Assembly (NCBI GenBank): GCA_022563505.1
Contig: JADFNG010000011.1
Span: 1-43,200, forward strand
Direction: 5' to 3'
Source of the DNA: Pseudomonadota bacterium
Lineage (GTDB): Bacteria > Pseudomonadota > Gammaproteobacteria > Steroidobacterales > Woeseiaceae
Length of the DNA stretch: 43,200 bases
The position numbers and the translations under genes are program-made. This document shows, in pieces, positions 1 to 43,200 of the stretch. Numbering within the stretch: the stretch's first letter is position 1; every line of letters starts with the position of its first letter. Below the pieces are notes generated by a model. The model saw only the letters and a program-made list of their open reading frames with translations. It did not search any database and was not told where the DNA came from.

Positions 1-960
1 GGTTAGTCGCGGGCCGATCGCCGCAAACTGCTCCAGTACTTCATCATCATCGACATCGCCGTAGTATTCACAGGAAACATTGATGATTCCGCCACCGTTG
101 ATGACGTAGTCAGGCGCATAGAGAATACCGGCATCAGCAAGCCGCTGTCCGTCAGCATCAATCGCGAGTTGGTTATTCGCACCGCCTGCAACGATTTGCG
201 TACGCAGTCTGGGGATAGAATCTTCGCTGAGAACCGCGCCGAGTGCGCACGGTGCCAGCACATCCGCAGACTGAAACAAAATCTCATCAACACCGGCGAC
301 CGTCGCGCCAAATTCATCACAAATACGCTGGGCGCGTGCCTCATCGAGGTCCGCCACGATAATTTTGGCACCCTCTGATGAGAGATATTTGCTGAGATAA
401 TAGCCGACATGCCCCGCACCCTGGATGGCAACCGTTAACCCATCGACGCTATCCCGGCCGAGCTTGAAGCGCACTGCTGCCTCAATGCCCTTGAAAATAC
501 CCCAACTGGTTTTCGGCGACGGATCACCACCGGCATGCCCTCCTTTCTTTGGCAGTCCGGTCACATGCTTCGTTCGGTGCGCGATGGTCTGCATGATGTC
601 GACCGTCATGCCCACATCTTCCGCCGTCACATAGTCGCCATTCAGCTTGTCGACAAATTCACCGAATTTTTCATACAGTGAATCCGCGCCGCTGAAATCA
701 CTATCCTTGATAATAACGGCCTTGCCGCCACCAAACTTCAGTCGTGCCATCGCATTCTTGTAGCTCATACCCTGCGACAGCCGCAGCACGTCGGTCAACG
801 CCGCGTCAGCAGACGCATAGCTCCACAGCCTGCAGCCACCCGCGGCTGGGCCCAGTGCCGTGGAATGAATGGCAATGATCGCCTGCAGGCCGCTGGCTCT
901 GTCGCTGCAGAAAACGACTCGTTCATGGTCATCAAATGCCGGGTTATCGAAGGCCGCCAT
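1..960 (-). CDS. Leucine/Glu/Phe/Val-type amino-acid dehydrogenase, 3' end cut by window edge
   Basis: Cytoplasmic NAD-dependent oxidative deamination of a branched-chain (or related) amino acid to the 2-oxo acid and ammonia. The visible 320 residues start at ATG 960 and stay open to base 1. Residues 61-80 carry the family signature with two lysines at 68 and 80, the positions of the substrate and catalytic lysines in Bacillus-type leucine dehydrogenase. A GAGHVG nucleotide-binding turn follows in the middle, then GGANNQL. The last visible part contains NGGGIINV, typical of this family. Leucine dehydrogenases are about 350-365 residues, so roughly 30-45 C-terminal residues lie outside the window. 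It is a single gene here with no obvious operon partner. Phenylalanine or valine dehydrogenase cannot be excluded from sequence alone. Confidence 0.9.
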   Translation of the reverse strand, partial: MAAFDNPAFDDHERVVFCSDRASGLQAIIAIHSTALGPAAGGCRLWSYASADAALTDVLRLSQGMSYKNAMARLKFGGGKAVIIKDSDFSGADSLYEKFGEFVDKLNGDYVTAEDVGMTVDIMQTIAHRTKHVTGLPKKGGHAGGDPSPKTSWGIFKGIEAAVRFKLGRDSVDGLTVAIQGAGHVGYYLSKYLSSEGAKIIVADLDEARAQRICDEFGATVAGVDEILFQSADVLAPCALGAVLSEDSIPRLRTQIVAGGANNQLAIDADGQRLADAGILYAPDYVINGGGIINVSCEYYGDVDDDEVLEQFAAIGPRLT

Positions 961-1064
961 AGTGGTTCTCAGTTGAGTGGGAGGGTAAGCGCTAGTGCGC
1001 TGGACTTGGGCTTGGCGCGCAGATTCTAGCACTGACTTGTATGTGGGTCACCGTTATCGGGGCG

Positions 1065-1760
1065 TCAAAAAGGGACGCCTACGGCTTTGCAGAGGAAGCG
1101 CATGTAGGCTTCGCCGGCGCGGAATGCGGTTTCGACTCTTTGCTGGAATTTTGGATGGGTAGCGGCGCCGAGGTCGAGATTTTTTATCGCTATGAAGTCC
1201 TTGCGTTTAATGTCGGTCAACAGCGGATGATCCTTGTCGAAACCTCTTGGTGCGCGACTTAGTGCCTGGCCGCCCAATTTGAAATGCCGCGAGAATGTCT
1301 TGTCCTGGCTGGCTCTCAGCCACTCGGCTTCTTTGTCCACGATGCGCTGCCGGATGCGGAATAGTGGCTCAGCATCCGGTCGCCACATGCCCACGCCAAG
1401 AAAAACTTGCCCGGTATCGATATGCACATAGTAACCCGGGGAGTGTACGTCTTTGGCTTGCTCATGCCTGAACTGGATGCCGATATTGGTCTTGTAGGGC
1501 GTCTTGTTTTTCGAAAACCGGGTATCGCGGTAGACGCGCATCAGTGAACCGCCCATGCGCTTTGGAATCGCCGTAAAGTGCGGTGCGATCTTTTCGAGTG
1601 GATCCTGCATGGACTGAATGAATCTTAGCGCAACATCGAGCACATGTTCTTCGTAACGGGATTTGTTTTCCCTGAACCACTCGCGATTGTTGTTGTTTTT
1701 GAGTTCATTCAGGAACCCGATCGTATTCGTCGTGAAGCATGCATAGCGACTCCCGGTCAT
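1065..1760 (-). CDS. DUF2461 / TIGR02453 family protein
   Basis: About 231 residues of a conserved bacterial family of unknown biochemical function. The diagnostic N-terminal motif is visible as FLNELKNNNNREWFRENKSRYE, here read from residue 13 onward in two adjoining stretches (FLNELKNNNN and REWFRENKSRYE). A central RVYRDTRFSKNKTPYKTN block is also typical. The frame is open upstream to 1853, but ATG 1760 is preferred. It gives the usual N-terminus length, and it lies one base after the stop of the small upstream ORF (1762-1959), an arrangement that suggests translational coupling. ATG 1784 is an alternative. The gene product is likely soluble; no signal peptide is seen. Substrate and partners are unknown. 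Confidence 0.85.
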   Translation of the reverse strand: MTGSRYACFTTNTIGFLNELKNNNNREWFRENKSRYEEHVLDVALRFIQSMQDPLEKIAPHFTAIPKRMGGSLMRVYRDTRFSKNKTPYKTNIGIQFRHEQAKDVHSPGYYVHIDTGQVFLGVGMWRPDAEPLFRIRQRIVDKEAEWLRASQDKTFSRHFKLGGQALSRAPRGFDKDHPLLTDIKRKDFIAIKNLDLGAATHPKFQQRVETAFRAGEAYMRFLCKAVGVPF

Positions 1761-1761
1761 G

Positions 1762-1959
1762 TCAGCCGTTATTCTGCCCTGCATGGGGGTGCGGAAACAT
1801 GTCTGACTCGTCCTCACCCTCCCGTTCCACCAAACAGGCAAAGTCTTTTTCAAGTAGCAGGGTCAGCGTGGCACTCACTGATCCCTCATGGCGGAGAGTA
1901 TTGCCCTCGATGCGAGTAAGCCTGAACCTGATGGAATTATCGCGTATTCTCAATTTCAT
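1762..1959 (-). CDS. Short ORF with DUF7009-like N-terminus, probably truncated
   Basis: This 65-residue ORF starts MKLRIRDNSIRFRLTR, which resembles the start of small DUF7009-like proteins as I remember them (MKxRIxxNSIRLRLxxxE). Those proteins are about 120-140 residues. Here the resemblance stops near residue 33 (SVSATLTL) and the rest is a short acidic tail ending in GQNNG, so the gene is probably frameshifted or truncated. The frame is also open to an upstream ATG at 1992, but no good ribosome binding site is seen at either start. Its stop codon is one base before the start of the DUF2461 gene, so even a broken copy could serve as a leader for translational coupling. Function unknown. 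Confidence 0.45.
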   Translation of the reverse strand: MKLRIRDNSIRFRLTRIEGNTLRHEGSVSATLTLLLEKDFACLVEREGEDESDMFPHPHAGQNNG

Positions 1960-2031
1960 GAGCGAGCTGACATTGCCTGGAAGGGCGGTCATTTAAGCAT
2001 GTTTCGCTGCTAAAGCGTCAAGGTAATAGCA

Positions 2032-2790
2032 ATGATTTCCGAACCCCTGTTTTATGCCGCCACCGTGCCGGCAATACTGATTTTTGGTATCTCCAAAGGC
2101 GGATTTGGCGGTGGTCTCGGTGTCCTGGCCATACCGTTAATGGCGCTGGTGATGTCACCGATTCAAGCGGCTGCCGTGCTTCTGCCAATACTTTGCCTCA
2201 TGGATTTGTTCGGCCTCTGGGCGTATCGGGGAAAATGGATTGCAACGGAATTGCGCGTCCTTATACCCGCTTCTTTGCTTGGCATCGCTGTCGGCACGCT
2301 GTTATTCGAATACATGAGTCCAGCCATCATTCGCCTGTTACTGGGCACTGTTGCGCTCACATTTACATTGCAATACTGGTTCGAGAATTATTTTCGCCGT
2401 GATGCGGAACGAACCGCCTATCCCCTCGCAGTCGGAATTCTTGCTGCCGGCACCGCCGGGTTTACGAGTTTTATCGCGCATGCCGGTGGGCCTCCTCTGA
2501 ATATGTACATGCTCCGGCGCGGCATGGATCGAAGCCAGTTTGTTGCCACGTCCGTCGTGTTCTTTGCCGTAGTGAACTATGTGAAGCTTGTCCCGTACGC
2601 ATGGCTGGGGCAGCTGGACAGCAGCAACCTGTACACAGCGCTTGTGCTCTCGCCACTGGCACCGATCGGCATTGGTGCCGGTGTCTGGCTGCACAATCGG
2701 GTAAGCGACCGGTTTTTCTTCCGCTTCCTTTACGGTCTGTTGTTTGCCGTCGGCGTCAAACTCGTTTACGACGGCATCACGGGGCTGTGA
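2032..2790 (+). CDS. TauE/SafE family sulfite/organosulfonate exporter
   Basis: A 252-residue inner-membrane protein, nearly all hydrophobic, with about 7-8 predicted membrane segments. The N-terminal half carries the family glycine-rich motif GISKGGFGGGLG (residues 19-30), and the second half repeats the fold around the segment beginning FTSFIAHAGGPP. TauE/SafE proteins export sulfite, sulfoacetate or related anions, but the substrate of this copy cannot be assigned. Unlike the second copy at 24805-25587 it is not next to sulfur genes. It converges on the multiheme cytochrome gene and the two coding regions overlap by 14 bases at their stops. The start at ATG 2032 has only a weak AAGG upstream. 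Confidence 0.88.
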   Translation: MISEPLFYAATVPAILIFGISKGGFGGGLGVLAIPLMALVMSPIQAAAVLLPILCLMDLFGLWAYRGKWIATELRVLIPASLLGIAVGTLLFEYMSPAIIRLLLGTVALTFTLQYWFENYFRRDAERTAYPLAVGILAAGTAGFTSFIAHAGGPPLNMYMLRRGMDRSQFVATSVVFFAVVNYVKLVPYAWLGQLDSSNLYTALVLSPLAPIGIGAGVWLHNRVSDRFFFRFLYGLLFAVGVKLVYDGITGL

Positions 2791-5089
2791 GCCGCGCGAG
2801 AAATGCGGCAATGTCCGGATTTTCGGGATACTGGACTTGCAGGCGTAAACCCTCCTCTCGTGCTGCATCGATACGCCCCGCAGCGTACAGCATCGTGGCC
2901 AGCCCCCAGCCAATATCGAAATCACCCGGAAAGACCAGGCTTGCATCCTGCATCGCGCTGATCGCATCGGCGGGACGCCCAAGAGAATTGAGGGCTGCGG
3001 CGTACACGTACGTGTAACGTCGATTGCCGGGTTCGAGGATCGCTGCGCGTTGCAGTGCTGCCAATGCGGCCCGGGATTCACCAACACGAACCCGCAAGAG
3101 CCCCAGCGAGTGATGCAGCGCGGCAACGTCTGCATCCAGTTCCAGGCCAGCCTGCAGCAATGACCTGGCATCTTCGTCACGAGACAGTTGCCGATACAAA
3201 TCCGCCAGGTTCACGCGCGCGACTACCGCGCGCGGCTCGATTGTCAGCGCCCGTTGCAATGCAGCCTCTGCCCGTTTCGCGTCACCGCGCGCGAGGTAGA
3301 TCGAAGCCAGGTTACTGTGCGCTTCCGGTCGTTCGGCGATCGCCTGCTGCGCCTCAATGTATTCTTTTTCTGCCGCATTGAACGCCGCCTGTGCGCTCTG
3401 CGGCAAACCACGCCTTGCAGGCGACAGCACGCTGGCTGCTTCGATGCGTACCGCACGAACCGGGTCATCAAGGAGTGCCATTGCCCCCTCCATACGGAGT
3501 TCGCCCGCCACACCCTGAAGCGCCCGCAAAGCACCCAGGCGTATCAGCGCATCGGCATTGCCGAGTGCATCGCGAATCGCCCCGGCCGAGGTCGAATCCA
3601 GCGGCGGTACTATCAGGGAGACGGCCGTCGCGCGTGCGATACCCGGAAACCTCGTGTTGTGTGCCGCATCCGCCAGCAACTGATTTGCCCCGGCAGCGGC
3701 ATTACGACCTGCATGAATAGCATTTGCATAGTGAGCCCGACGAGAATCGCCGTACCAGTCGTTTAAGGCCGCGTCAGCCCACTTCGGCCCCTGCTCTGCA
3801 TGACAATTGCTGCAGGCATTCGGCGATCCTGTCGAGATTGTCAGGTCGGGTCGCGGCAGGCGGAAACTGTGATCGCGCCGAGCATCGATCACCATGTAAT
3901 CACGCGATGGCATATGGCAATCGACGCAGGCCACCTGCTCTGGCGCATGCTTGTGATGATCGCTGCCTGCAAATCGGCTTGCCAGGTGACAAGTGGTGCA
4001 AATCGCGCTCGGTTCCCCTGCGGTGCGCAACTTTGCGGTATGAGGATCATGACAGTCTGTGCAGGTCACGCCGGCCTGATACATTTTGCTCTGCATGAAC
4101 GAGCCCCAGACATACACCTCATCCTGAATCTGGCCGTCGGGAAAATACAGATACTCATCCAGCAAGGCAGGCATGTGCGTGTCAAGCAGCGGTCGTCCGT
4201 AGTGATAATCACCGGTAATAACGGCACGCCTGGAATGACATCGGCCACAGGATTCCGGCTGCTGCGGGGGCCGGGTGCGCAGCTCGCTACGCTGTGCAAT
4301 GCCGGTCTGCGAATTCATTTGCCACCGCGCTCGACCCGCATCGTCAAGGTCGACGACCAGGCCCGTCGTAAAGGCGAGAGTGCCGGCATTCGCCGCCGCC
4401 ACATGCTGCGAACCCGGGCCATGGCAGCCTTCGCAGCCTACGTTAATTTCAGACCATGTCGTGTCGAATGTTTGTGTTGCGCCATCATAATTTTTCTGCA
4501 AGTCGGTGGAGTGACATTCGGCGCACATATGATTCCAGTTCTGCAAGCGCCCGGTCCAGTGCAATGGATCATCGTGTGTTATGGATTCCTGCGCATAGAG
4601 ATGGAACCAGCGCTGACCACCCGCCGATTTCTCGCGTCCGTCCCAGGCGAGGGGCAACGTTTGCAGTCGACCACCGCTGAATTCGATCAGGTACTGCTGC
4701 AACGGCGTCACACCAAACGTGTAACGAATCTCAAATTCCGCCAATTCACCTGCTTCATTATCCGTCCTGACCCAATAGCGCCCGTCACGAGTGAAGAACA
4801 AACTTTCGATGGCGCCAACACGAATGCTCGCGTTGCTGAAATCGCCAATCACCGTGTCCGCTGTCGCATGTTGCATGGCGAGGTCATGGTGCGAACCAGA
4901 CCAGCTTTCATACTGGGATGCATGACAAACAGCACATTGCATCGAACCCAGGTATTCGAGCACGCCTTGGGGATGAGGGACAGACGCCGCCGGCCTTGTA
5001 TCTGTTGCAGAGTCACAGGCGGCAATCGTGCTGGCGGCGAGCAGCAGAAAAAACCAGTGCCTGGCCGAACGGTAACGACGAATAATCAT
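2777..5089 (-). CDS. Octaheme c-type cytochrome with HEAT-like and TPR repeats (lipoprotein)
   Basis: A 770-residue exported electron-transfer protein. ATG 5089 is chosen because it gives a lipoprotein signal peptide (short basic start, hydrophobic core, IAAC lipobox at about residues 22-25); the frame is open to 5125. Eight CxxCH heme motifs begin near residues 52, 189, 219, 281, 343, 364, 388 and 426. After the last heme comes an alanine-rich helical HEAT-like stretch (about 480-560), then four to five TPR-like repeats to the C-terminus. Proteins of this multiheme plus TPR type are widespread in Proteobacteria and are mostly uncharacterised; some resemble nitrite-reductase-related multiheme cytochromes. 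Likely location is the periplasmic face of a membrane. The gene is monocistronic, with an 11-bp dyad 76 bases upstream of the chosen start. Confidence 0.88.
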   Translation of the reverse strand: MIIRRYRSARHWFFLLLAASTIAACDSATDTRPAASVPHPQGVLEYLGSMQCAVCHASQYESWSGSHHDLAMQHATADTVIGDFSNASIRVGAIESLFFTRDGRYWVRTDNEAGELAEFEIRYTFGVTPLQQYLIEFSGGRLQTLPLAWDGREKSAGGQRWFHLYAQESITHDDPLHWTGRLQNWNHMCAECHSTDLQKNYDGATQTFDTTWSEINVGCEGCHGPGSQHVAAANAGTLAFTTGLVVDLDDAGRARWQMNSQTGIAQRSELRTRPPQQPESCGRCHSRRAVITGDYHYGRPLLDTHMPALLDEYLYFPDGQIQDEVYVWGSFMQSKMYQAGVTCTDCHDPHTAKLRTAGEPSAICTTCHLASRFAGSDHHKHAPEQVACVDCHMPSRDYMVIDARRDHSFRLPRPDLTISTGSPNACSNCHAEQGPKWADAALNDWYGDSRRAHYANAIHAGRNAAAGANQLLADAAHNTRFPGIARATAVSLIVPPLDSTSAGAIRDALGNADALIRLGALRALQGVAGELRMEGAMALLDDPVRAVRIEAASVLSPARRGLPQSAQAAFNAAEKEYIEAQQAIAERPEAHSNLASIYLARGDAKRAEAALQRALTIEPRAVVARVNLADLYRQLSRDEDARSLLQAGLELDADVAALHHSLGLLRVRVGESRAALAALQRAAILEPGNRRYTYVYAAALNSLGRPADAISAMQDASLVFPGDFDIGWGLATMLYAAGRIDAAREEGLRLQVQYPENPDIAAFLARLTAP

Positions 5090-5165
5090 GAGAGGGAACT
5101 TTCGGGCACCGGCACAGGCGCACACACTACCCTGCGCGATATCCCATGCAAGACTGTCGCGGCGG

Positions 5166-5190
5166 CATAAATCGATAACATCGATTTATG
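5166..5190. repeat. Perfect 11-bp dyad upstream of the octaheme cytochrome gene
   Basis: CATAAATCGAT and ATCGATTTATG form perfect 11-base arms around a 3-base centre (AAC). The dyad lies 76 bases upstream of the cytochrome start at 5089 and about 95 bases beyond the stop of the cold-shock gene. Its AT-rich, short-spaced form looks more like a protein-binding operator than a terminator. No known operator class is recognised. Confidence 0.6.
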
Positions 5191-5200
5191 CATCACTACT

Positions 5201-5240
5201 CCTGGCGCCACTCCCCGGAATCACTATCGGGAGCGCCAGG
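5201..5240. repeat. Inverted repeat downstream of the cold-shock gene, possible terminator
   Basis: Arms CCTGGCGC (5201-5208) and GCGCCAGG (5233-5240), with an additional inner CTCCC/GGGAG pairing. It lies between the stop of the cold-shock gene and the start of the cytochrome gene, so it may end the cold-shock transcript. There is no U tract on that strand, so an intrinsic terminator is not certain. Confidence 0.45.
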
Positions 5241-5284
5241 TACGCACTTAATTATTATTTTTGGGACTTACGCAATCCGGGTAA

Positions 5285-5497
5285 CTAGTCGGCCATTACG
5301 TTTTCGGCCTGCGGACCCTTCTGGCCCTGCGTGACCTCCATCGTTACCTTCTGGCCTTCTTTCAGTGTCTTGAATCCTTCCATACTGATCGCGCTGTGGT
5401 GTACGAATACATCGGGTCCGCCTTCACGCTCAATAAAACCAAAACCCTTATCATCGTTGAACCACTTAACGGTTCCATCAACTCTTTCGCCTGACAT
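5285..5497 (-). CDS. Cold-shock domain protein (CspA family)
   Basis: A 70-residue single cold-shock domain that binds single-stranded RNA/DNA and acts as an RNA chaperone. Both nucleic-acid motifs are present: RNP1 as KGFGFI (about residues 17-22) and RNP2 as VFVHHSAI (about 30-37). Length and the closing GPQAENV block are standard for the family. The start has a good ribosome binding site (GAGGTAG) seven bases upstream. The leader upstream is long, as in cold-inducible csp genes, but whether this copy is cold-regulated cannot be told. Neighbours give no further hint. Confidence 0.96.
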
Positions 5498-5851
5498 AAC
5501 TACCTCTTAAACATATAAAACCAGCCGAAGCCGGCACTCTGGCTTAGCCCGGTTAGATCCGGGTCTACACGCATATTACTCACAAATATCGATTGAATGG
5601 CAGTTTTCGGTTTAAATCGAGTCTAAACACGCGCCGGCAGCGCGCCATTAGTGGTCATTTTGGCCCTTAGATTACAGCGATATAACAGCAGCAGATCGAA
5701 AATCGGCCGCAAAGTATCGGTCTCGAATTTCGTTCTCTTCAGTCCCGAGGTGCGCGAGAACACTGTATAACCGCATGCCTAGCCACGCGAATCTTGCGGG
5801 GAAACTTGCCCGGCTGACGAACAACACCGGCCGTTTTATTCCTGCGATTAT
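5498..5851. other. Intergenic region: long csp leader
   Basis: 354 bases between the cold-shock gene and the 3' end of lldD, both on the minus strand. The part next to csp contains a small GC hairpin (CCCGG at 5548-5552 with CCGGG at 5559-5563) and a GC-rich GCCGAAGCCGGC stretch, which could be 5' leader structure. No gene, clear promoter or U-rich terminator is recognised in the rest. Confidence 0.4.
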
Positions 5852-7009
5852 TTACCCACCGGGCAAGCGAGCCAACATCGACCGGTTGAGCATCGAGATA
5901 TTTTCACAACCCATTAAGAGCATGTCTCGCTCCATTTCTGTCCGCAGCAGGCCCATTGCTCTTTCGACGCCCGCAGCACCGGCTCCTGCCAGCGCATACA
6001 GATACATTCTTCCACCCGAACACGCGGTCGCGCCCATCGCCAGCGCCTTTAGCACATGAGTGCCGCGCCGTATGCCCCCGTCGACAATGATTTCGATTTG
6101 TCCACCAACAGCATCAACAATCGCTTGCAACTGATCGAATGGCGCCCGGGCACCGTCCAGCTGCCTGCCACCATGATTGGAGATCATGATGGCACTCGCA
6201 CCGGCTTCAACCGAGCGTTTGGCATCATCAACGGACATGATGCCTTTGATCGCAAACGGTCCACCCCACTCTTCAATCATTTTCGCGGCATCATCCCAGT
6301 CGATCGAGCGTTTCATCTGTGTATTGATGTAATCAATGACGGACGATTCCACCTTCGACCCTGTGGCGGTGTATCGGGAAACGTTGGGGAGATCAAATTT
6401 TTCACGCAGCAGATAGTTGATAGTCCACTCGGGGTGCATGGCGAAACTCAACAGGCTACTCGGCGTCAGCGATGGCGGCGTCGTCATGCCCGTCAGGTAG
6501 TCACGCTCCCGATTACCGGCAACAATCGTATCCACTGTCAAGGCAAGTGCATCGAATTTGGCTTCCTTGCAACGTGCCATCAGGTCGTTGGTCAGCGCAG
6601 TGTCATTATGTATGTATATTTGAAAGAGCTTGGGCGCGTCGGTGATTGCGCCCAGTTCCTCGATGCTGCGAGTGCCAATGGTCGAAACACCGAACATCGT
6701 ACCGAATTTCTCTGCGGCAGCCGCCACCGCCGTTTCGCCATCATGATGAAACAGGCGCTGCATCGCGGTCGGGGAAAAAAACAGCGGCATGGCGAGTTCC
6801 CGACCCAGGACATGAGTTGTCAGGTCGATTTTGTCCACACCGGCGAGAACATTGGGGATGAGATTGACGGCATTGAATGCTTCGGTATTGCGATGCAATG
6901 TGACTTCGTCATCTGCACCGCCGTCGATGTAATGAAAAATCGCCGAGGGAAGGCGCTGTTTTGCCAGCGCGCGGAAATCGGCAGTTTTATAGCAATTCTT
7001 GAGACGCAC
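5852..7009 (-). CDS. lldD: FMN-dependent L-lactate dehydrogenase / alpha-hydroxy-acid oxidase
   Basis: A 385-residue member of the FMN-dependent alpha-hydroxy-acid dehydrogenase family, which oxidises L-lactate (or a related 2-hydroxy acid) to the 2-oxo acid at the inner face of the membrane and passes electrons to quinone or another acceptor. The TIM-barrel signature SNHGGRQLDG around residues 278-287 contains the catalytic His and Arg. The FMN-phosphate region VDGGIRRGTHVLKALAMGA and an N-terminal FHYIDGGADDE motif are also present. The start is GTG 7009, chosen for the GGAGA ribosome binding site seven bases upstream. Full length. Substrate is inferred from similarity: glycolate or mandelate oxidation is possible, as there is no lldP or lldR neighbour. 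Confidence 0.9.
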   Translation of the reverse strand: MRLKNCYKTADFRALAKQRLPSAIFHYIDGGADDEVTLHRNTEAFNAVNLIPNVLAGVDKIDLTTHVLGRELAMPLFFSPTAMQRLFHHDGETAVAAAAEKFGTMFGVSTIGTRSIEELGAITDAPKLFQIYIHNDTALTNDLMARCKEAKFDALALTVDTIVAGNRERDYLTGMTTPPSLTPSSLLSFAMHPEWTINYLLREKFDLPNVSRYTATGSKVESSVIDYINTQMKRSIDWDDAAKMIEEWGGPFAIKGIMSVDDAKRSVEAGASAIMISNHGGRQLDGARAPFDQLQAIVDAVGGQIEIIVDGGIRRGTHVLKALAMGATACSGGRMYLYALAGAGAAGVERAMGLLRTEMERDMLLMGCENISMLNRSMLARLPGG

Positions 7010-7465
7010 CTGCTTTCTCCGGCGGCACTAACTGATTGAAGTTGAAGCGTATCATGACTCTAATCAAGTATCGTGCTGATAAAGGAGGGCGGAGTACGGC
7101 GCAAAAGAAATAACGGCTTTTCGCCAGTTGCAACAAGAAGTTCACGGCTGTCGTGATGGGCAATCTTGCGGGTGGTTATTCGATGCTGAGTTTGCCAAGG
7201 AACCTCTGATTTATCCTGGACGAAGTAGATTGGGAGTCAAGATGTTCAGCTTCAAGGCGCGGATCGCCCGTAATGGCTAGCCATTGCGAAGCTTCGCAAC
7301 GCCGAAGCTGGATATTTTTCAGCCAGGATACGAGTTCACGAATAGATCAGAGGTTCCCTAAGGCTCATCGCGGCTATTCGATCTCAATCCGACCCGCTGT
7401 AAGCGACAGATCAAGCCTGCTAACATTGCCGACCAATTTTCAACGAACAACAACGGGCCCTGTCA
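7010..7465. other. Intergenic region between lldD and ctaA
   Basis: 456 bases between divergently transcribed lldD and ctaA. About a third is the MITE-like element at 7199-7357. The remaining flanks hold no ORF that looks real. Promoters of both genes must lie here, but no convincing -35/-10 pair was recognised. The element may therefore influence ctaA transcription. Confidence 0.5.
7199..7357. mobile_element. MITE-like inverted-repeat element (about 159 bp)
   Basis: The 12-base ends match perfectly: GGAACCTCTGAT at 7199-7210 and its reverse complement at 7346-7357. Nested inside are TATCCTGG (7212-7219) with CCAGGATA (7323-7330), and CAGCTTCAAGGCG (7247-7259) with CGCCGAAGCTG (7300-7310). 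The centre holds two perfect palindromes (7272-7285 and 7284-7299). It has no coding capacity. Ends of the GGAACCTCTGA type occur on some IS5-like elements as I recall, so this may be a non-autonomous derivative. No clear target-site duplication is seen. Confidence 0.65.
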
Positions 7466-8503
7466 ATGAGTGATGCCGTTTCCGCACAGAACCGTGCCGT
7501 TGCAAAATGGCTGCTCCTTTGCTGCAGCCTCGTTTTCATCATGGTTGTCCTTGGCGGAGTCACCCGGCTCACTGGCTCCGGCCTGTCGATGGTCGACTGG
7601 CAGCCCGTTAGCCGACTGCTGCCGCCCATCAGTGCCGAGGAGTGGCAAAAAACCTTTGAGATGTACCAGCAAACGCCTGAGTTCCAGCAAAAGAACTCGC
7701 ACATGGATGTGAATGATTTCAAGGGTATCTTCTGGCTCGAATACGTGCACCGCCTGCTTGGCCGCCTGATCGGCATGGTGTTCTTTTTCCCCTTCGTCTA
7801 TTTCCTCTGGCGAGGCTTTATAGGCAAAGACGAATGGCCCAAATATTCACTCATGTTTTTTCTGGGTGGCATGCAGGGCGTGCTTGGCTGGTACATGGTC
7901 AAGAGTGGGCTCGTCAATGTTCCCGAGGTCAGTCAGTATCGATTGACGGCCCATCTGATCGCCGCTTTTGCCATCTTCGGTTTTATGTTCTGGGTCGCCC
8001 TGTCGCGACTCTACCCGCCCCGGGGTGGCAGCCGGCATCCATGGTTTGGCAAGACCCTTTGCCTGACGGCACTCATAACCATTACGATTGTTGCGGGCGG
8101 CTTCGTCGCGGGCCTCAAGGCCGGCAAGATATACAATACCTTTCCGATGATGGGGGATTACTGGCTGCCACCGGGAATGCTTGCGCTCGACCCGGCATGG
8201 CGCAATCTTTTCGATAACATGACGACCGTGCAATTCGACCATCGTATTCTGGCCATTACAACTTTCGCGCTGATCGTCGTTTATTGGGCGAAGATTCGAA
8301 ACATGGCATTGCCGGCCAGGGTCGGGAAAGCCGTTAATGCTCTATTGCACACTGCAACACTGCAGATCGTTCTGGGTATTTCCACGCTGTTACTGGTTGT
8401 ACCGGTTTTTCTTGCCGCCGCTCACCAAGCGGTTGCCATGCTGCTTTTCGCCATTGCTTTGTATCTTTGCCACGGCTTACATAACGTCATCAACCGCGAC
8501 TGA
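7466..8503 (+). CDS. ctaA: Heme a synthase, COX15/CtaA family
   Basis: A 345-residue inner-membrane enzyme that oxidises the C8 methyl group of heme o to the formyl of heme a for aa3-type cytochrome c oxidase. Eight membrane segments are apparent. Family marks include GGVTRLTGSGLSMVDW near the N-terminus, EYVHRLLGRLIG (first heme-ligand His pair region), a QGVLGWYMVKSGL block, and a C-terminal QFDHR and AAHQAVA with the remaining conserved His residues. The domain pattern and inserted MYQQTPEF segment fit the COX15 (alpha-proteobacterial/mitochondrial) branch rather than the Bacillus type. ctaB and cox genes are not in the window; hemN follows 54 bases downstream on the same strand, so the two may be co-transcribed. 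Confidence 0.95.
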   Translation: MSDAVSAQNRAVAKWLLLCCSLVFIMVVLGGVTRLTGSGLSMVDWQPVSRLLPPISAEEWQKTFEMYQQTPEFQQKNSHMDVNDFKGIFWLEYVHRLLGRLIGMVFFFPFVYFLWRGFIGKDEWPKYSLMFFLGGMQGVLGWYMVKSGLVNVPEVSQYRLTAHLIAAFAIFGFMFWVALSRLYPPRGGSRHPWFGKTLCLTALITITIVAGGFVAGLKAGKIYNTFPMMGDYWLPPGMLALDPAWRNLFDNMTTVQFDHRILAITTFALIVVYWAKIRNMALPARVGKAVNALLHTATLQIVLGISTLLLVVPVFLAAAHQAVAMLLFAIALYLCHGLHNVINRD

Positions 8504-8557
8504 ACTACGGTTTATACGCATTTGCGCGCCGCCGCGCTTCGGCGAGGATAACGCAAC

Positions 8558-9973
8558 ATGCACAAGCGCCTCATACCCACCGATATCGAATTCGGATCCA
8601 TCAGCTTCGACGCTGAACTGGTCAGCCGTTACAGTGGACGGGGCCCGCGATACACGTCATATCCAACGGCCGTGCAGTTTACCGACGAGTTCACTGCAGC
8701 GGACTATCGCGCAGCGGTCCTTGCCAGCAATGAGAACGGGCGCCCTTTATCTCTCTATGTGCATATCCCTTTCTGCGCCACGCTTTGCTACTACTGTGGC
8801 TGTAACAAGATTGTGACGCGAAATGCGGCCCGGGTGACGGACTATCTCGACTACCTGTATGCCGAGGTCACCCTGCAGGCAGAATTGTTCGACAATGACC
8901 GCGTGGTCGAGCAGCTGCACTTCGGCGGTGGCACACCAACCTATCTGGACGATGAACAGATGTGTCATTTGATGACCCACCTGAGCCAGGCCTTCACGCT
9001 TGAGACAGGACCGTCGCGTGAATTCTCGATCGAGGTCGATCCTCGCTCTGTTCACAGTGGCTCCATGCAGCTTCTGGCGAAACTTGGATTCAACCGATTA
9101 AGTCTTGGCATACAGGATTTCAATCCGCTGGTGCAGCGCGCCGTCAATCGAATCCAGTCAACCGGGGAGGTGCAAAAGCTGGTCGATGACGCGCGTAAAT
9201 ACGCGTACCGTTCCATATCGTTTGACCTGATCTACGGACTGCCGCATCAGAGCGTCGCAAGTTTTGACACCACACTCGACCAGGCCATAGCCATGCGCCC
9301 GGACCGGCTTGCGATTTACAACTACGCGCATTTGCCGGAACGTTTCAAGGGTCAGCGCATGATTCACGCCAAGGATTTACCCAGCGCGGAAACGAAGCTC
9401 GAGATATTGCGACACACCATTGAAAAGCTGATCGACGCCGGCTATGTGTATATCGGCATGGACCATTTTGCGTTGCCCGAAGACGATCTCGTCCTCGCCA
9501 AACAGGACGGTACGCTGCAACGAAACTTTCAAGGCTATTCAACGCACGGTGGCTCAGACCTGGTGGCGCTGGGCGTCAGTGCAATTGGGAATATTGGCAA
9601 TACCTACGCGCAAAATTCCGTGAGCACGATTGAGTACGAAGCGCTGCTGTCAAACCGGCAGTTACCGATAAAGAAAGGCCTTCGCGTGGATGAGGATGAT
9701 CAGATACGGGCTGCTGCCATTCAGGACATTATGTGCCACGACGGAATTGATTTTGCCGTATTCGGACAACGCCACTCCATCAATTTCAGTGAATATTTTG
9801 CCCCGGAACTCGACCGACTCACCGATCTTGCACAGGACAATCTGATCGTCTTCACTGACGAAGCCATTACCGTGACGGCGAAAGGACGCCTCCTGTTGCG
9901 CAGCATTGCAATGATATTTGACCGCTACCTGGCCAGCGCAGAGGCGCACAAGCGATTCTCGCGAGCCATTTAA
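8558..9973 (+). CDS. hemN: Oxygen-independent coproporphyrinogen III dehydrogenase
   Basis: A 471-residue radical-SAM enzyme of heme synthesis. It decarboxylates coproporphyrinogen III to protoporphyrinogen IX without oxygen, in the cytoplasm. The iron-sulfur motif is complete: Cys73, Cys77 and Cys80, plus the HemN-specific Cys82 (CATLCYYCGC). The GGGTPT SAM-binding motif follows. An N-terminal RYSGRGPRYTSYPTA segment and a HemN C-terminal domain separate it from HemW. Length agrees with E. coli HemN (457). GAGG lies about 11 bases upstream of ATG 8558. Pairing with ctaA points to a heme supply block in an organism that meets low oxygen. No FNR-type dyad was seen in the short gap upstream. 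Confidence 0.96.
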   Translation: MHKRLIPTDIEFGSISFDAELVSRYSGRGPRYTSYPTAVQFTDEFTAADYRAAVLASNENGRPLSLYVHIPFCATLCYYCGCNKIVTRNAARVTDYLDYLYAEVTLQAELFDNDRVVEQLHFGGGTPTYLDDEQMCHLMTHLSQAFTLETGPSREFSIEVDPRSVHSGSMQLLAKLGFNRLSLGIQDFNPLVQRAVNRIQSTGEVQKLVDDARKYAYRSISFDLIYGLPHQSVASFDTTLDQAIAMRPDRLAIYNYAHLPERFKGQRMIHAKDLPSAETKLEILRHTIEKLIDAGYVYIGMDHFALPEDDLVLAKQDGTLQRNFQGYSTHGGSDLVALGVSAIGNIGNTYAQNSVSTIEYEALLSNRQLPIKKGLRVDEDDQIRAAAIQDIMCHDGIDFAVFGQRHSINFSEYFAPELDRLTDLAQDNLIVFTDEAITVTAKGRLLLRSIAMIFDRYLASAEAHKRFSRAI

Positions 9974-10009
9974 TCGCCACGCCGGCTGCATACCGAGTTC
10001 GTGTTGTTC

Positions 10010-10744
10010 TCATTCCGCTCGCGTCTTTCGCAGGTGATAATCAAACGGTTCGCCACCGACGAAGCGATTGTTGATCCAGAGTATCAGCATCCCCTCAACA
10101 TAGCGGGCATGACGAAGTGGACCCAGGTCGATCGTCTCGAATCCCATCGCTGACGCCAAGCTTGCGACGGTCGCCTTCGCTGACTCGTTGTCGCCAACCA
10201 ATGGAATAGTGAGCGGCCCACCGGCCAGTTCGGGATCGATCATCGTTCGCCAGTCCAGGGTATTGAATGCTTTGACAACGAAGGCACCCGGCGCCGCCGC
10301 CTGAATTATCTCTGCATTCGACGTGGCAACGCGGTGAATGAAAAAACCGTTGTCATCCCGGCCAAGCGGATTGGTTGGATCGATGATGATCTTGCCCGAC
10401 AAATCACCGAGACCTCTGGTGACCGCTTCAACGACCATTCCCGGCACCGCAATCACGACAATAGTGGCGAGATCAGCTGCCTCGGCGGGTGTTGTTGCAC
10501 TGGCGCCATGTCCGGTTTTCGCCACGAGGTCGATGACTTTCTGTTGTGACGGGTCGCGTGAACCGTAAACGATACGATGGCCAAGCGCAGCAAACTCAGG
10601 CCCAAGCGCACGCGCGACATCACCCGTGCCTATGACCGCAATCGTCTCGGCATTGGCCAGCGAAGACCCTGTGAGTCCGACGGTTATCAGGAAAATTGCG
10701 AGGAGCGACGCCCGCTTGCGGGAGAATCCGGTCAAAGGGTTCAT
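10010..10744 (-). CDS. Exported NADP-binding oxidoreductase, F420:NADP-oxidoreductase-like
   Basis: A 244-residue protein with a Sec-type signal peptide (basic MNPLTGFSRKR, hydrophobic core, cleavage near LANA-ET) directly followed by a Rossmann strand VIGTGDVARAL (about residues 37-47). The body has YGSRDPS and DPTNPLG, features of the COG2085 family of NADP oxidoreductases related to archaeal F420-dependent NADP reductase. ATG 10744 is chosen because it begins the signal peptide; the frame is open to 10786. Cofactor-dependent dehydrogenases of this fold are normally cytoplasmic, so an exported copy is odd and its electron partner is unknown. It is convergent with hemN and has no operon partner. 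Confidence 0.75.
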   Translation of the reverse strand: MNPLTGFSRKRASLLAIFLITVGLTGSSLANAETIAVIGTGDVARALGPEFAALGHRIVYGSRDPSQQKVIDLVAKTGHGASATTPAEAADLATIVVIAVPGMVVEAVTRGLGDLSGKIIIDPTNPLGRDDNGFFIHRVATSNAEIIQAAAPGAFVVKAFNTLDWRTMIDPELAGGPLTIPLVGDNESAKATVASLASAMGFETIDLGPLRHARYVEGMLILWINNRFVGGEPFDYHLRKTRAE

Positions 10745-10866
10745 GGCGTTGTGCCTGTTGAAATCCACAATGCACAACGATAGCATTTTGACCTGCAGGA
10801 TTCCCTTTTTACCGGGAAATCAGGTCGCGATCACCGCAGGGAAATCCGACGTACGCATTAGCAATC

Positions 10867-11094
10867 TTACCGGTCGGTGGCAACCGACCGTACTGTCGAA
10901 TGTGATTTTTGACGATAACGCTGGCGCATCGTGAAAATACCTACGCCACACAGGCAACACACGAGACCAAGACCGATGTACCAGATCGTCGATGCAAATG
11001 CGAAACCCAAATAAAGCCCGACAAATATAAAAATGAGTCCAGCGAAAAACCAGAACTGGGGTATTTTTTCGTATATTGATTCGGGTAGCCACAT
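10867..11094 (-). CDS. Small membrane protein, unknown function
   Basis: A 75-residue ORF beginning MWLPESIYEKIPQFW with two predicted membrane helices (about 13-33 and 36-54) and a short basic C-terminus. The pattern looks like real small membrane proteins, but I do not recognise a named family. No clear ribosome binding site precedes ATG 11094. An 8-bp hairpin (CGGTCGGT at 10871-10878 and ACCGACCG at 10883-10890) overlaps its last codons and may end the transcript. It could be co-transcribed with the exported oxidoreductase gene 122 bases downstream. Confidence 0.5.
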   Translation of the reverse strand: MWLPESIYEKIPQFWFFAGLIFIFVGLYLGFAFASTIWYIGLGLVCCLCGVGIFTMRQRYRQKSHSTVRSVATDR

Positions 11095-11421
11095 AGTGTT
11101 GATCGCAAAAAGTCGTTTGACGAAGCAAACGGAGAATGCACGTTATTGCATCGAAATGCCGGGGCTTTGCTCACAAAACCTGCTCCTCACCAGCAGTATC
11201 TGAAGAAATTGCGACCTGCTTCACAAATTTTTCAGGGTGAATCGACAGAGATCAGCTTGATCCGGGCGGGCAACTGGAAAACGCCCGGCGGCAAGCATCG
11301 CTGAGGGAAATCTGTTTTCCTTTATTGGCGGTGACGGGTTATTGTTCGGCAACGGCTTGCGCAGCCGACTCCCGGACAGTCATGAATCGGCTGGCGCATG
11401 AATGAAAACAGGGGGAAAACC
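11095..11421. other. Intergenic region, nothing recognised
   Basis: 327 bases between the small membrane protein gene (minus) and the DUF2165 gene (plus). Short open frames on both strands look non-coding. It must contain at least one divergent promoter, but no strong -35/-10 pair, operator or repeat was identified. A GGGAAATC-N-GTTTTCC pairing near 11305-11325 is too short to interpret. Confidence 0.35.
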
Positions 11422-11907
11422 ATGATCCGATATCTCAAGATTTGTCTTGTCTTATTCGTTGCGCTGTTTTGCCTGATGTATGCCGGCCAAAACCTGGTGA
11501 ATCTACACGCTGCTTTCGACTTCGTCGCCGATATTGTATCAATGGGCAACCAGGTTGTTTATCCAAGATCGTTGGGGCCCGCCATCCATAGCCCGGCACT
11601 GGTCTGGATATTGCTGTGCATCATAATCACCCTGGAAATCGCTGCCGGACTGCTGGCCGTCAAAGGCGCTTTGGACCTCTGGAAAGTGCGCAACGCAGAT
11701 GCGGCAGCATTCAATAACGCCAAGACATTTGCGATATTGGGTGCCGGCATGGCCGTGGTTATCTGGTTCGGATTGTTTTCCACCCTTGGTGGAGCGTACT
11801 TCCAGATGTGGCAAACAGAACTGGGGTCCGTTGCGCTCCAGGGAGCGTTTCAGTACGCGGTACTCAACGGCATCGTTCTCATCTTCGTCAATATGACCGA
11901 TACCTGA
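11422..11907 (+). CDS. DUF2165 family small integral membrane protein
   Basis: A 161-residue inner-membrane protein with four predicted helices (near the N-terminus, about 60-80, 100-122 and 135-155). The sequence fits the DUF2165 family of predicted small membrane proteins, whose function is unknown. ATG 11422 is preferred to the upstream ATG 11398 because AGGGGGAAA lies just before it and because the resulting N-terminus MIRYLK goes straight into the first helix. Four bases separate its stop from the end of the convergent gene. Confidence 0.75.
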   Translation: MIRYLKICLVLFVALFCLMYAGQNLVNLHAAFDFVADIVSMGNQVVYPRSLGPAIHSPALVWILLCIIITLEIAAGLLAVKGALDLWKVRNADAAAFNNAKTFAILGAGMAVVIWFGLFSTLGGAYFQMWQTELGSVALQGAFQYAVLNGIVLIFVNMTDT

Positions 11908-11910
11908 GGT

Positions 11911-12942
11911 TCAGAGACAGCGACGGCCAAAGGATCGCAGTAATCCTTCCTCATCTTCGGCCTTGATGAAGAATTGGGTGAGGTATGCGACCTTCGCCTC
12001 GATATCCTCCGGTAAGAGTCCGGGGGTCCCCCACAACACCGCCAATATATTGTCCCTTTGTGCGCTGACCGTTCTGAGCGCGTTGCGCAGTAATTCCGGA
12101 GACAGGCAAAGACCGCGATACAGCCTCTGCGTTACTTTTCGAATCCGCAGCGAAGGATGCGGGTAGGCATATCGGGCATTGACGAGACCTGCAAGATCGA
12201 AGTCATAGGGCACGTAATGCGTACTGGATCCGATTTTGAAAAGATCACCATTGTGGCAACAGATTTCCTCATCATCACCGGTCACGAGTGACCAGTCGGT
12301 ATTACCAATAAGGTACTGGAAGACAAATACGACGGCGGCCTGATTTTCATCCAGCGAACGTCGCAGCAGGCCATCTACTCGCACTGGCTTGCCACCTGTT
12401 CTGGCTGCCAGCTGACTCTCTGACTCGATCAGGAAACCGTACCGTTGCAACAACTTGCCTTTACCAGGCTCGTCGGTGTCGGTATATGCAACGCGCAGCA
12501 AGCGAACTCGGTAACTCATGTCTGAGATCAGGTTGAAGATTTTATAGGCCGCGAACTCCTCTAACGTATTTTTCTCGGCTTCATCAGACTTTTTGCAATG
12601 CGTTACCAGTTTTAGTTTGCCCTGACCCGAGAAAATCGTATCTTGGGTATCGGCGTTTGCGAAATTGATTCGCAGTGGCGGAAAATCGCACACTCTCAAT
12701 CGACTTTTCCCGCGCACTCTCAGGTTGACAGACAGTTGCGCGTCATTCGCCGTGAGAACAAAAGGCAATTCCGTACGTCTTTTTTTATTGGCTATCAATT
12801 CGTCCAGCGGACCAGCCAATTCCACCTCGAGAACGGTGTCTCCTTCAAACAGTGGCTCGACCGCTGCCTGAACCACGGTCGCTGGAAGACCAAACAATAG
12901 CAGCAGTAGAATGATGATCCTTTCCGGACCTGCGCAAGACAC
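11911..12942 (-). CDS. Secreted protein of unknown function, weakly CotH-like
   Basis: A 343-residue protein with a Sec signal peptide (core IIILLLLLFGLPATVVQA, cleavage after QAA). After an N-terminal beta-rich region (VNLRVRGKSRLRVCDFPPLRINF) comes KLKLVTHC and later VPYDFDLAGLVNARYA. The order basic beta region, conserved KL..H and a DFDxAG acidic motif recalls CotH-type atypical kinases, but the resemblance is weak and I do not claim activity. It starts with GTG 12942, two bases after the stop of the upstream beta-lactamase-like gene, so the two are almost certainly translated from one message. Paired cysteines suggest a periplasmic disulfide protein. Confidence 0.65.
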   Translation of the reverse strand: MSCAGPERIIILLLLLFGLPATVVQAAVEPLFEGDTVLEVELAGPLDELIANKKRRTELPFVLTANDAQLSVNLRVRGKSRLRVCDFPPLRINFANADTQDTIFSGQGKLKLVTHCKKSDEAEKNTLEEFAAYKIFNLISDMSYRVRLLRVAYTDTDEPGKGKLLQRYGFLIESESQLAARTGGKPVRVDGLLRRSLDENQAAVVFVFQYLIGNTDWSLVTGDDEEICCHNGDLFKIGSSTHYVPYDFDLAGLVNARYAYPHPSLRIRKVTQRLYRGLCLSPELLRNALRTVSAQRDNILAVLWGTPGLLPEDIEAKVAYLTQFFIKAEDEEGLLRSFGRRCL

Positions 12943-12944
12943 GC

Positions 12945-14285
12945 TTATTCAACAATCGCCTGGTAGACGCCGCTCACGAATTTATCCCGGACATTGCCTC
13001 GATCCGCCGGAAAGCGCTGGGTCATGATGATGCCAATCAGTTCCTCTTCGGGATCCACGAAAAACTGGGTATTGAAGAACCCGCCCCAGAAATAGGTCCC
13101 GACAGAACCCGGATGGCCAGCAAGGCCCGGATCCTCCAGAACGGCAAACCCGAATCCGAACTTGATGCCCGGCCCGACGTTCAGGTCGCCAATATTGTTC
13201 CTCATCATCATTGCGACCGTCGTTGGACTCAGCAGGCGTACTCCGTCGAGTTCACCGCCGTTAAGAAACATCTGTAGAAGCCTGGCATAGTCCGAGATTG
13301 TCGAAACAAGGCCGGCACCGCCCGAATAATAGCTGCGCGGTCCGTTGTAGGGATAGGTAGCGGAATAGACGAGGTAGCGATCCACGACGGTCTCATTTCC
13401 CAATTCACGCATCCCCCCGTCTTCGGTCGATGTGTAAACCGCGGCCAGTCTGCCAACCTTGTCGTCATCCAGAAAGAAATGCGTATCCACCATCGCGAGT
13501 GGGTCGAAAATCCGGCTAGCAAAATACTCCTTGAGCGTCATTCCGGAAACTACTTCCACCAGGTGGCCGAGCACGTCAATGGACAATCCATACGCAAACT
13601 GTTTGCCGGGCTCAAACAAGAGCGGTAGCTCACCCAGCCTGCCGCTCAAATCGGCGATGCGCCCCTCTGTTTCCGAAAAACCGTCGGAAACGCCAGCCTC
13701 GGCATAGAGGCGGGCAATCGTCTCTCGTTGGTAACCATTGCTGATAAACCGGTAGCTAATGCCGGAAGTGTGTGTCAGCAACTGCCGGATGGTGATCTCG
13801 CTCTCGGCCGCCGCAGTCTCCGCCTCACCTGAACCTGATGTCAAAATACGGAGGTCTTTGAATTCCGGGATATAGGCCGATACCGGATCACTGAGTAAGA
13901 AGTACCCTTCCTCATAAAGCATCATGACCGCCAGACTCGTGACCGGCTTGGTCATGGAGGCAATACGAAAAATGGTATCGGTCTCCATGGCCTCATCGTC
14001 GTCGATGTCCGCCATCCCGAAGGGTTTCAGGAAAGCGATCGAACCGTGACGCGCAATCAGCGCAACCGCGCCGGCGATTTCATTTTTTTCAATGGCGTCG
14101 GTGACGAGGTTTTCGACCCGTTGCAAGCGGGCAGCCGAAAAGCCCAGCGCTTGAGGATCGCCTTCCGGTAAGCCTTGCGCAATGGAAATACTTGCCAGAA
14201 AAATCAGACAAACAGACAAGACCGGCTGCCGCGTCCTTTTTAGGTACGAGCGGTATCTATTGCTACAAACAAGGCCACTGGACAT
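12945..14285 (-). CDS. Exported serine hydrolase, class C beta-lactamase-like
   Basis: A 446-residue periplasmic serine hydrolase of the AmpC/penicillin-binding protein fold. The catalytic SxxK motif is SMTK near residue 109, followed by QLLTHTSGISY and a YGLSIDVLGHLVE segment (the YxN-like site, here YGL). HPGSVG near the C-terminus is at the KTG-equivalent position. Such proteins are usually esterases or peptidases rather than true beta-lactamases. ATG 14285 is clear: GGGAGGAG lies nine bases upstream and it begins a signal peptide (core VLSVCLIFLASISIAQG). The longer frame to 14405 lacks this support. Operon with the secreted CotH-like protein downstream. Confidence 0.85.
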   Translation of the reverse strand: MSSGLVCSNRYRSYLKRTRQPVLSVCLIFLASISIAQGLPEGDPQALGFSAARLQRVENLVTDAIEKNEIAGAVALIARHGSIAFLKPFGMADIDDDEAMETDTIFRIASMTKPVTSLAVMMLYEEGYFLLSDPVSAYIPEFKDLRILTSGSGEAETAAAESEITIRQLLTHTSGISYRFISNGYQRETIARLYAEAGVSDGFSETEGRIADLSGRLGELPLLFEPGKQFAYGLSIDVLGHLVEVVSGMTLKEYFASRIFDPLAMVDTHFFLDDDKVGRLAAVYTSTEDGGMRELGNETVVDRYLVYSATYPYNGPRSYYSGGAGLVSTISDYARLLQMFLNGGELDGVRLLSPTTVAMMMRNNIGDLNVGPGIKFGFGFAVLEDPGLAGHPGSVGTYFWGGFFNTQFFVDPEEELIGIIMTQRFPADRGNVRDKFVSGVYQAIVE

Positions 14286-14491
14286 TGCTGACTCCTCCCA
14301 AATCCTCCGCCCACTATATCTTGGATTGCAAGGAACAATACGTGTCAGGAAAAACAAGCAATATTTCAATAAACGTCGGAGTTGCTGCCTGCAGCGGTGA
14401 GGCACGCTGCGCTACCGGACTGCACCATCCAGAATCCACTGACGAATTTCATCAATCACCGCCGGATCGAGTGCCGGTCGGGCCGTTTTCG

Positions 14492-15643
14492 CTATACGCT
14501 TTCCAGCGCCTTATCCAGCGCTTCAATCAGGTCTTCTACATCTTCCAGGCCGACCGACAGTCGCACCAGTCCGTCAATGATGCCAACACGAATTCGCTCA
14601 GCTTCTTCAACCGCTGCATGCGTCATCGTGACCGGATGCGTGACCAGCGATTCAACAGAGCCAAGGTTTTCTGCCAGCGTCCACAATTCAATCGAGTCCA
14701 TGAGCTGCTTGCCCGCTTGCAGGCCACCTTTTACTTCGAACCACATCATGGCGCCAAAGCCGCTCGCCTGCTTCTTGGCAAGTTCGTGTTGAGAAAACGA
14801 TTCCAGTCCCGGATATGCAACCTGTTTGACTTTTGGATGCGACTCAAGAAATTTTGCGATTGCCATTGCATTGGCCGACTGTTGCTCCATGCGAATAGAC
14901 AATGTCTTGCAACCTTGCAAAGTCAGCCACGCGACCATGGGTGACATGATCGAACCCGTACTGTTCTGGATAAATCGAATCTGTTCGTCCAGTTCGGCGG
15001 TCTTCGAGATCACGGCTCCGCCAACGGTCGCGTTATGTCCATCAAAATACTTGGTCGTGCTATGCAGCGACAAATCCGCACCGAGGTCGAGCGCTTTTTG
15101 GAAATACGGCGTCAGGAATGTATTGTCGACAACGTGTATCGCACCCGCCTCTTTGGAAATTTCCGAAATTGCTGCGATGTCCGACAACTTCATGGTCGGA
15201 TTAGCCGGCGTTTCCGTCAAAAACAGCTTTGTATTCTTTTGAACCCTGGCTTGAACGTCGTCCGGATTGGACGTATCCGCAAATGAAAACTCAATACCGA
15301 AACGGTTAAGAACTTTGGTGCAAAGACGATATGTGCCGCCATAAGCAACGTCAGAAATGATTGCGTGATCGCCGGCACTGAGGAAAGCAAGCATCGTGCA
15401 GGTTACTGCAGACATGCCGGTACCAAAACAGATCGTATCCGCACCGCCCTCGAGCACCGTCAGTTTATTTTCCAGCGCCCGCACCGTCGGGTTTCCCGAA
15501 CGCGAATAGCTGTACCCTTTAGACAGATATTCGTCGACCGATTCCTGGACGAAAGTGGTCGATTGGAAGATCGGCGTCAGAATGGCGCCGGTCGTCGGAT
15601 CCGGACTCACTCCGGCATGAATCTGCTTGCTGCGAAACCGCAT
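14492..15643 (-). CDS. Cystathionine gamma-synthase / gamma-lyase type PLP enzyme
   Basis: A 383-residue cytoplasmic PLP enzyme of Cys/Met metabolism. The PLP lysine lies in HSTTKYFDGH (about residue 203). YSRSGNPT near residue 45-52, the GTGMSAV turn binding PLP and the C-terminal RLSVGLED signature are all present. ATG 15643 is supported by AGGAG nine bases upstream; the frame is open further to 15697. This family includes cystathionine gamma-synthase (metB), cystathionine lyases and O-acetylhomoserine sulfhydrylase, and these cannot be separated reliably by eye. The length and HSTTKY context favour metB or a gamma-lyase. No other methionine genes are adjacent. Confidence 0.88.
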   Translation of the reverse strand: MRFRSKQIHAGVSPDPTTGAILTPIFQSTTFVQESVDEYLSKGYSYSRSGNPTVRALENKLTVLEGGADTICFGTGMSAVTCTMLAFLSAGDHAIISDVAYGGTYRLCTKVLNRFGIEFSFADTSNPDDVQARVQKNTKLFLTETPANPTMKLSDIAAISEISKEAGAIHVVDNTFLTPYFQKALDLGADLSLHSTTKYFDGHNATVGGAVISKTAELDEQIRFIQNSTGSIMSPMVAWLTLQGCKTLSIRMEQQSANAMAIAKFLESHPKVKQVAYPGLESFSQHELAKKQASGFGAMMWFEVKGGLQAGKQLMDSIELWTLAENLGSVESLVTHPVTMTHAAVEEAERIRVGIIDGLVRLSVGLEDVEDLIEALDKALESV

Positions 15644-15793
15644 CGCAATCTCCTGAATAATTGGCCTGCCCACATTCGGGCCAGATATGATACACAAACT
15701 GTGTCAGGACAGGAATGTACCGTTCCGGTGATCGGGTCACGTGTCAGTTCAGGCTCTGCAAGGATTTTCCGGCGATGGGCGGCGGAATTAAGG

Positions 15794-16213
15794 CTAGCAG
15801 CGTTCCTCTCGCCCGCTGCGTTTCAGGCTGCTGATTCCACTGTTGTAGCGATAGGTATAGACGGCAACGCCATCAGTGAACAGGCAGTGCACTTTGATCT
15901 CATGGCGCACGGGATGCCTCTGACCGATCAACTCTATTTTCTGTCCTACGCTGATGGTCGTCTCATCGAAGCCGAAGCGGCGATTTCGCGCCGGCGGTGC
16001 CATCAACAAATTCCAGTCTTGCCCTTGTGCATCGGTTGCAATCAATCGGTCATGCGGATTGCCGAGCTTGAGTTCTTTTACGGTCAGGACGATTTCGATG
16101 TCTTCCTTGTAGGATCCCCAACCATGGTGGGCAAGTGCATTCGACATCAGCACGAAAGATACCAACAACGTGCTGGCGGTGAGTAACAGGGTTGAGAGGT
16201 TTTTGGTTGTCAT
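15794..16213 (-). CDS. DUF6152 family exported protein (copy 1)
   Basis: A 139-residue periplasmic protein with a Sec signal peptide ending near SNALA, directly followed by the family hallmark HHGW. The rest is a single small beta-rich domain (LTVKELKLGNPHDRL, ISVGQKIELIGQ), matching the DUF6152 family in layout. The conserved N-terminal His pair suggests metal binding, but this is unproven. ATG 16213 is used; an in-frame GTG lies one codon upstream. It follows the hydratase-like lipoprotein gene by 96 bases on the same strand. A second DUF6152 gene lies 1.4 kb away on the other strand (17610). Confidence 0.75.
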   Translation of the reverse strand: MTTKNLSTLLLTASTLLVSFVLMSNALAHHGWGSYKEDIEIVLTVKELKLGNPHDRLIATDAQGQDWNLLMAPPARNRRFGFDETTISVGQKIELIGQRHPVRHEIKVHCLFTDGVAVYTYRYNSGISSLKRSGREERC

Positions 16214-16309
16214 CACAAAAGCGTTTCCGAATAAGAACTCACACGGATATGGAAGGATGGGATTCCGCTGTCCGGCGGAAATTCATTGTTTGGCACCGCG
16301 GATGCGCCC

Positions 16310-17248
16310 TCACTGTGAACGGTCCACCCTGATCGTCACGCTCAGCGGTTTTTCACTGAGCCCGTAGTAACTGAGTATGAATTCGTTGCTGATGTAAGCC
16401 GGGCCACGAGGCGAACCTTCATGTAACTGCCTCAGGATACCAATGTTGCCCAGTGACAGAATCTGTCCAGGCTCAAGGCGCTTGCCGGATTTCCGTAGCT
16501 GGTCACGGATCCATCGGACGACCGCAAGTGGCTCGTACCATCCGGCCATCGTACCCGCATCGATTTCATTGCCGTGCTCGTCATGCACAGCAAAGGTGAA
16601 TGAGTTGATCTTTTCGATCCATTCCTCCGTCGGTTCCAACAGGAGTGGCTCACCCACAAAAGACATGCGGCTGCCCATATTGGCAACGATCGTACCGTTA
16701 ATGCTGCGGGTGCCCTCTTCGTAGTACGGGTCGGGGATTTCGGCGAACGGAATGATGGCATCGAGTCCGGCCAGTGTTTCCAGATCGGTCTGCGCATCAT
16801 TGATCCGATCACTGCCCACCCGAAACGCGAAATCCGCCTCCAGAAATCCCCGCCGGGTCTGGTCGAGCCTCACTGCTGTGCCACTGCGGAAAATCATACC
16901 TCCCAGTATGGCACCACGAATCCCACCGGGTGGAAACGTCGGAAATCCCGGGCCGGGATCGTGCCCACCGGTTTTCCAGCCAACAACAGGCCCGAGCGCG
17001 GGTTCCATGTACTCGACCAGGCGATCCTGCCAGGCGTAGGCCTCTGCCAGCGTCATCTCATGCGCAAATCCCGGCATCGGTTCATGCGCCATGAAAGCGT
17101 CCGCAATCTGTCGAATTTCTGCATAAATGGCGTCGTCGTCGAGATTCGAATCTGCATTCACAGCCTCCAATTCCCCGCCACAAGCCAACAGCAAGGCGGC
17201 TGTCGCCAGCACCGGCAACCCATGCCGGTGATTGTTCGAATATCCCAT
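16310..17248 (-). CDS. Lipoprotein with 2-keto-4-pentenoate hydratase (MhpD-like) domain
   Basis: A 312-residue protein related to the MhpD/fumarylacetoacetate hydrolase superfamily. The body has VVGWKTGG, FLEADFAFRV (acidic metal-ligand region), AEIPDPYY and a closing GSPRGPAYISNEF. The N-terminus is a lipoprotein signal peptide: basic start, hydrophobic TAALLL and lipobox LLAC at about residues 20-23. Hydratases of this family act in the cytoplasm on catechol meta-cleavage products, so a lipid-anchored form is unusual. ATG 17248 has GGGAGTAG nine bases upstream. One acidic ligand is Asp instead of the usual Glu. It probably forms a unit with the DUF6152 gene downstream. Confidence 0.75.
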   Translation of the reverse strand: MGYSNNHRHGLPVLATAALLLACGGELEAVNADSNLDDDAIYAEIRQIADAFMAHEPMPGFAHEMTLAEAYAWQDRLVEYMEPALGPVVGWKTGGHDPGPGFPTFPPGGIRGAILGGMIFRSGTAVRLDQTRRGFLEADFAFRVGSDRINDAQTDLETLAGLDAIIPFAEIPDPYYEEGTRSINGTIVANMGSRMSFVGEPLLLEPTEEWIEKINSFTFAVHDEHGNEIDAGTMAGWYEPLAVVRWIRDQLRKSGKRLEPGQILSLGNIGILRQLHEGSPRGPAYISNEFILSYYGLSEKPLSVTIRVDRSQ

Positions 17249-17377
17249 GGCTCGCTACTCCCAAATTAACGCTTGTCCGGGAAGGCTGTATGCGGTATCA
17301 GATAGTGCAACAGCAAACACCCGAGTGATGGTGCCCATTGTATAATTTGCAGATCAATAGTTGTACGAGGTATTGCA

Positions 17378-17530
17378 ATGGCCCTGCGCTTGACTCTCAT
17401 CGCCGCAGCCACCGGACTACCAGCCACCATCACCGATTGGTTTTTCAAACGATTACTGGGATGGCAGCGATCGGATCATCGAAACGCAACCCATCGAAGC
17501 CAACGTCCGCGACTTTCGATTGATGTATGA
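17378..17530 (+). pseudogene. Possible broken or very short ORF upstream of DUF6152 copy 2
   Basis: ATG 17378, preceded by GAGG, opens a 50-codon frame beginning MALRLTLIAAATGLPA, which looks like a signal peptide start. It continues only with low-complexity basic residues and ends at 17530. The neighbouring frame across about 17400-17609 reads in a protein-like way (DYWDGSDRIIETQPIEANV, then RDFRLMYEQKK) and joins the DUF6152 frame without a stop. This could be one gene broken by a frameshift near 17440-17450, or chance. Weak evidence. Confidence 0.25.
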
Positions 17531-17609
17531 GCAGAAAAAACTTGCTATGTATTTTGAACGCACACAACGTCGACAATTTGACCGACCGGATTTCAGGGAT
17601 AAGCAAAGC

Positions 17610-17993
17610 ATGATCTTCAGCATAATTCGACAAGTTGCGACGGCCAGCATTGCCCTGTGCCTGCTGATTTCTGTCAACGCGGACGCTCACCACTCGGCGG
17701 CAGCCTATGATGTAGAAAAAAATATTGCGGTCACCGGTGTCATCAAGTCATTTCGCTGGAAGAATCCGCACACATTAGTCAGCCTGGCGGTCACCGATGA
17801 AGACGGCACAGTCGTGATCTGGAAATTCGAAGGCAATGGTGCCAGCAACCTGGTACGAAACGGCTGGAAGCGATCAATGCTCAAGGTTGGCGATCACGTC
17901 ACTGTTCATGCGAACCCCTTGAAAAATGGCAAACCCGGCGGCCGACTGCAAGGTGCGACACTGACCGACGGCAGCCTGGTCGGACAAAAATAA
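17610..17993 (+). CDS. DUF6152 family exported protein (copy 2)
   Basis: A 127-residue exported protein. A signal peptide (core ATASIALCLLISVNADA) is followed at once by the family motif HHSAAAYD. The domain contains VTGVIKSFRWKNPHTLVSLAVTDEDG, RNGWKRSMLKVGDHVTV and a closing GGRLQGATL, which is a close match to the DUF6152 pattern as I know it. ATG 17610 is chosen because it begins the signal peptide, with AGGGA upstream; the frame is open to 17520. Its stop overlaps an ATG of the next reading frame as TAATG, so it is coupled to the downstream secreted protein. Role unknown; such pairs recur in Proteobacteria. Confidence 0.82.
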   Translation: MIFSIIRQVATASIALCLLISVNADAHHSAAAYDVEKNIAVTGVIKSFRWKNPHTLVSLAVTDEDGTVVIWKFEGNGASNLVRNGWKRSMLKVGDHVTVHANPLKNGKPGGRLQGATLTDGSLVGQK

Positions 17994-18010
17994 TGGCACG
18001 GAGTATCGCG

Positions 18011-18814
18011 ATGAGTACCCGCATCCTCCTGTTGCTACTGATCACCGGTGTGCTGCTAACCCATCCCTGCGAGGCGTCGGCAGCAGAGGACAGGACCGGA
18101 CCACCAGTAAACGAGAACGGCCAACGACTCAACGCACTCGCACCGGCAAACCTCGCTTTGCCACGCCCTGCGGCACCGTTCGACCTGACCGGCACCTGGA
18201 CCACGAATTTTCGCTGGCCGGAAAACGAGGCAACGGGTGGCTACGAGTTCTTCCCATTGCCGAAACTGAAACCGCAAGCAGCGGCTCTCTATGCCGAAAA
18301 GCAAAAAGCCTTTGCCGCGGGAAAAACATTTCGTGACGATGCGGGCCTGTGCTTTCCACCGGGAATGCCAAGAATGATGACCCGTGTCTGGCCGCTGATG
18401 ATCATGCAATACCCCACGATCCTCGTCATGATCAGCGGCTTTGACAACGGCTTGCGCATGATCTTCCTTGATGGTCGCGAGCACACAGAATATGACTACC
18501 TCATTCCCAGCTACCAGGGTGATTCGATCGGGCACTGGGAAGATGACACGCTTGTGATCACGACAACCGGCCTCGAACCCGAACGCCACTGGATGCAACA
18601 AGGCATCCCGATGAGCGAGGAATTATTGATCGAAGAACGCATCACCGTGTCCGCGGATGGCCAAACCATGAAACTGCAGATGACGTTCACCGACCCGGTC
18701 AACTGGGAAGGCGAATGGAAAACCACAAAATACTTTCGCTTCTCCGACACCGCAGAAATCACCGAAGTCAATTGCCTGCCCGCCATCACCAACGAAGGCA
18801 TTCAGGGCCTGTAG
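18011..18814 (+). CDS. Secreted protein of unknown function, partner of DUF6152
   Basis: A 267-residue exported protein (signal peptide core ILLLLLITGVLLT). Visible blocks are FDLTGTWTTNFRWPE, CFPPGMPRMMTRVWPLMIMQ, ILVMISGFDNGLRMIFLDGREH and GDSIGHWEDDTLVITT. This pattern is found in uncharacterised proteins that often neighbour DUF6152 genes. No catalytic motif is recognised; the beta-rich blocks suggest a lipocalin-like or beta-barrel fold, which is inference. ATG 18011 has GGAG eight bases upstream; ATG 17993, overlapping the stop of the DUF6152 gene, is the alternative. Translationally coupled pair. Confidence 0.7.
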   Translation: MSTRILLLLLITGVLLTHPCEASAAEDRTGPPVNENGQRLNALAPANLALPRPAAPFDLTGTWTTNFRWPENEATGGYEFFPLPKLKPQAAALYAEKQKAFAAGKTFRDDAGLCFPPGMPRMMTRVWPLMIMQYPTILVMISGFDNGLRMIFLDGREHTEYDYLIPSYQGDSIGHWEDDTLVITTTGLEPERHWMQQGIPMSEELLIEERITVSADGQTMKLQMTFTDPVNWEGEWKTTKYFRFSDTAEITEVNCLPAITNEGIQGL

Positions 18815-18868
18815 TTGACTGTAGAATAGATTCCACCACTCGCCTATAATTTGGGCTGCCACGATCAA

Positions 18869-18919
18869 GGATTCGCGTGGTGAGATCGGTCTCCGAGACC
18901 GATCTCACCACACGAATCC
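18869..18919. repeat. Long near-perfect inverted repeat (25-bp arms)
   Basis: Arms 18869-18893 and 18895-18919 are complementary at 24 of 25 positions, the exception being a C/A that becomes G-U-like in one strand, with only one base between them. It lies downstream of the secreted protein gene and 49 bases before the gamma-glutamyltransferase start. There is no U tract after it. A TATAAT sequence at 18845-18850 just upstream could be a -10 element, which would place the hairpin at the very 5' end of the ggt transcript. Confidence 0.75.
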
Positions 18920-18968
18920 GTAGCACCACTATCCTCAACACGCCCTATCGATTACAGGTAATTCAAGT

Positions 18969-20699
18969 ATGACCACAGCAAGATTTTCTTCAGCCTTACT
19001 CGCATGCACATTACTGCTGTCGGGTTGCGGCCCATCAAGCGAACAACAGTCAGCCGCGGTTTCATCCGGCGTTGCAACAACAGAAATCACAAGAACCGCT
19101 GCGGTTGCCATACCCGACGAGTACGGCGCACAGATCAGCGAGGATATCCTGCGTGCCGGTGGCAACGCCGTGGATGCAGCAGTAGCGACCGGGTTTTCGC
19201 TGGCCGTAACTTTTTTCGATGCCGGTAACATAGGCGGCGGTGGTTTCATGCTGATCCACATGGATGGTGAGACCACGTTTCTCGACTACCGCGAGACGGC
19301 GCCGCTGGCGGCACATAAGGATATGTATCTCGACGAAAATGGCGATGTGATCGATAACGCGAGCTTGATTGGTGGTCAGGCGGCGGGTGTTCCCGGCACG
19401 GTTGCAGGTCTTTGGGAGGCGCACAGGCGCTTCGGCAAACTGCCCTGGAAAGACGTGGTGATGCCGGCCGTAAGACTGGCCGAGAATGGATTTCTGCCCG
19501 CCGACATTCTCATTAAGGACGTTCATGATGTCTATGACTGGTTCGGAGAAAGCACGAATTTCAACGAACATTTTGCGGCAATGCAAAACGGCGAGTTATT
19601 CAAACAACCAGAGCTTGCGAAGACATTGCGACGCATCGCAGACCTTGGTGTGGATGATTTCTACCGGGGTGAAACCGCGCGACTGATTGTGGCTCAAATG
19701 GGCAGAAGTAATGGTTTGATCACTGCGCAAGACCTCGATAATTACAGGGCCATCTGGCGCGAACCCTTGCGTGCCGATTGGCGCGATTACGAAATTGTTT
19801 CCGCACCGCCACCCAGTTCGGGCGGGTTTGCCGTGATCCAGCTTTTGAAGATGAAGGATTACTTGCGGCACGATTTCGAGGGGTTGGCGCACAACTCCCC
19901 GCAGTACATTCATCTGGTGGCGGAGATGGAGAAACGGGTTTTCGCCGACCGGGCTGAATATCTGGGTGACCCGGCGTTCGTCGATATCAAGCTCGACAAG
20001 CTGATCAGCGAAGAATACATCGCCCGACGTGCGGCAGAGGTGAACCTGGAACAGATATCCGAACTCGACGGCGTGGAACCCGGGCTGGAATCACCGGATA
20101 CGACGCACTATTCCATTGTCGATCAATGGGGAAATGCTGTTTCGAACACTTATACGATCAACTGGTATTTCGGTAGTGGTGTTGTTGTGGAGGGAGCTGG
20201 ATTTCTGCTGAACAATGAAATGGATGACTTTAGTGTCAAGCCCGGGGTGCCGAACGTCTTTGGTGTCGTTGGTAACACGGCCAATGAGATTCAACCCGGC
20301 AAACGGATGTTGTCATCGATGTCACCAACCATGTTGTTGCAGGACAACGAAGTCGAAATGGTGCTGGGAACGCCGGGTGGATCGACAATATTTACGTCCG
20401 TATTCCAGACGATTACCAATATCCTGGATTTCGACATGACCCCGCTGGAAGCTGTCGGTGCAACTCGCTTTCATCACCAACTACTGCCACCGGACCTGGT
20501 CACATACAGTGTTACGCGGCCACTGCCGCAGGAGACGATTCGGGCTCTGGGAGACCGGGGCTATCGCCTTGAGCCGCACGGTTTCGAGTTCGGCGACGTG
20601 CAGGTGATTTTGCGTAACAAGAACAGCTGGGTTCCCGCTTCGGATCCTCGAGACCGCGGCGACGCGAGACTCATATCGATCGCGGAAAAACCGGACTGA
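18969..20699 (+). CDS. ggt: Gamma-glutamyltransferase / glutathione hydrolase, lipoprotein
   Basis: A 576-residue exported Ntn-hydrolase that cleaves the gamma-glutamyl bond of glutathione and related compounds. The precursor cleaves itself before a conserved Thr, which is Thr378 in SPDTTHYSIVD. Upstream marks are GGNAVDAAVATGFSLAVT (about 65-82) and the GNIGGGGFM block; the small subunit has SSMSPT and GTPGGSTI. The N-terminus is a lipoprotein signal (LLLSGC, lipobox at about residues 17-20), so the enzyme is probably lipid-anchored on the periplasmic side rather than soluble. Full length for the family. The hairpin at 18869 lies in its likely leader. Confidence 0.95.
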   Translation: MTTARFSSALLACTLLLSGCGPSSEQQSAAVSSGVATTEITRTAAVAIPDEYGAQISEDILRAGGNAVDAAVATGFSLAVTFFDAGNIGGGGFMLIHMDGETTFLDYRETAPLAAHKDMYLDENGDVIDNASLIGGQAAGVPGTVAGLWEAHRRFGKLPWKDVVMPAVRLAENGFLPADILIKDVHDVYDWFGESTNFNEHFAAMQNGELFKQPELAKTLRRIADLGVDDFYRGETARLIVAQMGRSNGLITAQDLDNYRAIWREPLRADWRDYEIVSAPPPSSGGFAVIQLLKMKDYLRHDFEGLAHNSPQYIHLVAEMEKRVFADRAEYLGDPAFVDIKLDKLISEEYIARRAAEVNLEQISELDGVEPGLESPDTTHYSIVDQWGNAVSNTYTINWYFGSGVVVEGAGFLLNNEMDDFSVKPGVPNVFGVVGNTANEIQPGKRMLSSMSPTMLLQDNEVEMVLGTPGGSTIFTSVFQTITNILDFDMTPLEAVGATRFHHQLLPPDLVTYSVTRPLPQETIRALGDRGYRLEPHGFEFGDVQVILRNKNSWVPASDPRDRGDARLISIAEKPD

Positions 20700-20775
20700 T
20701 ACCAACGCCTGCCAACTATCCGAATTCCTCTTCCGGATCGACGGTGGCGAGGTCGGTAACGACACTCTATGCTTT

Positions 20776-21633
20776 CTATGCGGGCTCGACATGCACAGAA
20801 ATGTCGACAACTTCGAACTGAGCTTCAAGAAGATGTTCAACCGCGTCCGCGATGGCATGCGATGCGACGGTTGAGAGCGTGGGGGATACCGTCACAATAA
20901 CGTCCACAGCGCGGTCAGGACCGACCCAGCGAGAGCGAACGCGCGGCACTTCGATCACTCCGTGCACTGCGCTGATCGCGGCGATCAATTTTTCCGGCTC
21001 AATGGCCATCTCATCGACCAACACAGGCACGACGCTGCGAAACAGTCCGAACGCGAGATAAAGAATCACGGCAGCGACACCGAGCGCGCAGGCAGTATCG
21101 AGCCAGGGATAACCGCGTACTGAGAGCTGCCAGCCAATAATGACGACAATGGTGGTCAGTACGTCCGCAAAGGTATGGCTCGCATCAGCCAGTAAAATCG
21201 CTGATTTAAGGCGCTTGGCCCAGTAGCGTTGCCAGGTCGCGATGGCGATATTGATCATCAAGACCACGATCATCAGGTACAAACCCCATGAGCTCATGCG
21301 CGGCTGCACGTTGTCCCGCGTTAATGCACGAATCGCGATTTCAATTGCGATGGTCGCAAGCAACGTCGCTAATACGAACACCGCCAGCATTTCGAATTTC
21401 TGGTGGCCGTAGGGATGTTCCCTGTCCGCTGGCTGGTTGGAAGCACGAATCACTATCCACGCAATGACGTTGTTGACAATATCCGTCAGGGAGTGAACCG
21501 CATCGGCAATCACCGCCATGGATCCGGTTGAGAATCCGACAATGGATTTCAGCCCCAGAACGAATACGTTGGCGGACCCTTCAAGGACCAGCAGGCGCAG
21601 GATCAGGGCTTCGCGGTTTTTGTCGTCCCTCAA
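20776..21633 (-). CDS. Cation diffusion facilitator (CDF) transporter
   Basis: A 285-residue inner-membrane divalent-metal/proton antiporter with six predicted helices and a short cytoplasmic C-terminal domain (about 205-285). Both membrane metal-site motifs are present: DAVHSLTD in helix 2 and DASHTFAD in helix 5. HPYGHQKFEM follows helix 2, as in zinc/iron/cobalt CDFs. The metal cannot be assigned. TTG 21633 is chosen: it overlaps the glk stop as TTGA and GGAG lies eight bases upstream; the frame is open to a TTG at 21651. So it is translationally coupled to glk. Confidence 0.9.
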   Translation of the reverse strand: MRDDKNREALILRLLVLEGSANVFVLGLKSIVGFSTGSMAVIADAVHSLTDIVNNVIAWIVIRASNQPADREHPYGHQKFEMLAVFVLATLLATIAIEIAIRALTRDNVQPRMSSWGLYLMIVVLMINIAIATWQRYWAKRLKSAILLADASHTFADVLTTIVVIIGWQLSVRGYPWLDTACALGVAAVILYLAFGLFRSVVPVLVDEMAIEPEKLIAAISAVHGVIEVPRVRSRWVGPDRAVDVIVTVSPTLSTVASHAIADAVEHLLEAQFEVVDISVHVEPA

Positions 21634-22601
21634 GAAAATTCTCCGACGCAATAACTGGCGCCCAGCAAGCCGGGCTGCGGATAAATAACAAGTTGTGTCG
21701 GTATTTTCTCCAACAAAGCTCTTTGACGTCCCTTGTTTTCGAAACCCCGTCGAAAATCGCTTGCCGCCAGCATCTCGGGATATCGTTGCACAATGCCGCC
21801 GGCAATATAGATACCATCTGCCGCTCCAAATGCCAGCGCCAGGTCACCGGCCACCTGCCCCAGCGCCTCGAAAAATATTTGCACGGCATCGACCGCACAG
21901 GAGTCGCTATGGTCTGCCGCACGCGCAAACAAGTCAGCGCTTGATAGCTCGGTCCTTGCATCGCCACGCGCCCGGCTCAATGCCCGATAAATATTTTCCA
22001 CCCCCGGCCCGGACAGCAGTCGTTCGGTGGAAACCCGACCAAACTGCCTGGCCAAATCGGCGTAAATCTGCAATTGCACCGGGGTCTCAGGCGCAAACCC
22101 GACATGTCCTGCTTCGCCCGCAATTGGGAACAACGAATTGTCGCGCTGGCACAGGCCGACTGCGCCAAGACCGGTGCCCGGACCAACAACCGCAATCGTG
22201 AATTCCTGCCGATCCAGATCGCATCGAAGCGGAGACCCAATGGACACGAAATCTGCTGCACCGAGCAACGGGATTGCATAAGCGATCGCTTCGAAATCGT
22301 TGAGCAGTCTGATCGCCTCCGTATTGAACGCCTCACGGAGTTCCGCGATGTCGACATGCCATTGGTTGTTCGTTACGCGGACACCATCGCTCGCAACAGG
22401 GCCGGCGACGGCGAGGCAAATCGCCGTGGGCTGTTCAATGCCGATGCCCTCGAGATAGGCCCTGATGGCCAGGGTCGCCGTTGCAAAATTGTCGCAACGC
22501 AGTGCCTTTTGGCGCGAAAACCCGGCGCCGCTGCCATCGGCAACGGCGAAGCGCGCATTCGTGCCGCCAATATCACCTATCAAGAGGCATGTGCCTGTCA
22601 T
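21630..22601 (-). CDS. glk: Glucokinase
   Basis: A 323-residue cytoplasmic ATP:glucose 6-phosphotransferase of the Glk (bacterial, non-ROK) type. The phosphate-1 motif GDIGGTNARFAVAD (residues 9-22), the catalytic region LLNDFEAIAYAIP with Asp as base, GPGTGLGAV and the GEAGHVGFAP motif near residue 165 are all visible. Adenosine motif AGGIV lies near residue 267. Length matches E. coli Glk (321). ATG 22601 has only a weak upstream AAGTGACGG. It is the first gene of a two-gene unit with the CDF transporter, with overlapping stop and start. Confidence 0.94.
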   Translation of the reverse strand: MTGTCLLIGDIGGTNARFAVADGSGAGFSRQKALRCDNFATATLAIRAYLEGIGIEQPTAICLAVAGPVASDGVRVTNNQWHVDIAELREAFNTEAIRLLNDFEAIAYAIPLLGAADFVSIGSPLRCDLDRQEFTIAVVGPGTGLGAVGLCQRDNSLFPIAGEAGHVGFAPETPVQLQIYADLARQFGRVSTERLLSGPGVENIYRALSRARGDARTELSSADLFARAADHSDSCAVDAVQIFFEALGQVAGDLALAFGAADGIYIAGGIVQRYPEMLAASDFRRGFENKGRQRALLEKIPTQLVIYPQPGLLGASYCVGEFS

Positions 22602-22773
22602 TCGTCAGCCGTCACTTGGAATCATGATTAGAAAGAGAACCATGCAGATGGGTTGATCACCCTAATGCAGCGCCAATCTTAAAGGTATTTCGCAAGAGAT
22701 GCGCGTGTTGTGAGCGCATTATTCTCAGCCTCGTCACAACAATCTTTACTTACTTCTGCGGCTGGGTATAGAG

Positions 22774-22794
22774 TTCCGGTTTTCGCAACCGGAA
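22774..22794. promoter_or_regulatory. 8-bp hairpin just before the sdaA ribosome binding site
   Basis: TTCCGGTT (22774-22781) and AACCGGAA (22787-22794) are perfect complements around a 5-base loop. The GGAG ribosome binding site of sdaA starts four bases later. The position could affect translation start, but no known regulatory class is recognised. Confidence 0.4.
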
Positions 22795-22811
22795 TCGCGG
22801 AGTAACCGAAA

Positions 22812-24209
22812 TTGGCCATCAGCGTCTTTGAACTTTTCACGATTGGTATTGGTCCATCCAGTTCGCATACCGTAGGTCCGATGCGTGCTGCACGTCGATT
22901 TTCGATTCGACTTCAGGAACATGACTTGCTCGGCGATGTCTCTCGTGTCGCCATCCATTTGTACGGCTCGCTTGGGGCGACCGGTCGCGGACATGGCACC
23001 GACAAAGCCGTCATCCTTGGCCTGGAGGGTGCAGAACCCGAGACGGTGGACGTCGAGGGCATTGATGCGAGAATGGCGGCGATTCAGGAGCAGGGCTCGC
23101 TGTCGATACTCGGCAACCACCCTGTTCCATTCGATTTCCGTAACGATCTCGTTTTTGAGAAACGTGAGTCCCTGCCCGGCCACCCGAATGGCATGCGATT
23201 TATTGCCTTAGCGGCCGACGGCAGCGAACTGCTGTCACGAATTTATTATTCGGTCGGTGGCGGCTTTGTCGTCAATGAAAACAAAACCGATGGTCCGGTG
23301 ATTGTCGAATCATCGCGACAATTGCCCTTCCCTTTTGACAGCGGCGAAGAATTGCTTGCACTTTGCAAGCAAAATGACATCCCCATCAGCGAGTTGATGC
23401 TCCAAAACGAGCTTGCGTGGCGGGATGAAGACGAGATTCGTCGGGACTTGATGAGAATCTGGGAGGCGATGCAGGCCTGCGTGAAAAAGGGCTGCAAGAC
23501 CACGGGCTTGATGCCGGGCTTGAAAGTCAAACGTCGCGCCGCACTGCTTTACCAGCAACTGACCAGCCAGGCGGAAGCCGCTTTGAGGGATCCTTTGACG
23601 ATCATGGACTGGGTCAACCTCTACGCACTGGCTGTCAACGAAGAGAACGCGGCAGGCGGGCGCGTCGTAACGGCACCCACCAATGGGGCCGCGGGGATCA
23701 TTCCGGCAGTACTGCACTATTACGACCGATTCTGCGCAGGGGCGTCTGCTGACGGCATCGTGCGTTTCTTGCTGACGGCCGGCGCCGTCGGCATGCTGTT
23801 CAAGCGCAATGCTTCGATCAGCGGTGCGGAAGTCGGTTGTCAGGGTGAAGTGGGCTCGGCCTGCTCAATGGCGGCAGCCGGATTGACCGAGGTGCTCGGT
23901 GGCAGCCCGCCGCAAGTTGAAAACGCGGCAGAGATCGCGATGGAACACAATCTTGGACTCACCTGCGATCCAATCGGCGGCCTGGTACAAATACCTTGCA
24001 TCGAGAGAAATGCAATGGCCTCCGTGAAGGCCATCAATGCATCACGTCTCGCACTCCGTGGCGACGGCACGCATTTTGTATCGCTGGACAAGGTCATCCA
24101 GACCATGCGCGAAACCGGTCGTGACATGCATGACAAGTACAAAGAGACATCGCGCGGCGGGCTGGCCACGAATGTGATTGAAGTGCCGGTGAACTTTATT
24201 GAGTGCTAG
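22812..24209 (+). CDS. sdaA: L-serine ammonia-lyase (iron-sulfur type)
   Basis: A 465-residue cytoplasmic enzyme converting L-serine to pyruvate and ammonia with an oxygen-sensitive 4Fe-4S cluster. The beta-domain start is [20 protein letters not shown], with the characteristic [11 protein letters not shown] at residues 14-24. The catalytic domain has the cluster cysteines in [12 protein letters not shown] and [12 protein letters not shown]. Length equals that of single-chain SdaA/SdaB (about 455). The start must be TTG 22812, since the next ATG is inside the conserved domain; GGAG lies nine bases upstream. No sdaC-type transporter is adjacent. Confidence 0.95.
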
Positions 24210-24219
24210 TCAGCATTGC

Positions 24220-24292
24220 GGTCGCGCGTCAGGACACGCTCCAACAATTTTTCTATTGGCACCGTTGCAGGAGCGTGACCTGACGCGCGACC
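24220..24292. terminator. Long inverted repeat between convergent genes, probable bidirectional terminator
   Basis: Arms 24220-24242 and 24270-24292 pair at 22 of 23 positions around a 27-base loop; CAAC/GTTG extends pairing inside the loop. It sits between the ends of sdaA (plus) and the DUF442 gene (minus). The arms are unusually long and there is no U run, so it could also be an extragenic repeat element. Confidence 0.6.
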
Positions 24293-24345
24293 ACGGCAAA
24301 CTTGATCTAACTTGGTTCGAATCGCTCACGTCGTGCGGCAGCTGC

Positions 24346-24786
24346 TTAGCTATCAGGCACGGCGGTTGCGGATTGTGCAGCAAGCATGGCCCGCATGCCG
24401 GACAGGTCATAGCCCGCTCCTGAAGTAGCCGCCAGCACGGCATCAACATCCAGCGTTTTGGCTTCAACTAACGCCCACAAAGAGATTGATCGTGAACCCG
24501 TACGACAGAATGCGAGTATCGGCCCCATCGCGCTCGAACAGGTGCTCGCAAAGTCTTCAATATTCTGTGCACTGATTTTTCCGGGCACGACCGGGATGTG
24601 GATATACGCCAGCCCCAGCGCTTCAGCCGCTGCCTCGATATCCGCTGAAGTTGGCTGACCCTGTACCTCATTATCCGGCCGGTTGTTAACAATGGTCTTG
24701 ATACCCTGCGCTGCAGCGATGCCAAGATCCGCAACCTCCAGTTGCCCAGCAACCGAGAAATGCGGGCTTACTTTCTTGATCTGCAT
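24346..24786 (-). CDS. DUF442 / TIGR01244 family sulfurtransferase-phosphatase-like protein
   Basis: A 146-residue cytoplasmic protein of the DUF442 family (also called the BLH N-domain), which has a dual-specificity-phosphatase-like fold. In sulfide-oxidation proteins it acts, as far as known, as a sulfurtransferase or persulfide partner. The P-loop-like FCRTGSRS with the nucleophilic Cys and Arg is at about residues 97-104, preceded by a NNRPDNE motif at about 34-40. It is encoded last in the operon behind the persulfide dioxygenase-like gene and a TauE exporter. In Xylella and Agrobacterium the DUF442 domain is fused to the dioxygenase (BLH); here it is free-standing. Overlap of activities is inference. 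Confidence 0.85.
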   Translation of the reverse strand: MQIKKVSPHFSVAGQLEVADLGIAAAQGIKTIVNNRPDNEVQGQPTSADIEAAAEALGLAYIHIPVVPGKISAQNIEDFASTCSSAMGPILAFCRTGSRSISLWALVEAKTLDVDAVLAATSGAGYDLSGMRAMLAAQSATAVPDS

Positions 24787-24804
24787 GATTATCTGGTCTC
24801 CGAC

Positions 24805-25587
24805 TCAGGCAGCGAGCCCAAGTGCATCCGGTAATGAACGGGCGAGAATGTAAATGCCCATGACGATAAGAAATATGCCGAAGCCTTTCTTTAGTTTATC
24901 CTGCTGCACACGATGTGCAATCCTCGCGCCGGCAATACTGCCGACGATTCCCAGTCCTGTCACCACCATCAAGGTGTTCCAGTCGAGCTGCAGGTTCTGT
25001 GCCTCCAGCACAGCAATATATTTGTAGAATCCGCTGTACGATTTCATGGCAATGATCAACAGGCTTGTCGCAACCGCACTGCGCATCGACAGACCAGCCA
25101 GCAGTACGAGGGCCGGAACAATCAGGAATCCGCCACCAACACCAACCAGGCCGGTAAGAATCCCGACGATCAGGCCATCGATTGCGATCTTCCACACCGG
25201 GCGGGGCGCATGGCCAGGCAGATCCAGATTCACCGGACGCAACATCATGTATGACGCCAGCAGCATCACTATGGCAAACATCGTCAACTGCACGATACCC
25301 GGAACATACGCCGCAATCATCGCGCCTGAATACGTACCGGCCATACCCGGCAAACCGAACACCAAGACAATGCGCCAGTCGATCAGGTTTGCTTTGAGGA
25401 ATTGCAGGCTGCCCGCCAGAGCAATGGTCCCAACAATAAACAGCGAACCGGCGATCGCGACTTTTTCGTCCTGGCCGATCAAGTAAACCAATACCGGTAC
25501 GGTCAGGATCGAACCACCGGAACCCAGCAAGCCCAGGCTAAGCCCGATCGCAATTGCACCGGGCCACGCGAGTATTGGTACTGGCAT
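24805..25587 (-). CDS. TauE/SafE family exporter in the persulfide operon
   Basis: A 260-residue inner-membrane protein of the TauE/SafE family, about eight membrane segments. Two inverted halves carry glycine motifs: SLGLLGSGGSILTVP (near residues 17-31) and GILTGLVGVGGGFLIVP (about 142-158), the second close to the family consensus. It is in the middle of an operon: 62 bases after the persulfide dioxygenase-like gene and 18 bases before the DUF442 gene. By analogy with BigR operons it probably exports sulfite, the product of persulfide oxidation. GAGGTC lies seven bases before ATG 25587. Confidence 0.9.
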   Translation of the reverse strand: MPVPILAWPGAIAIGLSLGLLGSGGSILTVPVLVYLIGQDEKVAIAGSLFIVGTIALAGSLQFLKANLIDWRIVLVFGLPGMAGTYSGAMIAAYVPGIVQLTMFAIVMLLASYMMLRPVNLDLPGHAPRPVWKIAIDGLIVGILTGLVGVGGGFLIVPALVLLAGLSMRSAVATSLLIIAMKSYSGFYKYIAVLEAQNLQLDWNTLMVVTGLGIVGSIAGARIAHRVQQDKLKKGFGIFLIVMGIYILARSLPDALGLAA

Positions 25588-25649
25588 TACACGACCTCGA
25601 TTGCCTGGATCACAAAAAACTCGGGAACTGATATTTATTCTGTCGAGCG

Positions 25650-26513
25650 TTACGGGAACCTGTTCAGCGGAATCTTCAGATAGCTTACGTTGTTGCCTTC
25701 CGGTGGTGGAAAGTGACCGGCGCGAATATTGACCTGGATAGACGGCAAAATAAGTTTTGGCATACCAAGCGTCGCATCGCGCTCCGTTCGAAAAGCGACA
25801 AACTCTTCCCGACTGATACCCACATGAATATTAATATTCCCTTCACGTTCTTCGGCAACCGTCGTTTCCCAGGCGAATTTATCCCGTCCGGGCGCCTTGT
25901 AGTCATGGCACATGAACAGGCGTGTACTCTCTGGTAACGCGAAAAGTTTTTGCACGGAGTCATACAACATCGCCGCATCACCGCCGGGGAAATCACAGCG
26001 CGCTGTCCCGTAGTCCGGCATGAAGAGCGTGTCGCCGACGAAGCAGGCATCGCCGAATACATAACTATTGCACACGGGCGTATGCCCTGGCGTGTGTATT
26101 ACGTATCCCTCGATACCGCCGAGCATGATGGTGGCACCGTCAGCCAGTAATTCATCGAAATGGCTGCCGTCATCTGGCACATCCTGCAGATTGAAAACGT
26201 CGTTAAATACCGTTTGTATGCTGCCTATGCCAACACCGATGCCAATCTTTCCGCCCAACTTTTCCTTGAGGTATTGCGCCGCAGTCAGGTGATCTGCGTG
26301 GACGTGAGTTTCGAGAATCCATTCGACCGTTAAGTCACCCGATTCTACAAAAGCCACCACGCCGTCGGCCGATTCGGTCGACGATCGGCCCGACGCCGCA
26401 TCGTAATCCAGCACCGGATCGATCACCGCACACTTCTTGCTGCCGGGATCCACGACAACATAGGTCACCGTAAAAGTCGCGTGATCGAAAAATGCTTTTA
26501 TGTCTGGATTCAT
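25650..26513 (-). CDS. Persulfide dioxygenase-like MBL-fold protein (BLH/ETHE1 type)
   Basis: A 287-residue cytoplasmic MBL-fold protein of the glutathione-persulfide dioxygenase group, which oxidises sulfane sulfur to sulfite. The motif THVHADH at 69-75 is complete, with HTPGHTP later and the FVGDTLF and CHDYK motifs; the CHDY segment and YVVVDPGSKKCAVIDPVLD start are hallmarks of ETHE1/BLH dioxygenases. AGGGGGG lies seven bases upstream of ATG 26513. It is the first gene of an operon with TauE and DUF442. The likely operator at 26594-26615 is 80 bases upstream, next to the divergent gene. No sulfide:quinone reductase gene is in the window to feed it. Confidence 0.9.
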   Translation of the reverse strand: MNPDIKAFFDHATFTVTYVVVDPGSKKCAVIDPVLDYDAASGRSSTESADGVVAFVESGDLTVEWILETHVHADHLTAAQYLKEKLGGKIGIGVGIGSIQTVFNDVFNLQDVPDDGSHFDELLADGATIMLGGIEGYVIHTPGHTPVCNSYVFGDACFVGDTLFMPDYGTARCDFPGGDAAMLYDSVQKLFALPESTRLFMCHDYKAPGRDKFAWETTVAEEREGNINIHVGISREEFVAFRTERDATLGMPKLILPSIQVNIRAGHFPPPEGNNVSYLKIPLNRFP

Positions 26514-26593
26514 CGTTACCCCCCTGCGCTGGTCTGATCATCGAGCGTCGGCAGAATCGGCAATCGCCGCCAGTCGAGCTCGCCTCGGATTTG

Positions 26594-26615
26594 TATATTA
26601 GAAAATACTAATATA
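26594..26615. promoter_or_regulatory. Putative ArsR/SqrR-type operator 1
   Basis: Perfect dyad TATATTAG-N6-CTAATATA between two divergent sulfur genes (25650-26513 minus and 26695-27648 plus). This is the clearest of five similar sites in the island. See also 27761, 27839, 40808 and 41515. Assigning it to the regulator at 41114 is inference from sequence similarity and gene content. Confidence 0.75.
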
Positions 26616-26694
26616 ATTCTGTTCCGCAAACAACCGATACGATAAGATTGCCGTCAGTGGCTGCCGCCATCATCTGCCAACCGCCGGATCCATC

Positions 26695-27648
26695 ATGCTT
26701 CGAACGTTACCGCCCTTGCTGATACTTGCACAAATTTTCGCGACCCCAGTGCGTGCCGATCAATTCATTGCTGACCAATACCCGAACTCAGTGCTTTACG
26801 CGAAGCCAATCGAGGTCATACCTGGCGTCTGGTCTGCCATTGGCGCCACCGCGCCGCCTGACTACGACAATGCCGGCCACAACAACAATCTCTCCTTCAT
26901 CGTCACAGGTGATGGCGTCATCGTCTTCAACAGCGGCGCCAGTTACCTGCTGGCAAAAGCGTTGCATGATGAAATCAGGAACATTACGGACCAGCCAGTG
27001 GCGCTTGTCGTCAACGAAAATGGCCAGGGGCATGCGATGCTGGGAAATGGATACTGGGTCGGACAAGGAGTGCCTGTCCTCGCGCACGAAGCCGCGGCTG
27101 AGGCATTTGAAGACGATGGCTACGGCTCGCTTGCGCGTCTGAAAGACTATGCAAAAGAGCAGTCTCTGGGGAGCACTGTTCAGGCACCTACCGAGGTGAT
27201 GACTGACACCCGCGTAATTGAGATGGGTGATTTTCGAATTGAGGTACGTTGGCTGGGAATTGCACATTCTCCGGGAGACCTTGTCATCTGGTTGCCGGAA
27301 CAACGCCTGGTGATTGCCGGCGACATGGCATTCCACGAGCGCCTGCTGCCCGTATTCGAAGATACGCAGACCCTTGAATGGCTACAAAGCTGGCAGCGGT
27401 TTGAAGATCTGGAAGCGCTGTATGTCATACCCGGGCATGGCCATCCAACCAACATGGCGCAAGTCAGACGTTACACGCGGGACTACCTGCTATTTGTTCG
27501 CGGCAAGGTGCAGGAACTTCTCGACGAAGGCGAAGACCTGCAGGCAGCCTACGAGATTGACCAGTCTGCCTATGCTCATTTACACACGTTCGATGAACTG
27601 GCGAAAAAGAATGCAGGCCGTATTTTCGAACAAATGGAATTTGAATAA
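26695..27648 (+). CDS. Exported MBL-fold protein lacking the first metal motif (SoxH-like)
   Basis: A 317-residue exported MBL-fold protein (signal peptide core TLPPLLILAQIFATPVRA). The fold marks are HNNNLSFIVTGDGVIVFNSG, the third-motif GIAHSPGDLVIWLP, the Asp in VIAGDMAF and the last His in PGHGHPT. However, the first motif, normally HxHxDH, reads NENGQGH (107-113), so the two Zn1 His ligands are Asn and Gln. The overall layout resembles SoxH-type proteins near sox genes. It may have altered metal content or activity. It sits under operator 1, divergent from the persulfide dioxygenase operon and followed by the YeeE-type permease genes. Confidence 0.8.
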   Translation: MLRTLPPLLILAQIFATPVRADQFIADQYPNSVLYAKPIEVIPGVWSAIGATAPPDYDNAGHNNNLSFIVTGDGVIVFNSGASYLLAKALHDEIRNITDQPVALVVNENGQGHAMLGNGYWVGQGVPVLAHEAAAEAFEDDGYGSLARLKDYAKEQSLGSTVQAPTEVMTDTRVIEMGDFRIEVRWLGIAHSPGDLVIWLPEQRLVIAGDMAFHERLLPVFEDTQTLEWLQSWQRFEDLEALYVIPGHGHPTNMAQVRRYTRDYLLFVRGKVQELLDEGEDLQAAYEIDQSAYAHLHTFDELAKKNAGRIFEQMEFE

Positions 27649-27760
27649 TACGCTGTCTTGCACGGCATGGACCGTCAAGCCAGATCCTCGCAGGCCGGCC
27701 TCTACGGCCGTCGCTGTCTCCTCGAAAGCCAGCGTTGAGTGATGCTGGTCTCAGTCTCTT

Positions 27761-27783
27761 TAGCATAGAATTTTCTAACATAA
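27761..27783. promoter_or_regulatory. Putative operator 2 (weaker)
   Basis: TAGCATAG-N6-CTAACATA upstream of the YeeE-type permease genes. The right half matches the site at 40808; the left half keeps TA and TAG only. One of two candidates in this 243-base gap. Confidence 0.5.
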
Positions 27784-27838
27784 CCTACGCTGCAATGGCA
27801 TTGCTTGCTGCGTCGCAGCACGAAATTTAGCTTTACGT

Positions 27839-27861
27839 TATATATGAGAATGCTAATATAA
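27839..27861. promoter_or_regulatory. Putative operator 3
   Basis: TATATATG-N6-CTAATATA, 31 bases upstream of the permease start at 27892. The right half is identical to that of operator 1. The left half differs at two positions or would need a four-base spacer. Confidence 0.55.
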
Positions 27862-27891
27862 GATGCACAGCATTTATCAGGGGAATTTCAG

Positions 27892-28428
27892 ATGCAAAAC
27901 GAACCGATTCTATCCTGGAAAGTCGCAGGATTGCTTTTGGGGCTGGTGCTTATCACCGCAACAGCACTCGTCAAACCCGTCGGCGTTTCAACCCAATACG
28001 TCGTGGCCAATGCCGTCGTTCTACACAGCGCCGCGCCCAATCTGGCGGAATCCAATGAGTATCTCGCCAAATACGGAGAAAAGAATGACTGGGGCGTCGG
28101 CTACGGCTGGATGTTTGTCGTCGGCATGTTCCTTGGCGGCTGGCTGTCCGCATTCATTACGAAACGTGTGCGCCAGCGCGAAACCCCGGCGCTGCCGCCC
28201 ATGTGGAAAGCTCAATTTGGTGCTTCTTCCCCGCGACGCATGATGCACGCCTTCATCGGCGGTGCGTTATTGCTGTTCGGCTCGCGCCTCGCCGGCGGCT
28301 GCACCAGCGGCCACATGATGAGTGGCATCTCACAACTCACCATCGGCTCTTTCGTCTTCGGCATTTCTATTTTCGTGTCGGGCATCATCACTGCCCGCAT
28401 GCTTTACAAAAAGAGGACCGCAGCATGA
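27892..28428 (+). CDS. YeeE/YedE family sulfur permease subunit, half 1
   Basis: A 178-residue inner-membrane protein with about four to five segments. It belongs to the YeeE/YedE (sulf_transp) family, whose full-size member TsuA takes up thiosulfate. It carries the conserved Cys motif GGCTSGHMMSG at about 141-151 and a GWMFVVGMFLGGWLSA segment. As the protein is half-size it probably pairs with the next gene's product, as do PmpA and PmpB. The GGGG ribosome binding site lies eight bases upstream of ATG 27892. Its stop overlaps the start of the second subunit as ATGA. Substrate (thiosulfate or another sulfur anion) is inferred from context. Confidence 0.88.
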   Translation: MQNEPILSWKVAGLLLGLVLITATALVKPVGVSTQYVVANAVVLHSAAPNLAESNEYLAKYGEKNDWGVGYGWMFVVGMFLGGWLSAFITKRVRQRETPALPPMWKAQFGASSPRRMMHAFIGGALLLFGSRLAGGCTSGHMMSGISQLTIGSFVFGISIFVSGIITARMLYKKRTAA

Positions 28429-28952
28429 ATCTCCTCATACTCGGACTCATTCTCGGCATGGCATTCGGCGCCATCCTGCAACTCGGCGGCGCATCCAGCT
28501 ACCACAAGATCGTCGGCACCCTGCTGCTGAAAGACATGGCCGTCATCAAACTCATTCTCATGGGAATTGCTATCGCCACCGTCGGTATCTATGCGCTCGA
28601 CCTCGTCGACATGGCTAACATGAGCATCAAACCGACCTACGTCGTCGGTATCGCCGTCGCCGGATTGATCTTCGGTGTTGGTTTCGCGGTCGCAGGTTAC
28701 TGTCCCGGCACTTGTATTGTTGCCGCCGCGGAAGGAAAGACCGATGCGGTAGTTACCATTGCAGGCGGATTGGCCGGCACATTGATTTATTCGCTGGTAT
28801 ACCCGGCGATGAAAGGACTGATTGGCATTACCAATTACGGCGAGGTCACCATTCCGAGTGCGTTGGGTGTTACGGGCTTGTGGGTCGCGATCCCGTTCAG
28901 TGCGGTATTGTTACTGCTGGTATTCAAGGTGTTGAAAGACCGGTACGAGTGA
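28425..28952 (+). CDS. YeeE/YedE family sulfur permease subunit, half 2
   Basis: A 175-residue inner-membrane protein with four to five segments and the second-half Cys motif GYCPGTCIVAAAEGK at about 95-109. It starts at ATG 28425, overlapping the stop of half 1 by four bases, with GAGGA upstream; the frame is open much further upstream only as a shadow of half 1. Together the two form one complete YeeE-like transporter. Split two-gene forms are common next to BigR/Sox-type genes. The transcript likely ends soon after 28952, where the ykvI-type gene converges. Confidence 0.88.
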   Translation: MNLLILGLILGMAFGAILQLGGASSYHKIVGTLLLKDMAVIKLILMGIAIATVGIYALDLVDMANMSIKPTYVVGIAVAGLIFGVGFAVAGYCPGTCIVAAAEGKTDAVVTIAGGLAGTLIYSLVYPAMKGLIGITNYGEVTIPSALGVTGLWVAIPFSAVLLLLVFKVLKDRYE

Positions 28953-29146
28953 TCCCCCACCACCGTCGGAGCGGCTTCATTGGCTTCGGATCCGCTGCCG
29001 AAGAAACTGACGGCTGGCATTTCAGCGGGCAACCAATCGCGAGTCAGCCGGTTGGCCAGCGCCAACCTGTCCGCTGTCGCCAGGGGTGGTAACGCATACG
29101 TCAGCCTGGCCAGATTGCTAGCGCCGACTTCTTCGCCATGGAGACT
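28953..29146. other. Gap between convergent genes; open frame after ykvI stop
   Basis: 194 bases with no clear gene. On the minus strand the frame of the upstream ykvI-type gene stays open past its TAA stop and reads in a protein-like way (SLHGEEVGASNLARLTYALP, then PLATADRLALANRLT) until it runs antisense into the permease gene. It has no good start codon and may be a remnant or chance. No clear terminator is seen. Confidence 0.25.
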
Positions 29147-30250
29147 TTAGCCGCCGCTGTTTTTCAGTATTTTTGGAAGACCGATGACCACGAGGGGAAG
29201 GGCGTAAACCGCGAAAAATCCCCACGCAATTGTTCCATAGCCTTGCGCAATCAGTGTCGTGATGCCGACCAGTGACAAGAGTGAACTGACGGTAACCGCG
29301 GACACGGCAATGATCGCATGCGTTGATCTGCTCAGTGTCGTGCCATGCCGCTCAGTCAAATAGGCGTCCAGGCGATCATTGATCCCCTGCAACATGCCGG
29401 CACCGGTTTCTATGAACGTGCCGAACAGCATGACGGAATAAATTATCAGCAGCACGCCGGTGCCAAGCTTGATCATCGACCAGTAGATCGGAATCGACTC
29501 TTGCAATATGTCGGGATAATACGCCTGGAAAGTGATGTGAAATATAAGCCCGGGTACAAGCGCGATGACGGCTGCGATAACACCCGATACCAGCGCCTCA
29601 CGCCGGGTTTCAAATCCTCGCACGATGTACAACAGCACCGGTATTGCGGCGATGTTGTAGGCGCCGTATTTGAAGCCGCTTTTGGCCCAGCCGGATACGA
29701 TTTCGCCCTCCCCGATAACTCGCAAGATGACGTCACCTGACTGCGAGAACACGACAACGAAATAGGTGACGAAAACAACGTAGAGAAACAACGACCAGAA
29801 AGTGAGTACCTTCGCAATGAGTTCTCGGCCGAAGAAAGTCAGAATTCCGACCAGAACCAGCATCCCGGCAAGACCCAAAAAATACGGGATGTGCAGATGA
29901 TCGCGCAGAATATTGCCGGCGGCAGATGCCAGTACAGCCAATACCAGCACAAAGAAGAGAATCATGATGACTTCGTAGGCAATCCAGCCGCGGCCCAGAA
30001 GCAGTTTGAAAAAATTGCGGTAATCGTAAACGTGATTCATGCGTGAGAATTCGAACGTCAGGCTTATCACCAACGCGATAAGCAAAAAAGCCACGCCCAT
30101 TCCCATGGCGCCACCCAGAAATCCAAAATTCGTAAAATACTCGACGGTTTCCCGACCCGTGCCATAACCACCACCGACCATTACGGATTGTACGACGGCA
30201 CCGGGAACAATATAAACTCGAAACCAACGGGAGGAAAACGGGTTCCTCAT
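29147..30250 (-). CDS. YkvI-like membrane transporter
   Basis: A 367-residue inner-membrane protein with about ten segments, similar to the YkvI family (COG3949), distantly related to amino-acid/sodium symporters of the LeuT superfamily. The N-terminus has VQSVMVGGGYGTGRETVEYF, a characteristic glycine-rich first-helix break. It is the third gene of the dgcN-dgcA-ykvI operon, 38 bases after dgcA. That context suggests uptake of D-glutamate or another D-amino acid, which is inference. The start is ATG 30250 with only a weak ribosome binding site. Confidence 0.82.
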   Translation of the reverse strand: MRNPFSSRWFRVYIVPGAVVQSVMVGGGYGTGRETVEYFTNFGFLGGAMGMGVAFLLIALVISLTFEFSRMNHVYDYRNFFKLLLGRGWIAYEVIMILFFVLVLAVLASAAGNILRDHLHIPYFLGLAGMLVLVGILTFFGRELIAKVLTFWSLFLYVVFVTYFVVVFSQSGDVILRVIGEGEIVSGWAKSGFKYGAYNIAAIPVLLYIVRGFETRREALVSGVIAAVIALVPGLIFHITFQAYYPDILQESIPIYWSMIKLGTGVLLIIYSVMLFGTFIETGAGMLQGINDRLDAYLTERHGTTLSRSTHAIIAVSAVTVSSLLSLVGITTLIAQGYGTIAWGFFAVYALPLVVIGLPKILKNSGG

Positions 30251-30288
30251 TGGGTCATTACTCTAAAACTCCTCTTCCACTTTGATGT

Positions 30289-31266
30289 TCAACCCCAGAA
30301 TGAAGAGTCAAAAACCTGAACCTGTGCATCCCGGTATTCAAGACCGCCCAGGTGATCGTTCTTCAGCAGCAACGGACCATCGATATCGACGAAATCGCAA
30401 AGCTGTGCAATAACGAATGATGGCGCCATGCTGATTGACGTGCCAACCATGTTGCCCACCATGAGTTGACAGCCTTTTTCTTTCGCCGCATACACAAGTC
30501 GCAACGCTTCGGTCAATCCCCCGGTCTTGTCCAGTTTGATATTGATCATGTCGTAACGGCTGCTGGCGAGATCGAGCTCGCTCGTATCCAGGCAGGACTC
30601 ATCGGCGGCCAGGATAATGGGAGAATCGAACCCTTCAAGCTGCGCGTCATCACCTCGCGGCAGAGGTTGCTCCAGCATGCTGATATCCAGCGTCACGAAG
30701 TGCGGCAGCACTTCCTGCAATCGGTCAAAACTCCAGGCCTGGTTCGCATCCACCACCAGTTTGGCGTCCGGGCGCGCAGCCCGGATCGCTTGCAGACGCT
30801 CCACCGGCCGATCATCGCTTAATTTGATTTTCAATACGGGGTATCGGCCGGCCGCCTTCGCGTTGGCAGCCATTTCTTCCGGCGTGTCCTCAAGTCCGAT
30901 CGTAAAGACGGTTGTCACCGGTTTCGGTTCAATGCCAGTAAGCTCCCAGATACTCTTGCCCGACTGCTTCGCCTCCAGATCCCACAACGCACAGTCGATG
31001 GCGTTGCGCGCACCACCGCTGGGCAGTAATTGCAACAGATCCTCGCGGGAGATGCCTTGTCGCACGCTATCGGCGACCTCATGAATTTGAGCCATCATCG
31101 ACTCGACGGTCTCGCCCGTGTAGAAAACACCCTGTCCCTCGCCACGGCCGTAAAATCCATCTGCCTCAACCTGAATGACAACGCTGCGCGATGAGCGCCA
31201 TTCCTGTCCGCTAATACGGAACGGTTGCTTTAGATCCCATTCCTCAATATGTGCACAAAATTTCAA
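30289..31266 (-). CDS. dgcA: N-acetyl-D-glutamate racemase (enolase superfamily)
   Basis: A 325-residue enolase-superfamily enzyme (mandelate racemase / dipeptide epimerase branch). Catalytic residues are visible: KIK lysine pair (LKIKLS, about 146-148), metal ligands in VVDANQAW and EQPL and the DES motif AADESC, and a second lysine in NIKLDKTGG. Paired with a DgcN-like gene, this type converts N-acetyl-D-glutamate to the L form in D-glutamate catabolism. Without that context it could be a dipeptide epimerase. The start is TTG 31266, with GAGAGGA eight bases upstream, 11 bases after the dgcN stop. Confidence 0.85.
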   Translation of the reverse strand: MKFCAHIEEWDLKQPFRISGQEWRSSRSVVIQVEADGFYGRGEGQGVFYTGETVESMMAQIHEVADSVRQGISREDLLQLLPSGGARNAIDCALWDLEAKQSGKSIWELTGIEPKPVTTVFTIGLEDTPEEMAANAKAAGRYPVLKIKLSDDRPVERLQAIRAARPDAKLVVDANQAWSFDRLQEVLPHFVTLDISMLEQPLPRGDDAQLEGFDSPIILAADESCLDTSELDLASSRYDMINIKLDKTGGLTEALRLVYAAKEKGCQLMVGNMVGTSISMAPSFVIAQLCDFVDIDGPLLLKNDHLGGLEYRDAQVQVFDSSFWG

Positions 31267-31277
31267 TGTCTGTCCTC

Positions 31278-32303
31278 TCAGAATGTGTCTCTAATGTTTT
31301 CGGCAATAACCTGTGATCCATCAACCATCGGGTCGCTGCAAGGCAGTTCCATCTCCCGCGACAGATCAGCGAGATATTGAGCGCGCTCGTCCACCGGCAG
31401 CTTCGAGGTGTTGATGCTCAGACCCGCAATACGGACATCGGGATTCGTTAGTAGCGCCATGCGTAAATTCGCCTCCATGCACTCACTCAACGACGGTATT
31501 GAATAATCAGGCCAGCCCAGTATTTGAGTCAGCGTGGCTTCGTGGCAAATAACCAGTGCATCCGCTTGCGATCCGTGCATCAGACCGAGGCTGACAGCCG
31601 CATAACCGGGATTAAACAACGAGCCCTGTCCCTCGATAACGTCCCAGTGATCGTTGTCATTATCCGGCGAGAGCATTTCCGCCGCACCGGAGATGAAATC
31701 CACAACTACCGCATCGACGGCAATCCCGGTCCCGGCGATCATGATGCCCGTCTGCCCCGTCGCTCGAAACGTCGCTTTGACCCCCAGTCCCGACAACGTC
31801 CGTGTCAAAGCCAGGGCTGAATATTTCTTGCCAACCGCGCAGTCGGTACCGACCATTAACACCCGCTTGCCGGACCGTTTTTTGCCAGTGCCAACAGGAA
31901 TACCAGCGGGTGGCACGCGAATATCTATCAGTCGGGAGCCCGACCGCTTTGCCGCCACGGCGAACTCAGGAATATCGACGAGTCTGGAATGCAGCCCCGA
32001 CACGATATCGATGCCTGCCTCGATCGCCTCCATGACAACCGGAAACCAGTGCACGGGTAATTGCCCGCCAATGGGCGTGATGCCGATAATGAAACTCCTG
32101 ACACCTTTTTCAACCGCTTGTGCCAACGACAATTCAGGAACCCCGATATCGATAGTGCCGCCAGGAAGCCGCATCTGACCCGCCACCCGGTCAGGACACC
32201 AGTCCACGATTCCCCGACCCGTCTTGCTGTAAGACTCGTCGTCGATGTCACCGTTGAATATCAGGTACGGTGCTTCGAGCTTTACGGTTTTTTGCAGGGT
32301 CAA
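31278..32303 (-). CDS. dgcN: D-glutamate N-acetyltransferase (DUF1611 family)
   Basis: A 341-residue protein of the DUF1611 family. DgcN acetylates D-glutamate with acetyl-CoA so that DgcA can racemise it; the product, N-acetyl-L-glutamate, is then deacetylated. The P-loop-like VGTDCAVGKKYSALAL at about 155-170, the N-terminal YLIFNGDIDDESYSKTGRG and the closing SLNPGYAAVSLG-like FNPGYAAVSLGLMHG block fit the family. The start is not certain: no ATG exists near the N-terminus. TTG 32303 gives the usual length with GGAG 11 bases upstream; TTG 32354 is an alternative without a binding site. First gene of the operon. Confidence 0.85.
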   Translation of the reverse strand: MTLQKTVKLEAPYLIFNGDIDDESYSKTGRGIVDWCPDRVAGQMRLPGGTIDIGVPELSLAQAVEKGVRSFIIGITPIGGQLPVHWFPVVMEAIEAGIDIVSGLHSRLVDIPEFAVAAKRSGSRLIDIRVPPAGIPVGTGKKRSGKRVLMVGTDCAVGKKYSALALTRTLSGLGVKATFRATGQTGIMIAGTGIAVDAVVVDFISGAAEMLSPDNDNDHWDVIEGQGSLFNPGYAAVSLGLMHGSQADALVICHEATLTQILGWPDYSIPSLSECMEANLRMALLTNPDVRIAGLSINTSKLPVDERAQYLADLSREMELPCSDPMVDGSQVIAENIRDTF

Positions 32304-32466
32304 TTTAGCCCGGTCTCCGATCGATCTGTCGAACGGCAACTCTATCAGAATCAATTGCTGGCAGGGATAATCACAGTAGCGAACCCATCTTGACCATCAG
32401 GCAATTATGTCGACCCGCCGAAGCATGACTCTGATACGCTGCGACACTTGAAAGCGCTGACATGAA

Positions 32467-33759
32467 ATGGCCCAACTAACCTACCCACAATATGAACGGC
32501 AATGCGGCTGGAATGCCCTGCTGCCGCCGCGCGATGATGTGCGCTCGCTAACGACGGATGTCGAGTGCGACGTGGTAATCATCGGTGCCGGCTATACCGG
32601 CATTGCGGCAGCCCGCCGCTGGGCTGAGGTCGCGCCCGACGATGAGATTGTCATTATTGACTCGAGTCAACTTGGCGAAGGCAGCTCCGGCCGAAACTCT
32701 GGATTTCTGCTCGACGTCGTATTCGCAAGCGATGCGGATTCGGCACAGCTGCCACGGTTGATGGAGTGCAATCAACTGATCGGCATGGCAATGAAAGACC
32801 TCTGTGATTCCGTGCACGACGCCGCTATCGACTGTGATCTTGAACGAACCGGAACATATCGGGCGGCCGCAGGCAATGCCGGCTTACAAGCACTGCGACG
32901 ATATCGTGAATTTTTGCAACTGGCAGATTTGCCTTACGAGGAATTGGATCGGCAGGCACTCCAGGAAAAACTGGGAACGGCTTTCTATAAGGAGGGCATT
33001 TACTCGCCGCACTGTTCCATGGTGCAGCCAGCGGCATTAATTCGCGGGCTCGCAGCTGCATTGCCAACGTCGATTGCCCTTTTCGAGGATTCCCCCGCGC
33101 TCAGTCTTGATAGGACGATCGATGGCTGGAAGATTCGAACGCCCAACGGGTCGTTGACGAGCCGCAAAGCCATTCTCGCAAACAATGCCTTCAGCAAGAA
33201 CCTGGGTATCGGCGGATCGCGACTGACAGTGATCTATACCTACGCGGGCATTACTGAAGTGCTCTCGGACAAGTTGCTCGAATCGCTCGGCTCAGAAAAC
33301 CAATGGGGCATCTTGCCCACTCATCGACTCGGCAGCACATTCAGGCGAACGCACGATGGGCGTCTGTTGGTTCGATCCCACTATGGATACGAGCGAGAAA
33401 GCGACAATGCCAAAATTGGCGAGATACTCCTGCAACGCCTGCGAGCAAGATTTCCACAACTCAAACAAATCGAGCTGCAAAGCGTCTGGTCCGGTGCAAC
33501 CGGACTGACCTTTAACGGTGCGCCACTATGGGGTGAGGCGAAACCCGGGCTGTGGATATCGTCCGGTTGCAACGGCGGTGGTGTCATCAAAGGGACGTTA
33601 TTCGGTTCATTGCTGGCCGAACGAGCAAACGGACGTGACACTCCGGACGTCAATGCATTGTTTGGTGCCGCTAGCTGGATGCCTCCGGAGCCGCTGCGAA
33701 AGATTGGCTTTAAGATTGTTTCCGGTATCGAGAAATATCAGGGGCGCGCGGAAATATGA
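32467..33759 (+). CDS. FAD-dependent amine/D-amino-acid oxidoreductase (DAO family)
   Basis: A 430-residue flavoprotein of the DAO (GlpO/DadA-like) family, cytoplasmic or membrane-associated. The FAD-binding Rossmann motif VIIGAGYTGIAAARRW is at about 37-52, and GEGSSGRNSGFLL at about 73-85 matches the second flavin motif. C-terminal GLWISSGCNGGGVIKGTLFG is the conserved closing motif. Substrate could be D-amino acids, N-methyl amino acids or polyamine derivatives. Divergent transcription from dgcN (112-base gap) suggests a shared role in D-amino-acid use, which is inference. Confidence 0.85.
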   Translation: MAQLTYPQYERQCGWNALLPPRDDVRSLTTDVECDVVIIGAGYTGIAAARRWAEVAPDDEIVIIDSSQLGEGSSGRNSGFLLDVVFASDADSAQLPRLMECNQLIGMAMKDLCDSVHDAAIDCDLERTGTYRAAAGNAGLQALRRYREFLQLADLPYEELDRQALQEKLGTAFYKEGIYSPHCSMVQPAALIRGLAAALPTSIALFEDSPALSLDRTIDGWKIRTPNGSLTSRKAILANNAFSKNLGIGGSRLTVIYTYAGITEVLSDKLLESLGSENQWGILPTHRLGSTFRRTHDGRLLVRSHYGYERESDNAKIGEILLQRLRARFPQLKQIELQSVWSGATGLTFNGAPLWGEAKPGLWISSGCNGGGVIKGTLFGSLLAERANGRDTPDVNALFGAASWMPPEPLRKIGFKIVSGIEKYQGRAEI

Positions 33760-33802
33760 TGGCGAGCGGCCTTTTGTAACAGGTTATGACAGCGTGACAC
33801 GG

Positions 33803-34231
33803 TCAGGGTTTCACCAGCGTAAAACCCTCTGCCACACTTTCGATGATCTTCGCCACACCCGACCGTACGGGTCGGGCATACGGACTGACGTCCGGCCGCT
33901 GCCCGGTTTTTCGCTCCATGCTATCCAGTGTATTGTCACAGATATAAAATCGCACACCGTTGTCGATCATGCTTGCAATGCGTGCATCGTATTTACCGTC
34001 TTTGAACAGGAGTCGTACACCCGGGCCGAAGGTAACGATCTCAATATCGATAAAATCGGGACCGCCGTAATGCTCTATCAGATTATTGGCGACGTCGAGA
34101 ACGGACGATTCATGCTCCTGGTCACTTAGCTGGAGAACGACATGGACATCGGCGAAAGGTTTCTCATCCGCTCCTTCTTGCGCCCGGCTCAGGCTCATCG
34201 CTGCAAAGGCAAACGCCGCGATCAGCCACAA
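33803..34231 (-). CDS. Exported DsrE-family protein at the end of the sox operon
   Basis: A 142-residue DsrE/DsrF-like protein with a likely signal peptide (hydrophobic LWLIAAFAFAAMSLSRAQ). The domain has VHVVLQLSDQEHESSVLDVANNLIEHYG and FYICDNTL, the latter holding the probable active Cys, as in sulfur-relay DsrE proteins. It is 29 bases after soxB, so it likely belongs to the sox operon and may bind or transfer sulfane sulfur in the periplasm. No ATG or GTG start exists: TTG 34231 is used but it cuts the positively charged start. Residues KINLRSG just upstream are in frame and follow an AAGGAAAA site. Confidence 0.78.
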   Translation of the reverse strand: MWLIAAFAFAAMSLSRAQEGADEKPFADVHVVLQLSDQEHESSVLDVANNLIEHYGGPDFIDIEIVTFGPGVRLLFKDGKYDARIASMIDNGVRFYICDNTLDSMERKTGQRPDVSPYARPVRSGVAKIIESVAEGFTLVKP

Positions 34232-34260
34232 AGTCAGTCCGGAACGGAGGTTTATTTTCC

Positions 34261-36021
34261 TTACTCCAGCAAATTCGAATAGTCGGCAATGCCCGCATTG
34301 CCGGAAATATTACGCAATTTCGGTGTATTCAGTTTATTCACCGTAATTATCTTCTTGTCTTTTAGATACTCGGCCACGACCTCCCATACTGGCGGCCCCG
34401 GCGATTCAGAGCCCACGGTCGCCCAGCCGGCCACTTTGTAATTCTTGCCGGCATCCAGTGTACGGCCGTCATCCAGGGTCAGGTCGGAGATACGGGAATC
34501 CATTTTTGCGGTCGGGTCGCAACTGAAGTTCAGGCCACCGAGGCGGACCATGTCGCCACCCTGCTGATAATAAGGATCCTTATGGAACAGATTATCGGCA
34601 ACGCTTTCGAGAATCATTTTGAGTTCAGCGCCTGACATTTCGCGGGAGTAAGTCTCCGGATACGTCATCGCTGTCTGATCCATGACACGTTCCATCGTAA
34701 TCGTATCGCCGGGAAGAACCGAGGTGCCCCAGCGGAATCCTGGCGACAAGGATATCTCCGCGTCAGCCACTTCCATCAATGCATCGCAAATGACCTGGTC
34801 AAAGGTGCCGTTAAAATTACCGCGTCGATAAAGCAGCGTTCCGGCAACAGCCAATGGCTCTTCCAGCTTGTCCAGATACGGTTTTCTAACGCCGTCGATG
34901 TAAGCCTGCATGCCGGCATCTGCGGGGAGCAGGTTAGCGAATACCGGCAACAGGCGATAACGATAGCCCTTCACTTTTCCCTTGCCGATATCGAGATCGA
35001 GTACCGCCAGAAACTTTCCGTTCGATCCGGCGTTGGTAACCAGGGTCTTGCCCCCGGAATTTTCGACAACGATGGGCTGCGGTACACCGTCGTGGGTGTG
35101 GCCACCAAGAATTGCATCCACGCCGCTGACTCGACTCGCCATTTTGACGTCGACATCCATGCCATTATGCGACAGTACGATGACTGCATCCGGCTTCTCA
35201 GTATCACGCACGTGCTCGACCATTTCCTGCATATCATCGTCGCGGATTCCAAACGTCCAGTCCGGTATGAAGCGCCGGGGATTTGCGATCGGTGTATATG
35301 GAAATGCCTGGCCAATGATTGCGATGCGATGGCCGCCGACCTCGTGCATGGAATACGGTTTGAAAACGTGGCCGCTGTCTTCGTCGTAAGCCGATACACC
35401 ATCAAATAATGCGTCTTCGGTGACGCGGACATTCTGCGCGATGAATTCACCGTTGAAACGCTCGATATTCTGCAGCACTTCTTCGGCACGATAGGTGAAT
35501 TCCCAGTGACCGGTCATGACATCGACACCCAGCAAATTACAGGCATCGACCATGTCCTTGCCGCGTGTCCAGAGCGACGTCGCTGATCCCTGCCACGTAT
35601 CGCCTCCATCGAGCAACAGCGAGTTTCCATCGCCCACTTCCGCACGTTGCCGGTCTATCAGGGTCTTCAAATGTGCGAAGCCACCAACTTTTCCAAACTT
35701 CTCTGCAGCAGCGGCAAAATCAAGATACGTCAATGCATAGGCGTCACGGCCGCCCCTGGCAGTGCCGATATGATCCAGCAGATGCTGCCCGACCAGGTGT
35801 GGAGGCCGACCGGCCGCGCCACCGATACCAATATTGACATTGGGCTCACGAAAATAGATCGGTGTTAGCTGGGCGTGACAATCCGTAAAATGCAATAAAC
35901 GAACATTGCCGAATGAGGCAGATTCATACGGATCATCACGCAATTCGCCACGAACACACCCGGACAAAAGACCGGCTGAACTGGCGCAACCCAACATCCA
36001 AACGAAGTCCCGCCGATTCAC
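34261..36021 (-). CDS. soxB: Thiosulfohydrolase SoxB
   Basis: A 586-residue periplasmic dimanganese enzyme that hydrolyses the terminal sulfonate of SoxY-bound sulfur to sulfate. The N-terminus has a twin-arginine motif NRRDFVWMLG and a Cys-containing SGC site. Metal-binding motifs of the 5'-nucleotidase-like fold are visible: LLHFTDCHAQL, LLDGGDTWQGSATSLW (SoxB-specific), GHWEFTYR, LSHNGMDVD and GGHTHDG. A C-terminal 5'-nucleotidase-like domain follows. GTG 36021 is the start, with GAGGAG nine bases upstream. Length is standard. It is preceded by soxK and followed by the DsrE-like gene. Confidence 0.97.
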   Translation of the reverse strand: MNRRDFVWMLGCASSAGLLSGCVRGELRDDPYESASFGNVRLLHFTDCHAQLTPIYFREPNVNIGIGGAAGRPPHLVGQHLLDHIGTARGGRDAYALTYLDFAAAAEKFGKVGGFAHLKTLIDRQRAEVGDGNSLLLDGGDTWQGSATSLWTRGKDMVDACNLLGVDVMTGHWEFTYRAEEVLQNIERFNGEFIAQNVRVTEDALFDGVSAYDEDSGHVFKPYSMHEVGGHRIAIIGQAFPYTPIANPRRFIPDWTFGIRDDDMQEMVEHVRDTEKPDAVIVLSHNGMDVDVKMASRVSGVDAILGGHTHDGVPQPIVVENSGGKTLVTNAGSNGKFLAVLDLDIGKGKVKGYRYRLLPVFANLLPADAGMQAYIDGVRKPYLDKLEEPLAVAGTLLYRRGNFNGTFDQVICDALMEVADAEISLSPGFRWGTSVLPGDTITMERVMDQTAMTYPETYSREMSGAELKMILESVADNLFHKDPYYQQGGDMVRLGGLNFSCDPTAKMDSRISDLTLDDGRTLDAGKNYKVAGWATVGSESPGPPVWEVVAEYLKDKKIITVNKLNTPKLRNISGNAGIADYSNLLE

Positions 36022-36071
36022 GTTTACTCCTCACTGCAAAGAAACGTTACGCAATCAAGCGTAACGGGAAA

Positions 36072-36401
36072 CTACTCAAGAACAAGGTTGGCTTTCCACT
36101 CTTTCTTCTGGGATATCGACTGTGCCAGGGCCAGCTCGGCCTGCAATCTGGCCTCGTTCGCCAATTCGATTGCGTCGTCTGTTCGCCCTTCGTCATACGC
36201 AGTTTTTGATTGCTCAAGAATACCGTCCGTCTTGCTCCAGGCATTTCGATTCGCTTCGGCTGCCGCTAGCGCTGCCTCAGCCGCCGCGTAAGATTCTGCG
36301 AAGGTGGCACTCGGCAACGCAATATCACTATCGGACGACTCCTGCCCGCAACCTGCCAGAGCGGAAATACAGATCGTGACGAACGCGTATTTTCTGATCA
36401 T
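36072..36401 (-). CDS. soxK: SoxXA-binding protein SoxK (lipoprotein)
   Basis: A 109-residue lipoprotein that binds the SoxAX cytochrome complex and supports its activity. The lipobox is LAGC at residues 15-18. The body is almost pure helix, rich in Ala and charged residues (SYAAAEAALAAAEANRNAW, then ILEQSKTAYDEGRTDDAIEL), as known for SoxK/SAXB. AGGAATCACA precedes ATG 36401. The position, between soxA and soxB, is the usual one for the gene. Confidence 0.88.
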   Translation of the reverse strand: MIRKYAFVTICISALAGCGQESSDSDIALPSATFAESYAAAEAALAAAEANRNAWSKTDGILEQSKTAYDEGRTDDAIELANEARLQAELALAQSISQKKEWKANLVLE

Positions 36402-36423
36402 TGTGATTCCTGGAATGTGGGCG

Positions 36424-37260
36424 TTAACGTCGGGACCCGGGTCCGTTCAGTTCAAGACCATTGCTGATATACGACAGAAAATATTCAAGGTTGCGATATT
36501 CGACACTCTGCGCTTCGAGCGGCTTGGCCCACACTTGCGAATTACATTCGGCAAAGCGTTTTTGAAGCGTGCCGATTTCGCCCCATTTCGAGCGATAGAC
36601 AGGCCAGTGAGTCGCCTGACCTAATGTCGTGCTCAAGCGGTCGGCTCTTAATTTCAATCCAGCGGATTGTATGTGGCAACTGCTGCACGCGAAATTCAAC
36701 TGGCCTCTGCGCGTGTAGTAAAATTGCTTTCCCGCCGCGTAGGCAGCTACGGCTCCCGTATTATCCGACGGTACCTGTACCGCCATTTCATTGCCACGCG
36801 ACGTGTAAGCCATGTAAGCCGAAATTTCTGCGAGTGGCCCAATCATGTAAGGAAGCGCTTCCTCGTCGTTGGCCTCGCGACAATGATTGATCGCCAGCTC
36901 CAGCGTAACGACTTCGCCCGCATCCGTGTCAAAATACGGATAGTTCTGTTTCACGCCAATGCCACCATTCTCGAAACAGTCCGCATACGATTTGCCATTG
37001 GCGAACGGTGTTTCAAAAAGCGCCTGACCGTCTTCGATCGCAATTTCATAGGGAGGAAAATCCTCCATCTCAATCCACTGCTCGCGCGCTATCGTGTCAA
37101 AGGCATAAAGGCCGTTCGCAAACTCTTGCAACGGCACATCAGGAAAACGGTCACTGTAGTATTCCACCATCGCCAGTCGATCCTCTTCCGGACCTGCCAT
37201 TGCGGTCAGGCCGCACAACAGTCCGCCGATCAAACACAGTGGAAAAATTATTTTTTTCAA
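36424..37260 (-). CDS. soxA: SoxA, catalytic cytochrome of the SoxAX complex
   Basis: A 278-residue periplasmic c-type cytochrome that, with SoxX, joins thiosulfate to the SoxY cysteine. It is a monoheme type: CSSCH at 192-196, with a Cys95/Cys127 pair that would form the disulfide replacing the first heme. The active-site Cys ligand is Cys239 in RFAECNSQVWAKPLEAQSV. A signal peptide precedes (core IIFPLCLIGGLLCGLTAMA). The start is TTG 37260, supported by GGAG eight bases upstream. It follows soxZ and precedes soxK by 22 bases. Confidence 0.95.
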   Translation of the reverse strand: MKKIIFPLCLIGGLLCGLTAMAGPEEDRLAMVEYYSDRFPDVPLQEFANGLYAFDTIAREQWIEMEDFPPYEIAIEDGQALFETPFANGKSYADCFENGGIGVKQNYPYFDTDAGEVVTLELAINHCREANDEEALPYMIGPLAEISAYMAYTSRGNEMAVQVPSDNTGAVAAYAAGKQFYYTRRGQLNFACSSCHIQSAGLKLRADRLSTTLGQATHWPVYRSKWGEIGTLQKRFAECNSQVWAKPLEAQSVEYRNLEYFLSYISNGLELNGPGSRR

Positions 37261-37308
37261 TCGATTGCTCCGTTGACCCGGTTAATCTGTTGCAACGCAA
37301 TGCAACAA

Positions 37309-37623
37309 CTATTTGAGCACCACTTCCTTCTCGCTGGAGTCGCCCTTGTTATCGTTCCAGCGAAGTGTGACGGTATCTCCCGCCACCGCGCCTTTTATCG
37401 AAAACGATACGTAGGGATTCTTCGATACGGCCTGTCCCCAATACGCCGTCATGACAACTTCACCGTTTAATTCCGCCACGAAATCCGTGATGTAGTGGGC
37501 CGGATACGGCTGGTTGGTTGCCGGATTCATACGCAGTCCGGATTCCATGTCATGCGGCATGAGCGCCTTGATTTCGGCGAAATCGCCTTTGATTTTTGCC
37601 CTGATCTTGATTGGTTTACCCAT
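37309..37623 (-). CDS. soxZ: SoxZ, partner of SoxY carrier
   Basis: A 104-residue small beta-sandwich protein that forms the SoxYZ carrier heterodimer in the periplasm; it has no signal and is exported with SoxY. Motifs include MPHDMESGLRMN, PYPAHYITDF and SKNPYVSFSIKGA. ATG 37623 is chosen (AGGA upstream); the longer frame to 37683 overlaps soxY. It begins 25 bases after the soxY stop. Confidence 0.95.
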   Translation of the reverse strand: MGKPIKIRAKIKGDFAEIKALMPHDMESGLRMNPATNQPYPAHYITDFVAELNGEVVMTAYWGQAVSKNPYVSFSIKGAVAGDTVTLRWNDNKGDSSEKEVVLK

Positions 37624-37648
37624 TAATCCTGTCCTCAATGAGCTTCTG

Positions 37649-38089
37649 TCAGCCGCCGCAGCCGCCAATGGTGACTTTGACATCTCTCGACGTGCTGTAG
37701 AGTGTTCCGCCAGCCTTCACCAGTGCGAGCACCTGTGAGCTTTGACCCATCTTGATGCGCACTGATACGATGGGGACCATCCGCGGGCCCATGTCGAACG
37801 AAGCGACGAACGGCGTCGGATTGTTGACCACCACAATACTGATCGACTCTACATCCGCGAGATCGGTGCTGACCGTAACCGGCACGACGGCACCGTTCTC
37901 GGCGATATCCGGAATTTTGAGTTTAATCTGCTCGCTCGCCACCGGCATCTGGCCAAACACGGCCATGATGGCATCTTCGGCATTGTCCGCAATGAACGCA
38001 GCATCAGGCCGCGAAGCCCACAACAGGCGCGGCCATGCAGCCATTGCGCCCAGAGCAACAATACCTTTTAGTAGAAGCCTTCTGTGCAC
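37649..38089 (-). CDS. soxY: SoxY, sulfur-carrier protein
   Basis: A 146-residue periplasmic protein that carries sulfur intermediates on a C-terminal cysteine. The swinging-arm GGCGG ends the protein exactly. The twin-arginine signal HRRLLLKG is at residues 2-9, needed for export of the folded SoxYZ dimer. The body is a small Ig-like domain (VESISIVVVNNPTPFVASF). GTG 38089 is used, with GAGGAG nine bases upstream. Confidence 0.96.
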   Translation of the reverse strand: MHRRLLLKGIVALGAMAAWPRLLWASRPDAAFIADNAEDAIMAVFGQMPVASEQIKLKIPDIAENGAVVPVTVSTDLADVESISIVVVNNPTPFVASFDMGPRMVPIVSVRIKMGQSSQVLALVKAGGTLYSTSRDVKVTIGGCGG

Positions 38090-38109
38090 TTTGATCTCCT
38101 CACTTTCAC

Positions 38110-38466
38110 TTACAGGGTATGAATGAAATCGACCACAAGATCGATTTCTTCTTCAGTCAGAATTCGATGCCGGCCATAGGGCGGCATACGGGTTGTCGGC
38201 TCCCTGATCGAGGCATCCCATATCTTGGATCGCAGGTCGGCCCGATCAGGGTAGCGCACTTTCATCTTGAGCAGTGGCGGTCCGTAATTGCCAGCCAACT
38301 CGCCACCTTTTATCACGTGGCACGCAAGGCAATTCCCCCTGCCGCGTTCGAACACAATCGCCTTGCCGCGCTCGATTGCGTCCTCGTCCGGCTGCACCTC
38401 GTCTGCCAGACCATACTGTGTACCCGCTAACAACGACAGTAATGAAATTGTCAGGATCAGTCGCAT
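38110..38466 (-). CDS. soxX: SoxX, monoheme cytochrome of the SoxAX complex
   Basis: A 118-residue periplasmic cytochrome c. Heme motif CLACH at 46-50 and Met94 in RMPPYG as likely axial ligand fit SoxX. A Sec signal (core LILTISLLSLLAG) precedes. AGGGGG lies nine bases upstream of ATG 38466. It comes between soxD and soxY, 22 bases after the former. Confidence 0.93.
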   Translation of the reverse strand: MRLILTISLLSLLAGTQYGLADEVQPDEDAIERGKAIVFERGRGNCLACHVIKGGELAGNYGPPLLKMKVRYPDRADLRSKIWDASIREPTTRMPPYGRHRILTEEEIDLVVDFIHTL

Positions 38467-38488
38467 TGCATTCCCCCTGGCTGCAAAC

Positions 38489-39448
38489 CTAATTCGCGGT
38501 TACTTCAAGCATATAGTCTACCGCAGCAATAACGTCTTCATCACTGAGTTGTATCTGACCGCCCTTGGGTGGCATCTGGCCCTTGCCGGCCAGTGCGTTC
38601 GCAATCAGGGCCTCACGACCCGCGTCGATACGTGCCGCCCAGGTGCTTGCATCGCCGGGTATCGGGGCGTCGCCGACGCCGCTCGCATGGCATAACGCGC
38701 ATGCTTGCTCATAAGTCGATTGGCCGCTCGCAGCCTCCGCCCCACTGGCCTCGACAACGTCCGAATCTACTTCCTCGGTGGCCGGTGGCGCCGACGTAAT
38801 CCTGATGCTTGCAGGATCCTTGCAATTACTCATGCAAGCTTCGTTGCTCGTGTCCGGACGGTCGTCCAGGAAAAATCCGTCCTTGTTCGGCATTTCGATC
38901 AAGGCAAGATTGTCCTGGGTCAGTTTAAAATCGTACTCCACCAGGTCATTCAGGTAGAGCACGTAGGCGGTCAATGCATACACCTCCTGATCGCTCAACG
39001 ACTCCGGCTGCATGAACGGCATGGCACGATGAATGTAGTCCCATACGGTGCTCGCGTAGGGCCAGTAACTGCCAATGGTTTTCTCGGGGCGATCCTCGCT
39101 GAGCGTACCCTCACCACCCGCAAGCACCGGGTATCGGCCAACCCCCTCACCGAACGATCCGTGGCAAAGTGCGCACTGATCTTCGTACAGCATTTCGCCG
39201 TCTTCCGCCGTGGCGCCGCCGGGTGGCAAACCCATGCCGTCCGGTCGTATGTCAATATCCCAGCCGGCAATTTCCTCGACACTGGCATCCTGGCCGTAGC
39301 CGAAATAGCCGCTTGGCTGCGCAACCGGCGCGTTGAATTCCGTGATCGTGATCTCACCGGCAGAATCATTCTTGCCGGCGGCATCCGCCGCACAGGCGGA
39401 CAGGCTGAACGCAGCCAGAACGAGCGACAGTCTAGCTAATCTGTACAT
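38489..39448 (-). CDS. soxD: SoxD, diheme cytochrome subunit of sulfur dehydrogenase
   Basis: A 319-residue diheme cytochrome that takes electrons from SoxC. Heme motifs are CALCH at 92-96 and a second CALCH near residue 252. The block WDIDIRPDGMGLPPGG is typical of SoxD. A Cys-containing LSAC at 16-19 looks like a lipobox, so this SoxD may be lipid-anchored. The linker between the two domains is Ala/Glu rich. Its ATG 39448 overlaps the soxC stop by 17 bases. Confidence 0.92.
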   Translation of the reverse strand: MYRLARLSLVLAAFSLSACAADAAGKNDSAGEITITEFNAPVAQPSGYFGYGQDASVEEIAGWDIDIRPDGMGLPPGGATAEDGEMLYEDQCALCHGSFGEGVGRYPVLAGGEGTLSEDRPEKTIGSYWPYASTVWDYIHRAMPFMQPESLSDQEVYALTAYVLYLNDLVEYDFKLTQDNLALIEMPNKDGFFLDDRPDTSNEACMSNCKDPASIRITSAPPATEEVDSDVVEASGAEAASGQSTYEQACALCHASGVGDAPIPGDASTWAARIDAGREALIANALAGKGQMPPKGGQIQLSDEDVIAAVDYMLEVTAN

Positions 39449-40754
39449 TGGTCACTGTCCCGTCTGCATGCAATCGCCAGGTGTGGATCGCGTTGCGGTG
39501 ATAAATCGAACTCATGCCACGCGCCGCGCGTAACTGGGTAAATGTAGGCTGTACGTAGCCCGTCTCATCGACTGCCCGACTCTGAATCATTGCCGGGCTG
39601 CCGTCCCAGTCCCAATCCAGTCCAAATCGTGTTAGCGCCTTGGGCAATACCAGGCCCTTCAGCCGCGCAGGTCGCCAGTTCACTCCACCATCGAAAGACA
39701 CATCCACACGCTTGATCTTGCCGGTCCCGGACCACGCCAGTCCTGCAACTTCATAACGACCTTTGTCTTGCAGAGGTTTCTCCGGACACGGGAAGGTGAC
39801 GACCGAGTTGCACTCCTGCACGTAGGAAAACTTTCGTGCGCGACCATCCGCGAGCAGGTCGGTATATTTCGAGGTTTCTTCACGCTGATACCAGGCCTTG
39901 TCACCCACTTCCAGGCGGCGCAACCACTTGACGCTGGTATTGCCTTCCCAGCCCGGATTAAAGAGGCGTATCGGATAGCCTTGTTCCGGTCGCAGTGGTT
40001 CACCGTTCTGGGCATAAACAACGAGGGCATCATCCATCGCCTTGTCCAGGGGAATGGAACGACTCATGTGAGACCCGTCCGCGCCTTCTGCAAGCACCCA
40101 GGCAGCGTCTTTCTGCAGCCCGACTTCCTGCAAAATGGTCGACAGCAGGACGCCTGTCCACTCACAACAGCTCAGCATGCCATGGGTAAACTGCAGCGCG
40201 TCCATTTGCGCCGCGCGCCACTCCATGCCGCCATTGGCCGGACATTCGAGAAAGCGGATCATCGATGTGCTTGGGAAACGCCGCAGGTCATCGATAGTGA
40301 GAATAACGGGTCGATCCACCATGCCGTGGATCATCAGCCGGTGATCGTCCGGATCGATGTCCGGAATGCCGCTGTGATAACGCTCGAAGACCAGGCTGCT
40401 CGGCGTGATAATGCCGTCCAACTCGGCCAGTGGTGTGAAACTGATGGATGCAAATCGATCCGCCGTCAGCCAGGGCACGGCACGACGCTGGATGTTGCCC
40501 TCAAACCGGGATGGCTTGCCGTATGGGTTGGTCAGCACGCCCTGCCCCAGCGATCGCGTCCAGGCAGGGACGTTGGGCGGCAAATTCTCTTCCGCGGCGT
40601 TCACCTTGCCACTGATGGCACCACCGGTCATCGCACTACCGGCCAGCAACAAGCCGTTTTTCAGAAAATTCCGTCGCTCAGCCTGCGGTAACTTCTGACC
40701 TTCGTCAGAAATCCGCTGCAGCATTTGTGCGGTCGTTGCAGTTTTCGATGCCAT
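39432..40754 (-). CDS. soxC: SoxC, molybdenum subunit of sulfur dehydrogenase
   Basis: A 440-residue periplasmic molybdoprotein of the sulfite oxidase family. With SoxD it oxidises SoxY-bound sulfane sulfur, so thiosulfate can go fully to sulfate without sulfur globules. The molybdenum-ligand Cys is in RFLECPANGG (Cys171). A twin-arginine signal ERRNFLKNGLLLAG is near residue 26. The second half is a dimerisation domain with VDVSFDGGVNW. ATG 40754 is chosen; GTG 40763 is an in-frame alternative. It is the first gene of the sox operon, 54 bases downstream of the strong operator at 40808. Confidence 0.95.
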   Translation of the reverse strand: MASKTATTAQMLQRISDEGQKLPQAERRNFLKNGLLLAGSAMTGGAISGKVNAAEENLPPNVPAWTRSLGQGVLTNPYGKPSRFEGNIQRRAVPWLTADRFASISFTPLAELDGIITPSSLVFERYHSGIPDIDPDDHRLMIHGMVDRPVILTIDDLRRFPSTSMIRFLECPANGGMEWRAAQMDALQFTHGMLSCCEWTGVLLSTILQEVGLQKDAAWVLAEGADGSHMSRSIPLDKAMDDALVVYAQNGEPLRPEQGYPIRLFNPGWEGNTSVKWLRRLEVGDKAWYQREETSKYTDLLADGRARKFSYVQECNSVVTFPCPEKPLQDKGRYEVAGLAWSGTGKIKRVDVSFDGGVNWRPARLKGLVLPKALTRFGLDWDWDGSPAMIQSRAVDETGYVQPTFTQLRAARGMSSIYHRNAIHTWRLHADGTVTNVQIS

Positions 40755-40807
40755 CGAGCCCACCCGATTTGCCTGAAATTTATAGGGTCTTTAGGCCCAT
40801 ATCCATG

Positions 40808-40830
40808 TATATTAGGAAATCCTAACATAA
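40808..40830. promoter_or_regulatory. Putative ArsR/SqrR-type operator 4
   Basis: TATATTAG-N6-CTAACATA between divergent soxC (minus) and the ArsR regulator region (plus). Left half is identical to that of operator 1; right half is one base off. The position is suited to control both the whole sox operon and the regulator itself. Confidence 0.72.
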
Positions 40831-40854
40831 AAGGAAAGTCCACTCGGTCCGGCG

Positions 40855-41031
40855 ATGGTTGTATTACGACTCCTTATGGCCGCCCTCGTCCCGCTGATGG
40901 CCGCTTGCGCCCCGACGGTAACCAGCGCCGCGTTATCGGACCCATCGCGCGCGAAGCCGGTGTTGATACGCTGCTGCCCAGCCACTTTATGGCCAGAAGC
41001 CGCAGAAACCTCGACGACAATATCGCAATAA
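40855..41031 (+). CDS. Possible short lipoprotein-like ORF upstream of the ArsR gene
   Basis: A 58-residue frame that starts MVVLRLLMAALVPLMAAC, a textbook lipoprotein signal with Cys at 18, then continues with a short basic tail that resembles nothing known. No ribosome binding site is close to ATG 40855. The adjacent frame (about 40960-41100) also reads in a protein-like way (NLDDNIAIIKRHFDGHVVLAN). So this could be a frameshifted gene or a leader. It would be on the ArsR transcript. Weak evidence; the minus strand is open here too. Confidence 0.3.
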   Translation: MVVLRLLMAALVPLMAACAPTVTSAALSDPSRAKPVLIRCCPATLWPEAAETSTTISQ

Positions 41032-41113
41032 TCAAACGGCATTTCGACGGTCACGTCGTTTTGGCGAATGACCTCGACTGCATAATTACGGAATCAATTT
41101 TAAGGAAGACTCA

Positions 41114-41434
41114 ATGGAATTAATGGGCGAATTCGATATGGAACAGATGAGTGTGGCGGCGGAAAAAGCCAGCGCACTGATGAAAACACTGGGTCATAAG
41201 GGCCGACTGATGATTTTGTGCCAGCTCGCCACTGGCGAAAAATCCGTGGGTGAACTGGCCAGGAATCTCGACATGCCACAATCACCGCTTTCGCAACATT
41301 TATCACGCATGCGAAAAGAAGGCCTGGTCGGGACACGGCGCGAAGCCCAGACCATTTTTTACTCGTTAAAAGCTGATGAGGTTGGAAAAATAATTGAGTG
41401 TCTCTACAGCCTTTATTGCGCCGATGATGCCTAG
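41114..41434 (+). CDS. ArsR-family repressor, SqrR/BigR/YgaV-like
   Basis: A 106-residue winged-helix regulator. It matches the persulfide/sulfide-sensing branch: Cys36 in RLMILCQL and Cys102 in LYSLYC are 66 residues apart, the same spacing as Cys41 and Cys107 of Rhodobacter SqrR. The recognition helix region is PQSPLSQHLSRMRKEGLV. In known members persulfide forms a tetrasulfide or disulfide between these cysteines and releases DNA. An additional Cys96 is present. AAGGAAG lies seven bases upstream of ATG 41114. It is divergent from soxC and probably autoregulated through operator 4. Confidence 0.88.
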   Translation: MELMGEFDMEQMSVAAEKASALMKTLGHKGRLMILCQLATGEKSVGELARNLDMPQSPLSQHLSRMRKEGLVGTRREAQTIFYSLKADEVGKIIECLYSLYCADDA

Positions 41435-41514
41435 TACTCCGTCAACACCGCAGAGCAGCAGACTAAAAGCCTTGTACGGCGCAGCAATAGTTGCAGAAAT
41501 TCGGTGTTTCTACT

Positions 41515-41536
41515 TATATTAGATTTCCCTACATTA
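41515..41536. promoter_or_regulatory. Putative operator 5
   Basis: TATATTAG-N6-CTACATTA, 43 bases upstream of the FadL-like gene start. The left half is identical to operators 1 and 4; the right half is diverged. Confidence 0.6.
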
Positions 41537-41578
41537 CATTTTCTTAATTTAATGAGCCAGAATCAGGGGAAGTCAAAA

Positions 41579-42949
41579 ATGGAATCCATCAAGAAACTCG
41601 CTATCACACTATTAACTGTCGCCCTCACCCTTGCCTCAGGCAGCGCGTCAGCCACCAACGGTTACTTCACCCACGGCACCGGAACAAAAAACAAGGGCAT
41701 GGCGGGCGCTGGCATAGCCATGCCGGAAGACGCCATCGCCATGGCAAATAATCCGGCGGCAGCCCTGTTTACCACCGGGCGTATCGCCGCGGGCGCAGCG
41801 CTTTTCAGTCCCCGGCGCAGCTACAAGTCCAGCGCGAGTCAGTTGAACGGTACCATGGGCACTTTTACCATTGGCCCGAACAACATCGACAGTGCGCGGG
41901 ATTACTTTGTCATTCCCCATGTTGCCTATGCGTGGAAACTGAGTGAAGAAAGTGCGTTGGGTGTCGCATTCTACGGACGCGGCGGCATGAACACCGAGTG
42001 GGATGGCGGCAGCGCGACACTCGATCCGGATGGCCCCGGACCGGCTCCGGTCACGACCTTCACCGGCACCTTCGGTGGCGGTACTGCAGGCGTGGATTTC
42101 TCCCAGGCATTTCTCGATTTGACGTATGCCAGAAAGGCCGGCGATAACTTCGCCTGGGGTGTGTCGCTGGTCTCCGTCGTACAGACGTTCAAGGCCAAAG
42201 GACTTATCCAGTTCTCAGGGTTTACGGAGTCCTTCGTCGCGAGCGGCTTTACGCAACCACCGCAGAATCTGACCAGCAATGGACACGACTATGCATTCGG
42301 CGTCGGTGGAAAATTCGGCTTCCAGGCCGAATTGAGCCCCACAGTCAGTCTGGCAGCCATGTATCAAACAGAGATTTCCATGGGAGAATTCGACGATTAT
42401 GCGGACCTGTTCGCAGAACAGGGCGGATTTGATATTCCTGCCAACGCAAAAGTCGGCCTGACCTTTCGCCCGACAGACACGACCGCAGTGAGCCTCGATG
42501 TCGAACACACCTGGTTCAGTGAAGTGGCTGCCGTCGGCAATTCCTTCTCCAACCTGTTTAACTGCCCGAGCCTCGGTGGCACGGATATCGCTTCCTGTCT
42601 CGGCGGCGATAATGGCGCCGGTTTCGGCTGGGATGATATGACCACGTACAAAGTGGGCATCGAGTGGGGACGCGGTTCCGACATGGTATGGAGAGCAGGT
42701 ATCAGCCATGGCGAGCAACCGATCAAAAGCTCCGAGGTCATGTTCAACATTCTGGCCCCGGCCGTCATCGAAGATCACATTACCTTCGGCTTTACGAAGA
42801 AAATGAGGCAAGGTAACGAATTAAGCGTCGCCCTGATGTACGCACCGAATGGTGATGTGACCGGACCGAACCCGTTTGATCCCACCCAGTCCATCAAGAT
42901 TGAAATGTACCAGTGGGAAGTTGAGGTGGGTTATCGCTGGGGCAACTGA
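41579..42949 (+). CDS. FadL/TodX-type outer-membrane transport protein
   Basis: A 456-residue outer-membrane beta-barrel of the FadL (OmpP1/TodX) family, which lets hydrophobic substrates cross. A Sec signal ends near ASGSASA, followed by TNGYFTHGTGTKNKGMAGAGIAM; the N-terminal NGY and NPAA (residues about 54-60) are FadL-family hallmarks. The C-terminus VEVGYRWGN has the aromatic/strand ending of outer-membrane barrels. ATG 41579 is selected for GGGGAAG eight bases upstream and because it begins the signal; the frame is open to 41504. Regulation with sox genes is suggested by operator 5. Substrate is unknown. Confidence 0.88.
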   Translation: MESIKKLAITLLTVALTLASGSASATNGYFTHGTGTKNKGMAGAGIAMPEDAIAMANNPAAALFTTGRIAAGAALFSPRRSYKSSASQLNGTMGTFTIGPNNIDSARDYFVIPHVAYAWKLSEESALGVAFYGRGGMNTEWDGGSATLDPDGPGPAPVTTFTGTFGGGTAGVDFSQAFLDLTYARKAGDNFAWGVSLVSVVQTFKAKGLIQFSGFTESFVASGFTQPPQNLTSNGHDYAFGVGGKFGFQAELSPTVSLAAMYQTEISMGEFDDYADLFAEQGGFDIPANAKVGLTFRPTDTTAVSLDVEHTWFSEVAAVGNSFSNLFNCPSLGGTDIASCLGGDNGAGFGWDDMTTYKVGIEWGRGSDMVWRAGISHGEQPIKSSEVMFNILAPAVIEDHITFGFTKKMRQGNELSVALMYAPNGDVTGPNPFDPTQSIKIEMYQWEVEVGYRWGN

Positions 42950-42995
42950 TCCATCGTCGCATGATTGATCGACAGGCGAATTTATTGCCATAACA

Positions 42996-43039
42996 ACATC
43001 TCCCGGCGGCATCGAGTTCTCGACTCCGCCGGGAGATGT
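42996..43039. terminator. Strong bidirectional terminator-like hairpin
   Basis: Perfect 14-bp arms (42996-43009 and 43026-43039) around a 16-base loop that itself contains CGAG/CTCG. It sits between the convergent ends of the FadL-like gene and the SoxW-like gene. There is only a poor T tract on either side. Confidence 0.8.
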
Positions 43040-43045
43040 CCTGAT

Positions 43046-43200
43046 TCAGGGCATGCCAAGCGCAGCGGTCGCTGCCTTGATCGACTTCCCAAGATAGAAA
43101 CCGTAATACTCCATATTGCTTATGCCAATCCTTTTTTTCACCAGCTCCTTGCCGTTTGAATCAAGGAATACCAGCGTCGGGGTTATGTCTGCGGCATAGC
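43046..43200 (-). CDS. soxW: C-terminal part of a SoxW-like thioredoxin-fold protein (cut by window edge)
   Basis: The last 51 codons of a gene that begins outside the window. The visible sequence has DITPTLVFLDSNGKELVKKRIG (in two adjoining parts DITPTLVFLDSNG and KELVKKRIG), with the cis-Pro of thioredoxin folds, then SNMEYYGFYLGKSIKAA, which resembles the end of SoxW periplasmic thioredoxins. It would keep SoxYZ or other Sox thiols reduced. The active-site CxxC is outside the window, so the call rests on the fold end and context. Confidence 0.7.
   Translation of the reverse strand, partial: YAADITPTLVFLDSNGKELVKKRIGISNMEYYGFYLGKSIKAATAALGMP

Follow-up and report, generated by a model that had tools for sequence, protein, structure and literature searches.

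Gene organization of the window

The window, the whole 43,200-nucleotide stretch analyzed in this study, is derived from contig JADFNG010000011.1 of a gammaproteobacterium of the family Woeseiaceae (genome G000). It carries soxH, a gene for an exported MBL-fold protein, together with the following genes and sites.

24346–24786, minus strand: Blh phosphatase-like/sulfurtransferase domain, encoded by its own gene (PF04273, TIGR01244)
24805–25587, minus strand: TauE/SafE sulfite-exporter family protein (PF01925, 4.8e-48)
25650–26513, minus strand: pdo, persulfide-dioxygenase-type MBL protein, C-terminal half of Blh (NF040641, 374.7 bits, profile positions 141–423, below the full-length cut-off)
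26595–26614, no strand: palindromic operator between pdo (minus) and soxH (plus), no mismatches, with an orthologous perfect site in G001
26695–27648, plus strand: soxH, exported MBL-fold protein of 317 aa (60% identity to Paracoccus pantotrophus SoxH; within the SoxH clade)
26695–26757, plus strand: predicted signal peptide, residues 1–21 (read by eye: hydrophobic core, cleavage between VRA and DQ)
27840–27859, no strand: operator-like site 5′ of the first YeeE-type half gene, two mismatches
27892–28428, plus strand: YeeE/YedE-type transporter, half gene 1 (PF04143, 4.7e-17)
28203–28952, plus strand: YeeE/YedE-type transporter, half gene 2, a mechanical ORF (PF04143, 8.1e-14, residues 107–244)
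33803–34231, minus strand: exported DsrE-like protein (PF02635, 8.2e-6)
34261–36021, minus strand: soxB (TIGR04486, 860.8 bits)
36072–36401, minus strand: SoxAX-binding protein candidate (NF052674, 46.3 bits, below the cut-off of 95)
36424–37260, minus strand: soxA (TIGR04484, 230.2 bits)
37309–37683, minus strand: soxZ (TIGR04490, 119 bits)
37649–38089, minus strand: soxY (TIGR04488, 154.5 bits)
38110–38466, minus strand: soxX (TIGR04485, 87.3 bits)
38489–39448, minus strand: soxD-type diheme cytochrome c, adjoining soxC (two cytochrome c matches)
39432–40763, minus strand: soxC (TIGR04555, 651.6 bits)
40809–40828, no strand: operator-like site 5′ of soxC, one mismatch, also present in G001
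41114–41434, plus strand: ArsR/BigR-type repressor (NF033788, above the cut-off; BigR model, 95.9 bits, below the cut-off of 155)
41516–41535, no strand: weaker operator-like site at the start of a 481-aa ORF, three mismatches, weak when taken alone

The fused Blh sulfurtransferase/dioxygenase is split here into two genes (24346–24786 and 25650–26513) with the TauE/SafE gene in between, and the pdo product has relatives with solved structures. The true start of the second YeeE/YedE-type half gene is probably downstream of 28203; L003, from another genome of the order, likewise has a half gene of this type close to soxH. Two more genes for SoxC-type sulfite dehydrogenases scored over the cut-off in G000 (C119:2319–3512 and C76:11417–12637). 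The ORF at 41504–42949, which has the weak sox operator-like site at its 5′ end, encodes an exported protein of 481 aa resembling FadL-type outer-membrane porins, and no NCBIfam match to it was found.

Product and putative regulation of soxH

The soxH ORF opens with a Sec-type signal peptide, MLRTLPPLLILAQIFATPVRA followed by DQ, as judged by eye from the sequence. Pfam family PF00753 (Lactamase_B) matched the product with a value of 5e-8 over residues 118–248 only, i.e., past the motif-1 loop. The ORF, its signal peptide, and the Pfam match confirm the proposal of an earlier note on this DNA that the gene encodes an exported MBL-fold protein. The predicted structural model had a pLDDT of 89.6 and a pTM of 0.86, with pLDDT values below 50 for residues 1–6 and 13–22. 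No homolog of SoxH was found among viral contigs.

The operator palindrome, ATATTAG-N6-CTAATAT, occurs as ATATTAGAAAATACTAATAT at 26595–26614, and this is the sole perfect match in the 2.6-Mb genome, in line with the earlier assignment of soxH to the strongest putative operator. The window contains four operator sites, a number that was reached in none of 100 shuffles of the window. When up to three mismatches were allowed, the pattern occurred 23 times in G000 versus 30 times for the reversed control and was hence not enriched, so that a site was regarded as firm only if it deviated from the palindrome at no more than one position. Both genomes of the genus, G000 and G001, have all of their firm sites on the contig with the sox genes, the perfect site being the one 5′ of soxH. 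The ArsR-type repressor encoded at 41114–41434 is the probable owner of the operators. SoxR-type repressors of sulfur oxidizers are responsive to sulfane sulfur (PMC12423496). The signal peptide and the BigR-type operator are consistent with a periplasmic location and thiosulfate induction of SoxH. In a sister genome (L031:12060–12157), three operator-like sites were observed within 100 bases 3′ of soxH, compared with one in the window.

Identification of SoxH and its linkage to sox genes

Plasmid pPAN3 of P. pantotrophus (L111) carries a soxF-cluster gene for a flavoprotein, followed by genes for a 303-aa MBL protein with HGHPDH and a 317-aa MBL protein with NENGQGH. We take the last ORF to be the SoxH of the literature, based on the gene order soxF-soxG-soxH and the published lengths of SoxG (303 aa) and SoxH (317 aa). 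The window protein, also 317 aa long, is 60.1% identical to this protein over all 317 residues. The identity, combined with the gene order on pPAN3, identifies the window protein as SoxH, and its position within the SoxH clade (support of 100/100) agrees with this assignment.

The genes from soxB to soxC in the window, which belong to the Sox pathway of thiosulfate oxidation, are 6.6–13 kb away from soxH. To assess this linkage in relatives, we counted the 51 loci at which soxH is flanked on each side by 8 kb or more of sequence. At least two sox genes were found at 45 of them, soxF at 31, a YeeE-type transporter gene at 30, and a soxG-type MBL gene (cluster 5) at 27. At the other six loci, no sox genes were found within 8–10 kb of soxH; one of these, L031, has soxB and soxY further off on the contig. 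At L154, which is from a gammaproteobacterium outside this family, soxH is in line with soxB and with DsrE-like, HbpS-like, and thioredoxin-like genes. In a phylum sample of 398 genomes, SoxY exceeded the cut-off in all eight SoxH-bearing genomes versus 59 of the 398 overall (Fisher test, 1.5e-7, relatedness ignored), and SoxC was found in seven of the eight versus 43 overall (relatedness likewise ignored). On the other hand, 51 of the 59 SoxY-positive genomes lacked SoxH, which makes SoxH an accessory protein dispensable for the core cycle.

Replacement of motif 1 and state of the other metal-site motifs

Homologs were collected from one genome per species by using the peptide patterns FE[AQK]MEFE and E[VF]IP[GH]VWS, both of which lie outside motif 1. 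The scan yielded 326 relatives, of which 80 were kept, and together with three further sequences these gave an alignment of 83 SoxH proteins (pairwise identity: median 72%, lowest 56%). The metal-site features of the window protein and their conservation in this alignment are as follows.

26878–26889, plus strand: H62-N63-N64-N65 loop, invariant (83/83)
26929–26931, plus strand: N79 at the conserved second-shell Asp (BBL 84) in strand VVID, Asn in 83/83
27013–27036, plus strand: motif 1, NENGQGHA, residues 107–114, in place of HxHxDH (Q111, G112, and H113 in 83/83; N109 and A114 in 82/83)
27265–27279, plus strand: motif 3, H191-S-P-G-D195, H191 corresponding to BBL 196 (H191, G194, and D195 in 83/83)
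27322–27336, plus strand: motif 4, D210-M-A-F-H214, D210 being the BBL 221 equivalent (D210 and H214 in 83/83)
27436–27438, plus strand: motif 5, H248, corresponding to BBL 263 (83/83)

Motif 1 was aligned without gaps between a canonical relative (L008), VINTHVHPDHLLGN, and the window SoxH, VVNENGQGHAMLGN, and the wider alignment agreed. In this register, H116, H118, D120, and H121 of the canonical motif are replaced by N109, Q111, H113, and A114, respectively, so that SoxH has N-x-Q-x-H-A where dizinc MBL hydrolases have HxHxDH. H113 was also considered as the last His of HxHxDH, a placement ruled out by the alignment, in which H113 occupies the position of D120, the Zn2 Asp. At the BBL 84 position, Asp was found in all 24 relatives compared (five with GGQDH and 19 canonical), whereas SoxH has Asn (N79). 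The His of the HNNN loop is missing in both the GGQDH sister clade and the canonical relatives. In contrast to motif 1, the equivalents of H196, D/C221, and H263 in motifs 3, 4, and 5 are present as the invariant H191, D210, and H248.

The earlier note had described NENGQGH (residues 107–113) as a replacement of HxHxDH in which both Zn1 histidines of motif 1 became Asn and Gln, with the later motifs retained. The replacement itself stands, the two histidines are indeed N109 and Q111, and HSPGD (residues 191–195), AGD (208–210), and GHGH (247–250) are all present; the register, however, had to be corrected, since the surviving His lies on the Zn2 Asp position. The note had omitted this placement of the His and the changed second-shell Asp84.

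Conservation and phylogeny of the replaced motif

All 80 kept relatives have E-x-x-Q-G-H. The 83-protein alignment shows no variation at H62, N63–N65, N79, E108, Q111, G112, H113, H191, D195, D210, H214, and H248, and 82 of the proteins have N109. The dN/dS ratio of SoxH against the same-genus ortholog was 0.084, and the residues of the site are under purifying selection. In the maximum-likelihood tree, the ENGQGH-bearing proteins formed one clade with support of 100/100, and relatives with GGQDHR joined this clade next, with support of 100/96 for the joint branch. The remaining relatives, taken from a phylum-wide sample and from nearer genomes, keep H118 and D120 where the site is properly aligned.

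The motif is thus fixed in every SoxH examined, which makes it a trait of the whole family and the label "zinc metallohydrolase" doubtful. The homology check suggested in the earlier note turned out positive: Q111, G112, and H113 are kept in all 83 proteins, and most of the well-flanked loci contain sox genes. A random scatter of degenerate copies, which that note had named as the outcome speaking against its view, is excluded by the retention of the motif in 83 homologs forming a single clade. Its proposal of a distinct subfamily linked to sulfur oxidation was correct in that the motif is conserved, clade-defining, and sulfur-linked; the subfamily is not new, since the clade is SoxH, which was already named in the work on the sox genes of Paracoccus. 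We have little doubt that SoxH carries a rebuilt site throughout the clade, and the metal site of this known family was apparently rebuilt once.

Possible role of SoxH and alternative explanations

To our knowledge, SoxH has no established function after more than 20 years. It is usually labeled a zinc metallohydrolase (PMC10221251; for its relatives, PMC12997753). The invariant replacement and its apparent single origin with the sister clade make this label unsafe for SoxH. In the literature searched, which covers few subscription papers, no description of the replaced zinc signature and no biochemical study of SoxH were found. N79, N109, Q111, H113, H191, D210, and H248 are the residues for a mutational and metal test.

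The best overall explanation, to which we assign a probability of roughly 0.5, is that SoxH is a periplasmic accessory protein of the sox regulon with a single metal and a role toward an adduct on SoxYZ. The loss of two of the three Zn1 ligands suggests that SoxH would hold at most one metal ion; this ion could be bound by H113, H191, D210, and H248, with weaker binding or an altered preference (Zn or Cu). The chances of such a single-metal site are about even. SoxH may act on a sulfur adduct on the carrier arm of SoxYZ, as an accessory hydrolase or a repair enzyme. This choice of substrate is tentative and is based on gene neighborhood and co-occurrence; it is favored because SoxYZ-type carriers are a common partner of SoxH and its "SoxH-related" kin. 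A sulfurtransferase role through a cysteine of SoxH was ruled out, because no Cys is conserved: mature SoxH contains no Cys in 73 of the 83 proteins, and no alignment column has more than six. Thus, SoxH itself is not a persulfide carrier. Rother and coworkers reportedly found in 2001 that each subunit of purified P. pantotrophus SoxH contained about 0.29 Zn along with 0.20 Cu, compared with about 0.90 Zn for SoxG. Such contents would agree with a single site that binds metal weakly or takes a metal other than zinc and, equally, with a protein that needs no metal; SoxH may be metal-free in the cell. The use of one metal, the use of a different metal, and binding rather than hydrolysis of a substrate, all of which the earlier note had raised, are compatible with the present findings. 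It is also possible, although we would not bet on it, that an ancestral swap shared by SoxH and the GGQDH sister clade (H118 to Gln and D120 to His) gave rise to a novel His3Asp site for one metal, perhaps copper, and that its chemistry on sulfur held by a carrier differs from that of known MBL-fold enzymes.

Among the alternatives, a misread sequence or a decayed gene copy might be suspected in a draft assembly of 135 contigs. However, all 83 homologs, which come from both isolates and MAGs, carry the motif, and together with the intact reading frames and the dN/dS of 0.08 this makes the explanation practically negligible. SoxH could instead be a pseudo-enzyme that binds a ligand or partner, such as a SoxYZ-interacting chaperone or a sensor of sulfur compounds. 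The loss of H116, H118, D120, H121, and D84 and the SoxH-specific invariant HNNN loop would suit this role, whereas the invariant H191, D210, and H248 and the new invariant His at position 120 form the pattern of a metal site that is kept, and we consider a pseudo-enzyme somewhat unlikely.

An ordinary zinc hydrolase that tolerates the changes and removes sulfate or sulfonate from SoxY is less likely still. The intact fold and motifs 3–5 speak for it, as do the published suggestion of this hydrolysis for Sulfurovum SoxH (PMC10045233), which may or may not be a member of this clade, and the induction by thiosulfate of a gene named soxH1. However, SoxB, which is responsible for that step, is encoded in the window, and the motif-1 ligands are missing in every SoxH member. 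The divergence of the persulfide-dioxygenase gene from the same operator could point to an ETHE1-like enzyme that acts on a persulfide with the help of iron and oxygen, its 2-His-1-carboxylate triad being rearranged. The MBL-fold enzyme ETHE1 contains a single iron, which is bound by a triad of the motif-1 His, the motif-3 His, and the motif-4 Asp (PMC4383860). SoxH does not have the ETHE1/PDO iron triad, as its motif-1 histidines are Asn and Gln and the first of them, the one used by ETHE1, is the Asn; moreover, SoxH is predicted to be periplasmic, and the neighboring gene already provides persulfide-dioxygenase activity. These points render an ETHE1-like reaction highly improbable. The single-metal accessory protein of the sox regulon remains our preferred reading.

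Comparison with known systems

The GGQDHR sister clade (e.g., L112, L128, and L131) shares Q118, H120, and the same three later ligands with SoxH but differs in having Gly116, Arg121, and the retained Asp84 and in lacking the HNNN loop. We know of no function for this clade. SoxY was found in all four GGQDH genomes of the sample (p = 4e-4), although there are only a few such genomes, some of them related to each other, and the GGQDH genes do not adjoin sox genes. Members were located at L112:5914–6834, L153:8184–9017, L151:7976–8890, L152:8648–9619, and L150:8389–9225; two of these five adjoin genes for ArsR and for permeases of the ArsP or SBF type, and the gene in L112 is near a gene for the large subunit of arsenate reductase (azurin).

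The best NCBIfam matches of SoxH were TIGR04558 and TIGR04559, the "SoxH-related" quinoprotein relay metallohydrolases, with scores of 126.3 and 142.6 bits, below the respective cut-offs of 300 and 280. These kin occur with SoxYZ-like carriers and quinoproteins (PMC12997753). The canonical relatives L008 and L009 have an acidic C-terminal ending of the E-W-E type in common with SoxH but, unlike SoxH, contain HxHxDH.

In terms of fold likeness only, the nearest solved structures were 8d2z (Z = 32.5), 6uxu (31.0), and the B2 enzymes CphA and Sfh-I (approximately 26), and chlorothalonil dehalogenase was among the folds closest to the SoxH model. Motif 1 of 8d2z is HYHAVR, which is also non-canonical, with Val at the D120 position. 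SoxH scored below the beta-lactamase cut-offs (51.8 of 200 bits for bla_subclass_B1 and 37.9 of 240 for B2). B2 enzymes have Asn116 and are active with one zinc (PMC5018959), so that loss of the first site is a known route in the MBL fold. CphA and Sfh-I resemble SoxH in fold and in Asn at position 116, but they keep H118, D120, and C221 and are 15–19% identical to it; because SoxH lacks both H118 and D120, the analogy is partial.

SoxG of P. pantotrophus is similar to SoxH in being an MBL-fold product of a neighboring sox gene but differs in keeping HGHPDH. P. pantotrophus SoxH (soxFGH) and the window SoxH are alike in length, in NENGQGH, in export, and in linkage to sox genes, whereas the window soxH has no adjoining soxG or soxF and lies instead beside a divergent persulfide-dioxygenase gene.
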